DNA of 45,413 nucleotides. Source: Bacteroidota bacterium. Lineage in GTDB: Bacteria; Bacteroidota; Bacteroidia; Chitinophagales; Chitinophagaceae. The notes below the pieces were generated by a model. The model ran no database searches, was not told where the DNA came from, and saw only the letters and a program-made list of their open reading frames with translations. The DNA lies in contig JABDBX010000007.1 in NCBI GenBank assembly GCA_013288445.1, forward strand, positions 1 through 45,413, in the 5' to 3' direction. Of the stretch, positions 1 to 45,413 are shown one piece after another. The translations under genes and the position numbers were made by a program. Position 1 is the stretch's first letter. Each line of letters begins with the position of its first letter.

Positions 1-2513
1 TTACAGTGATCTGCTTTTTTCTAAATATAGCTTTGCATGCCCAGCAATTGAGCAAATTGCCGGTTAAAACACCTGACAATAGCACCGCTAACCAGCCGGA
101 CAACATTTACAACATAAGGCAACAATATTTATTGCATGTATTGCACAACCCCACAGAAGAAAATGATAATGACGATGATAACGACCTGGCACGGTTTAAC
201 AGGTGGTTCAACGATGTAGAAGTGCGCTGCTACCCTACCGGCAACCTGCCGCGGCCAGACGCCCTGCTGACCGCCCAAAGAGACGCTCAAAAAACAACAA
301 AAAGCAGCGCGAGAACCACGAGTACCGGCACAGTTTGGCAGCCGGTTGGCCCAATGAAGATACCTATAAAAAATAATGGTATCGGCAGGGTAAACTGCAT
401 TATTATTGACCCGATCGACACAAATACCTTGTATATAGGCTCGGCGTGTGGCGGCGTGAATATCAGCCACGACCACGGCGCAACGTGGCATTCAAATACC
501 GACAATTTTCCGTCTTTAAGTATTGCCGACATTGCGGTAAACCCCATTCATACCGACACTATTTATGCAGCTACCGGCGATGGCTATGGCTACGAAGAAG
601 GCTACAACATTTTCTGGGGCGGCCTGTACTCTGCCGGCGTTATGATGAGCACCGACGGGGGCAACACCTGGAATACTACCGGCCTCAGCTATTTACAGTC
701 GGACAGGGAAGTCGTACAAAAGTTGCTGATAAACCCAATTCAACCCAATATATTGTTAGCTGCTACGCGCAATGGTATTTCCCGCACAACGGATGCAGGC
801 GCTACCTGGACAAGTGTTTATTCATTTGACCATGTTTACAGTATGGCATTCCGGCCGTTTTCTCCCGATACCATATATGCAATTACCAATTCTGATCTGA
901 TCGTATCTTATGATACCGGCGCCACCTGGAGCGTATTGAATACCGGTCTGAACCCGTCCGCCGACAGGGCCACACTTGGTGTTTCCAATGCGGCACCAAA
1001 CGCAGTATGGTTATTAGACTCCCACAACAATATGCAATGGTCGCACGATGCCGGAGTAACATTTACTACTACCTATGGCAGCCCTGGCGATTCCGCTTCC
1101 TTCTATGGTTATTACGACCGGGTTTTCGCAATATCTCCAACCGATTCAAATTATGCACTGGCATTTGGCGAATTTATGACCAAGACAAGCGATGGCGGTT
1201 TTGCGTGGTACGGGCTTAATCCGTCCCACAGCGTACATGTTGACAATCATGCGGTGGCTATTAACCCTCTCAACCCCTACACTATATATGCGGGAGACGA
1301 TGGCGGCATCAGCGTGACATATAACGGGGGCGCTAAATGGAAAAATCTTGCAAACGGGCTTATGATATCGCAGATATATCGCCTTGGAGTATCGCACCAG
1401 AACCCGTATTATATGATCTGTGGCTTGCAGGATAACGGCTCCCTTACTTTTGACGGCACCAACTGGACGGAGTGTACCGGTGGCGACGGAGAGGCCTGTG
1501 CCATACATCCATTTAATGACTACTTGCAAATATCATCATCGCAAAATGGCTATTTCTCCATGTCGTATAACCAGGGTGCGAGCTTTGGAGGGCTGACTAT
1601 TACTTCCGAGACCGGCAACTGGACATCACCTGTAGCATTCGACCCAATGAATCAGTCCGTTATCTATTTCGGTTACAAGAACATTTATGCCACTTATGAT
1701 GCGGGCTCTACATTTCACAACATCACTCATAGCACCCCATTCTCAGGAGGAGCCTACTCACTCGTTGTAGCACCATCAAACGACAGTGTGATCTATGCTG
1801 CCGATTATAGCCATATCATACGTTCTACAGACTTTGGCACCACCTGGACAGACGTTACCAGCGGCTTGCCGGCAGCCTCAGTAGCTATAACTAAGATAGC
1901 CGTTGATCCTTCAAATGCGCTACGGCTGTTTGTCACTTTCTCAGGCTATACCGCAGGCGAAAAACTATATTTGAGCAATGATGGCGGTGCCACCTGGGCC
2001 AACATAAGCAGCAATCTACCAAATATCCCGGCCGATTGTATTGCCGTTGACACCAGCACACCCGGCGCTCTGTTTGTTGGTACAGACCTCGGCGTTTATT
2101 ACACCGATTCATCAATGAGCGGATGGTCGATATATAGTACCGGCCTCCCTACTGTTATAGCAAATGACCTGGACATAAATTATGCAAATTACAAAGTGCG
2201 CGTAGCTACTTATGGACGCGGAATTTGGGAAAACAACATCGTAAAACCAATGCCTTCCGGGATCAAAACGATTCCTGCTTCGAGGTTTGCTTTACAGGTT
2301 TACCCCAACCCGACAAAAACTTCCTGGCGGCTGGCTTTCCCTAAACAAAAACCTGCCAACTATTCAGTGAAAGTAAGTGATGAAGGTGGCCGCACTGTGC
2401 TTAAACAGCAGAACGTGGACGTAATAGATGCATCCGGACTCGCAAGCGGCGTATATACCATCGAAATGGCAGACGGTGTTGCCACTTATACTGTTAAGGC
2501 AATAAAGGAGTAG
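1..2513 (+). CDS. Secreted sortilin/BNR-type beta-propeller protein with T9SS sorting domain (5'-partial)
   Basis: About 835 residues are visible. The body is a long run of BNR/sortilin-like blades, each with the pattern D-x-G-x-T-W (for example DHGATW, DGGNTW, DAGATW, DGGATW), as in VPS10/glycosyl-hydrolase-type beta-propellers. The last ~75 residues form a T9SS type A sorting domain, starting around FALQVYPNPT and ending in a strand-rich tail, so the protein is probably exported across the outer membrane and either anchored or released. The reading frame is open to the left edge. The first visible GTG (position 6) would give a short signal peptide without basic residues (ICFFLNIALHAQQ), so the true start most likely lies upstream of the window. 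The substrate or partner is unknown; an adhesin or an exo-enzyme are both possible. The DUF486 gene follows after 13 nt on the same strand. Confidence 0.85.
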   Translation, partial: TVICFFLNIALHAQQLSKLPVKTPDNSTANQPDNIYNIRQQYLLHVLHNPTEENDNDDDNDLARFNRWFNDVEVRCYPTGNLPRPDALLTAQRDAQKTTKSSARTTSTGTVWQPVGPMKIPIKNNGIGRVNCIIIDPIDTNTLYIGSACGGVNISHDHGATWHSNTDNFPSLSIADIAVNPIHTDTIYAATGDGYGYEEGYNIFWGGLYSAGVMMSTDGGNTWNTTGLSYLQSDREVVQKLLINPIQPNILLAATRNGISRTTDAGATWTSVYSFDHVYSMAFRPFSPDTIYAITNSDLIVSYDTGATWSVLNTGLNPSADRATLGVSNAAPNAVWLLDSHNNMQWSHDAGVTFTTTYGSPGDSASFYGYYDRVFAISPTDSNYALAFGEFMTKTSDGGFAWYGLNPSHSVHVDNHAVAINPLNPYTIYAGDDGGISVTYNGGAKWKNLANGLMISQIYRLGVSHQNPYYMICGLQDNGSLTFDGTNWTECTGGDGEACAIHPFNDYLQISSSQNGYFSMSYNQGASFGGLTITSETGNWTSPVAFDPMNQSVIYFGYKNIYATYDAGSTFHNITHSTPFSGGAYSLVVAPSNDSVIYAADYSHIIRSTDFGTTWTDVTSGLPAASVAITKIAVDPSNALRLFVTFSGYTAGEKLYLSNDGGATWANISSNLPNIPADCIAVDTSTPGALFVGTDLGVYYTDSSMSGWSIYSTGLPTVIANDLDINYANYKVRVATYGRGIWENNIVKPMPSGIKTIPASRFALQVYPNPTKTSWRLAFPKQKPANYSVKVSDEGGRTVLKQQNVDVIDASGLASGVYTIEMADGVATYTVKAIKE

Positions 2514-2526
2514 CGCGAAATACCTA

Positions 2527-2901
2527 ATGGATATGAAAGCAATAACAACGATCATCTTCTTAGTTATATCGAACACTTTTATGACTTTTGCCTGGTATGG
2601 CCACCTGAAATTTAAAGATATGTCGTGGGGCAAAGACCTGGGGCTATTCTCCATAATTCTTATCAGTTGGGGACTGGCCTTTTTTGAATACCTTTTCCAG
2701 GTACCTGCAAACCGCATCGGATTTAAAGATGACGGCGGCCCATTTACGCTGGTACAGTTAAAAACTATACAGGAAGCGATTACGCTGGTGATCTTTTCAC
2801 TGTTTTCAATTGTCGTTTTTAAACAGAAACTGGAGTGGAACCACATCGTGGGTTTCTGCCTGATGGTAGCGGCTGTGTTTGTAATTTTCAAGAAATGGTG
2901 A
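2527..2901 (+). CDS. DUF486 (DMT-superfamily) small membrane protein
   Basis: This 124-residue protein has four predicted hydrophobic helices (around residues 5-25, 38-57, 77-97 and 103-121) and matches the DUF486 family by its motifs near the N-terminus (FMTFAWYGHLKF) and middle (SWGLAFFEYLFQVPANR). DUF486 proteins are short relatives of the drug/metabolite transporter superfamily with no assigned substrate. The length is usual for the family. It starts 13 nt after the preceding T9SS protein, so it may be co-transcribed, but no functional link is evident. Confidence 0.85.
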   Translation: MDMKAITTIIFLVISNTFMTFAWYGHLKFKDMSWGKDLGLFSIILISWGLAFFEYLFQVPANRIGFKDDGGPFTLVQLKTIQEAITLVIFSLFSIVVFKQKLEWNHIVGFCLMVAAVFVIFKKW

Positions 2902-2951
2902 GAATTAACAAAACACGCTACTAAAAGAAAGTAAATTGCGTTAGTATGGTA

Positions 2952-3311
2952 ATGAGAAGGTTCATAGTTATAGCAATCGCCGTGTGTGTTGCTTCCTGCT
3001 CCAAAAACAACACCATACCGCCTGTTTCAGGTACCATTAATGGAGTGCCTGCAATAACCCTCTATGGCAGCAGCAACCAACCAGCCGATTATCTGTTTCT
3101 GAGCTCGGTAGCCACAGACAAAGAGCTTTCTTACAACGGCCGTGTTTACCCTTATCTTTACCTCACAACTTCCGATACTGAGCTATTTGTAATGAGTGCA
3201 AACAGGGCATTGGTGAAAGGCTCTTTGGTCACAACTGGCACAATAACTGTATTTACTATCGATACTTCTTATACCCCTACTTTCGGGAGTACAAAATACA
3301 CTTCGAGGTAG
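2952..3311 (+). CDS. Small lipoprotein, unknown function
   Basis: This is a ~119-residue protein with a lipoprotein signal peptide: MRRF followed by a hydrophobic stretch ending in the lipobox VASC, then SKNN. ATG codons at 2946 and 2952 are both possible; 2952 puts the basic residues directly at the N-terminus. The mature part is serine/threonine-rich and beta-strand-like, without a family I recognise. It is probably tethered to a membrane by the lipidated cysteine. It is followed by the convergent OmpA-family gene. Confidence 0.65.
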   Translation: MRRFIVIAIAVCVASCSKNNTIPPVSGTINGVPAITLYGSSNQPADYLFLSSVATDKELSYNGRVYPYLYLTTSDTELFVMSANRALVKGSLVTTGTITVFTIDTSYTPTFGSTKYTSR

Positions 3312-3344
3312 TTTTTTTCAATACGCATTGTGTCTTGAGCGCAC

Positions 3345-3378
3345 AAAAAAACCGGGCTCCGTTCTTAGCGAAACCCGG
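3345..3378 (-). terminator. Rho-independent terminator of the OmpA-family gene
   Basis: On the minus strand a 7-bp GC-rich stem (arms 3372-3378 and 3352-3358, one G-U pair) is followed by seven T residues (3345-3351). It lies 23 nt past the stop codon of the OmpA-family gene. Confidence 0.85.
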
Positions 3379-3400
3379 CCGATCAATATCAATTGATAAA

Positions 3401-4252
3401 TTAGTTATTCGGTTTTTCCAACAGCTTGAAGAACTGGTCGAGCTGGGGTATTATCACAATTCTTGTTCTCCTGTTAGCGGCCTGTCCCTCTTTAGTGTCA
3501 TTAGAAGCCACAGGTACATATTCCCCCCTACCGGCAGCCGTCATACGCCCCGGTGGCACATGGTATTTATCCTGTAAAATACGCACTACCGATGTGGCAC
3601 GTTTTACGCTAAGGTCCCAGTTGTCTTCCAGTACGCCGCGCTCAAAATGCACATTATCGGTATGTCCCTCAACAAGGAATTCTATATCAGGCCTGCTTGT
3701 TAGCACCATGGCCACCTTTCCAAGCACTTCAGCAGCCTGGTCTGTAACGTCGTAGCTTCCGCTTTTGAACAGCATCTTGTCTGATATGTCCACATATACT
3801 ACACCTTTTTCAACCTTGATATTGATGTCTTTATCATCAAGGTTCCCAACAGCGCTCTTAAGGTTTATTACCAACGCCATGTTCATAGAATCCTTACGGT
3901 TCATAGCCGTTTGCAGATCCTTGATGTAAGCATCTTTCACGCCTATGTTATCCAGCGACTTCTTAATGCTCTCTGCTTGCGTACCTGTGATAATGGACAT
4001 ATCTTTCATCTGCCCAAGTATCTGGTTATTGTTGGTTTTGAAAAATGCCAGTTGGTCCTCAAGGGCCTGTATCCTTGCCTTGTCAGCCGAACGTTGTTCC
4101 CGGCAATTATTGTAGTCGGTCTGTAATACGGTATAAGTGCTATCCAACCTGTGGTTAGCCTTTGCACAATCTGCCAATTTTTTCTTTGATACCACGCAGG
4201 AGAACATCATCATAGATGATAATCCCACTAAAGCAACATAACTTAGTTTCAT
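3401..4252 (-). CDS. OmpA-family peptidoglycan-binding lipoprotein
   Basis: This 283-residue protein has a lipoprotein signal (hydrophobic core ending MMMFSC, Cys19), a central coiled-coil-like region (roughly residues 30-120) and a C-terminal OmpA domain. The domain shows the diagnostic stretch VEGHTDN, then NWDLSVKRATSVVRIL, and AANRRTRIVI near the end. OmpA domains bind diaminopimelate of peptidoglycan, so the protein probably links the outer membrane to the cell wall. A TAnnTTTG box lies 87 nt upstream and a clear terminator lies downstream, suggesting a monocistronic unit. Confidence 0.9.
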   Translation of the reverse strand: MKLSYVALVGLSSMMMFSCVVSKKKLADCAKANHRLDSTYTVLQTDYNNCREQRSADKARIQALEDQLAFFKTNNNQILGQMKDMSIITGTQAESIKKSLDNIGVKDAYIKDLQTAMNRKDSMNMALVINLKSAVGNLDDKDINIKVEKGVVYVDISDKMLFKSGSYDVTDQAAEVLGKVAMVLTSRPDIEFLVEGHTDNVHFERGVLEDNWDLSVKRATSVVRILQDKYHVPPGRMTAAGRGEYVPVASNDTKEGQAANRRTRIVIIPQLDQFFKLLEKPNN

Positions 4253-4338
4253 AAAAAGTTTTTGATGAAGAATGAATGAAAAAGTGACGAACCGTGCAAT
4301 AAATTGTGATTGTCTGTCAGCTATTTCCTGATTTTTGG

Positions 4339-4346
4339 CAAAGTTA
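4339..4346 (-). promoter_or_regulatory. Bacteroidota -7 box (TAACTTTG) for the OmpA-family gene
   Basis: The minus strand reads TAACTTTG, a full match to TAnnTTTG. No clear TTTG -33 box is present at the expected distance. It implies a leader of roughly 80 nt. Confidence 0.45.
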
Positions 4347-4534
4347 TCTTTCCTATCCTTAATAACGCGTTAAGAAAAATAAAATTGCATAAAATGTGGA
4401 AAAATAAGATTGCTGCAATAGGTCATCACTGACATTTTTTCCAAAATGCCGATAAAATTAAACGGGGCCTTTGCCAAAATTTCAATGAAAAAACTTTGGC
4501 ATATCCTTTGTGTGCGTGGGTGCAAAAAACCTTT

Positions 4535-5044
4535 ATGGAACAACCCACACAAAACAACATTCTTGATGACAGGCGCATAAAGCTCTTGAACTTCCTGCTG
4601 CAAAAACACTATATACCAGAGCACGATGAATTTAACCTGGAGGATATAATTGCTAAAATCCCTCCGGAAGCCTATAAAAACCTTTTTGGAAAGAACCCAG
4701 AGTTTGAGCAACTATGGCAACATGTGGACATGCCAAAGTCGCTCACTAATTTTTTGTTAGAGAATGGCCTTGCCAGACAAAAAGGCGAAAACCTGCAATT
4801 GACCGTTGCACGGGGCCGCGACCTGCAGAGGCAAGGGAGTTATGGTAAGTTGCTGGAAGATGAAAGATATATTACCAGTGAAGCACGGCGCGTGAACGAA
4901 CTGGAGCTGGAAGCAGACCGGACAGCACACAGGCAATATAAGATCAATGTCCTTATTGCTTTCGGCACAAGCATTGCCGCCCTATACTATTTGTTAGAAA
5001 TTCTGGATGGTTTTTTTGGATTCTATTCTTTTCATCATCATTAA
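4535..5044 (+). CDS. Hypothetical tail-anchored protein
   Basis: This protein has about 169 residues from the ATG at 4535; an upstream in-frame TTG at 4496 is less likely. The N-terminal two thirds are soluble and charged, resembling a small helical or winged-helix-like domain (around KLLNFLLQKHYIPEHDEF and MPKSLTNFLLENGLARQKG). A charged helix (residues ~115-140) leads into one C-terminal membrane helix (INVLIAFGTSIAALYYLLEI) and a short tail ending in three histidines. I do not recognise a named family. The start region of the DUF4010 gene follows with about 40 nt between the stop and its ATG, so the two may be co-transcribed. Confidence 0.75.
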   Translation: MEQPTQNNILDDRRIKLLNFLLQKHYIPEHDEFNLEDIIAKIPPEAYKNLFGKNPEFEQLWQHVDMPKSLTNFLLENGLARQKGENLQLTVARGRDLQRQGSYGKLLEDERYITSEARRVNELELEADRTAHRQYKINVLIAFGTSIAALYYLLEILDGFFGFYSFHHH

Positions 5045-5084
5045 ATGCGATATTTGGATCAGAATCAATCATCATCCCCGATTT

Positions 5085-6359
5085 ATGAACCAGATAATTC
5101 CTGATATAGGGGCGTGTGTGACGCAGCTACTGATAAGCGTTGGCTTTGCATTCCTGATAGGGATGGAGATATACACAAAAACACCCGAGGAGTCGCGGCC
5201 TTACCTGTTTGGTACCGAACGCACATTTGCGTTCCTTGCACTTTTAGGCTTTGTTTTACTCCGGTCAGAAAACCTTGTGCCGCATATATTTGTTGCCGGC
5301 TTTGTCAGCATTACCTTCCTGCTGCTGGTATATTATTTTCAGAAGGTACGCAACAGCGACAATCACGGCATCACTATTATTATCCTTGCTCTCCTTATTT
5401 ATGCCTTCCCGCTTATCCTCCAGCAATTTCCGCTTTGGTTTTCGCTGCTCATCATTACCATAGTCATGACCCTGGTAGAGGTGAAAGACAGGGTGAAGGA
5501 ATTTCTGAAGAAGGTATATACTGATGATTTCATTACGCTTGCCAAGTTTGTTTTTCTCTCCGGCGTCATTCTCCCACTTGTACCCGACAAGGAAATAATA
5601 CCAGACATACCGGTTTCGCCTTACAAGCTATGGCTGGCCATTGTGGTCATATCTTCTATCTCCTACCTCAGCTACATCCTGAAAAAGTACGTTTTCCCCA
5701 ATGCCGGGCTAATACTAACCGGAATACTTGGTGGCCTGTACAGCAGCACAGCAACAACATTTATAATTGCCAAAAAAAGTAAAGAGAAAACAGATGCACC
5801 AGCTCATTATGCCGCAGCAATACTTGCAGCTACCTCATTAATGTTCCTGCGGGTCTTTATCCTGGTTGCCATATTCAACCCCACACTAAGCATTCATCTG
5901 CTACCCTATTTTCTTATACTTATTGCAGCAAGCACCATCGTTACATTTTTTATATACCGGTCGGCGGCTGATAAACCCGTAGCAGTATCAAACGAGCCGG
6001 TGATGCATCAAAATCCGTTGGAGTTACGTGTTGCGCTTGTATTTGGCGTATTGTACGTGGTATTCTCACTGCTCACTAAGTACATCATGCAGTATTACGG
6101 CCACGGCGGCCTTAGTGTACTTTCCCTGATAGTGGGTGTCACAGACATTGACCCATTCCTGTTGAATATGTTCCAGGGCAAGTATGCCGACATAACTATA
6201 GCTATGATCTCGGTAGCTACGTTCCAGGCTATAGCCAGTAACAACATACTTAAAATGGCTTACGCCCTAACCCTTGGCGACAAGGGCATCAGGAAGTACA
6301 TAGTGATCGGATTTTCGATAATAATAGCGGTGAATGTGGCGATGGCGTTTTTAGTGTAA
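5085..6359 (+). CDS. DUF4010 / MgtC-SapB-like integral membrane protein
   Basis: This ~424-residue protein has roughly 11-12 hydrophobic helices. The N-terminal ~150 residues resemble MgtC/SapB (LLISVGFAFLIGMEI, then FGTERTFAFLALLGF). The remainder has the DUF4010 features GLILTGILGGLYSSTATT and, near the C-terminus, SVLSLIVGVTDIDPFLLNM. The start was chosen at the ATG at 5085, because it places the first residues (MNQIIPD) just before the conserved first helix; an in-frame ATG at 5007 overlaps the upstream gene. The function is uncertain; MgtC relatives are linked to Mg2+ stress and phosphate homeostasis. Its stop is 7 nt from the stop of the convergent PLP-enzyme gene. Confidence 0.85.
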   Translation: MNQIIPDIGACVTQLLISVGFAFLIGMEIYTKTPEESRPYLFGTERTFAFLALLGFVLLRSENLVPHIFVAGFVSITFLLLVYYFQKVRNSDNHGITIIILALLIYAFPLILQQFPLWFSLLIITIVMTLVEVKDRVKEFLKKVYTDDFITLAKFVFLSGVILPLVPDKEIIPDIPVSPYKLWLAIVVISSISYLSYILKKYVFPNAGLILTGILGGLYSSTATTFIIAKKSKEKTDAPAHYAAAILAATSLMFLRVFILVAIFNPTLSIHLLPYFLILIAASTIVTFFIYRSAADKPVAVSNEPVMHQNPLELRVALVFGVLYVVFSLLTKYIMQYYGHGGLSVLSLIVGVTDIDPFLLNMFQGKYADITIAMISVATFQAIASNNILKMAYALTLGDKGIRKYIVIGFSIIIAVNVAMAFLV

Positions 6360-6366
6360 ACTTTGG

Positions 6367-7644
6367 CTACACCTCTTTCTTTACCATATCCATCAGCTTA
6401 TCCACTTCTCCTGTATTGTTGTAAATATGTGTGGATACCCTCAGGCAATTGATCCCGTTTTCCGGCACCATGCGTATGCGTATCTTATTTTCGGCGCAGG
6501 TGTTGTAAAACTTGCTGTAGTCCACACCCTTTATCCTGAAACCATTCACGGCGCAACGGGAGCGCTCTTCGGTAGGCGTAAGTAATTCTACTTTATCACC
6601 AAATTCGAGTAGCCTGTCCTGCGTATATTTACCGAGATACTTTATGCGGTTATGGATATTGGCCTGGCCTATTGTTTCTATAAAATCTATTGCTGCATTC
6701 ACCGCAGCAAATAGACCGTTGGCCTGTGTGCCGCCAAAGTACCTGTGGGCGCTCGGTGCATATCCCTTCGTTGTTACGGGATCGGTCATCAGGTCCCACT
6801 TGCCATCGTCAGTTCCTCCGCCTGAATAAAAGGCTTGCAATGTATCCTGGAATTCCTTACGAACGTAGAGGAAGCCCGTCCCTTTCGGTCCCAGCATCCA
6901 TTTGTGGCAGCAGCTTGCATAGGTATCGCAGCCCATATCGTGCAGGTCCAGGTGCATCATGCCAGCGCCGTGAGCGCCGTCTATGAGGGAATACAAGCCC
7001 TTATCTTTCGCCAACTGGCATATTTCCTTCACCGGCAATACCTGCCCCTGTGTACATGGCAAGTGTGGTGTGGCAATAACCCTAGTATTACTATTAATAA
7101 GCGAAGATATCCTGTTCAGCGTTTCGTGCGCGGTAGATGCGGGAGTGTATTTTTTAATTACAATGCCATGTACTTTCTGCCTGTTCATCCAGGGCAGTGC
7201 ATTGCCCACATGCTCATGGGTGGTTACGATCACTTCGTCGCCCTTTTTCAATGGCACACCCCAGCACGCTATATTTATTCCTTCGGTCACATTATGGGTC
7301 AGCGCTATTTCGTCATGGTCTGCGCCCACAAATTTGGCTATCTTCGGTGGTGTATTATCGTAGCCGCCGTAGTTGCCATACATATCGGCATCCATTTGTG
7401 AGGTGCGCATGGCGTCAATCACCGGGTATGGCGATGGGCCGAAGGTGCCATTATTCAAGTACGTCCAGTCTTTGGTGAGCGGAAAAAGTTGCCGTACCGT
7501 TTTCCAGTAGGCTTCATCATCCGGCTCAATCGTCTTGCCATCGCTTTTAATATGGTGCTTGGCGGCAATTGCCTGCAACTCGGTCATAGTTAGGGCCGCC
7601 AATACAGATGCCGACCTTAGGAAACCCCTGCGACTGAAATTCAT
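6367..7644 (-). CDS. Tat-exported class V aminotransferase-fold PLP enzyme
   Basis: This 425-residue protein has a twin-arginine signal (SRRGFLRSA, then a hydrophobic stretch to about residue 28), implying export of the folded PLP holoenzyme to the periplasm. The rest is a class V aminotransferase/cysteine-desulfurase fold similar to isopenicillin-N epimerase-like proteins. Visible features are the substrate/PLP segment LNNGTFGPSP (64-73), the PLP-contacting IDGAHGAG (D222) and the Schiff-base lysine in CCHKWMLGPKGTG (K248). The exact substrate cannot be read from the sequence; epimerase, lyase or desulfurase activity are all possible. It converges on the DUF4010 gene and is divergent from the SNF2 gene. 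Confidence 0.88.
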   Translation of the reverse strand: MNFSRRGFLRSASVLAALTMTELQAIAAKHHIKSDGKTIEPDDEAYWKTVRQLFPLTKDWTYLNNGTFGPSPYPVIDAMRTSQMDADMYGNYGGYDNTPPKIAKFVGADHDEIALTHNVTEGINIACWGVPLKKGDEVIVTTHEHVGNALPWMNRQKVHGIVIKKYTPASTAHETLNRISSLINSNTRVIATPHLPCTQGQVLPVKEICQLAKDKGLYSLIDGAHGAGMMHLDLHDMGCDTYASCCHKWMLGPKGTGFLYVRKEFQDTLQAFYSGGGTDDGKWDLMTDPVTTKGYAPSAHRYFGGTQANGLFAAVNAAIDFIETIGQANIHNRIKYLGKYTQDRLLEFGDKVELLTPTEERSRCAVNGFRIKGVDYSKFYNTCAENKIRIRMVPENGINCLRVSTHIYNNTGEVDKLMDMVKKEV

Positions 7645-7787
7645 AATTCAAACATTTAGGTAGCTTAAATATACAAAAAACAATAACAAACAAGTATCCG
7701 CAGCAAAAAATTATTCTCAGTTCTGTGGATTAATAATTTGCCGTAAATTCTGTTTTCATTCTATTTTTACGGCTCATACATTCGTCT

Positions 7788-10277
7788 ATGCCTGCCATCA
7801 AAAAATCTGCAAACAAGAGTAAAGCCAAGAAAACAAAAAAGAGAAAGATCAACATACCCCTGCAGGTATCATTTGCATTTAAGCCGGGCGATATGAGCCA
7901 CAAGGAGTGGCAAACAAAACTACGGCAACAGGTGGCCGAAAAGGAGAATTTTGAAATTAAGAACACTGGTGACGAGCCAGTATATAGCGACTACAGTGTT
8001 AGCAATGCTATTTCCAAAAACACTTACAAAGTAGCTTTGCGAAGCAGGGATAACAGCCTGAATTTTTGTTCCTGCCCCGATTTTAAGACCAATCTGCTGG
8101 GTACCTGCAAGCACATAGAAGCCGTGCGATTGCATATCGCTAAGAAACGCGGAACAAAAAAGCTACTAAATGAATTGCCGGCATTGCCTTACTCGTCGCT
8201 TTATGTCTCTTACTTAGATGACCGGAAGATTAAATTGCGGATAGGCAGCGATAATAAAGAGGAGTTTGAGCAATGGGCAAAGCAGTTTTTCGATAACGAA
8301 TTTACCCTATTGCAAGCAGCATACTTTGACATAGAAAAGCTGCTGCAAGATGCGCATGGTATCAACCCTTCGTTCCGCTGCTACGAAGATGCACTGCAAC
8401 TGATCATTGCCCACAGGGAGAAAATAAACAGGGAAACGCTTATAAAAAAACAAGGTAAAAAACTTTTGAAAGACCTTGTGAATGTCACCCTGTTCCCATA
8501 CCAGGAAGAAGGTGTGCTGTTTGCTGCAAAAGCTGGCAGGGCAATACTGGCCGATGATATGGGCTTGGGTAAGACCATACAGGCAATTGCATGGGCCATG
8601 ATGCTGAAAAAATATTTTCATGCCCGGAAAGTGATCATTGTTTGCCCCACATCGCTAAAGTACCAGTGGAAAAGCGAGATAGAAAAATTTACCGGTACCA
8701 ATTCCGTTTCTGTTATTGAAGGAAACTACCTGGTGCGGCGGGAGTTATATAAAAACAGCGAAACCTATTTTAACATCGTAAGCTACCACATGGCTGGCGC
8801 CGACACCGAAAATATCAACGCGGTTCGGCCGGATGCGATCATTCTTGACGAAGCCCAACGCATAAAAAACTGGAAGGCAAAAATTTCGCAAAATATAAAG
8901 CGGATAAAGACATTCTATGCGCTTGTGCTCACCGGTACACCACTGGAAAATAACATCGAAGAATTGTATTCGCTCGTGCAGTATGTAAATCCATTTCTGC
9001 TGGGCGCATTACAACACTTCTTGTCGGCCCACCAGGTAAAAGACCCTACAACCCACAAGGTAACCGGCTACCAGGGGCTTAATGAAATAGGTACAACCTT
9101 ATCGGGGATATTGCTGCGCCGCACAAAAAAGGAAGTGCTGAAACAGTTGCCCGCACGCATGGATAAAAATCTCTTTGTACCCATGACCGCGGAACAAATG
9201 GAGATGCACGATGAATATAAGGCCAGCGTAGCTTCACTGATGCTCAAATGGCAGCGGTTCGGGTTCCTCAACGAGGAAGACAGGCAGCGGCTGATGAATT
9301 TTTTGAGCATGATGCGCATGGTGTGTGATTCTACCTACATCGTAAAGCAGGACACTAACTACCAAACCAAGATAGACGAGCTTTTCAATATACTGGACGA
9401 GTTACTGGAAATGGAAGATGAGAAAGTGGTCATCTTCAGCCAATGGGAACGGATGACCCGGCTCGTGGCAATAGAACTGACAAACAGGGGCGTAGGTTTT
9501 GAATACCTGCATGGCGGCATACCTGGCAAGAACCGCGAAAAGCTTTTTAAGAATTTCAATAACGATCCCGGGTGTAAAGTCTTTCTATCAACAGATGCCG
9601 GCGGTGTGGGCCTGAATCTGCAGGCTGCCGCGAACCTCATTAACCTGGATATCCCCTGGAACCCCGCTGTACTGGAGCAACGCATAGGCAGGATATACAG
9701 AATGGGACAAAAGAAAAATGTTTCTATTACCAATCTCGTAAGCCAGGGCACGATAGAGCATAAAATGCTATCAACATTGAAATTCAAAAGCGAGGTTGCA
9801 GCAGGAGTGTTAGACAATGGCGCCGACAGCATTTTCCTCGATGAAGACCGGTTTAAGAACTTTATGGAATCTGTGGCCACGATAACGGATGATATTCCTG
9901 AAACAGTTGACGGATTTGATGCCGAGGAAAAAAGTGAAGTAGCCGCCGGGACAACCGAACAGCAACCCGCATATCAAGAAGTGGACGTGCTGATAATGGA
10001 CGAGGAAACGCAACCCGAACCGATAAGTAAAAAGGAAGCAGCGAAAGAGATTACCGACAGCCCAGCAACATCGTTAGTACAAAATGGCATGAACTTCTTT
10101 TCGCAGTTGGTGCATACTTTGAGCGATGAAACTGCCGTTAGGCAGCTTGCCCACAGCATCACCGAGAAAGATGAAAAGACCGGGCAAACCTATCTGAAGC
10201 TGCCTGTGGACAGCGAGGGCACAATAGAAAAAGCGCTGAATTTACTTGGTGGACTGCTGAAAGGATTTGGGAAATAG
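7788..10277 (+). CDS. SWIM zinc-finger SNF2-family DNA helicase/ATPase
   Basis: This 829-residue protein begins with a very basic tail (many Lys in residues 4-20). A SWIM zinc finger follows (C94-x-C96 ... C107-x-H109). The SNF2 ATPase core has Walker A DDMGLGKT (K262), Walker B DEAQ (354-357), motif III LTGTPLENN, motif V STDAGGVGLNLQAA and motif VI QRIGRIYRMGQ. SNF2 proteins are ATP-driven dsDNA translocases; in bacteria they act on DNA-bound complexes such as stalled RNA polymerase, and some belong to defence systems. The ~150-residue C-terminal tail is acidic and low in recognisable motifs. A near-consensus promoter (TTTG at 7737, 21-nt gap, TATTTTTA at 7762) precedes it. No restriction or nuclease partner is adjacent, so a housekeeping role is the simplest reading. 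Confidence 0.92.
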   Translation: MPAIKKSANKSKAKKTKKRKINIPLQVSFAFKPGDMSHKEWQTKLRQQVAEKENFEIKNTGDEPVYSDYSVSNAISKNTYKVALRSRDNSLNFCSCPDFKTNLLGTCKHIEAVRLHIAKKRGTKKLLNELPALPYSSLYVSYLDDRKIKLRIGSDNKEEFEQWAKQFFDNEFTLLQAAYFDIEKLLQDAHGINPSFRCYEDALQLIIAHREKINRETLIKKQGKKLLKDLVNVTLFPYQEEGVLFAAKAGRAILADDMGLGKTIQAIAWAMMLKKYFHARKVIIVCPTSLKYQWKSEIEKFTGTNSVSVIEGNYLVRRELYKNSETYFNIVSYHMAGADTENINAVRPDAIILDEAQRIKNWKAKISQNIKRIKTFYALVLTGTPLENNIEELYSLVQYVNPFLLGALQHFLSAHQVKDPTTHKVTGYQGLNEIGTTLSGILLRRTKKEVLKQLPARMDKNLFVPMTAEQMEMHDEYKASVASLMLKWQRFGFLNEEDRQRLMNFLSMMRMVCDSTYIVKQDTNYQTKIDELFNILDELLEMEDEKVVIFSQWERMTRLVAIELTNRGVGFEYLHGGIPGKNREKLFKNFNNDPGCKVFLSTDAGGVGLNLQAAANLINLDIPWNPAVLEQRIGRIYRMGQKKNVSITNLVSQGTIEHKMLSTLKFKSEVAAGVLDNGADSIFLDEDRFKNFMESVATITDDIPETVDGFDAEEKSEVAAGTTEQQPAYQEVDVLIMDEETQPEPISKKEAAKEITDSPATSLVQNGMNFFSQLVHTLSDETAVRQLAHSITEKDEKTGQTYLKLPVDSEGTIEKALNLLGGLLKGFGK

Positions 10278-10296
10278 AAAAGATAAGTTGGTATAG

Positions 10297-10335
10297 GTAG
10301 TTGTCGCACGCCTGAAAAAGGTGTGGGACAACTAC
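10297..10335. repeat. Dispersed palindromic intergenic hairpin, copy 1
   Basis: Arms of 17 bp (10297-10313 and 10319-10335, two mismatches) enclose the loop GAAAA. The core matches the hairpins at 16199-16233 and 28661-28691. This copy sits between the convergent SNF2 and batA genes and could terminate both transcripts. Confidence 0.8.
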
Positions 10336-10341
10336 GCACTT

Positions 10342-11352
10342 TTACGTTATACTCCTGAACACTGTGTAGCGCAGCAGCATTTCCAACGCCAGGCAAATCA
10401 GGGCTATCAATGCAAAAGGGAAAAACAGTTCTGCATAATGCTTGTATGAAGTAATGTCGATCTTGGTTTTCTCCATCTTGTCAATATCCTTATAAATATC
10501 GTCAAGGGATTTATTACCCGTTGCACGGAAATACTTGCCATGGGTTTCAGATGCTATTTGCCTCAGCAACGGCTCATCTATCTCCACCGGCACCATTTGC
10601 TTCTGTACGCCCATTGGGGTTTGCACGGGCATCAATGCCTGGCCCATAGTGCCGATGCCTATTGTATATACACGCACTTTAAACGCCTTTGCAATTTCCA
10701 ATGCAGTACTTGGGTCTATGAGCCCCATATTGTTCACCCCATCGGTCATCAGGATGATAACCTTGCTCTTGCCCGTCGCGTTGCGCAGGCGGTCCACCGC
10801 TGTTGCAAGTCCCATACCTATTGAGGTGCCGTCGGTTATCATACCGTTCTTCACCTGCGCTATTTGTTCTTTCAGCACATTGTGGTCTATGGTGATGGGA
10901 CACATGGTAAAGCTCTCACCAGAAAAGATCACAAGCCCTATGCGGTCGGTGGGCCGCTGGTCCACAAATTTCAGCGCCACAGCTTTCGATGCTTCGATCC
11001 TGTTGGGTTTAAAATCCTCTGCCACCATACTACCGGAAACGTCCATCGCCAGCACAATGTCTATACCCTCGCTGTCTATATTCTCCGTGGTGTTGCTTGA
11101 TTGTGGCCTGGCTAATGCAACAGACAGCGCCATAAGCGCAATAATGCGCAGCACAAACAGCACCGGGCGAAAGGCGGCCTTACCACCAGCATGTTCCTTG
11201 CTTATCCCGGCCAATGTAGTAAGTCTTAGCGTCGGGTTATCGTCCTTTTTACTGCGCAGTTGCCACCATATCATAAATGGTATCAGCAGCAGCAATGCAA
11301 AGAAAGCAGGCTGCGCAAATGTGATATGTTTCCAGTCCAGGAATGTACTCAT
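10342..11352 (-). CDS. batA: BatA-like VWA-domain membrane protein
   Basis: This 336-residue protein has two N-terminal membrane helices (around 15-31 and 64-80), a VWA domain with a complete MIDAS (AMDVSGSM, D104/S106/S108; DGTSIGMG; LMTDGVNN) and a C-terminal helix (around 310-330). This is the BatA layout. Bat proteins occur with MoxR ATPases and DUF58 proteins in Bacteroidota and have been linked to aerotolerance and envelope stress. It is the last gene of a minus-strand set (DUF58, BatD-like, BatA) with 3 nt between it and the upstream gene. batB, batC, batD and batE do not follow, because the convergent SNF2 gene begins here. Confidence 0.9.
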   Translation of the reverse strand: MSTFLDWKHITFAQPAFFALLLLIPFMIWWQLRSKKDDNPTLRLTTLAGISKEHAGGKAAFRPVLFVLRIIALMALSVALARPQSSNTTENIDSEGIDIVLAMDVSGSMVAEDFKPNRIEASKAVALKFVDQRPTDRIGLVIFSGESFTMCPITIDHNVLKEQIAQVKNGMITDGTSIGMGLATAVDRLRNATGKSKVIILMTDGVNNMGLIDPSTALEIAKAFKVRVYTIGIGTMGQALMPVQTPMGVQKQMVPVEIDEPLLRQIASETHGKYFRATGNKSLDDIYKDIDKMEKTKIDITSYKHYAELFFPFALIALICLALEMLLRYTVFRSIT

Positions 11353-11355
11353 GGT

Positions 11356-12369
11356 TTATACTGTTGGAGGTGTCTTTTCGTTTGTAGCTTCTGTAGTTCC
11401 GGCCGGGGCTGCAACAACAACCGGCCGTGATCTGTCAACAAATTCTTTTGCTTTTTCCATTGCATCTGTCATATCCTGCGGCATTGGCTGGAATTTGGCA
11501 AACTTCGCCAGGTCGGCAATATTCAATAACTCTGTGAGCAGCCCCAGGTAGGGTTGCATTTCCCTGTGAAACTGCGCTTTATAAAGCAGTTCATCAGTGG
11601 TTAGCTCCAGTGCCGGTGTATTAAATCGGGCCTCGATATAGTTGCGTATTATCTCAGTTAGCTGCACATAGTATTCTTTCACCTGCTGCGACTGCCATAG
11701 CTGTCGGGCTTCCAGTTCTCGCAGCAACCTTAATGTATAGTCTTGCAAGCTCTCCACGGGACCGCGTGGCTTTGCCGGGGCTGCCTTGCGATTCCTGATG
11801 AAATACAGGGTCACGAATACAACCAGCACTATTAGCACAATACCACCAATGATATACCCTATATAATCCATCCAGGTTGACTTCACGGAGATAATCCCCT
11901 TAATCCCCTTAAAGCCCTTGGTAGTATCCACAGCCATGGTCTGCACCAATAGAGTAAAAGAGTCTGTCTGCACCGTATATGCCGTTCCGCTATTAGGAAT
12001 TACAGCAAAAACAAAAGCAGGAATCTTGAACAACCCAGAATCGAAGCCGGTAATAAGTAGGCGCTGCCGGTAGGTGACCATTGCACCGTTTTTAATGGTG
12101 TCGATTTTGTCCTTTTCTACAACCTCAAGGTTGTTAAAAGTATCGGGTATCGCGGCCCATTGCAGCGCACCGGTCGAAGGATTATTCTGCACTTCGATGA
12201 AGAGCCGGGCCTGGTCGCCCACGGCTATTTGCTTAGCGTCAATACGGGCACCTGCATGGGCGTCGCCCTGGGCAAACGTTGGAAACGACAACAGTAAAAG
12301 CCCCGCCACAAAAAGGATATTGCCTTTACCCACCGATCTGTTAGCTTTATCTGACCTGATTAATTTCAT
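11356..12369 (-). CDS. BatD-like single-pass envelope protein
   Basis: This 337-residue protein has a signal peptide (hydrophobic core NILFVAGLLLLSFPTFAQ), a periplasmic beta-rich domain (to ~165), one membrane helix (about 170-190, IGYIIGGIVLIVLVVFVTLYF) and a cytoplasmic helical tail ending in low-complexity Ala/Thr. The N-terminal part recalls BatD-type domains (DAKQIAVGDQARLFIEVQNN), which bind or present something across the envelope. It lies 50 nt after the DUF58 gene and 3 nt before batA, so all three are probably one operon. The assignment as BatD-like rests mainly on context and architecture. Confidence 0.8.
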   Translation of the reverse strand: MKLIRSDKANRSVGKGNILFVAGLLLLSFPTFAQGDAHAGARIDAKQIAVGDQARLFIEVQNNPSTGALQWAAIPDTFNNLEVVEKDKIDTIKNGAMVTYRQRLLITGFDSGLFKIPAFVFAVIPNSGTAYTVQTDSFTLLVQTMAVDTTKGFKGIKGIISVKSTWMDYIGYIIGGIVLIVLVVFVTLYFIRNRKAAPAKPRGPVESLQDYTLRLLRELEARQLWQSQQVKEYYVQLTEIIRNYIEARFNTPALELTTDELLYKAQFHREMQPYLGLLTELLNIADLAKFAKFQPMPQDMTDAMEKAKEFVDRSRPVVVAAPAGTTEATNEKTPPTV

Positions 12370-12420
12370 TTTTTAATTATTTCCACCTTCTGATAGTTAG
12401 ACCACGGTTTCTATTGTTGA

Positions 12421-13287
12421 CTACCTGCCTTTAAAATATACCTGGAGTATCTTCACATAATCATCGTCCGTGCGAATGTGTAGCAGGCCCGCCCCGCTCT
12501 TCCGGAAAGACTGCACGCAATATTTATTTTTATCTTCAAAAGCGGCATGGTATTGTGTTCTCACCGTCTTTTTATCAGTATCCAGCCAAAACATGTTCCC
12601 GCTTTCGGCATCCTGCACCTGCACCAGGCCCACCTCCGGCAGTTCTTTATCGTATTTATCATATACATGAATGCCTACCAGGTCGTGCCTGCGGGCAGCA
12701 AGTTGCAATGCCTGGTCATAAGGCCGGCTCACAAAATCGCTCAGCACAAAAGTGATCGTCTTCTTTTTCAATACATTATTCAGGAATTCGAGGGCCACCC
12801 GTACATCCGTATCCCCGGTATGGTTTGGCTCCAGGGCTATCAATTCGCGGATGATGCGCAATATATGCCCCTTTCCCTTCTTCGGTGGTATGTATTTCTC
12901 CACTTTGTCGCTAAAGAAGATGACGCCCACCTTATCATTATTAGTGGTGGCAGAAAATGAAAGCACTGCGCCAAGCTCCGTTATCAGGTCTCGTTTCAGT
13001 TGTTTCTGCGTGCCAAAAAGGGAACTGCTGCTAATATCCACCAGCAACATCACAATCAGTTCCCGCTCTTCTTCAAACACTTTTACAAACGGATGAGAAA
13101 AACGAGCCGTCACGTTCCAGTCAATAAATTTCACATCATCGCCCGGCGTATATTCACGTACCTCGCTAAACGACATACCCCTGCCTTTGAAGGTAGAGTG
13201 GTACTCCCCGGCAAAAATATGATTGCTTAACCCCTTTGTTTTTATTTCTATCCTTCTTACTTTTTTAAGGATCTCTGTGGTGGTCAT
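12421..13287 (-). CDS. DUF58 domain protein (VWA-like)
   Basis: This 288-residue protein carries the DUF58 signature REYTPGDDVKFIDWNVTAR (residues 44-62), followed by a VWA-like metal site DISSSS (D84). Length and motifs are typical. DUF58 proteins pair with MoxR AAA+ ATPases and BatA-type VWA proteins. Here it is the first gene of the minus-strand group, but the usual MoxR gene is not directly upstream: a 227-bp spacer and a divergent small secreted-protein gene lie there instead. The protein is soluble and probably acts at the inner face of the membrane. Confidence 0.9.
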   Translation of the reverse strand: MTTTEILKKVRRIEIKTKGLSNHIFAGEYHSTFKGRGMSFSEVREYTPGDDVKFIDWNVTARFSHPFVKVFEEERELIVMLLVDISSSSLFGTQKQLKRDLITELGAVLSFSATTNNDKVGVIFFSDKVEKYIPPKKGKGHILRIIRELIALEPNHTGDTDVRVALEFLNNVLKKKTITFVLSDFVSRPYDQALQLAARRHDLVGIHVYDKYDKELPEVGLVQVQDAESGNMFWLDTDKKTVRTQYHAAFEDKNKYCVQSFRKSGAGLLHIRTDDDYVKILQVYFKGR

Positions 13288-13514
13288 CTCAGTTTAATGT
13301 TAGTTTTTGTACATCGTAAAAATAGAAAGCTGTTGAGCATTCTCCACATTATTCTGTCGTTTCACAAAAGTAACCGTTCCAATGGTTAACTGTGAAGATA
13401 TAAAACTTAAAATTTTCTGAAAATATTGCTGCCACCCGTTGGTAGCCAATGTTCAAATCTCATTAACAACTCATAAGCGGTGTTCCCGGCATGATATTTA
13501 CTTTGTTTAGGCAA

Positions 13515-13973
13515 ATGAAAACCTACTTTTTCCTCTTGTTGTTATTGACCACCGTTTGCGGATACGCTCAACCGGAAATGTTGGCATTAAATATCCCTGC
13601 CAATGACCCGTGCAACACCGTATTTGCCTTTGAAGGGTCCGACTGGCTGAAGGACGTGGAAATAATGCCCCAAACCGAAGCGCTGGCGGTCAATACCCCA
13701 GCGACTACCTGTTCCTCTGACATAAAAGCACCCTGTGACGAAGTATTTACGTTTGAAGGATCGGACTGGGTGCAAGATGCGAAGGTAGTTGAAGCGAAAT
13801 TTGACACACACCAACCTAAGGTAGCCGCCACCTATGGAACTTCAAAAACATTATCGAAACACAACCACAAACTTGCAAAAGCTGCTCAACATGGAGCCGT
13901 GTTGACGGGTCGGTCTGTTGTAAAGAAAGTATTGGTACCGCAACAAACGGAAGACCCGGAATATAAACAATAA
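13515..13973 (+). CDS. Small secreted protein with an internally duplicated motif
   Basis: This ~152-residue protein has a clear signal peptide (MKTYFFLLLLLTTVCGYAQ); the ATG at 13515 was preferred over an upstream in-frame ATG at 13491 because it begins the signal peptide. The mature protein contains two copies of a segment with the pattern D/A-P-C-x-x-V-F-x-F-E-G-S-D-W (PCNTVFAFEGSDW and PCDEVFTFEGSDW), about 45 residues apart, followed by a basic, low-complexity tail. The two cysteines near each copy could form disulfides. No family is recognised. Confidence 0.7.
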   Translation: MKTYFFLLLLLTTVCGYAQPEMLALNIPANDPCNTVFAFEGSDWLKDVEIMPQTEALAVNTPATTCSSDIKAPCDEVFTFEGSDWVQDAKVVEAKFDTHQPKVAATYGTSKTLSKHNHKLAKAAQHGAVLTGRSVVKKVLVPQQTEDPEYKQ

Positions 13974-14111
13974 TAGTGCGATAGATAGTTCGCACCGATA
14001 AAACAGTTTGGGTAAAAAGATTAGAAAAACAACAATTTTACTATTTTTGCTATCGCACTTGAGATGCGCCGCCTTATTTACCGGCAATCAAGACGCTAAA
14101 CTGTAAGCAAT

Positions 14112-14258
14112 ATGGGAAAATTCTTATTGTATGTAGCCGGTGGTTTTTTCATCTTTGTGTTCGTGTGCCTGTTTGCCTTGTTAGTAACCTACCTTGGCCA
14201 GCATAAAGACCAGAAAGACAACGATGTATCTGATTATCACGGAAATGTGATCAATTAA
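14112..14258 (+). CDS. 48-residue single-pass membrane protein
   Basis: This short frame (MGKFLLYVAGGFF...) has one strongly hydrophobic helix (about residues 4-28) followed by a charged tail (HKDQKDNDVSDYHGN). A full TATTTTTG box lies at 14042-14049. Such short membrane proteins are common and often unannotated in Bacteroidota; the function is unknown. It converges on the Ycf48-like gene. Confidence 0.55.
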   Translation: MGKFLLYVAGGFFIFVFVCLFALLVTYLGQHKDQKDNDVSDYHGNVIN

Positions 14259-14277
14259 TTGAAGTAACACGGGTGGC

Positions 14278-15306
14278 TTATTTCTTAGTGCTATAGTCCA
14301 GCCGCTCAATGTTGCCTTCGCTCCCAGCCAAAATTACCACTTTACCCTTCCTGCTTTTCCGTATTACATGCAGGCCCTTATCATCAGATAACGGTTTCCA
14401 TGTCATACCCCCGCTGTTCGACACATCAACCCCGCCCGGCCCAACGGCAATCACTACGTTCTGACTAATATATTCTACACATTCGCGGTAGCCACGTGTG
14501 CCTTCCGTAGGTTTAACCCAGCTACTGCCTCCGTTTTTTGTATAAAAAACATTGTCCACACTCAGGCTATCGCGCTTGTAATCGCCGCCTACTATGATGG
14601 CATTATTGTCGTCCCAGCAGGCCACGGAAAACGCCCCAGTAGTGGTGCGCCCCTGCATAATAGGCGTTGGTTTATACCTCCATATACCTCCGGCATCATC
14701 CGAGATAAACAACCTCGATAGCCTCCCCCCGGTAGCTATTACCACTTTTTGTGCCTTCATACATCGTATTGCCGTACCGCTTGCTGCAAACGAAGCTTCA
14801 TTTTTTTCAAGCATCGGCCTGCTTTTATCCGGCGCTTCTTTCCAGGTCTTGCCGCCATCTGTTGTATTCAGCACCAACATCCTGCCTTTCAATGGGTCGC
14901 CATAAATGATCCCATTTTTGTTATCCCAAAAGTCGATGCCATCAAAAAAAGCCGCCGAATCTGTATTTTTATAGACAACTTTCCAGTTCTTGCCGCCGTC
15001 TTCTGTTCGTAATATATAGGCGGGTGCTCCTGCATTGGCTATAACTGCCGTCTTGCCATCAAAAGCATAAAGCGAGCGAAAATCACACGTTTCAAAACCT
15101 TTTACCTGCCCAAAAGTCCAATCATTGCCGCCATTACCGCTCACACCTACCCAACCTTCAGTTCCACCTACCCAGGCCACAGTATCATCAGGGATCGACA
15201 GGCAGCGAAAAGTTGCTTTAACCTTTGTATCAATTTTTCTCAGGTTAGCCGTTTGTCCGTAAATAGTTTGGCAAAAAACAAGAAGAAGAATCGTTAGTTT
15301 TTTCAT
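14278..15306 (-). CDS. Secreted Ycf48-like beta-propeller protein
   Basis: This 342-residue protein has a signal peptide (MKKLTILLLVFCQTIYGQ) and then repeated blades with the pattern T-x-D-G-G-K-x-W (TEDGGKNW, TTDGGKTW, SDDAGGIW, TKNGGSSW, SNSGGMTW), as in Ycf48/BNR propellers. Ycf48 helps photosystem II assembly in phototrophs; in Bacteroidota relatives no such role applies and the function is unknown. There is no T9SS sorting domain, so it is likely periplasmic. A TACATTTG box lies upstream at 15354-15361. Confidence 0.85.
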   Translation of the reverse strand: MKKLTILLLVFCQTIYGQTANLRKIDTKVKATFRCLSIPDDTVAWVGGTEGWVGVSGNGGNDWTFGQVKGFETCDFRSLYAFDGKTAVIANAGAPAYILRTEDGGKNWKVVYKNTDSAAFFDGIDFWDNKNGIIYGDPLKGRMLVLNTTDGGKTWKEAPDKSRPMLEKNEASFAASGTAIRCMKAQKVVIATGGRLSRLFISDDAGGIWRYKPTPIMQGRTTTGAFSVACWDDNNAIIVGGDYKRDSLSVDNVFYTKNGGSSWVKPTEGTRGYRECVEYISQNVVIAVGPGGVDVSNSGGMTWKPLSDDKGLHVIRKSRKGKVVILAGSEGNIERLDYSTKK

Positions 15307-15353
15307 TTTAAATTGGTCGTTAAATAGCCCGCCATCGTTGCGGAAAATCAGCG

Positions 15354-15361
15354 CAAATGTA
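15354..15361 (-). promoter_or_regulatory. -7 box (TACATTTG) for the Ycf48-like gene
   Basis: Full match to TAnnTTTG on the minus strand, 48 nt before the start codon; no convincing -33 box at the usual spacing. Confidence 0.4.
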
Positions 15362-15423
15362 ATGTTAACCCCTCAAAAATGCATCTGCATTAGCACCGGC
15401 GGCGTGTAAATTGAAGAAAGCTC

Positions 15424-15453
15424 TTTGTTTTGACCGGCATATTTCTAATTTTG
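15424..15453 (+). promoter_or_regulatory. Bacteroidota promoter for the outer-membrane barrel gene
   Basis: TTTG at 15424-15427 and TAATTTTG at 15446-15453 are 18 nt apart, close to the TTTG-N19-TAnnTTTG consensus, 18 nt before the ATG. Confidence 0.6.
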
Positions 15454-15471
15454 TACAAAAATTTAATACTG

Positions 15472-16161
15472 ATGAAACAATTTTTTCTTATTGCAGCCGC
15501 CGTTTTTATATGTGCCAGCGCTCACGCGCAGGAAGAAGATTCTACCGAAACAAAAGCGCCTGAACACGCAGCAAAGAACTTTTACCATACCCCATACCGC
15601 CTCCGCAACAGCGGCAGCTTCGATAAACGGAGCATGTTATTATCGCTAACCTACGGCTTTCCGAATATCCTGTTCAATGGCGATTATTCCGGCAGAACGC
15701 TGTTCAACAACAACAGCATGGGCGTTGGGCCTATAACATTACGACTGGAGATCCCAGTGCGCGATGAAATAGGTATCCAGTTGTTTGGTCAGTATGCCGG
15801 CAAAAACTGGGACAATGGCAGCATTACGGAAAAGGCCACGGGCATAGGCGGCGGCGCACTTGGTATGTACCATTTCAACAAACTTATTCCAGTGCCTAAA
15901 CTGGACATTTATGCAGGTGTGGGCGTAGGCCTTCGTCACGATGACGCTAACTTTTATAACAACTACCCCGATATTATTGTTGATGTAATTGGCGTTGCGG
16001 GCGCACGCTATTATTTCACCCACGTGTTTGGCATTATGGCCGAAGGGGGCTATACCGGATACAGCTATGCAAGCGCAGGCGTTACATTCCGTTTCACAGA
16101 GAAAAAGATGCACCATAAAAAATTGGCAAACGAAGCGCCGAGGGTAAGCCCCGGTGAGTAA
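15472..16161 (+). CDS. Outer-membrane beta-barrel protein
   Basis: This 229-residue protein begins with a signal peptide (MKQFFLIAAAVFICASAHAQ); the ATG at 15472 was chosen because the promoter box and signal peptide fit it. The mature sequence alternates hydrophobic and polar residues in strands, with several glycines (GIGGGALGMYHF, GVGVGLRHD), and a late strand reads SYASAGVTFRFTE before a short basic tail. This fits a small outer-membrane barrel of the OmpA/OmpW-like size class. Its cargo or role is unknown. The second copy of the dispersed hairpin lies just downstream. Confidence 0.75.
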   Translation: MKQFFLIAAAVFICASAHAQEEDSTETKAPEHAAKNFYHTPYRLRNSGSFDKRSMLLSLTYGFPNILFNGDYSGRTLFNNNSMGVGPITLRLEIPVRDEIGIQLFGQYAGKNWDNGSITEKATGIGGGALGMYHFNKLIPVPKLDIYAGVGVGLRHDDANFYNNYPDIIVDVIGVAGARYYFTHVFGIMAEGGYTGYSYASAGVTFRFTEKKMHHKKLANEAPRVSPGE

Positions 16162-16198
16162 TTGCGTATTGCTTCCCTTTACAGTTATAAACATACAT

Positions 16199-16233
16199 AG
16201 ATGTCCCACACCTTTTTGAGGTGTGGGACATCT
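16199..16233. repeat. Dispersed palindromic intergenic hairpin, copy 2
   Basis: Perfect 15-bp arms (16199-16213 and 16219-16233) enclose the loop TTTTG. It has the same TGTCCCACACCT / AGGTGTGGGACA core as the copy near 10.3 kb. It lies after the outer-membrane barrel gene. Confidence 0.85.
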
Positions 16234-16384
16234 GGTTTATAGCACCTTAATCGCGGAATTATGCAATAATGTATATTGTTTGGAAACTTAACTTACCCCA
16301 TCAATAGCATTGAAAAGCCAGCTATTCACAACACAAAGAACACCATTCACAACATTTGCTTTTACGGGATAACAGGTATAAATA

Positions 16385-16411
16385 GTTTAGCAGTATAATT
16401 CACTACTAAAC
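16385..16411. promoter_or_regulatory. Interrupted palindrome upstream of a small gene (possible operator)
   Basis: GTTTAG-c-AGT (16385-16394) mirrors ACT-a-CTAAAC (16402-16411) around an AT-rich 7-nt centre, ending 9 nt before the next ATG. Its size and AT-rich centre would suit a dimeric repressor, but no adjacent regulator gene is seen. Confidence 0.3.
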
Positions 16412-16420
16412 ACGGATAAG

Positions 16421-16819
16421 ATGACACCAGAAGAATTTGAGGAAAAGAATTTACGTGCGGATATGGCTGTTGTAGAGTTCAATGCTAAATACGGGAAGCG
16501 GATCGTATTCCTGGGTACCGACTCTAACCGGAAGGGGAAAGTAACCGGGTTAATAAAATATCTTTCTATAGACGGTCTTACACCATGTTCCAATCCATTT
16601 GCTATAAACAAACGCCCGGTAAATATTGCAGACATACAAAAGGCAAGTTCAATTCTGCTCATGGTAAACATTGAATTGCTTTGTGCATCGCAGGTAGTGC
16701 CATTAAATGTTTTCCTGGAGGCAAACCCGCTTAAAACCGCCCCATCCCCTCCCAATTCTATCCCGGTAACCGCCAATTACCCCAAAGCAGTTTCTTCCAA
16801 TTCCATGCAAAAAGCGTAG
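16421..16819 (+). CDS. Hypothetical protein
   Basis: This 132-residue frame starts with an acidic, coil-like N-terminus (MTPEEFEEKNLRADMAVVEF). The middle is a plausible folded segment (KYGKRIVFLGTDSNRKGKVTGLIKYL) and the C-terminal third is rich in Pro, Ser and Asn. I recognise no family. Support is moderate: there is a reasonable ATG context and a palindrome upstream, but an equally long frame exists on the other strand (16387-16776). Its stop codon overlaps the -7 box of the next gene. Confidence 0.5.
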   Translation: MTPEEFEEKNLRADMAVVEFNAKYGKRIVFLGTDSNRKGKVTGLIKYLSIDGLTPCSNPFAINKRPVNIADIQKASSILLMVNIELLCASQVVPLNVFLEANPLKTAPSPPNSIPVTANYPKAVSSNSMQKA

Positions 16820-16824
16820 GTTTG
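16817..16824 (+). promoter_or_regulatory. -7 box (TAGGTTTG) for the aminotransferase-rmlC pair
   Basis: Full TAnnTTTG match 20 nt before the ATG; a TTTC at 16791-16794 lies near the -33 distance. Confidence 0.5.
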
Positions 16825-16843
16825 CACCCAATAAAAAAAGACT

Positions 16844-17971
16844 ATGCACAACCTACAGATGGTTGACCTGAAACGTCAATACCTGAAAATTAAAACCGAA
16901 ATAGACGCAGCGGTAATAAATGTTATTGAAAGCACAGCCTTTATCAATGGGCCTGATGTAAAGCATTTGGCCGATGAAATGGCGGCATACTTAGGGGTGA
17001 AACATGTGATACCCTGCGCAAACGGCACCGACGCCCTGCAGATAGCACTCATGGCCCTGGGCCTGCAGCCGGGTGATGAAGTAATAACGCCCTCATTCAC
17101 TTATATAGCCACCGTAGAAGTCGTAGCATTGCTGCGTTTAGTGCCAGTGTTCGTGGACGTTGACGCCGATACCTTCACTATGAATATAAATAGTGTAAAA
17201 AACGCCATTACACCGAAAACAAAAGCCATTATACCCGTGCACCTTTACGGCCAGTGTGTGAATATGGAGCCGCTGATGGCGCTGGCTAAAGAACATAACA
17301 TACCCCTTATTGAAGACAATGCCCAGGCCATAGGTGGCACCTATACATTTGCTGACGGGACTATAAAGAAAACCGGCACGATGGGCACAATAGGCTGCAC
17401 GTCTTTCTTCCCATCTAAAAACCTGGGCGGGTATGGCGATGGCGGTGCAATATTCACAAATGATGATGCGCTTGCTGAAACGCTGAAAATGATAGCTAAC
17501 CACGGGCAGAAAACAAAGTACTACCACGAAATGGTAGGTTGCAATAGCCGCCTCGACACCATACAGGCTGCCATACTCCGTATAAAGCTGCGCCACCTCG
17601 ATGAATATTGCGATGCCCGTCGCGCTGCCGCTGACTACTACGACAATGCCTTTAAAAACAACCCTAAGATAGTTACCCCTTTCAGGGCGCATTACTGCAC
17701 ACATGTGTTCCACCAATACACTTTGCAACTGAAGAATGCAGACCGCAACAAGCTACAGGAACAGCTTGCAGAACGCAAGATACCGTCTATGATCTACTAT
17801 CCGGTGCCAAGCCACAAGCAGAATATGCTGAAAGAATATGGCACTGCGGATCTTAGCTTACCAGTAACAGATATGCTGCAGGATTGCGTGATCTCGCTGC
17901 CCATACATACCGAACTTACTACCGAAGAACTGGCCTACATCACCACTAATGTGCTTGAACTAATAGGATAA
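16844..17971 (+). CDS. DegT/DnrJ/EryC1/StrS-family sugar aminotransferase
   Basis: This 375-residue PLP enzyme is of normal length for the family. Visible features are the N-terminal MVDLKRQYLKIKTEID, the substrate-binding ANGTDALQIAL (60-70), the PLP-aspartate segment IEDNAQAIGG (D158), the Schiff-base lysine in FFPSKNLGGYGDGG (K192) and the C-terminal YYPVPSHKQ. These enzymes transfer an amino group to a keto-sugar nucleotide, such as a dTDP-3- or 4-keto-hexose, in O-antigen, capsule or glycoprotein-glycan synthesis. Regiochemistry cannot be fixed from sequence alone. rmlC begins 10 nt downstream, supporting a dTDP-sugar pathway. Confidence 0.92.
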   Translation: MHNLQMVDLKRQYLKIKTEIDAAVINVIESTAFINGPDVKHLADEMAAYLGVKHVIPCANGTDALQIALMALGLQPGDEVITPSFTYIATVEVVALLRLVPVFVDVDADTFTMNINSVKNAITPKTKAIIPVHLYGQCVNMEPLMALAKEHNIPLIEDNAQAIGGTYTFADGTIKKTGTMGTIGCTSFFPSKNLGGYGDGGAIFTNDDALAETLKMIANHGQKTKYYHEMVGCNSRLDTIQAAILRIKLRHLDEYCDARRAAADYYDNAFKNNPKIVTPFRAHYCTHVFHQYTLQLKNADRNKLQEQLAERKIPSMIYYPVPSHKQNMLKEYGTADLSLPVTDMLQDCVISLPIHTELTTEELAYITTNVLELIG

Positions 17972-17981
17972 ACACAACACT

Positions 17982-18533
17982 ATGAACGTTATCACCACCC
18001 CAATAGAAGGGTTATTGGTACTGGAACCAAAAGTGTTCAAAGACGACCGTGGTTACTTCTTTGAAAGCTACAACAAGCAGGTGTTGGAGGCCAATGCAGG
18101 CTATGCAACAGCATTAGTACAGGACAACCAGGCCCGCTCTGTAAAGAATGTGCTGCGCGGACTGCATTACCAAAACCTGCCCGTGCCACAGGCCAAACTA
18201 ATACGTGTGCTGGAAGGCAGCATATGGGATGTGGCAGTGGACATCCGTAAAAACAGCAAGACCTACAAACAATGGTTTGGGATAGAATTATCTGCCGAGA
18301 ATAAGCTCCAACTGCTCATACCCCATGGCTTTGCACATGGTTACGCCGTGCTCAGCGACACGAGCGAGGTGTTCTACAAATGCGACAACTTTTACAACAA
18401 ACCAACCGAGGGCGGCATATTTTACGCCGACCCCGAACTGGCTATAGACTGGAAAATAAACCTCGCCGATGCCATTATCTCTGATAAAGACACAAAGCAG
18501 CCGATGTTTAACGATGCGGTGAATAGTTTTTGA
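17982..18533 (+). CDS. rfbC: dTDP-4-dehydrorhamnose 3,5-epimerase
   Basis: This 183-residue protein is full length for RmlC. It shows the opening EPKVFKDDRGYFFESYN, the active-site histidine in VLRGLHYQ (H62) and the cupin strand segment IPHGFAHGYAVLS with later YKCDNFYNK. RmlC epimerises C3 and C5 of dTDP-4-keto-6-deoxyglucose on the route to dTDP-L-rhamnose; relatives make other 6-deoxy sugars. It is 10 nt downstream of a sugar aminotransferase, so the pair may make an amino-deoxy sugar for cell-surface glycan. rmlA, rmlB and rmlD are not in this window. Confidence 0.94.
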   Translation: MNVITTPIEGLLVLEPKVFKDDRGYFFESYNKQVLEANAGYATALVQDNQARSVKNVLRGLHYQNLPVPQAKLIRVLEGSIWDVAVDIRKNSKTYKQWFGIELSAENKLQLLIPHGFAHGYAVLSDTSEVFYKCDNFYNKPTEGGIFYADPELAIDWKINLADAIISDKDTKQPMFNDAVNSF

Positions 18534-18562
18534 GGGGGTAACATAGTCACCTTCACTTTCCC

Positions 18563-18751
18563 GCCGTTGTTGGTCTTATTTTCTGACCAACGACGCTCGT
18601 GTTGGACAGGAAGCGGGCGTAAAATACCAATTTTCTGTCCAAAATATTTAAAGAGGTTGTCTGCCTTTATTTATGATCTTCTTATTCTTTTGACTTCTTA
18701 CCGGCTGCTCAGCGCGAGCGTCGTTGATCAGAAAATAAGACCAAAAACGGC
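18563..18751. repeat. Long inverted repeat (37-bp arms)
   Basis: The left arm (18563-18599) and right arm (18715-18751) are reverse complements with 35 of 37 positions matching, separated by 115 bp. The spacer contains a smaller hairpin (TTGGACAG/CTGTCCAA, starting at 18602). A related third copy is at 19253-19282 (26/30 to the left arm). The 261-bp gap here contains no gene that I can support. Confidence 0.85.
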
Positions 18752-18794
18752 TCAGCAAATCCGCTTTTCATAATAATTACGAAGAAGCGAAGGA

Positions 18795-19061
18795 TTATTT
18801 TAACTGACAGCTGTCGGTCCCGCTTAATCCTGGAATAGCCGATAACCATGCATCCTTAGCATGGCAACTAAATTGCGCACTGTCTTTTGTTATACCAATA
18901 TAGTAAAAGAAAGTAGCGGTATCTGTAATACCCTTGCGAGACCATGCGCAGATACAAGTATATGAATTCGTATTGTTCTTAGCTCTTGTGCAAGCGGATG
19001 CTATAGCTAAAAATGCAATAACTGAAACAGAAATAAATCTTATCATAGTAGTGTTTGTCAT
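18795..19061 (-). CDS. Small lipoprotein, unknown function
   Basis: This ~88-residue protein has a lipoprotein-type signal (MIRFISVSVIAFLAIASAC, start at M15 or M20 of the longest frame) followed by a short Cys-rich domain (CICAW, then FSCHAK and DSCQLK). Four mature cysteines could pair in disulfides. I recognise no family. ATG codons at 19061 and 19046 are both possible. The gene lies between the right arm of the long inverted repeat (18715) and its third copy (19253), which are inverted relative to each other, so it might travel with those repeats. Confidence 0.6.
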   Translation of the reverse strand: MTNTTMIRFISVSVIAFLAIASACTRAKNNTNSYTCICAWSRKGITDTATFFYYIGITKDSAQFSCHAKDAWLSAIPGLSGTDSCQLK

Positions 19062-19252
19062 GAAGGTAAGACGTGGATTGCAATACAAATCTTGGGTATT
19101 CATGAAAATTATTTGTCGGGTGAGGATTCCGCACAGTAGTTGACCTTATTTTTTCTGTGCAATCAACGACGACCCAACTATATGGGATACTTATTTCGTG
19201 AGGCTGCTTCGTTCCTGCCAATGACGCAAGTTGTGTTTTTCGCGGTCTTGTG

Positions 19253-19282
19253 GGTCTAATTTTCGGACAAACAACGCTCGTG
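19253..19282 (+). repeat. Third copy of the 18.5-kb inverted-repeat arm
   Basis: This 30-nt stretch matches the left arm of the 18563-18751 repeat at 26 of 30 positions, in the same orientation. It lies 39 nt before the hicB pseudogene. Confidence 0.7.
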
Positions 19283-19297
19283 AATTAAATAAAACAG

Positions 19298-19305
19298 TAA
19301 TTTTG
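19298..19305 (+). promoter_or_regulatory. -7 box (TAATTTTG) of the decayed hicBA locus
   Basis: Full TAnnTTTG match 16 nt before the hicB start codon, so the locus may still be transcribed. Confidence 0.45.
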
Positions 19306-19320
19306 TAAAAAGAGACGATA

Positions 19321-19523
19321 ATGGAAGAGGTCATTTTTTTAGTTGAGGAAAGTGATGAAGGCGGGTATATAGCAAAGGGGCTCGGTGTATCTATATTTAC
19401 AGAGCAGATACTTTAGAGTTGCTTCGGGACGCAGTGAAAGAAGCAGTGCATTGCCATTTTGATGACAATAAAACCCGCCTTATACGCCTTCATGTGGTAA
19501 AAGAAGAAGTATTTGCTGCATGA
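19321..19523 (+). pseudogene. hicB: HicB-family antitoxin, frameshifted
   Basis: From ATG 19321 the frame reads MEEVIFLVEESDEGGYIAKG and on through GVSIFTE, then leaves the family and stops at 19414-19416. Shifting frame at about 19404 restores a family-like sequence, ADTLELLRDAVKEAVHCHFD and on to RLIRLHVVKEEVFAA, ending at 19521-19523. One lost base in a GG pair explains this. The reconstructed 66-residue product matches the short HicB-like antitoxins that precede HicA in Bacteroidota and Cyanobacteria. The restored stop overlaps the hicA ATG by four nt (ATGA), the usual coupling of this module. A sequencing error is possible, but the adjacent gene is also broken. Confidence 0.8.
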
Positions 19524-19761
19524 AATTACCCAGGGACATAAGTGGATCGGAACTAGTCAGGGCGTTAAAATTCTTGGGCTATAGGGAGGTGCGCCAAATA
19601 GGAAGCATATTCAATTGACAACCACACAAAATGGAGAACACCATATTACCATACCCAATCATAACCCGATGAGGACAGGCACACTTTCCAGCATTATTTG
19701 TGATGTTGCTGCTCATTTTAATAAGAGCAAGGAAGATATAATACATCTACTTGGGGGATAA
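19520..19761 (+). pseudogene. hicA: HicA-family mRNA interferase toxin, frameshifted
   Basis: The frame from ATG 19520 reads MKLPRDISGSELVRALKFLG then YREVRQIGS and stops after 32 codons. A one-base shift at about 19603-19606 restores HIQLTTTQNGEHHITIPNHN and continues through GTLSSIICDVAAHFNKSKEDI to a stop at 19759-19761. The break falls exactly at the conserved G-S-H, removing the catalytic-type histidine from the frame. HicA toxins cleave mRNA through a dsRNA-binding-like fold. The product is therefore almost certainly inactive. Confidence 0.8.
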
Positions 19762-20099
19762 AACACAGATTAGCTTGATTATAATAATGTAGCTTATTTT
19801 TTCAACGTCAGTTAGTCACCTTAGTGACGTTGACGAAATAAATACCACTATATGGCGACGTTATTTTTCGTTTATGCAAGGTACAAAATCCGCGAATAGT
19901 GAGCTATTTAAGGACTTTTGGGACGAAGCAGAAATGAAAAAGAACAAGTCGGATGGTGGTATTTATTTTATCATCGTCACTTACAGGCATGATTTTTTAA
20001 CAAAAGATTTTTAGGTATTCTCTTTTGTTCGGCTGACATTAGCTGTTCGTAAAGAAATGCGGAGGAACCAGGCTTACTCAACAACTAAAAACAAGAAAA
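19762..20099. repeat. Gene-free spacer with nested inverted repeats
   Basis: No gene is supported in this 338-bp stretch. It contains a hairpin at 19802-19833 (9-bp arms TCAACGTCA/TGACGTTGA), a perfect 13-bp inverted pair AAATAAATACCAC (19836-19848) and GTGGTATTTATTT (19956-19968) whose pairing extends imperfectly outward to about 19825 and 19980, and a 9-bp hairpin AACAAAAGA/TCTTTTGTT (19999-20029). The middle element may be a small degenerate mobile element. Confidence 0.55.
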
Positions 20100-20765
20100 A
20101 TGAAAAAAATAAAAACGCTCCTGCTAACGTCTGTAATAACACTCACGGCATTCTCTGCTATTGTTTATAGCTCGTGCAGCAAAGACAGGTGTAGTGGTGT
20201 TCACTGCCAAAACGGAGGCGCCTGTTCTGGCGGTAGTTGCTCCTGCCCTTCGGGCTATTCTGGCAACTTTTGCGAGTATTCAACCATTATTTTTCAAAAC
20301 AATGCATATACCGACATGAGTGTGAACATTAATGGCACCAGCGGCACTGTGCCTGCCCAGGGAACTGCCGCTTTTGTGGGCCTCGCAGGCACCAATGCCA
20401 ATGTTACCGCCTATACCGCCGGCACTTATGGCGTGGTTTACACTTGGACACCGTTTACTGATGCATTCCCAACAGGTGGCGACCCGCTTACAGAAACATT
20501 CGACATCAGCTCAGATTATTTCTACTTGTATTTAACTAACAATGCACCGTACAACATAATTAACTTATATGTCAACAACCTCACTGCTTCCGGGGCCGAA
20601 GCAGTGTCCATCCCTTATTCCAGCGGACCATGGGGCATGGGTTACTACAGTGCGTATTCCACTACGAAAGTTTCCGTTGATTTCGCGGGCGGTGGAACTT
20701 ATACTACACCGACCCTTTATATTACTTCCGGCCGGGACGCCACCGGCACTGCGATAATAAATTGA
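20100..20765 (+). CDS. EGF-like domain lipoprotein
   Basis: This 221-residue protein has a lipoprotein signal (MKKIKTLLLTSVITLTAFSA followed by IVYSSC). Directly after it comes one EGF-like module with six cysteines (CSGVHCQNGGACSGGSCSCP, then SGYSGNFCEY). The rest (from ~residue 60) is beta-strand-rich, with many Thr, Gly, Tyr and Asn, perhaps an immunoglobulin- or C2-like fold. EGF modules in Bacteroidota lipoproteins are common, but their partners are unknown. A surface lipoprotein is the likeliest role. No obvious promoter box was seen. Confidence 0.82.
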   Translation: MKKIKTLLLTSVITLTAFSAIVYSSCSKDRCSGVHCQNGGACSGGSCSCPSGYSGNFCEYSTIIFQNNAYTDMSVNINGTSGTVPAQGTAAFVGLAGTNANVTAYTAGTYGVVYTWTPFTDAFPTGGDPLTETFDISSDYFYLYLTNNAPYNIINLYVNNLTASGAEAVSIPYSSGPWGMGYYSAYSTTKVSVDFAGGGTYTTPTLYITSGRDATGTAIIN

Positions 20766-20797
20766 CGTTCTTTTATTTACCTGAATCTACCGTCTGG

Positions 20798-20850
20798 CGC
20801 GAGAGTTAGCGCAGCGCTCTCGCGTCTTGCAAGTCAGCCCGTTTGCAACG
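20798..20850. repeat. GC-rich hairpin with flanking GTTTGCAACG (REP-like)
   Basis: Perfect 8-bp arms CGCGAGAG (20798-20805) and CTCTCGCG (20817-20824) are followed by GTTTGCAACG at 20841-20850. It sits between the convergent EGF-lipoprotein and xerD genes. A similar layout (hairpin, then GTTTGCAACG) occurs at 31892-31949. Confidence 0.5.
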
Positions 20851-20993
20851 GGAATTTATCTTGGTGCAGCTAAATCGAAGTTAGTATCTATACTCCAACT
20901 TTCCGTATTGTTCTGAAAAAGCGATAATTCGCCCAGTAGTTGGTAAGAAAATAAGAGTCGAGTAGGCGGGAAGAATGACAGTATGTGCAACGC

Positions 20994-21896
20994 CTACCTA
21001 AACCTGGGATGGAATTTTTCTAACGTCTGGCGGAGGTAACCCCTGTCTAAGTGGGTATATATCTCTGTGGTAGTGATGCTTTTATGGCCCATCATTTCCT
21101 GCACAGCGCGGAGGTCGGCGCCGCCCTCTACGAGGTGTGTGGCAAAGGAGTGTCGCAGCGTGTGGGGGTGTATATTTTGCTTTAGTCCTGCTTTTTGCCC
21201 CAGTTCTTTAAGTATCATAAACACCATTACCCGCGACAGGCCTGCGCCCCTGCGGTTGAGAAAAAGAATGTCTTCGCTCCCTTTTACAATTTTGGGCAGG
21301 TGGTTCCTTACGTGGTCTTTATACAGCAGTATATACTTTATGGCAGCTTCGCCTATAGGCACCAGCCGCTCTTTGTTGCCCTTGCCGATTACTTTTATAA
21401 AGCCAACGTCTAAGTACAGGTTGGAGAGACAAAGCCCAATAAGCTCACTTACCCGCAGGCCGCAGCTATACATGGTTTCCAGCATAGCATGGTTGCGTGT
21501 GCCTTCGGGCGTACTGTGGTCTATTTCTGCAAATATCTTGTCTATCTCGGCCAGGCTCAGCACATGCGGCAGGCTCCTTTTCAGTTTAGGTGCGTCGAGA
21601 AGTTCTGAAGGGTCTTTTTTTATCGCCTCCTCCAGCACTAAGAATTGGAAAAACGATTTTATGCCACTTAGCACACGTGCCTGCGTAGCGGCTGCAAGTC
21701 CCAGTTCATTGATACTTACCAGCAACGATTGCAGGTGCTCCAGTTCCACCCCCTCTACGCCTACACCGGCAAATGTATCCTGCATATGGCTGCGCAGCAT
21801 GGCTATATCGTGCAGGTAGGCCTCCACTGTATTTTCAGACATGGAACGTTCCAATTGCAGATATGCCTTAAAGCCCTTGACGTACGCTTCCCACAT
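20994..21896 (-). CDS. xerD: Site-specific tyrosine recombinase XerD
   Basis: This 300-residue protein has the usual XerD length. An N-terminal SAM-like core-binding domain (residues ~1-95; YLQLERSMSENTVEAYLHDI) precedes a catalytic domain with the tyrosine-recombinase residues R148 (CGLRVSEL), K172/K175 region, H245-x-x-R248 (HTLRHSFATHL), H271 (GHKSITTTEIY) and nucleophile Y280. XerD with XerC resolves chromosome dimers at dif near the terminus. Start 21896 (MWEAYVK) was preferred to an upstream ATG at 21920, which would overlap the promoter space of the divergent aroQ gene. No integrase features or att site were seen, so it is the housekeeping enzyme. Confidence 0.93.
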   Translation of the reverse strand: MWEAYVKGFKAYLQLERSMSENTVEAYLHDIAMLRSHMQDTFAGVGVEGVELEHLQSLLVSINELGLAAATQARVLSGIKSFFQFLVLEEAIKKDPSELLDAPKLKRSLPHVLSLAEIDKIFAEIDHSTPEGTRNHAMLETMYSCGLRVSELIGLCLSNLYLDVGFIKVIGKGNKERLVPIGEAAIKYILLYKDHVRNHLPKIVKGSEDILFLNRRGAGLSRVMVFMILKELGQKAGLKQNIHPHTLRHSFATHLVEGGADLRAVQEMMGHKSITTTEIYTHLDRGYLRQTLEKFHPRFR

Positions 21897-21932
21897 TTGG
21901 CAAAAATAGATTAATCTCACTACCTTGCAGCA

Positions 21933-22373
21933 ATGTTACACCTTGCTGTTATTAACGGGCCAAACCTCAACCTCCTCGGCATACGTGAACCACATATATA
22001 CGGGAGCCAAAGCTTTGACGACTATTTTTTGCTGCTTAAAGAACGTTTCCTTTCCGTGGAGTTGGACTATTACCAAAGCAATGTGGAGGGTGAACTTATC
22101 AACTACCTGCAAAACTGCATGGGCATGGTACAGGGCATAGTGCTGAATGCCGGCGCCTACAGCCATACCAGCATTGCCCTTGCCGATGCCATCAGCGCTA
22201 TCGGCATACCGGTGGTGGAAGTGCATATATCTAATGTGCTTGCCCGCGAAGATTACCGCAAAACCTCGTTCATTGCATCAAAGTGTGTTGGTTCCGTTAG
22301 CGGGCTGGGTATGGATGGTTATGCGCTTGCAGTGCAGTATTTCATAAACAGGCTACCCTCTGAAACCGCGTAA
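21933..22373 (+). CDS. aroQ: Type II 3-dehydroquinate dehydratase
   Basis: This 146-residue protein is full length for type II DHQase. Active-site residues are visible: NGPNLNLLGIREPHIYG (N11, R18, Y23), LNAGAYSHTSIALADAI (N72, H78) and VEVHISNVLAREDYR (H98). It dehydrates 3-dehydroquinate to 3-dehydroshikimate in the shikimate pathway. It is divergent from xerD by 36 nt, and its 3' end overlaps the 3' end of the convergent fmt gene by 21 nt. Confidence 0.96.
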   Translation: MLHLAVINGPNLNLLGIREPHIYGSQSFDDYFLLLKERFLSVELDYYQSNVEGELINYLQNCMGMVQGIVLNAGAYSHTSIALADAISAIGIPVVEVHISNVLAREDYRKTSFIASKCVGSVSGLGMDGYALAVQYFINRLPSETA

Positions 22374-23285
22374 AAACGACACAATATCCATCCGCTTTTT
22401 GCCTTCCTGTTGCAGTTCTTTCACGTACAGCCACCCGTCAGCGGTGGCAAACCTCAGGTATATAGTGTGATCTGTGCTAAAGCTCCCTGGAGTAGCCGTA
22501 TGGTTTTCCAATACAAAATCTGATGTGAATATCTTTATTGACTTATCGCCTAAAACCGCACAGGCAGCAGGGTATGGAGACAGCCCCCTGATGAAATTAT
22601 GAATCTGCGCCGCAGGCTTACTCCAGTTAATAAAGGTATCGTCCTTAAATATCTTAGGGGCGTGTTTTATCGTGGTTTCGTCAACAGTGTCTTGCGGTAT
22701 TTCCGGCAGGCTATTCAACGCCAGCCCTTTTACTGTAACCACTAACAAGGAAGCACCGGCTGCCATCAGCTTATCATGCAGTGTACCCGCGTTGTCGTCT
22801 GGCGTTATCGGCACTCTTTGTTGCAGTAAAATATCGCCGGTATCTATCTGGTGCTTTAGTTTGAAAGTGGTGACGCCTGTTTCCGTCTCGCCATTAATAA
22901 TAGCCCAGTTTATAGGCGCGGCGCCACGGTATTGCGGCAATAGCGACCCATGTACATTGATAGTGCCCATGGGCGGCATGTTCCAAACCACTTCCGGCAT
23001 CATTCGGAATGCCACCACTACCTGTAAATCGGCTTCCAGGCCCCTAAGTTCGTCCAGGAAATCCGGTGCCTTCATCTTCTCGGGCTGCAACAAAAGCAGC
23101 CCTTTTTCCACCGCATATTGTTTCACCGCAGATGCCTGTAAGTGTTTACCTCTGCCGGCGGGCTTGTCGGGTGCAGTAACAACCGCAACGACTTTGGAGC
23201 CTGCGTCAACGAGTGCGTTCAACGATGCCACGGCAAAATCAGGGGTACCGAAAAATACTATTCTTAATTGTTCAAAAGGTTTCAT
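22353..23285 (-). CDS. fmt: Methionyl-tRNA formyltransferase
   Basis: This 310-residue protein has the N-terminal formyl-tetrahydrofolate-dependent domain (IVFFGTPDFAVASL), the catalytic motif VHGSLLPQYRGAAPI with N110 and H112, QIDTGDIL (D148), and a C-terminal tRNA-binding domain to about residue 310. It formylates Met-tRNA(fMet) for translation initiation. The ATG at 23285 was chosen; an in-frame start at 23315 would add 10 residues unlike the family. It begins 40 nt after the stop of the NHL-repeat gene on the same strand. Confidence 0.96.
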   Translation of the reverse strand: MKPFEQLRIVFFGTPDFAVASLNALVDAGSKVVAVVTAPDKPAGRGKHLQASAVKQYAVEKGLLLLQPEKMKAPDFLDELRGLEADLQVVVAFRMMPEVVWNMPPMGTINVHGSLLPQYRGAAPINWAIINGETETGVTTFKLKHQIDTGDILLQQRVPITPDDNAGTLHDKLMAAGASLLVVTVKGLALNSLPEIPQDTVDETTIKHAPKIFKDDTFINWSKPAAQIHNFIRGLSPYPAACAVLGDKSIKIFTSDFVLENHTATPGSFSTDHTIYLRFATADGWLYVKELQQEGKKRMDIVSFLRGFRG

Positions 23286-23324
23286 TAGCGGTGCAAAGCT
23301 AATGAAGGAATACAAATTAAATCG

Positions 23325-24707
23325 TCATTCCCCCACAACCACCTTCCTGGTCCATTTCTGGTGCGGCGAGGTAGCCGTAATAATATATACCCCAGGCACA
23401 TCATTGATAACTAGGCTCACATTTGTATTGGTAGCAGAACTAAATTCCTTAATTGTTTTACCCGCAATATTTGTAACCACGAACTGAACAGGATCCTGCA
23501 GCGGTGTTTTTATAAATATGCGAAACTTACCCTCCGAAGGGGTGGCGCTTATGAACATTTTATCGGGAAGCGACTGATTGTAAGTTGTGGTGCCCTCCGT
23601 ACTGCCCGTTTCTGCGGGTTTTATGTATCGTACGCGGTTATTCTTACGATCTGAAAAATAAAGGGTATTTCCAAACCACGCCATCCCTGCCGGATCAGAT
23701 AGCATGGCCTCCGTAGCAGGCCCACCATCGCCGGTATATCCGCTTTTCCCGGTGCCGGCAAATGTGGTAATAATCCCATTGGCATCCACTTTGCGGATAC
23801 AATTGTTTGCCCCATCGGCTATAAACAAGTTGCCTGCCGTATCAAATATCACTTGGGTTGGGGAGTCCAACGTTGCATGAATAGCCATCCCACCATCACC
23901 GGTGTACCCAGGCGCGCCAGTACCCGCTATTGTTGTAATAACGCCCGATGCACTTATTTTTCGGATCCGGTTATTTGCTTCATCTGCAATTATCACTTCC
24001 CCTTCCTTGTTTGCGGTTATCCCCCAGGGTATGTTCAGTTCCGCTTTCACCGCTGTACCACTATCGCCTGAGTAGCCGGCATGCATACTGCCCGCATACC
24101 GGGTGATGATACCGTCTGGGCTTATCTTCCTGATACGCTGGTGTTCCACGTCCGTTATGTATATATTTCCAGGCCCATCCAATGCAACGCCCGTTGCGAA
24201 ACCTATAGCCGCATCAGTTGCCGGCCAATTGTCCCCGTTATACCTGCCTGTAGATTTGCCTGCAATCGTTACGATGATCCCATTGGCATCCACTTTCCTG
24301 ATACGATAATTTCCACCATCGGCTATGTACAGATTGCCAATATTGTCAATCGCAACTCCGGCAGGCAGGGAAAGTTGTGCGGCCGTAGCAGGTCCGTTAT
24401 CCCCGGCATATCCTTTTTCTCCGCTACCGGCAACCGTACTGATAACCCCGGTAAGGGTTATTTTCCGTACCCTGTTGTTCACCTGGTCTGCTATATATAC
24501 ATTTCCAACCTTATCAATCGCCAGTCCCACAGGTAAATCAAATTCAGAACGCATTACAACTCCACCATCACCGGTATAGCCTGCTATGCCGTCACCGGCA
24601 AGCGTGCCAATTACCTGGGCTTGCAACGTAACAACATTGCAGGCCGCACACGACAAAACAAATAGAAAAACTAAAACCTTTTTCAAATAAAAGAGTTTTC
24701 CGCTCAT
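23325..24707 (-). CDS. Secreted NHL-repeat protein with T9SS sorting domain
   Basis: This ~460-residue protein starts with a signal peptide (MSGKLFYLKKVLVFLFVLSC...LQAQ; start at 24707, downstream of an in-frame ATG at 24764). Six or so NHL blades follow, each with GDGG-x-A-x-x-A, then P-x-G-x-A-x-D, G-N-x-Y-I-A-D and N-x-R-I-R-K, forming a beta-propeller (~residues 40-370). A T9SS type A sorting domain ends the protein (from about SATPSEGKFRIF). NHL propellers bind proteins or nucleic acids or act as lyase scaffolds; here the substrate is unknown. The large 42.6-45.3 kb protein carries the same propeller type. Confidence 0.86.
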   Translation of the reverse strand: MSGKLFYLKKVLVFLFVLSCAACNVVTLQAQVIGTLAGDGIAGYTGDGGVVMRSEFDLPVGLAIDKVGNVYIADQVNNRVRKITLTGVISTVAGSGEKGYAGDNGPATAAQLSLPAGVAIDNIGNLYIADGGNYRIRKVDANGIIVTIAGKSTGRYNGDNWPATDAAIGFATGVALDGPGNIYITDVEHQRIRKISPDGIITRYAGSMHAGYSGDSGTAVKAELNIPWGITANKEGEVIIADEANNRIRKISASGVITTIAGTGAPGYTGDGGMAIHATLDSPTQVIFDTAGNLFIADGANNCIRKVDANGIITTFAGTGKSGYTGDGGPATEAMLSDPAGMAWFGNTLYFSDRKNNRVRYIKPAETGSTEGTTTYNQSLPDKMFISATPSEGKFRIFIKTPLQDPVQFVVTNIAGKTIKEFSSATNTNVSLVINDVPGVYIITATSPHQKWTRKVVVGE

Positions 24708-24764
24708 GTAAAACCTATAGACAAGCAATGGCCCAATTATGTTGGGTATGAGCGACAAATACAA

Positions 24765-26648
24765 CTAATGGAATCCCTGCTGGTTCAGCACCGCTATAGC
24801 GTTCCTCGCCTGGGCATTATTCGGGTCCATCTGCACGGTCATCTGCCAAACATTCATTGCCTCGCGGTAGCGTTTGGCAACAAAGAAATTCACACCCACA
24901 TTGAAGAACATTTCCGAAAGCCTTGGGTAACGGGGATATAACTGGCGAACCATATTGATGTTATAAAAAGCACTGTCTGGTTCTTTTAGCTTGAAATATG
25001 CCATGCCCCTGTTCAGGTAGCCGGATACAAAGGATGGATCCAGTTCTATAGCCCTGTCGAAATAATGGATACCCTTTTTAATATCGCTGATCCTTGACAA
25101 GGAATCCGGCTCTGTTTCTGCCATGTTTACATAAGAGGAAGCCACATCTGCATTGACAAGGATGCTGTTTGGGGTTACATTAATATCATGGAAAAACAGT
25201 GTTTTATCGCTCTTCCAGTTCTCGTTTCGTTCTATGACCGTAAAGCCGCAAAGCCCGATAATTACTACCATAAATGCTGCCAGGGCTATTCTGCCTGTGG
25301 CAATGGGTTTTATCTTTTCCATACCCATGTACAGGAAGTAGGCGGCAGCTATTGCAAACCCTACCGACGAATGATAAATAAGGCGCTCGCCCATAGTGCC
25401 ACCTATATTAAAGATGATATTGCAGATGAGCAGCAGGTTAATGAAATAGAAGGCAATTGCAAAACTGATAACACTGCGGCGCTTGAAGTAGTAGAAAAAG
25501 AACCGGATCAATGCAATGTGTATAGCTAAAGATATCCACACAATAATGTCCTGAAAATCCTTGTATGGCAGTGTGTTATAGGAATAATCAGCCGACAGGG
25601 GGTGAGGGAAGATAAGGAGCTTTAGGTAATTAAAAGTGGTAGATATCTTTGTTGCCAATTGTTCGGAATGCGAGGCTAGGGCATAAGGATTATTCAATAT
25701 GTCGGCCTCGGAATCCTTGCTCATGGGCGCAATTATTTGCAGGCGTATAATGATATATACCGCCAACAGCGCATAGTACGGGAGTGATGCTTTGATGCTC
25801 TTAGAAAACGAATACTGGTTGAACAGGTAAAATGCGAGTGGCAGCAGCACCATAAGGCTCACCGCATACTCCTTTGACAGGAACGCAAGCAAGTAGCAAA
25901 ACAGCCCCATGCCCAGCATCCATCTATGCTGTTTCTTATCCGTTTGCTCCTCATACTTGAACGCAAAAATATAAGTGAGGCAAATAAACATTAGGGAAAG
26001 TATCTCATCGCGGCTCTTTACATTGGCGATCACCTCGGTATGTATGGGGTGGATGGCAAAAATTATAGCCGCGAGAAAAGCCATCAATGGGTTTTTCTTA
26101 AAAACTATGTACCGCAGGAAATAAAGCAGGGCTATCATAGACAGCATGAAGAATATTACATTGATGAAGTGCCGCACATGCATATCACTGATCAGTTTCT
26201 TTTCCTGCGCCCCATTCTCCCCGGAGTGCGCCACTACGCTATCCACTTTGCTCTTGGGTATAGGCCCCAGGAATTGCTGCTCTATGGCAAACGTAGCTAT
26301 GGACAATGGACGGTAACGGCCACCAGATAACTGGTTGCTGGAATTAAACAACTTATAGTAGCCATCGTATGCGTCTGTGGTCATTATACCGGCCAGGCCG
26401 CCGAAACCTTCATACACATACTCGTTCTTTACGATCACAATTGTATCATCAAGCGCATACTCGTTTTGCGATGTGTTTACATAAAACAGGAAGGACAGTA
26501 AAGCAATAATGACCACATGTATCTTGAAGTTTGACAACCAGGCGGGCAGGGTCGGGTCCATTGCCGGGGTCGGGTCCATTATTACTTCCTGTTTGGGCTT
26601 TGCCGCTTGTACAGGCCTCGGGGTTGGTTTAATGCTTTTGTTTGCCAT
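24765..26648 (-). CDS. TMTC-like multi-pass membrane TPR protein (paralog 1)
   Basis: This 627-residue protein has a Pro-rich cytoplasmic N-terminus, about 10-11 membrane helices and a C-terminal TPR region (~residues 500-627). It carries the conserved YALDDTIVIV (D67/D68) and HPIHTEVIANVKSRDEIL motifs characteristic of the TMTC/DUF1736-type GT-C fold, in which the acidic pair is the likely sugar-transfer site. Such proteins are candidate O-mannosyl-type transferases using lipid-linked sugar, which would suit Bacteroidota secreted-protein glycosylation. A strong promoter (TTG-N20-TATATTTG) precedes it. It is a tandem paralog of the next gene. Confidence 0.85.
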   Translation of the reverse strand: MANKSIKPTPRPVQAAKPKQEVIMDPTPAMDPTLPAWLSNFKIHVVIIALLSFLFYVNTSQNEYALDDTIVIVKNEYVYEGFGGLAGIMTTDAYDGYYKLFNSSNQLSGGRYRPLSIATFAIEQQFLGPIPKSKVDSVVAHSGENGAQEKKLISDMHVRHFINVIFFMLSMIALLYFLRYIVFKKNPLMAFLAAIIFAIHPIHTEVIANVKSRDEILSLMFICLTYIFAFKYEEQTDKKQHRWMLGMGLFCYLLAFLSKEYAVSLMVLLPLAFYLFNQYSFSKSIKASLPYYALLAVYIIIRLQIIAPMSKDSEADILNNPYALASHSEQLATKISTTFNYLKLLIFPHPLSADYSYNTLPYKDFQDIIVWISLAIHIALIRFFFYYFKRRSVISFAIAFYFINLLLICNIIFNIGGTMGERLIYHSSVGFAIAAAYFLYMGMEKIKPIATGRIALAAFMVVIIGLCGFTVIERNENWKSDKTLFFHDINVTPNSILVNADVASSYVNMAETEPDSLSRISDIKKGIHYFDRAIELDPSFVSGYLNRGMAYFKLKEPDSAFYNINMVRQLYPRYPRLSEMFFNVGVNFFVAKRYREAMNVWQMTVQMDPNNAQARNAIAVLNQQGFH

Positions 26649-26665
26649 TATGTGTAAGTGATAGC

Positions 26666-26696
26666 CAAATATAGTAGTTTATATTTTTACAGTCAA
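26666..26696 (-). promoter_or_regulatory. Promoter (TTG-N20-TATATTTG) for TMTC-like paralog 1
   Basis: The minus strand reads TTGACT with TTG at 26694-26696, a 20-nt gap, and TATATTTG at 26666-26673, which ends 18 nt before the start codon. This is one of the best consensus matches in the window. Confidence 0.65.
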
Positions 26697-26714
26697 CTGC
26701 TGGTTGATATTCCT

Positions 26715-28589
26715 TTATTTAACGGGCAATATTCCTTTATTATTTTGAGCGCTATCGAGGGCATTCTTTGCCTGGATCAGTGCATTTTGGGCATCCCTGG
26801 CATTCGGGTTCAGCTTCAGCGACATCGTAAGCGCGGCCTCTGCCCCGGAATATAATTTCTTTGAATAATACAACATGCCGTCATGGTAGTACATTTCGGG
26901 AAGCTGCGGATGGATGGGATACAGCTTATATATCGTATCTAAGTTAGCCTTCATGCTGTCCGGCTGTTCTAATTTAAGATAGGCAACCGCCCGGTTCATA
27001 TATGCCAGCACATAGTTGTTCTGAATGGTTAACACTTTTGTAAACATCGTCACAGCCCGGTGCAAGTGTTCCAGCCTCAACTGTTGATCCTGTTCGAAAT
27101 CCGACCTGTTTACCAGTAATGCAGCAACATTCATATTCATCAGGAAACTGTTGGGCGATACATTCACGTCATGAAAATACAGAGTATCATTATTTTTCCA
27201 GTCCCTGTTTCTTGCTATCGTAGCATAAGCCCCCGATACGATAATCAACAGCATGGCGCAAGCAAGAAGGTATTTTCGTGCCGTGGCCGCCCTTACTTTT
27301 CCGATCCCTTCATAAAGCAGACATGCCATACCTATACAAAAGCCTACTGACGAATGGAATATGAGCCGCTCCCCCATAGTAGCACCAATATCGAAAAAGA
27401 TATTGCACACCATTGCAAGGTTCACCAAGTAGAAAGCTATAGCAAAGCACCATATGCTGCGCTTTTTGAGAAACCATACCATTGCCCCCAGCAGCCCAGC
27501 ATGAACCGCCAGAGATAACCATACCTGGATATTGCTGAAATCTTTATAGGGTATCTGGTTATAAGAATAGTCGGAGGAAAGCGGGTGCGGGATGAAAAGC
27601 AGCTTCAGGTAGTTAAGAGCCGTAGAAATTTCTGTGGCCAGCTTTTCTGTGCTGCTGGCAAGTGCGTAAGGGTTTATCTGTATGTCAGTGTCCGAAAGTT
27701 CGTTTCTCGGGCCGGTTACTTTCCACCTGATAATGGCATAAATGGCCACGACAGCTAAGTATGGCAGTGTGGCGACAAGGCTCCTGCGAATGGTATAGTT
27801 ATTGAAAATATAGAATGCAATCGGCAACAATACCACCAGCGTTATGGCATATTCTTTTGATAGGAAGGCCAGGAAGTAACTAACCAACCCGGCAAGCAAA
27901 AGCCCCTTCTTTTTGCTTTCGTCATATTTAAAAGCGAAAATGAAAGTTAGGCAAATGAACAAAAGGGACATGATCTCGTCCCGGCTCTTTACATTAGCCA
28001 CAACCTCTGTGTGAATGGGATGAATGGTGAATACTACTGTTGCAATCAGCGCCAATAACGGATTATCCCGAAAAACGATGGTTCGCAGGAAGTATAATAA
28101 AGTTATTACCAGCAAGCCATACCAAAGCACATTGAACACATGCCGTATGTGCATTTCTGTGATAAACCGCTTTTCGTACTGCGCCTGCCGGTCATAAGAT
28201 ATGCCATAGGCTATGACGCTGTCCGTTTGCCCCTTGCTGACTGCGCCAAAGAATTGCTGCTCAATGGCAAAAGTAACTAGAGACAGCGGCCGGTAACGGC
28301 CGCCTGATAACTGGTCAGAAGAGTTGAGCTGGTTATAATAACTATAATAAGCATCCTTGGTAAGAATATCCGGTATGCCCGCAAAGCCCTGGTGCACAAA
28401 TTCGTTTTGCACTATCACTGCAGCATCATCAAAAGCATATTCATTGCTAAAGGTATTAGCATTGCAGATAAGCGCCAGCAGCCCAACCAAAATGGCTTGC
28501 ACCTTAAAGTTACATAGCCATAACGGAATACCGGGATACCGGCTTAATAACTGGCTATCAACAATCTCTGTCGTTTTTCCCTGGGGCAT
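26715..28589 (-). CDS. TMTC-like multi-pass membrane TPR protein (paralog 2)
   Basis: This 624-residue protein has the same design as paralog 1: a hydrophobic N-terminal half, YAFDDAAVIV (D54/D55), HPIHTEVVANVKSRDEIM and a C-terminal TPR-like tail. The two are colinear throughout and clearly similar, consistent with a tandem duplication. A full TAAATTTG box lies at 28624-28631, so each gene seems to have its own promoter. Different acceptor or donor sugars are possible but not readable. Confidence 0.84.
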   Translation of the reverse strand: MPQGKTTEIVDSQLLSRYPGIPLWLCNFKVQAILVGLLALICNANTFSNEYAFDDAAVIVQNEFVHQGFAGIPDILTKDAYYSYYNQLNSSDQLSGGRYRPLSLVTFAIEQQFFGAVSKGQTDSVIAYGISYDRQAQYEKRFITEMHIRHVFNVLWYGLLVITLLYFLRTIVFRDNPLLALIATVVFTIHPIHTEVVANVKSRDEIMSLLFICLTFIFAFKYDESKKKGLLLAGLVSYFLAFLSKEYAITLVVLLPIAFYIFNNYTIRRSLVATLPYLAVVAIYAIIRWKVTGPRNELSDTDIQINPYALASSTEKLATEISTALNYLKLLFIPHPLSSDYSYNQIPYKDFSNIQVWLSLAVHAGLLGAMVWFLKKRSIWCFAIAFYLVNLAMVCNIFFDIGATMGERLIFHSSVGFCIGMACLLYEGIGKVRAATARKYLLACAMLLIIVSGAYATIARNRDWKNNDTLYFHDVNVSPNSFLMNMNVAALLVNRSDFEQDQQLRLEHLHRAVTMFTKVLTIQNNYVLAYMNRAVAYLKLEQPDSMKANLDTIYKLYPIHPQLPEMYYHDGMLYYSKKLYSGAEAALTMSLKLNPNARDAQNALIQAKNALDSAQNNKGILPVK

Positions 28590-28623
28590 CTTGCCTCGAT
28601 AATTTTATTATCGTGCTAATGTA

Positions 28624-28631
28624 CAAATTTA
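28624..28631 (-). promoter_or_regulatory. -7 box (TAAATTTG) for TMTC-like paralog 2
   Basis: Full TAnnTTTG match on the minus strand, 34 nt before the start codon. No good -33 box was found. Confidence 0.4.
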
Positions 28632-28660
28632 GGGACGATGTAGGAATTATGAATATTGGG

Positions 28661-28691
28661 GTGTCCCACACCTTTTTCTGGTGTGAGACAC
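28661..28691. repeat. Dispersed palindromic intergenic hairpin, copy 3
   Basis: Arms of 12 bp (28661-28672 and 28680-28691, one mismatch) share the GTCCCACACC core with copies at 10.3 and 16.2 kb. It lies between two minus-strand genes, downstream of the Spy/CpxP-like gene. Confidence 0.8.
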
Positions 28692-28718
28692 TTAAAGCGC
28701 GTGTTGCAATTCTACCGA

Positions 28719-29189
28719 CTAATAACCGTTCCCACGGTTATTGAACCGCCCCCCGCCACGTTGCTGTTTCAGGCGCTTTATGAGCATTTGCTTAAACTCG
28801 CGCTCTGCTGTATAGAGGTCGGCAAGCTGCTGAGGGGAAATGATCTTTAAAAAACGGTCGTTGTATTTTCTTTTTATTTCAATCACCTGCTGCTGGTAAT
28901 CAAGGTTATCATCTATAAACCTGCGCGATGTTGCATCATCCGCATCATCAGGGTGGATGCCGTTATACTTTTTGAAAAAAGACTGGCGGGTATCCCTTAT
29001 CTCGCTTTCATAATCATTAAACAAAGGGATGAAATCGCCCGATTGCCTTGCTGTAAGATGCAAACGGTCTGTGATGTATGCCATCTTTGCGGCATGTATC
29101 CTTGCCATGCCCTGGCCTTGCTGTGCAAATAGGGGTGTAGTGGTAACAACAATTAAAAAAATGGCAACTACTCTCAATAACTTTTTCAT
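28719..29189 (-). CDS. Periplasmic Spy/CpxP-like helical protein
   Basis: This 156-residue protein has a signal peptide (KLLRVVAIFLIVVTTTPLFAQ), then an amphipathic, charged helical domain with LTARQSGDFIPLFNDYESEI and a later LKIISPQQLADLYTAEREF, a pattern reminiscent of Spy/CpxP-type LTxxQ helices. The C-terminus is rich in Gly, Arg and Asn. It is the last gene of the ECF sigma / putative anti-sigma / periplasmic protein set on the minus strand, which suggests a membrane-stress sensor or chaperone. The family assignment is tentative. Confidence 0.7.
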   Translation of the reverse strand: MKKLLRVVAIFLIVVTTTPLFAQQGQGMARIHAAKMAYITDRLHLTARQSGDFIPLFNDYESEIRDTRQSFFKKYNGIHPDDADDATSRRFIDDNLDYQQQVIEIKRKYNDRFLKIISPQQLADLYTAEREFKQMLIKRLKQQRGGGRFNNRGNGY

Positions 29190-29223
29190 AAAACGTATTC
29201 CTTATTCTTTATGCTCAATATAT

Positions 29224-29871
29224 TTATTCGGCAGCGTCCCATCCTGTTTCGTCCAGGTACTGGATTATCTCCTTATTATCAACTGGTATATTGTTTATCA
29301 CATTATTGTCGGCAATACGGGCGGCATCCACACGGTATGTATGCTGCACATAATCCTGTATATCAGTATTATTTACAGAAGAGAGCATATTTTCTGGGTT
29401 ACCTGCCTGCCTGCTGTAGTACCCTTCGTAAGAGCCAACTCCTATGGTTACAATAAGTATGGCTGCGGCAGCCCACCTTATGGGGTTTATTACTTTCTGG
29501 CGTTTCAGCGGTATAAACTTGGTCTCTTTCTTTACCGGCTCACTTTCTTTAGCAGCCTGCAGCACTTGCGCGGGCAGCGACTCAAAGTACCCGCCGGGCA
29601 CCGCAAAAGGCATTGTATTGGCCGCCTTTGCTGTAGCTACCAGCGATTCTGTGAGATTATTGAAATAGCCCACCGGCACACCGTATGGCATGGACTTAGA
29701 AAAACCGGGTGCTTCTTCCTCCCCGGTGGCGCTAATAACCGTTTGCTGCAATGAATGAGTAAGCTGGCCGAAGTAACCATCAGGTACCGCATAAGGCATT
29801 TTACGCGACAGACCGGCAAGGGAACTTCCCAAGCTATTTAATTCTGCTGATATGTCGTTTACGTTGTTCAT
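29224..29871 (-). CDS. Putative anti-sigma-type single-pass protein with triplicated MPYxVPxGYF motif
   Basis: This 215-residue protein has a cytoplasmic N-terminus, one membrane helix (~131-147) and a periplasmic C-terminus. Three copies of the pattern M-P-[YF]-x-V-P-x-G-Y-F occur at residues 25-34, 61-70 and 87-96. Similar single motifs are seen in many Bacteroidota ECF-linked membrane proteins. It starts 61 nt after the sigma-factor stop and precedes the Spy/CpxP-like gene, so it probably binds the sigma factor through its cytoplasmic part. Direct evidence for anti-sigma function is lacking. Confidence 0.72.
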   Translation of the reverse strand: MNNVNDISAELNSLGSSLAGLSRKMPYAVPDGYFGQLTHSLQQTVISATGEEEAPGFSKSMPYGVPVGYFNNLTESLVATAKAANTMPFAVPGGYFESLPAQVLQAAKESEPVKKETKFIPLKRQKVINPIRWAAAAILIVTIGVGSYEGYYSRQAGNPENMLSSVNNTDIQDYVQHTYRVDAARIADNNVINNIPVDNKEIIQYLDETGWDAAE

Positions 29872-29932
29872 ACTGTTATTTTCTTATTGTTATTTCCCTG
29901 CCATTATTAAGACAGGCGTAGCAAAGAAAAGT

Positions 29933-30490
29933 TTAATCTGCGGTCAGAAACGCCTCTACCTTCTTCACTGCGTGGTGGTAAGATGCTTTGAGCGCGCCTA
30001 CCGAAGTGCCCAGCACCGAAGACATCTCTTCGTAGGGCATTTCGTCGTAGTAGCGCAAGTTAAAGACCACTCTTTGTTTCTCGGGCAGGGTGTGTATGGC
30101 CTGCTGTAGTTTCCATTCTATTTTATTCGGATCAAAGTCTTTTTGGGCCGCAAGGCGCTCCGAGAAGAGCTCCTCATTATCGCTGAGCGACACAGAGGTG
30201 CGCCTTTTTTGCTGCTCTATCCATGTAAGGGCCTCATTGGTGCCTATTCGGTAAAGCCAGGTATAAAGATTAGACTCTTCACGGAACTCACCCAGGTTTT
30301 TCCACACCTTTATGAAAACGTTCTGGAGTATGTCGTTAGTATCTTCATGCTCCACCACCATACGCCGGATATGCCAATACAGTCGCTCCTGGTACTTGCT
30401 TACCAGTTTTGTAAAAGAAGCCTCCTTCATTTTTTCGTTCTTAAAGGACGCTACCAGTATGTGATCATCAAGCTCCGCAGGATCGGGCAT
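29933..30490 (-). CDS. ECF-type RNA polymerase sigma-70 factor
   Basis: This 185-residue protein has sigma region 2 (YQERLYWHIRRMVVEHEDTN, then DILQNVFIKVWKNL and YTWLYRIGTNEAL) and region 4 (LPEKQRVVFNLRYYDEMPYE, then EMSSVLGTSVGALKASYHHAV). Region 3 is absent, as in ECF sigmas. It leads the operon with the putative anti-sigma and Spy/CpxP-like genes. It probably directs transcription in response to an envelope signal. No reliable autoregulatory promoter was identified. Confidence 0.93.
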   Translation of the reverse strand: MPDPAELDDHILVASFKNEKMKEASFTKLVSKYQERLYWHIRRMVVEHEDTNDILQNVFIKVWKNLGEFREESNLYTWLYRIGTNEALTWIEQQKRRTSVSLSDNEELFSERLAAQKDFDPNKIEWKLQQAIHTLPEKQRVVFNLRYYDEMPYEEMSSVLGTSVGALKASYHHAVKKVEAFLTAD

Positions 30491-30543
30491 TTAACGTTTT
30501 TGGTTTAATATTTGACGGCGTTAAGGTAAGAAAGTTTAATTAA

Positions 30544-31002
30544 TTGCTGAATGGCTCGTCGGTCATTTTATTAATTACATTGGTTGTCTGCACTACCATC
30601 ACGTATGGACAAGATATTGTTGCCAATTCTGCATTTACCGGCCATTCTATTAATTTGTGTGATTATGCCGGTGGTAGCTCCCTCACCCGGATTTATACTG
30701 CCGATTCGGTAAAGCATTACCGATATAGCAGGTTTACTGACGCTGAAGATGGCTCCGACGAAGCAGTGAGCTGCGTAGTAGCTGGCGCACTATTATCTGC
30801 CATTGGTGGCATAACAATGCTTGCGACCCAACACGACCAAAACAGTTGGGGATTTAAAGCCGGGGCCGGGTGCACGGTATTTGGAGGGGTATTTGTTTTA
30901 GGCGGCGGATGGGCGTATTTAATCATCAAGCTCTCCGACCGCCATCAACGTTATTCTTTGATTGTCAACAAGAGCCGGGCGGGGATAGCTTATAATTTTT
31001 AG
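30544..31002 (+). CDS. Hypothetical membrane/secreted protein with TTG start
   Basis: This 152-residue frame begins at TTG 30544; an in-frame TAA lies directly upstream and there is no ATG before a methionine near residue 95. The first 23 residues look like a signal peptide (VILLITLVVCTTITYGQ) but lack basic residues. Two later hydrophobic segments (VAGALLSAIGGITML and VFGGVFVLGGGWAYLII) suggest a membrane hairpin. I recognise no family. A lost N-terminal methionine or a non-standard start are both possible. It begins the AT-rich 30.5-32.8 kb patch. Confidence 0.55.
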   Translation: MLNGSSVILLITLVVCTTITYGQDIVANSAFTGHSINLCDYAGGSSLTRIYTADSVKHYRYSRFTDAEDGSDEAVSCVVAGALLSAIGGITMLATQHDQNSWGFKAGAGCTVFGGVFVLGGGWAYLIIKLSDRHQRYSLIVNKSRAGIAYNF

Positions 31003-31116
31003 CCGTAGTTTTTCATTGCCTATACAAACTGAGCAACTTCCCCATAGCGAATTTTTGAGATTTTTTCCACAATCTAAAGTATCGTAATTTTACATAGTAC
31101 CATTTACTGTTTGTCT

Positions 31117-31365
31117 ATGAATTCGGCTGAAATAAGGTCTGACCTTTTAAATAAAATAGAGCATTCAAGTGTTCACCAACTCAAAGAAATTTATGGATTG
31201 CTGCAAAACTATTTCAATGGCAGTGGCACTGAAGAATGGGATCAACTTTCGTCTTATCAAAAAGAAAAAATCGAAAAAGGCATTCGTGAAGCAGATAAGG
31301 GCATCACAAAACCCTTAAACGAGGTTACCGCCCGGTTAAGGCGGAAATATGCATCGAATGGCTAA
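31117..31365 (+). CDS. Orphan addiction-module-type antitoxin
   Basis: This 82-residue acidic/helical protein (MNSAEIRSDLLNKIEHSSVH, then EEWDQLSSYQKEKIEKGIREADKG) resembles short RelB/ParD-like addiction-module proteins, in which a W-x-x-L segment is followed by a helical toxin-binding tail. The ATG at 31117 was chosen over an in-frame TTG at 31111. No intact toxin follows; see the stub at 31358-31387. Family assignment is tentative because these proteins are short. Confidence 0.6.
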   Translation: MNSAEIRSDLLNKIEHSSVHQLKEIYGLLQNYFNGSGTEEWDQLSSYQKEKIEKGIREADKGITKPLNEVTARLRRKYASNG

Positions 31366-31387
31366 AGAGGTTGTCTTAACAGTGTAA
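31358..31387 (+). pseudogene. Probable toxin stub (MAKEVVLTV then stop)
   Basis: Overlapping the antitoxin stop by eight nt, an ATG frame reads MAKEVVLTV and then TAA. This resembles the N-terminus of RelE/ParE-type toxins, and the start-over-stop overlap is typical of toxin-antitoxin pairs. Only about nine codons remain, so the call is speculative. Confidence 0.35.
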
Positions 31388-31429
31388 AATTCGCAGGTTT
31401 TTATTACTTTACGACTATTTTAGTTAGAT

Positions 31430-31864
31430 ATGAATATTAAATGCTTAAGTTTAATTTTACTGGTTTCACTCTTTACGTGCTTGAGTTGCAAATCCCAACA
31501 AAGTAATATTGATGATGTAACTAAGAAATTTTTTGATTATGTAAAAAAGGGAGACTATAACGAAGCAAAATCACTTTGTGCGCGACATTTTCGACAATTG
31601 GATAGCTTTGGCGATGATTGGAAGCTAAAACAAATTCATAACGCATTAGACGTACATAGCATTCCCGAAAAAGATAAATGGAGGATAAAATATGATACCA
31701 TAGGAATATTCAAGACAAAAACTTATTTAATAGAAATATATAGAGACGATCCGAGCAAAAGACCTAAAGAAGGATTAGTTGTAGATTTATCATTTGATTA
31801 TACGAGGCATTATACAGGAGATTCGATTCTATTTTTTAGTTGTCATCCCCCTTGGAAAGAATAA
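31430..31864 (+). CDS. Lipoprotein with small secreted domain, unknown function
   Basis: This 144-residue protein has a lipoprotein signal (MNIKCLSLILLVSLFTCLSC, then KSQQ). The mature domain (KKFFDYVKKGDYNEAKSLC at the start, FKTKTYLIEIYRDD later) resembles DUF3887/NTF2-like or Cif-type small alpha+beta domains, a weak resemblance. It sits after the antitoxin and stub in an AT-rich stretch. No promoter was confidently identified. Confidence 0.7.
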   Translation: MNIKCLSLILLVSLFTCLSCKSQQSNIDDVTKKFFDYVKKGDYNEAKSLCARHFRQLDSFGDDWKLKQIHNALDVHSIPEKDKWRIKYDTIGIFKTKTYLIEIYRDDPSKRPKEGLVVDLSFDYTRHYTGDSILFFSCHPPWKE

Positions 31865-31891
31865 TAGAAATAATAAGGGTTGTGATCTGTT

Positions 31892-31963
31892 GTCGCAGAT
31901 GTTCCGCCCAGCGGGCATCTGTGACGAAAAATAAACATCGTTTGCAACGAAGTTGATGCAAAC
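31892..31963. repeat. GC-rich hairpin plus GTTTGCA hairpin (REP-like)
   Basis: An imperfect hairpin (arms GTCGCAGATG 31892-31901 and CATCTGTGAC 31916-31925 around GCCC-AGC-GGGC) is followed by GTTTGCA (31940-31946) pairing with TGCAAAC (31957-31963). A further CTTCCG/CGGAAG hairpin lies at 32070-32104. The 283-bp gap 31865-32147 has no supported gene. Confidence 0.5.
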
Positions 31964-32147
31964 AGGAGTCGTGTGTCATTCCGCACCGGGAAACTCTAGC
32001 GATTTACTTTATCAAGAGTCATTTAGCTGCATATCTTTGAATGCCTTTACAGAAGGAGCTTTATTTGTACTTCCGGATGCCCGCTTTGCGGAACACTGCG
32101 GAAGAACGGTAATAGATGTTCGCCTACTTTCTAATTGACAGCAACTG

Positions 32148-32807
32148 ATGAACAATAGAAATTACATACTTGCATTTTTTACACTAACTACTTTGTTTGC
32201 AAGTAGATACTATTCGGTTTATGCAAAGTCTTCGATCACTGAAGAAACTCAATCACCAGTGAACGCTGACAGTATAGAACTGACGACCTTAGTTAGGAAT
32301 GTGTATGAGTGGCATGAAACCAAATTTCGCAACAATTTCTTTCTCCTAAAATTCAGAACACCAAAGGACAGTATTTTTACCGGAGTCGATTGGGAATCAT
32401 ACACAAATGATATGGACGTTTATCAAAAAACAAATTTTTTCTCCAAGGATTTTTTCATTCAACATCGGGCAATTGCCTTACGCGTTGATTCATCAATTAA
32501 AGAGGCGAGTGTCAAATGGCGAAATATAAACGATGGAATTCCCATTTGGGATACGGACGCTGATGATTGGTGTGGATGCCAGGACAGCCCTGATAATTAT
32601 TGGAAATTAATAACCCTGAATAACTTTAAATACAGTAATGACGTGGTGTCTTTCTATTGGACATGGGGGAACAAAAGTGGAATTGAAGCCAATAAATATG
32701 AAATGAAAGCGACGAAAGAAAGCGGAAATTGGAGGATCAGTTACATTGAGGGTTTTACATACTATGGGACGGTTGCTGGTTACAATAAAACCATGGCCGC
32801 CTATTAG
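32148..32807 (+). CDS. Secreted DUF3828-like protein, unknown function
   Basis: This 219-residue protein has a signal peptide (ILAFFTLTTLFASRYYSVYA) and an alpha+beta mature domain with a Cys pair (DDWCGCQD) and the C-terminal ESGNWRISYIEG, the kind of last strand seen in DUF3828/NTF2-like proteins. The neighbouring lipoprotein at 31430 may be of the same broad class. AT-rich composition and position next to a MITE-like element suggest it is part of an accessory patch. No close family is recognised with confidence. Confidence 0.65.
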   Translation: MNNRNYILAFFTLTTLFASRYYSVYAKSSITEETQSPVNADSIELTTLVRNVYEWHETKFRNNFFLLKFRTPKDSIFTGVDWESYTNDMDVYQKTNFFSKDFFIQHRAIALRVDSSIKEASVKWRNINDGIPIWDTDADDWCGCQDSPDNYWKLITLNNFKYSNDVVSFYWTWGNKSGIEANKYEMKATKESGNWRISYIEGFTYYGTVAGYNKTMAAY

Positions 32808-32834
32808 TCGAAGCCAAAATTCAAACTGAGCCAC

Positions 32835-33092
32835 TACCTCTTCCCAGGGCATACGCATTAAAATTTATAAACCCGAAGGGTTGATATTATTATAGCAGAT
32901 GGGTAAAAACGCCGATAAACCCTGAAAAGGTGATATTATTTTCATATGCTTCGACGAATAATGCCTCACCCTTTCAGGGTTCTTCGGCAATTTGATAGAT
33001 CATTCTATAATAATATCAACCCTTCGGGTTTACTATTACCACTGAATCAATTGAATTCTGGCATTTTAATGCGTGTGCCCTGTACCTCTTCC
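32835..33092. mobile_element. MITE-like element with 20-bp TIRs and 10-bp direct repeats
   Basis: TACCTCTTCC occurs at 32835-32844 and 33083-33092. Directly inside lie 20-bp terminal inverted repeats (32845-32864 and 33063-33082, 19/20 matching), giving a 238-bp element. Inside are perfect 28-bp inverted arms (32868-32895 and 33005-33032) and an inner 23-bp pair (32911-32933 and 32966-32988, 20/23). The element has no transposase and no coding potential that I can support. The rest of the 439-bp gap holds the rhlE promoter region. Confidence 0.8.
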
Positions 33093-33123
33093 CGCATAAA
33101 ACGCACTATTCACTTATATTCCG

Positions 33124-33131
33124 TACATTTG
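33124..33131 (+). promoter_or_regulatory. -7 box (TACATTTG) for rhlE
   Basis: Full TAnnTTTG match about 115 nt before the rhlE ATG, implying a long 5' leader. No good -33 box was found. The MITE-like element ends 31 nt upstream of this box. Confidence 0.45.
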
Positions 33132-33246
33132 CACTTTAACGCGTGTTTCCAACCTTTTAAAACAGCTTGTGATACACACCTTTTCGCTCCCCAATGCATT
33201 GGGACAAGGTACAGGCAGTTACATTTTTAATCTTTAATACCAACGA

Positions 33247-34506
33247 ATGAAATTTAATGAGTTAAATCTCATAGCCCCGATATTACAGGCGCTAGAGACA
33301 GAGGGATATTCACAACCTACCCCCATCCAGGAACAATCCATACCCATATTGCTGCAACGTAAAGACCTTCTGGGCTGTGCGCAAACAGGTACCGGAAAAA
33401 CGGCAGCATTTGCTATTCCTATATTGCAGATACTGCACGAAGAACATGCCGAGCGTACCCACAAGAACATAAAGACGCTGATACTTACACCAACCCGCGA
33501 ACTGGCTATACAGATAGGCGAAAGTTTTGCAGCCTATGGCCGCAACCTGCGCATAAGGCATACCGTTATTTTTGGCGGTGTACCGCAGGGCGCACAGGTG
33601 CAGGCGCTCAACAGGGGCATTGATGTGCTTATAGCTACGCCGGGCCGCCTGCTGGATCTTATGAACCAGGGCTACATAAACCTCTCAAACATCAGCATTT
33701 TTGTGCTGGATGAGGCCGACCGTATGCTGGACATGGGTTTTATACATGATGTAAAGAGGGTAGTAGCTAAGCTGCCGCTAAAAAGGCAAACACTGTTCTT
33801 TAGCGCCACAATGCCGCCAGAGATACAGAAACTTGCCAACACCATTCTTTCAAACCCCGAGATGGTAGCCGTAACACCGCCTGCCACTACCGCAGAACTT
33901 GTAGAACAATCGGTTTATTTTGTGGGCCAGAAAGACAAGCGCCAGTTGCTGCACTATGTGCTGCAAGACAAGTCCATAAAGACCGCTTTGGTATTCACCC
34001 GCACCAAGCATGGCGCAGATAAGGTGGTAAAAGACCTGCATAAGGTGGACATTACCGCGGAAGCCATACATGGCAACAAAAGCCAGAACGCACGCCAGCG
34101 TGCATTGAGCAACTTTAAGGATGGCCGTATTCGTGTACTCGTAGCCACCGACATTGCCGCCAGGGGCATAGACGTGGACCTGCTAAGCCATGTAATAAAC
34201 TATGAGATTCCAGAAGTGCCAGAAACCTATGTGCACCGTATTGGCCGCACAGGTCGTGCAGGAGCCAGCGGTATTGCCACGTCGTTTTGCGATGAAGAAG
34301 AAATGCAGGACTGGAGGAATATTCTAAAGCTAATAGGCCAGAAAATAAGAGTAGTAGAAGGTCATCCTTTCCCTGCTCCAGCATCCGGGCAGGTGCAGAT
34401 AAACCTACCGAAGAATAAAGAAGTAGTGCGCAGGCCAAATGCGGTTGCAGGCTTTAATTCGAGCAACAAACGCCGGTTTAGTAACAGCGGCGGAAGAGCG
34501 AGATAA
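33247..34506 (+). CDS. rhlE: RhlE-type DEAD-box ATP-dependent RNA helicase
   Basis: This 419-residue protein has the Q motif ([11 protein letters not shown]28), Walker A QTGTGKT (K51), [16 protein letters not shown] (155-158), SAT (186-188), and motif [13 protein letters not shown] short basic C-terminal tail ([14 protein letters not shown]) is typical of RhlE and may bind RNA. It unwinds short RNA duplexes in ribosome assembly or RNA decay. A hairpin terminator follows, shared with the convergent small secreted-protein gene. Confidence 0.93.
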
Positions 34507-34580
34507 TAATGGCTCAATGGCTGAATTGCTCAATGGCTGAATTCAGTTAAGGTCATAAATAGCATGAACAATAATAACTA

Positions 34581-34610
34581 AAAATGGCGGCCCGAAAAGG
34601 TCGCCATTTT
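34581..34610. terminator. Bidirectional terminator between rhlE and a convergent gene
   Basis: A perfect 9-bp stem (AAAATGGCG 34581-34589 and CGCCATTTT 34602-34610) lies between two convergent genes, with A/T runs on both sides of the stem. Confidence 0.75.
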
Positions 34611-34638
34611 AGTTCATAGTGATAGTAATGGAGTTAGT

Positions 34639-34857
34639 TTATTGGGGCGTTGGGGTCGTTTTTTTTACGGTTTTCACATGCGTGGTCTTTTTGCCGTTAT
34701 ATTCTTTCTTCTTGCTGAATGCATTGTGCACTTTCTGGGGCACAGACGACGTTTTCTTTACCGTCTTTTCATCTTTAACAACGGTGGTCTTTTGCTGTGC
34801 CGATACTGCTAATCCGGTGCAGGCCAGCAGCGCTAGCGAAAACAATAATTTTTTCAT
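34639..34857 (-). CDS. Small secreted Lys/Thr-rich protein
   Basis: This 72-residue protein has a signal peptide (MKKLLFSLALLACTGLAVSA) and a short, strongly basic Lys/Thr/Val-rich mature part (KTTVVKDEKTVKKTSS ... KTTHVKTVKKTTPTPQ) that is probably disordered. The start at 34857 was chosen over an in-frame ATG at 34911. Periplasmic location is likely and function unknown. Confidence 0.65.
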   Translation of the reverse strand: MKKLLFSLALLACTGLAVSAQQKTTVVKDEKTVKKTSSVPQKVHNAFSKKKEYNGKKTTHVKTVKKTTPTPQ

Positions 34858-34944
34858 GTTTGTGGTTTTGTTTTTTAAGGGCAGATAAAAATATCGTGCC
34901 GTGGAATACAATGTAATTAGTGAAACTATTTACATAAAGAGTTT

Positions 34945-34952
34945 TACTTTTG
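34945..34952 (+). promoter_or_regulatory. -7 box (TACTTTTG) for the ATPase-DUF4276 pair
   Basis: Full TAnnTTTG match 18 nt before the ATG at 34970; no clear -33 box. It indicates that the pair has its own promoter independent of its neighbours. Confidence 0.5.
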
Positions 34953-34969
34953 AGTATTAATTGTGCAAA

Positions 34970-36187
34970 ATGATAAAAAAGATAACGCTTGAAAATTTTT
35001 TCTCTTTTAGTGAATCAACGACCATTGATTTAAATTCTGGCGTTAATATTCTTGTTGGTATAAATGGTAGTGGAAAATCTAATTTTCTTAAAGGTATTCG
35101 GTTCCTATATGAGAGTATATCGGGAAAAGGAATACAAAAAATATTTTTGAATGACTGGGGCGGGTTTAACACTGTTGCCAATTTTAATGTATCAAAAGCG
35201 GACAGGATAAAGCTAACATACGAATTTGATAAGAAGATAATAAATAATGGCAAGGGGTTCCAGTTCCCCGGGAATCCAGTATATGAGGTCATCATTCGTA
35301 AAACTGGAGTTACATCTTATTATTTAGAAGAAAGTTTGTCATGTAACTATGGAGAACCGGAAGAATATATCACGCTGCTTAAAATGGAAAACGGGAACGG
35401 GTTTATTTCAACTGTAGAAAATAATGCGATAAGTGGCATTCAACGCTATGACCGTGGTGATATTATTCTCTTTTTTGATGAACAAGAATTGATGCTTCGG
35501 CAAAATGCGGATCCAAGTCGCTTTTTACCGTTACATACCCTTAAACAGGCTATTGAATCAATTGCAGGTTACGATTATTTTGACACCTCTTTCGAAAGCA
35601 ACATTCGCCAGAGAAGTTTTGACGGGATTGAAACAAAACTACTTTCTACTGGAGAGAACTTAGTGCAACTATTAAGCCGTATCAAGAACTACCGTACGCT
35701 TCAATATGAAGAGATTGAAGCAATGCTCAATAAAGTTAATCCAAATTTTAAAGACATTAGCTTCGATATTTTTGGCAATAAGGTTTACCTCGCGCTCCGC
35801 GAAAAAAAGCTGGCGCAAACTGTTGGTATTGGGCAAATATCAGATGGTACATTGAGGTTTCTACTTTTATTATCCATCTTTCTTAATCCTGAGAGAGGCT
35901 ACTTAGTAAGCTTGGACGAACCTGAAATTGGTTTGCACCCCGACATGATCCATACTGTTGCAGAAACAATTAAAAAAGCATCAGTAAATTCCCAATTGAT
36001 TATTGCTACGCACTCTCCCCAACTTCTCAATTCATTTGACATAGAGGATGTACTTGTTTTTGAGAAAGATGAAAATAATAAGACAACCGTGACCAGGAAA
36101 TCGGAGGATGATTTTGAAGATTGGAATGATGATTTTTTAGTTGGCCAGCTTTGGCTTAGGGGAAAAATCGGAGGGAAAAGATGGTAA
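34970..36187 (+). CDS. AAA/ABC-type ATPase, putative anti-phage defence sensor
   Basis: This 405-residue protein is a stand-alone SMC/ABC-fold ATPase. The N-terminus (MIKKITLENFFSFSESTTID) is typical of AAA_15/AAA_21 proteins. Walker A is GINGSGKS (residues 30-37), an ABC-signature-like SDGTLR starts at residue 291, Walker B is SLDEPEIGLHP (D316/E317) and the H-switch is ATHSPQLL (H348). The last 60 residues end in WLRGKIGGKRW. ATPases of this class form the sensor half of PARIS-, RloAB- and AbiL-type systems. The next gene starts within its last codons (7-nt overlap), so the two are translationally coupled. The gene is visibly AT-richer than its neighbours, consistent with transfer. Confidence 0.85.
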   Translation: MIKKITLENFFSFSESTTIDLNSGVNILVGINGSGKSNFLKGIRFLYESISGKGIQKIFLNDWGGFNTVANFNVSKADRIKLTYEFDKKIINNGKGFQFPGNPVYEVIIRKTGVTSYYLEESLSCNYGEPEEYITLLKMENGNGFISTVENNAISGIQRYDRGDIILFFDEQELMLRQNADPSRFLPLHTLKQAIESIAGYDYFDTSFESNIRQRSFDGIETKLLSTGENLVQLLSRIKNYRTLQYEEIEAMLNKVNPNFKDISFDIFGNKVYLALREKKLAQTVGIGQISDGTLRFLLLLSIFLNPERGYLVSLDEPEIGLHPDMIHTVAETIKKASVNSQLIIATHSPQLLNSFDIEDVLVFEKDENNKTTVTRKSEDDFEDWNDDFLVGQLWLRGKIGGKRW

Positions 36188-36801
36188 CAATAAAAATTGT
36201 GGTGGAAGGTGGTGTGCTTCCAGACGGCAATGAAGATGCAGCCACATTTGATAATAGTGAAAATTTCCGGGAGAGTTTTCATATATTGTTGTCTGGCATT
36301 TTTCCGCCAGCTTCTATTAATTTGGAAATTGAAACGGGGGCGAGTTATACATCTTCTATAAAGTCTTTCAAGAAGCAACTTCAAAGCAACCATTGTATTT
36401 TACTTATTGATTCCGATTGCCCTCCAATAGAAAAGTTCCGCAAACTTAAAGAGTTGGCGCTGGTTGAATACGCAGATCATGTCTTTTTCATGGTGCAAGA
36501 AATGGAAAGCTGGATACTGTCTCAGCCCAGTTGCATATTGAAAACATACATTAATTATCCTTATAATGGCAGTCTTGATCGTGATGAAATATTTGGGGAA
36601 GCACCTGAAACCATTTCAAAACCCTCAATAAAATTACATGAAATTTTAGGCAGATATTTTTATGAGATGAATGGCATAAAAAAGAAAAAATATGGTAAAC
36701 TAAAAGACGGACCATTGCTAATAGCCAATTTAAACATTGCCGAGTTAATAGACACCTTTGAAGATGTAAATAGGTTAAACGGCTATACTGAAAACAATTA
36801 A
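36181..36801 (+). CDS. DUF4276-like TOPRIM-type protein, putative defence effector
   Basis: This 206-residue protein overlaps the upstream ATPase by 7 nt. It shows TOPRIM-like features: an N-terminal strand with an acidic residue (IKIVVEGG, E9), the D-x-D motif LIDSDCP (D77/D79) and FMVQEMESWIL (E107/E109), which corresponds to the conserved M-V-Q-x-M-E-x-W of DUF4276. Such proteins can be Mg2+-dependent nucleases or nucleotidyl-transfer domains. Coupling with an AAA ATPase suggests that the pair is one two-component unit, similar in plan to PARIS (ATPase + TOPRIM) or RloAB/AbiL. Family assignment is by motif and is probable; activity is inferred. Confidence 0.75.
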   Translation: MVTIKIVVEGGVLPDGNEDAATFDNSENFRESFHILLSGIFPPASINLEIETGASYTSSIKSFKKQLQSNHCILLIDSDCPPIEKFRKLKELALVEYADHVFFMVQEMESWILSQPSCILKTYINYPYNGSLDRDEIFGEAPETISKPSIKLHEILGRYFYEMNGIKKKKYGKLKDGPLLIANLNIAELIDTFEDVNRLNGYTENN

Positions 36802-36825
36802 ACTACACTAAACGCAATCACGCCC

Positions 36826-37977
36826 ATGCAGATGCATGAAGTAAAAACAGACACCGACAAGCAGGCATTTCTACAGGTAGCTATAGATATTTATAAAAAT
36901 GACCCCAACTGGATACGCCCGCTGGATAAAGATATAGAGGAGGTTTTTGACCCTGCGAAGAACAAGTTTTTCAAGCGCGGCGAATGTACCCGGTGGTTAT
37001 TAAAAGACGATAGCGGCAAAAATATTGGCCGCATTGCCGCCTTCGTGAACCGCCAATACAAGCAGACCCAGCCCACCGGAGGGATCGGATTTTTTGAGTG
37101 CATCAACGACCAGGCCGCAGCAACCTTCATGCTGGACTATTGCAAGCAGTGGCTGCAGGAGCGCGGCATGGAAGCTATGGATGGGCCTATAAATTTTGGC
37201 GAGCGCGATAAATGGTGGGGACTGGTGGTTGATGGGTTCTACTCGCCGCTGTATAGCATGAACTACAACCCGCCCTATTATGTGCAGTTGCTGGAGCAAT
37301 ATGGGTTTAAGACCTATTTCAACCAGGTATGCTTTGGTATGAAGGTGAAGGCTACGCTGGATACCAAATTTTACGACCGGCATGCACGTATAGCCGCCGA
37401 CCCTAACTACCGCGCCGAAATGATACGAAAGGCTAACATTGAAAAGTATGCCAAAGATTTTACTTACGTGTACAACAAAGCATGGGCAGGGCATGGTGGT
37501 GGCAAATCGCTGGAAGAAAAGCAGGTGCAGAAAATGTTCAAGACTATGAAACCGGTAATGGACGAACATCTAACGTGGTTTGCCTACTATAAAGACGAGC
37601 CCATAGCCATGTGGGTAAACCTGCCCGACCTAAACCAATACTTCAAGCACATGAATGGCCAGTTTGGTATCCTGCAAAAGCTAAGATTCCTGCTGTTGCA
37701 GCGGTTTGGCAAATGCAGCCGGTTTGTGGGGCTGGTATTCGGTATTATCCCCGACTTCCAGGGTAAGGGCGTGGACGCATATATAATTGTGGAAGGGGCA
37801 AAAGTGATTCAACCCATGGCCCGATATGACGACTACGAGATGCAATGGATAGGCGACTTCAACCCTAAAATGATAAACATTGCAGAGAGCCTGGGTACTA
37901 CCCGCAGCCGTACGCTACGCACATACCGATACCTGTTTGACCGCGAAAAAGAGTTTGTAAGGCACCCGATGTTATAG
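36826..37977 (+). CDS. GNAT-fold acetyltransferase-like protein
   Basis: This 383-residue protein belongs to a Bacteroidota family annotated as N-acetyltransferase-like or hypothetical. Features are the opening VKTDTDKQAFLQVAIDIYKND, then NWIRPLDKDIEEVF, a middle segment MDGPINFGERDKWWGLVVDG and the C-terminal FNPKMINIAESLGTTRSRTL. A classic acetyl-CoA loop is only weakly visible. An alternative start at 36832 would drop two residues. It begins 24 nt after the DUF4276-like gene and returns to normal composition, so it may be core sequence beside the inserted pair. Its stop is 1 nt from the convergent SanA-like gene's stop. Confidence 0.75.
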   Translation: MQMHEVKTDTDKQAFLQVAIDIYKNDPNWIRPLDKDIEEVFDPAKNKFFKRGECTRWLLKDDSGKNIGRIAAFVNRQYKQTQPTGGIGFFECINDQAAATFMLDYCKQWLQERGMEAMDGPINFGERDKWWGLVVDGFYSPLYSMNYNPPYYVQLLEQYGFKTYFNQVCFGMKVKATLDTKFYDRHARIAADPNYRAEMIRKANIEKYAKDFTYVYNKAWAGHGGGKSLEEKQVQKMFKTMKPVMDEHLTWFAYYKDEPIAMWVNLPDLNQYFKHMNGQFGILQKLRFLLLQRFGKCSRFVGLVFGIIPDFQGKGVDAYIIVEGAKVIQPMARYDDYEMQWIGDFNPKMINIAESLGTTRSRTLRTYRYLFDREKEFVRHPML

Positions 37978-37978
37978 C

Positions 37979-38617
37979 CTATTTTATCTCCACCCGTTCA
38001 CCATAATATTTGGCCTGGGTATTAAGCAACAGGTCGGACACCATTTTTACCCTGGCAAACTTTTCCCGGAAAATGCCGTCCCAGAACGAGCCGCCATCAA
38101 CTGCGTTAAAAGCAACTGCGTTCACATGCTTATGATTGGCTATGAACAGTGCCCGCTGGTTGTGAAAGAGTTGGGAAATGATGGTGATATGGTCTTCGCC
38201 AAAAATATCCCGGCACCGCAATATGCTGTCCAACGTCCTGAACCCTGAGTTGTCCATATATATCTTCTTTTCCGGGATGCCCCTGGCTATCAGGTCGGCT
38301 TTCATAAGGGCCGGCTCATTGTAAAAAGCTGTCGCGTTGTCGCCACTTACTATTATGTAGTCCACTTTTCCGGCCATGTACAAAGCCACAGCGGCGTCAA
38401 TACGGTTCTGGTAATAAGGATTTATTATATGCCGGGCTTTATCCTGGTACTTGGCTGTACCCAGTAGCAGGCCCACTTTACTTTTAGGTATTGCATTAAG
38501 ATCAGTGAATATTTGATTTTTGGTGGAGCTGTCCACCATATAATTTATGCCCCACACAGTTGCTGCAAGGAGTAACAGAAGAACAATAAACGTATTACGT
38601 AAAATACGCTGTGCCAT
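37979..38617 (-). CDS. SanA/YdcF-like DUF218 envelope protein
   Basis: This 212-residue protein has one N-terminal membrane helix (residues ~8-28) and a DUF218 domain with VGLLLGTAKYQ, NRIDAAVALYMAGKVDYIIVSGDN and a C-terminal basic tail. It is similar to SanA, which affects vancomycin exclusion and envelope integrity in E. coli. The biochemical reaction is unknown. It is divergent from the pyrophosphatase gene with a 154-bp gap. Confidence 0.88.
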   Translation of the reverse strand: MAQRILRNTFIVLLLLLAATVWGINYMVDSSTKNQIFTDLNAIPKSKVGLLLGTAKYQDKARHIINPYYQNRIDAAVALYMAGKVDYIIVSGDNATAFYNEPALMKADLIARGIPEKKIYMDNSGFRTLDSILRCRDIFGEDHITIISQLFHNQRALFIANHKHVNAVAFNAVDGGSFWDGIFREKFARVKMVSDLLLNTQAKYYGERVEIK

Positions 38618-38708
38618 AACAGGTTAACGGGAAGTGATATGCTAAAGTAGGCATTACTTGGCAATAATAGCGCACCTTAATATTAGCGAATAAAATCCTT
38701 ATCCGGCG

Positions 38709-38740
38709 TTGTGATTTTACCAACCAAAAGTATATCTTTG
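38709..38740 (+). promoter_or_regulatory. Promoter (TTG-N21-TATCTTTG) for the membrane pyrophosphatase
   Basis: TTG at 38709-38711 and TATCTTTG at 38733-38740 are 21 nt apart, near the Bacteroidota consensus, and the -7 box ends 31 nt before the ATG. Confidence 0.65.
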
Positions 38741-38771
38741 CACCCTTCAATTAATTAAACAATACATATAA

Positions 38772-41000
38772 ATGATGACACTTTTTTACCTCGTACCAGC
38801 ATTTGGTATTCTGGCTTTGTTGTACACATTCGTTAAGAGTTCCTGGGTTACCAAGCAGGAAGCCGGCAACGACCGGATGAAAGAGATAGCCCAATACATT
38901 GCAGAAGGCGCAATGGCATTTTTGAAAGCGGAATACAAAGTACTCGCTTACTTTGTGGTAATAGCAGGTTTGTTGCTTGCGGTTATGGGTTATAGCAGCT
39001 CTAACTGGCTCATAGCTGTTGCATTTATTATTGGCGCATTCTTTAGTGCGTTGGCCGGGTTTATTGGTATGAGGATAGCTACTAAGGCCAATGTGCGTAC
39101 GGCCCACGCGGCCCGTACCAGTCTAAGTAAGGCGCTTGCCGTGTCTTTTGGCGGCGGATCTGTAATGGGTCTTGGTGTTGCCGGCCTTGCGGTGCTTGGC
39201 CTGGGCGGGTTATTCATAGTTTTATTGATGCAGTTTGCCCCGGAGGTATTTCACTTAGCGCCGGGCGTTATTTATGGCGCTAACCAGGGAATGGCCGACC
39301 ACGTGAAACTGGCTATCGAAGTGCTTACCGGGTTTTCACTTGGCGCTGAAAGCATCGCGCTTTTCGCCCGTGTGGGTGGTGGTATCTATACTAAGGCTGC
39401 CGATGTAGGCGCAGACCTTGTAGGTAAAGTAGAAGCAGGCATACCGGAAGATGATCCCCGCAACCCCGCAACCATTGCCGATAACGTAGGTGATAACGTA
39501 GGTGACGTGGCCGGTATGGGTGCCGACCTTTTTGGCTCTTATGTAGCCACGGTATTAGCAACAATGGTTCTTGGGCAGGAAACAATTTCTGCTGATAACT
39601 TTAATGGCTTCGCACCTATTCTTTTACCTATGCTTATAGCAGGTACCGGTATCCTGTTGTCTATTATAGGTACTTTATTTGTACGTATATCTGATACCGC
39701 AGGTCTCAGCACTAAGGCGGTACAAAACGCACTAAACATGGGCAACTGGGGTTCCATTGTTCTAACGGCTATAGTTTCTTACTTCCTCGTTATGTATCTG
39801 CTCCCAGACACAATGACGCTTAGGGATATTCCATTTACTAAAAATGGTGTTGTAGGTGCTATTATGGTGGGCCTTGCTGTGGGTACGCTCATGAGCATGA
39901 TAACCGAATACTACACAGCTATGGGCAAGCGCCCTGTACTTAGCATCATCCGCCAGTCGTCAACAGGTAGCGCTACTAATATTATCGGCGGTCTCGCTGT
40001 TGGTATGGAAAGCACTTTCTTACCTATATTGGTATTGGCAGCAGGTATCTATGGCGCTCACGCATGTGCTGGTTTATACGGTGTGGCTATTGCCGCAGCA
40101 GGTATGATGGCTACCACGGCTATGCAGCTTGCCATTGACGCCTTCGGCCCGATAGCTGATAATGCAGGTGGTATTGCAGAAATGAGCGAACTGCCTAAAG
40201 AGGTACGTGAAAAAACAGATATACTTGATGCAGTGGGCAACACTACAGCCGCTACCGGCAAGGGTTTTGCAATAGCCTCGGCAGCACTTACCTCGCTTGC
40301 CCTGTTTGCAGCTTATGTTGGTGTGGTGGAGAAAAACGGCTACGACCTGCATAACGCCATCAACATTTATCATGCCGATGTGCTTGCAGGTTTGTTTGTA
40401 GGCGCTATGATACCTTTTATATTCTCTTCCCTTGCTATCCGTGCCGTTGGGGAAGCGGCTATGGCAATGGTGGAAGAAGTTCGCCGCCAGTTCCGCACCA
40501 TTCCCGGCATCATGGAAGGTACGGGCAAACCAGAATACGATAAGTGCGTGGCTATCTCTACCAATGCCTCGTTGAAGAAAATGGTGCTTCCGGGCGCTAT
40601 TACTATCATTTCTCCATTATTAGTAGGTTTCATCTTGGGCCCTGAAGTGTTGGGCGGGTTCCTCGCAGGCGCTACAGTGAGCGGTGTGCTCATGGGTATG
40701 TTCCAGAACAATGCAGGTGGCGCTTGGGACAATGCCAAGAAGTCATTTGAAAAAGGTGTGGAAATAAACGGCGAGATATACTACAAAAAATCTGAGCCGC
40801 ACAAAGCATCTGTTACAGGTGATACCGTTGGTGATCCGTTTAAGGATACCTCTGGTCCTTCTATGAACATCCTTATCAAGCTCATGTCTATAGTAGCGCT
40901 TGTAATTGCACCAACCATTGCCAACCTGCACAGCAAGGATGCAGGCCACACTACCACCGCTGTAAAAGTGGAAGCGAAGGCAGTTACCGCGACCAAATAA
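38772..41000 (+). CDS. hppA: Membrane-bound ion-translocating pyrophosphatase (K+-dependent type)
   Basis: This 742-residue protein has about 16 membrane helices, normal for the family. Pyrophosphate/Mg2+-binding motifs are present: [20 protein letters not shown] followed by [18 protein letters not shown], and later [17 protein letters not shown] and [14 protein letters not shown]. The segment [10 protein letters not shown] (489-498) has Ala rather than Lys after GNTT, the hallmark of K+-dependent pumps; Na+- or Na+/H+-pumping is usual in this phylum. It couples PPi hydrolysis to cation export. A second ATG at 38775 is an alternative start. A strong terminator follows. Confidence 0.96.
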
Positions 41001-41022
41001 TACACTATAATTGATCTATACA

Positions 41023-41056
41023 AGCCCCAAACATTGCAAAATGTTTGGGGCTTTTT
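41023..41056 (+). terminator. Strong rho-independent terminator of the pyrophosphatase gene
   Basis: A perfect 13-bp stem (AGCCCCAAACATT 41023-41035, loop GCAA, AATGTTTGGGGCT 41040-41052) is followed by T residues. Confidence 0.95.
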
Positions 41057-41189
41057 ATATTTAATAGGCTACATTCAGTTATAACTATTTGCAATAAAGT
41101 ATTGGCAGTATCAATATTTTTGTACTTTCAATAAAGATATAACGACGTAGGCTGCGATGTATACTATACGCCGGATAAAAATGTGCACT

Positions 41190-41575
41190 GAATTAAAAAG
41201 CCTGGACGGCTTTAATGTGAATAGCTCCGGGTGAAACCCGGAGTTTTCAGGGTTATACCAGTTGAACCCCGCCGGGGTTCAATAATCACATCTATTTTCC
41301 CACCGGTTTCACCGGTGGCTATTCATAATTTAAGCCCTATCGGGCTTGCCCGTTTGTCATTGCACAAACTTATGCGGCGAGAAGTATAATACCGTTTCAA
41401 CGTAATAAATCTGCATGATATGCCCCATCGGGGCTACCTTTTTGTAGCAACATGCATCCCTGAAAACCCTATTTGCCCCATGGGGGCTGACCTATTCGCG
41501 ATTGATGTTAGCGCCCATGGGGCATTCACATAGTTTGGGTATCTATGCTACAACGAGTAAGCCCCCATGGGCCAA
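41190..41575. repeat. Array of short perfect palindromes
   Basis: At least nine short perfect hairpins occur in ~385 bp: AAAGCC/GGCTTT (41197), CTCCGGG/CCCGGAG (41225), TTGAACCCC/GGGGTTCAA (41262), CCACCGGT/ACCGGTGG (41300), AAGCCC/GGGCTT (41332), GCCCC/GGGGC (41422 and 41475) and CCCATGGG (41514 and 41564). Spacers are unrelated in sequence and length. The 680-bp gap 41001-41680 otherwise holds a terminator and a -7 box and has no supported gene. Confidence 0.75.
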
Positions 41576-41634
41576 CCCGTTTTTTGCTTGACATCTGGGG
41601 TGCAAACAAATTATACAATGTCAATATTGTTTTA

Positions 41635-41642
41635 TATATTTG
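41635..41642 (+). promoter_or_regulatory. -7 box (TATATTTG) for the glycine-rich repeat gene
   Basis: Full TAnnTTTG match 38 nt before the ATG at 41681; no good -33 box. Confidence 0.45.
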
Positions 41643-41680
41643 AGTAACATCTTTTTCGGAAACCCATTAAATAATATCGC

Positions 41681-42583
41681 ATGATTACATTCAATTTTAT
41701 CACCGTTAGTGGCAATTTTTCATCAATGGGAGGTGGGCAGACAAATACACTTGGCGGCAGTTATTCATCGATGGTTGGCGGCCAACAAAATTGTATTGAG
41801 GCTGGCTTGTCTTTTATTGGCGGAGGTGGTAATAACATAATATACGGGTGTTGCAACGCTGGAGTCAGTTCAGTAATAGGAGGCGGCTCCCTTAACCAGA
41901 TCGGTCATGGCCCGGCAGCCACGTATTGTAGTGCGGACACCAGTGTTATAGGTGGCGGGACCTTCAATTGTATCGATACTTCAAGTTCTTTTTCTTCCTA
42001 TAGCAATACCATTGCTGGCGGTAATTTTAACAGGGTTTGCGCTAACACCTGCAACTCTGCCGTGCTTGGTGGGCATACTAACCACGTAAATGGCAACTAC
42101 TCCATGATAGGCGGCGGGCAGGGAAACATCGCACAGAACCACCACGGGGCAATTGTTGGTGGGTGTAATAATACTTCTTCAGGTTATTTTAGCTTTCTTG
42201 GCGGTGGAGCATCAAATACGGTCAATGGTTGCAATGGAGTTGTTGTTGGTGGATTAGGCAATTCCGTTTCCGGTTATTACTCGGTAATTGGCGGTGGCTC
42301 CGGGAATGGTGTTTTTGGTACGGGCTGTTATTCCGGTGTTTTCAGCGGCGGCAGCAATACCATTAGCGGCGACCACTCGGCTATTCTTGGCGGTTGCAAC
42401 AATACCGTGGCCCCCGGCACCAGCTTTGCAGGTATATTTGGTTGCAATATTACTGCTAACATGAGCTGTGCTTTCCATGCTAATAACTTCGTTGGTCATA
42501 ATCTACCAACTGCCGGTGGTGGAGTTCCTGGAAGTTTCTTTGTATGTACTTTAGGTGGTTATAATTACGTGATGATGAACTAA
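41681..42583 (+). CDS. Glycine-rich beta-helix adhesin/tail-fibre-like repeat protein
   Basis: This 300-residue protein consists almost entirely of short repeats with the pattern S-x-[IV]-G-G-G-x-x-N-x-[IV]-x-G, for example MGGGQTNTLGGSYSSMVGG, VIGGGTFNCID, MIGGGQGNIAQ and VVGGLGNSVSGYYSVIGGG. This matches the left-handed beta-roll head repeats of trimeric autotransporters and similar repeats in phage tail fibres. Several cysteines sit at repeat edges, which is unusual. There is no signal peptide, anchor domain or T9SS domain, so it may be truncated or exported with a partner. A 905-residue T9SS protein starts 11 nt after its stop, probably in the same operon. Confidence 0.7.
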   Translation: MITFNFITVSGNFSSMGGGQTNTLGGSYSSMVGGQQNCIEAGLSFIGGGGNNIIYGCCNAGVSSVIGGGSLNQIGHGPAATYCSADTSVIGGGTFNCIDTSSSFSSYSNTIAGGNFNRVCANTCNSAVLGGHTNHVNGNYSMIGGGQGNIAQNHHGAIVGGCNNTSSGYFSFLGGGASNTVNGCNGVVVGGLGNSVSGYYSVIGGGSGNGVFGTGCYSGVFSGGSNTISGDHSAILGGCNNTVAPGTSFAGIFGCNITANMSCAFHANNFVGHNLPTAGGGVPGSFFVCTLGGYNYVMMN

Positions 42584-42594
42584 ATAATAATAGC

Positions 42595-45312
42595 GTGAAA
42601 AGGATACTATTGTTTTTGCTGTTTGTAAATTGCTTAGTGATTGCAAAAGCCCAGATCATAACTACCATTGCAGGCACGGGTACACCAACTGATACTGGTG
42701 ATGGGGGGCTTGCGACTGCGGCAAGTGTTAATGAGCCATTTGTCTGCAGGTTTGATGCACATGGGAATCTTTATTTTACGGAAGTTGGTGGGAATAGAGT
42801 GAGGAAGATCAACCCCTTCGGGATCATTAGCACGGTCGCTGGTGGAGGTAGTGTTTTAGGCGATGGTGGGCCTGCCACAGCGGGACAGCTAAGCGATCCG
42901 GATGGGATTGCCATTGATTTAGCAGGCAATATATATATAGCGGATGAATATAATAATAGAGTGCGAAAAGTAGATGCTGTTTCGGGTATAATCACTACCA
43001 TCGCAGGCAATGGTTCCCCTGGATATGGCGGTGATGATGGCCCATCCACAGCTTCTGTTTTACACAGCCCTAATAATGTTTGCGTTGATGGCATAGGGGA
43101 TATTTACATATTAGATGGCAGTAATAGAATACGAAAAATCAACGCCTCTGGAATCATTACAACATTTGCTGGTAATGGAACACCAGGTTATACTGGTGAC
43201 GGCGGGCTAGCTACTGCCGCTGAAATTGGAGGTCGGGGTATTTGTAGCGACGTGGCAGGTAATGTATATTTTACGCAGTCGAACCATATAAGAAAGATAG
43301 ATGCGACAGGAATAATTACTACCATTGCTGGTACAGGGGGTACCACAGGAGGCGACGGGGGGCCTGCAAGTGCGGCGGGCATCGAAGCCTATGAAATACA
43401 GTTCGACCATTTAGGTAACCTTTATGTTTCTGGTTATGTTCAAAATGTTATACGTAAAATAGATGTTTCGGGTATTATTCATACCGTTGCGGGTGATGGC
43501 ACTGCGGCCTATGGGGGAGATGGGTTTCCCGCAACTGCAGCTCAATTGCACACACCAATTGGCATTGCATTTGATTCCTGCAATAATTTATATATCGCCG
43601 ATAGGGACGACAATCATATAAGGAAAGTCACGTTCACCCCTTCATGCGGCATAGCACCTACTGTTGCTATTTCTGGTCCCACAAGTGTATGTGCAGGCGC
43701 TATTACTACTTTATCTGGTTCGTCAGCAGGCGGCACCTGGAGCAGCGATGCTATGGGCGTGGCCACTGTGGGTAGCAATACAGGCATTGTAACTGGTGAG
43801 GCAGGCGGTAGTGCGGTTATTACCTATACGCTTGGTAGCGCTATGGCTACTGCTACGGTAACAGTACACCCGCTACCGGTGGCAGGGAGTATAACGGGTA
43901 GCACATCAGTGTGCGTAGGGGCAGCAATAGCACTTAGTGAGTCTGTGGCTGGTGGTGTGTGGAGCACCGGGAGTGCGGGTATAGCTGCTGTGGGTAGTGC
44001 AGGTGTTGTTTCTGGCTTGTCCGTAGGTAGTGCATTAATATCTTACAGTGTCACCAATAGTTGCGGCACTGCATCAGATACGGCCACTGTTGTTGTGAAC
44101 CCGTTACCTGTAGCGGGTACGATTTCAGGTACGTTATCAGTGTGCGCAGGCAGTACTACGTCTTTAAGCGATGGAATAGCCGGGGGTGTATGGAGTAGTG
44201 GTGGCCTTGGCTTCGCTACTGTTAGCAGTACCGGGGTGGTAACTGATGTAGCCGCAGGTACGTCATTAATGTCCTATTCCGTTACTAACAGTTGCGGTAC
44301 TGCTGTTGCAACTGCAACGGTTACTGTAAATCCATTGCCTGTGGCTGGGAGTATTACGGGTACATTATCAGTATGTACAGGGGCATCAACATCATTAGGC
44401 GCTACTGTTGCTGGAGGTAGTTGGAGCAGTTCTGTCGGTGCAACTACTGTTAGCAGCACAGGCGTAGTTACGGGTGTAGCGGCAGGTACTTCCATAATAT
44501 CTTATAGCGTTACTAATAGCTGCGGTACTGCTGTGGCTACAACTACAGTAACAGTTAATCCTTTGCCCGATGCGGGGAGTATCACCGGGAGTGCTTTTGT
44601 TTGTGTAGGTTCGTCGATAACTTTAATCGATGGTGTGAGCGGCGGTACGTGGAGTAGTGCATCAGGCGCGGCTACGTTAAGCAGTGCGGGCGTTGTTTCA
44701 GGAGTTGCAGCAGGCATTGCTACAATATCTTATAGTATTACTAATAGTTGCGGCGCTGCTGTGGCTACCACCACAGTAACTGTGTACCCACTACCTGCCG
44801 CGGGTACTATCAGCGGCATGGACAGTGTGTGTGTTGGCAATACCTCGAAGCTGTCTGAAACAACAATGGGGGGCGTATGGAGTAGTGTTTATCCGGCTGT
44901 GGCTTCTGTAAACAGCAGTGGTGTTGTAATTGGTGTTATTACCGGGGTGGATACGATAGAATATACTGTAACTGATTCTGATCATGGTTGTAGTGCATGG
45001 GCAGTTTTTCCGTTTGCCGTGCGGCCTTTTACGGAGTGTAATGAGGGTGTAGCCGCTCCCGGTCGCAGCAAAGGAGAGGTGACATTATTTCCTAACCCTA
45101 ATGATGGGTCATTTGTGCTTTCAGTTCCAGCTATTGCCACCGAGCCAGCGCATGTAACCATCACTAATATGGTGGGTAAAAAGGTGAACGAGTTTGTGAC
45201 GGGCGCAAATGCCAATATACCCATGAAACTGAATGTACCCGCAGGCGTTTATTTTATTAGTGTGGCTACACCGAGTGGAGTGTATAATGCTAAGTTAGTT
45301 TTTAAGCCCTGA
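42595..45312 (+). CDS. Large NHL-propeller / Ig-like / T9SS surface protein (GTG start)
   Basis: This 905-residue protein starts at GTG 42595, which gives a good signal peptide (KRILLFLLFVNCLVIAKAQ). It has three parts: NHL blades (~residues 20-345, with GGDGGPATAAQL, GNIYIADEYNNRVRK and similar units), six Ig-like (BIG/PKD-like) repeats of ~76 residues (~355-815; each has S-V-C-x-G, then G-G-x-W-S, G-V-V-x-G-V and S-Y-x-V-T-N-S-C-G), and a T9SS type A sorting domain (from VTLFPNPNDGSF). The Ig-like repeats share two cysteines each, likely intradomain disulfides. It is a probable cell-surface adhesin or scaffold. Confidence 0.9.
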   Translation: MKRILLFLLFVNCLVIAKAQIITTIAGTGTPTDTGDGGLATAASVNEPFVCRFDAHGNLYFTEVGGNRVRKINPFGIISTVAGGGSVLGDGGPATAGQLSDPDGIAIDLAGNIYIADEYNNRVRKVDAVSGIITTIAGNGSPGYGGDDGPSTASVLHSPNNVCVDGIGDIYILDGSNRIRKINASGIITTFAGNGTPGYTGDGGLATAAEIGGRGICSDVAGNVYFTQSNHIRKIDATGIITTIAGTGGTTGGDGGPASAAGIEAYEIQFDHLGNLYVSGYVQNVIRKIDVSGIIHTVAGDGTAAYGGDGFPATAAQLHTPIGIAFDSCNNLYIADRDDNHIRKVTFTPSCGIAPTVAISGPTSVCAGAITTLSGSSAGGTWSSDAMGVATVGSNTGIVTGEAGGSAVITYTLGSAMATATVTVHPLPVAGSITGSTSVCVGAAIALSESVAGGVWSTGSAGIAAVGSAGVVSGLSVGSALISYSVTNSCGTASDTATVVVNPLPVAGTISGTLSVCAGSTTSLSDGIAGGVWSSGGLGFATVSSTGVVTDVAAGTSLMSYSVTNSCGTAVATATVTVNPLPVAGSITGTLSVCTGASTSLGATVAGGSWSSSVGATTVSSTGVVTGVAAGTSIISYSVTNSCGTAVATTTVTVNPLPDAGSITGSAFVCVGSSITLIDGVSGGTWSSASGAATLSSAGVVSGVAAGIATISYSITNSCGAAVATTTVTVYPLPAAGTISGMDSVCVGNTSKLSETTMGGVWSSVYPAVASVNSSGVVIGVITGVDTIEYTVTDSDHGCSAWAVFPFAVRPFTECNEGVAAPGRSKGEVTLFPNPNDGSFVLSVPAIATEPAHVTITNMVGKKVNEFVTGANANIPMKLNVPAGVYFISVATPSGVYNAKLVFKP

Positions 45313-45385
45313 AATAATGGTTGTGGTTCGGCGAAAGCTACCATTGACACCTACTGTATGTGTTTGATAATCATTAGTTGAAAAA

Positions 45386-45413
45386 ATGAAAAAATGGAAC
45401 CATCGTACCTTTT
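45386..45413 (+). CDS. Possible start of a further gene (3'-truncated)
   Basis: An ATG at 45386 opens MKKWNHRTF and runs off the window. The basic start could be a signal peptide, but too little is visible to support a gene. Confidence 0.2.

Follow-up and report, generated by a model that had tools for sequence, protein, structure and literature searches.

A 238-bp MITE-like element of a Chitinophagaceae genome with ISAs1-type ends and an interior of REP doublets of the kind that flanks Y1 transposase genes

A chimeric MITE is proposed for the 238-bp, gene-less element at positions 32845-33082 of the window (the whole 45,413-nucleotide stretch analysed here, contig JABDBX010000007.1 of the MAG GCA_013288445.1, hereafter the home MAG), upstream of an RNA-helicase gene. 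It is highly probable that the element has the ends of an ISAs1-family IS, by which it would be moved in trans, and that its interior is a unit of REP doublets linked to a Y1/HuH transposase, which was enclosed by these ends and then spread. The sequence data behind this reading comprise copies, ends, target duplications, a matching IS, doublets flanking Y1 genes, arm covariation and enclosures by IS4-type ends, from which we infer that the element is mobile.

The layout of the element (Table 1) agrees with the original prediction, which had called for an identical flanking repeat (TACCTCTTCC, 10/10), 20-bp terminal inverted repeats (19/20, at the positions predicted) and a perfect 28-bp inverted pair, here formed by the two outer arms. 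The inner imperfect pair that it named fits both a 28-nt pair of 82% identity (32906-32933 / 32966-32993) and a 23-nt pair of 78% identity (32918-32940 / 33009-33031). The outer left REP is composed of a small palindrome, AAACCCGAAGGGTT (32869-32882), and then a tail, GATATTATTATAG. As a single strand, the element folds at -67.7 kcal/mol (DNA) and -112.8 kcal/mol (RNA), with z = -13.7 for DNA and RNA alike and 0 of 200 shuffles as good, and its layout is far beyond chance. An RNA gene was considered and rejected: the Rfam search returned three sub-threshold miRNA matches only, on the minus strand, with none above the gathering score. A plasmid or phage origin was likewise set aside, the 258-bp query having no blastn match at E 1e-5 among 72,556 plasmid and 50,697 phage records.

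Table 1. Positions of the element, its parts and its neighbours in the window, and of the matching IS elsewhere in the home MAG.
Feature	Position	Strand	Remarks
Left target-site duplication copy, TACCTCTTCC	32835..32844	+	Direct repeat, 10/10 against right copy
Left terminal inverted repeat, ISAs1 type, CAGGGCATACGCATTAAAAT	32845..32864	+	Same ends on contig C17 ISAs1-family IS
Outer left REP, long arm of outer hairpin	32868..32895	+	Similar units beside Y1 genes in three other species
Inner left REP, AACCCTGAAAAGGTGATATTATT	32918..32940	+	Second palindrome of left doublet
Inner right REP, inverted	32957..32981	-	
Outer right REP, inverted	33005..33032	-	Perfect complement of outer left arm
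Right terminal inverted repeat, ISAs1 type	33063..33082	-	20 bp, 19/20 against left end
Right target-site duplication copy, TACCTCTTCC	33083..33092	+	Direct repeat, 10/10
Promoter-box fit to TAnnTTTG, TACATTTG	33124..33131	+	Within stretch conserved upstream of rhlE orthologues
RhlE-type DEAD-box RNA helicase	33247..34506	+	Downstream neighbour
ISAs1-family IS, 1270 bp	Contig C17, 16270-17539		CAGGGCATACGCATTAAAAT / CAGGGCATACGCATTAA at both ends; 372-aa ORF

The home MAG (3.05 Mb, 215 contigs, 65% complete) holds the element at 15 places, 14 besides the window; a second genomic copy, the absence of which had been named beforehand as evidence against the prediction, was thus found. Since the palindrome is matched on both strands, these places appear as 28 match rows. 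The best of the other copies reach up to 87% identity across the whole element, and the copy on contig C79 is a 48-base piece only. Two of the 14 places are within a 359-bp inverted stretch common to both ends of contig C173, and may represent one copy assembled twice, which would leave 13 further places. In contigs C139 (L048) and C173 (L011, L012), the sequence at one end recurs exactly, in inverted form, at the other end of the same contig (2273 bp and 359 bp, respectively), possibly as an assembly artefact; in C139, ISAs1-type ends are located close to both contig ends. The end pattern CAGGGCANACGCATTAA (up to 2 mismatches) has 18 matches in the home MAG, and its reversed control has none.

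Target duplications were scored on 15 elements with fitted ends (10 from the home MAG, 5 from other species). Duplications of 10/10 flank three home-MAG elements (window, C85 and C2), with 9/10 for the C123 element and 7/10 for a second copy on C2; a duplication of at least 7/10 is therefore present in 5 of the 15 elements, compared with 0.4% expected from random pairs, and a 10/10 match arose in 1 of 20,000 draws of random 10-mer pairs. All of these belong to the seven home-MAG copies with both ends, five of which have a duplication (three at 10/10, one at 9/10, one at 7/10). The in-register duplication is 6/10 or less in the other ten elements, including all five from other species; one of the ten, on C77, gives 7/10 with a one-base shift.

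The 20-bp ends recur on an IS of the home MAG (contig C17; Table 1), the 372-aa ORF of which is identified as an ISAs1-family transposase (NF033564, 409 bits, cut-off 70; also PF13808 and PF01609) and is the sole match in this MAG. The original prediction had suggested looking for an IS with matching ends, and its claim that no transposase is present stands for the element itself, not for the MAG as a whole. Several copies, common ends, 10-bp duplications and this matching IS bear out the predicted non-autonomous MITE with a target-site duplication. A recognisable target duplication was looked for around the C17 IS and not found. ISAs1 transposase matches occur in 4 of the 35 genomes of the genus: the home MAG, G008, G001 and, as a weak match, G031. 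The ISAs1 IS of G008 is 1404 bp long and encodes a transposase 63% identical to that of C17; its ends are CAGGGCAAACGCAT, and the target duplication AATATTGTTC matches at 10/10. Target duplications of the ISAs1 family are 8-10 bp. G001 has 27 end patterns, of which 7 adjoin ISAs1 transposase fragments (7 fragments); in this genome no core was found by model R1, and one single-arm match by similarity search. The 20-bp ends can thus be assigned to ISAs1 by similarity, as in one case (G008) can the 10-bp duplication, and the C17 IS is a candidate transposase source for the ends of the element. The element resembles these ISAs1-family IS in its ends (CAGGGCA.ACGCAT) and, for the G008 copy, in the 10-bp duplication, but it lacks a transposase gene and measures 238 bp rather than 1270 or 1404 bp.

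Similarity to the element is found in 16 of 60 genomes (home MAG included), often covering the inner part but not the ends; in G001, most of it covers only the end. With PF01797 (Y1 family), a search of 35 genomes identified a Y1 gene beside element-like matches in G013, and in G013, G024 and G008 a 153-aa Y1 gene has a doublet on both sides (the right-hand doublet of L161 was identified by eye). Each doublet consists of a small palindrome (e.g., AATCCCGAAGGGAT) with a tail ending ATTATTATAG, then a spacing of approximately 22 bases and a second palindrome (e.g., AACCCCGAAGGGGT). The core of the window element (32868-33032) is two such doublets face to face, with no gene between them. Another MAG (L310) supplies a fourth Y1 gene, 71% identical, with such an arm flanking it on one side. 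By eye, the part common to the interior and the C17 IS is only the terminal ~20 bp. Because its inner palindromes match doublets of the Y1/HuH-flanking kind and are not part of the IS, the element is to all appearance a chimera, with an interior other than an IS remnant. The two Y1 genes of the home MAG (C37 and C61) were rejected as the source of the window doublet family: window-type arms were not found in the stretches around either gene, and C61 has a family of its own. A cognate Y1 gene for the window doublet family was not found in the home MAG, at 65% completeness. In G013 (C9), G024 (C1) and G008 (C236), the doublet-flanked Y1 gene is near a dihydroorotase gene (best models so named; partial ORFs, below cut-off), which suggests that the Y1 gene was inherited vertically rather than recently moved.

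The Y1 protein of G013 (153 aa) has the motifs DHIH, WQ and YILNQEEHH. TnpA-Y1 subclass 1.2 is characterized by DH[IV]H, WQ and Y---Q--HH, a length of ~148 aa, and occurrence in Cyanobacteria and Bacteroidetes (PMC6006769, Table 1); by motif signature, G013-type Y1 genes would therefore be subclass-1.2-like. The Y---Q--HH motif is present in 38 of 40 Y1 loci. Three Y1 proteins pass the IS200/IS605 model NF033573 (63-67, cut-off 55) and score 19-28 bits with the REP transposase model NF047646, below its cut-off of 80. Two flanks were too short to score; among the 38 loci scored, 27 are flanked by inverted repeats with a score exceeding the maximum of 29 rhlE controls (these all represent a single orthologous gene and are therefore not independent of one another), and none of 84 pairs of stretches from elsewhere in the Y1 loci reaches that score. 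The other 11 loci, including home-MAG C61 and L310, do not exceed the control maximum; the C61 Y1 gene has a nested palindrome on one side only. The tail ends in TAG in 15 of 21 Y1 loci inspected (e.g., TTTGTAG, GTTTATAG, ATTATAG). The subclass listing of PMC6006769 gives 'no' for REP under subclass 1.2, described there as generally without IS200-type terminal structures, whereas flanking inverted repeats characterize 27 of the 38 Y1 loci here.

From these parts, a sequence of events can be proposed. The interior would be a separate mobile unit, in which two inverted REP doublets serve a subclass-1.2-like Y1/HuH transposase that would cut the palindromes. ISAs1 ends would have come to surround a master palindrome unit in an ancestor that several species of the genus share; enclosure would have come first, followed by spread as one piece, with the ISAs1 transposase moving the 238-bp element in trans and leaving the 10-bp target duplication.

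Doublets also occur within ends of another type. In G008, elements of 121-123 bp contain one doublet of the window family within CAATGTCATTGACTTAAG-type ends; six such elements have duplications of 10/10 (C79, C200 and C119) or 7/10 (C386, C326 and C319), and the C79 and C326 elements do not differ across 123 bases, suggesting recent movement. A 1465-bp IS of G008 with CAATGTCATTGACTTAAG-type ends, lacking a target duplication, encodes an IS4-family transposase (NF033592, 158 bits, cut-off 115). Other G008 elements with IS4-type ends are 77-78 bp long or have another repeat array instead of the doublet; one of 223 bp (L358, G008:C93:3277-3499) contains a tandem array of another palindromic repeat (GCCCTGAAGGGGC ... 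GATGGGCAACGCCCATC). In the home MAG, a second nested palindrome family is located just upstream of the C61 Y1 gene (L155:785-965 = C61:1484-1664), the product of which is 57% identical to the G013 Y1 protein, and is dispersed in the MAG (49 match rows; 20 further stretches inspected). Six of 17 single doublets of this family lie between two CAATGTCATTAAGTTAAG-type (IS4-type) ends (13 or more of 18 positions; shuffled 99% = 12), with duplications of 10/10 in one, 9/9 in two, 8 of 9 in one and none in two (a 9/9 duplication arises by chance in 7 of 5000). For five nested pairs of the same family, only 1 of 10 outer sides reaches 13 of 18. Two doublet families within two kinds of DDE ends point to at least two, and probably three, separate enclosures. 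Many of the duplications of IS4-type elements resemble palindromes (CCTACAGGG, CCCTGTAGG, CCCATTCGGG and CCCTTCAGGG; home-MAG L414, L426 and L428, and G008 C119, L247), and others (CGGTGTGAAG and CCATCCGGGT) do not; it is as if IS4-type IS preferred REP-type palindromes as a target, which could be a route of doublet enclosure.

The arms of the core are kept paired across genomes. In an alignment of 28 cores, 93.8% of cells are paired, and both sides have changed in 14 of 46 pairs, against a shuffle mean of 6.3 (0 of 500 shuffles reach 14; related rows inflate this control) and 2-6 for slid-structure controls. The arms of the core thus covary, which is compatible with enzyme recognition, selection on structure and palindrome correction alike. 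Arm and spacer identities are 0.90 and 0.71 in the seven home-MAG copies with both ends, 0.81 and 0.53 in five other home-MAG copies, and 0.88 and 0.45 in both groups of G003/G023 cores (6 with an end, 10 without); the spacer identity expected from composition, without any lift from alignment, is 0.29. These values would fit a home-MAG population that spread recently by means of its ends, and one in G003/G023 that is older and under constraint in the arms. For classification of the ends, 66 loci were entered, 36 with a paired core were kept and 30 were dropped, and an ISAs1 end was called above the 99% null (1 of 72 control sides). Cores with both, one and no ISAs1 end number 7, 3 and 2 of 12 in the home MAG; 2, 3 and 7 of 12 in G003; 1, 0 and 8 of 9 in G023; 1, 1 and 0 of 2 in G004 and G015 together; and 0, 1 and 0 of 1 in G008. 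Residual end similarity was detected in 6 of 15 end-less flanks (p < 0.025, better of two orientations; ~0.75 expected by chance). Free-standing cores may exist; whether all end-less cores are decayed composites is undecided. In a named genome collection, 85 stretches contain the arm motif; three MAGs (CANGSR01, CAISOH01 and CAIWHI01) account for 54 of the 80 stretches listed, and the others include Dyadobacter, Bacteroidales and Ignavibacteriales.

In the window, the element is situated between an ORF without a Pfam match (end 32807) and rhlE. The Bacteroidota -7 box has the consensus TAnnTTTG. As predicted, the element lies upstream of the putative rhlE promoter box, with 31 bases separating the right duplication from it. 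The element is absent upstream of all 29 close rhlE orthologues compared, each from a different one of the 34 other genomes of the genus (420 bases compared in each, except 403 and 387 in two), where there is one 16-base, chance-like match. The right flank aligns in 21 of the 29 upstream stretches (E 1e-3 or better; up to 88.6%), the alignments beginning at ~33098-33119 in the best cases. An exact empty site was sought in these 29 regions and not found, because the left flank is not shared and could not be aligned. The rhlE leader (33132-33246; GCGTGTTTCCAACC ... GCTTGTGATACACACC ... GGCAGTT) is conserved before the start codon across many species (L361-L381) and may be a structured regulatory leader; an Rfam search of it gave no match.

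Three other explanations were weighed. The ends, copies and duplications are as in an ordinary MITE, and the element might be a plain ISAs1 MITE with an interior of decayed, incidentally palindromic IS sequence and no second transposase involved. This is already largely contradicted, and we regard it as very improbable: beyond the terminal ~20 bp the interior has, by eye, nothing in common with the C17 IS, the inner units are also found beside Y1 genes, inside other ends and without detectable ends, and compensatory change keeps the arms paired. Conversely, the nested palindrome could be the real mobile unit, REPIN-like and moved by Y1, with the ISAs1-like ends incidental or a rare hitch-hiker. 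The doublets flanking Y1 genes would suit such a unit, as would the 15 of 21 scored G003/G023 cores with no ISAs1 end on either side and the better conservation of arms than of spacers in those genomes (0.88 vs. 0.45; 0.29 expected). In the home MAG, however, both ends are present in 7 of 12 scored cores, with duplications directly beyond the ends in 5 of the 7; these duplications are explained by a DDE event on the outer ends and not by a Y1 event; we give this explanation a small chance.

A functional RNA or DNA structure (e.g., a bidirectional terminator or insulator), selected upstream of rhlE and other genes and owing only its origin to transposition, would account for the strong fold, for arms conserved with compensatory change, and for the terminator-like hairpins (3 vs. 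0.6 expected). Against this, promoter-like sites are close to expectation (2 vs. 1.7), no Rfam family scores above the gathering score, the element is missing upstream of 29 of 29 rhlE orthologues and is present at many places, and enzyme recognition or palindrome correction would likewise produce the covariation of the arms; we find this explanation hardly credible.

The proposed composite, a Y1-linked interior within ISAs1 ends, resembles several known systems in part. It has in common with MITEs that it is short and gene-less, with inverted ends shared with a complete IS, a duplication of fixed length and several copies; it differs in that the interior is a palindrome unit of a kind belonging to a second, unrelated transposase type. 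As in REPINs and BIMEs, small palindromes occur in inverted pairs that are dispersed and are also found beside a Y1 gene (PMC3116915; PMC6006769), but here two palindromes make up a doublet, and the unit pairs two such doublets in inverted orientation between DDE ends. The core has the two inverted, dispersed REPs of a REPIN, and a cognate Y1 gene with the same repeats in G013, G024 and G008. For REP and REPIN palindromes, the tetranucleotide GT[AG]G is described at the 5' foot (PMC6006769); in the window family this foot is missing, and the tail that follows the palindrome ends in ATAG instead. The nearest published idea is that of TIRtrons (TIRYT; PMC3733652), in which a tyrosine transposase lies between inverted repeats that in some cases belong to dispersed repeat families. 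The Y1 genes between inverted repeats resemble these; the TIRtron description in PMC3733652, as far as it is drawn on here, does not place repeats of this sort within the ends of DDE transposons. In the portion of the open-access literature that was searched, no account was found of REP or REPIN units enclosed by IS-type ends. MITEs as a kind are known, and the chimeric interior sets this element apart.

A broader reading is offered tentatively, as a possibility that we hold with some doubt: doublets of subclass-1.2-like Y1 genes may be a preferred interior of DDE-type MITEs, enclosed separately by ISAs1- and IS4-type ends in two families, either because the palindrome helps to join the ends of a very short element (123-238 bp, approximately the length at which DNA is stiff) or because the element would have two engines. 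If so, an orphan Y1 subclass would gain its substrate. The element combines marks of two unrelated chemistries, double-strand DDE and single-strand HuH, within ~240 gene-less bp, and such combinations arose more than once in the genus. For a Y1 subclass that PMC6006769 lists without REPs, it also provides candidate substrates of defined sequence and position, so that activity can be tested directly. For the annotation of Bacteroidota genomes, intergenic nested palindromes may be MITE cargo rather than RNA genes.
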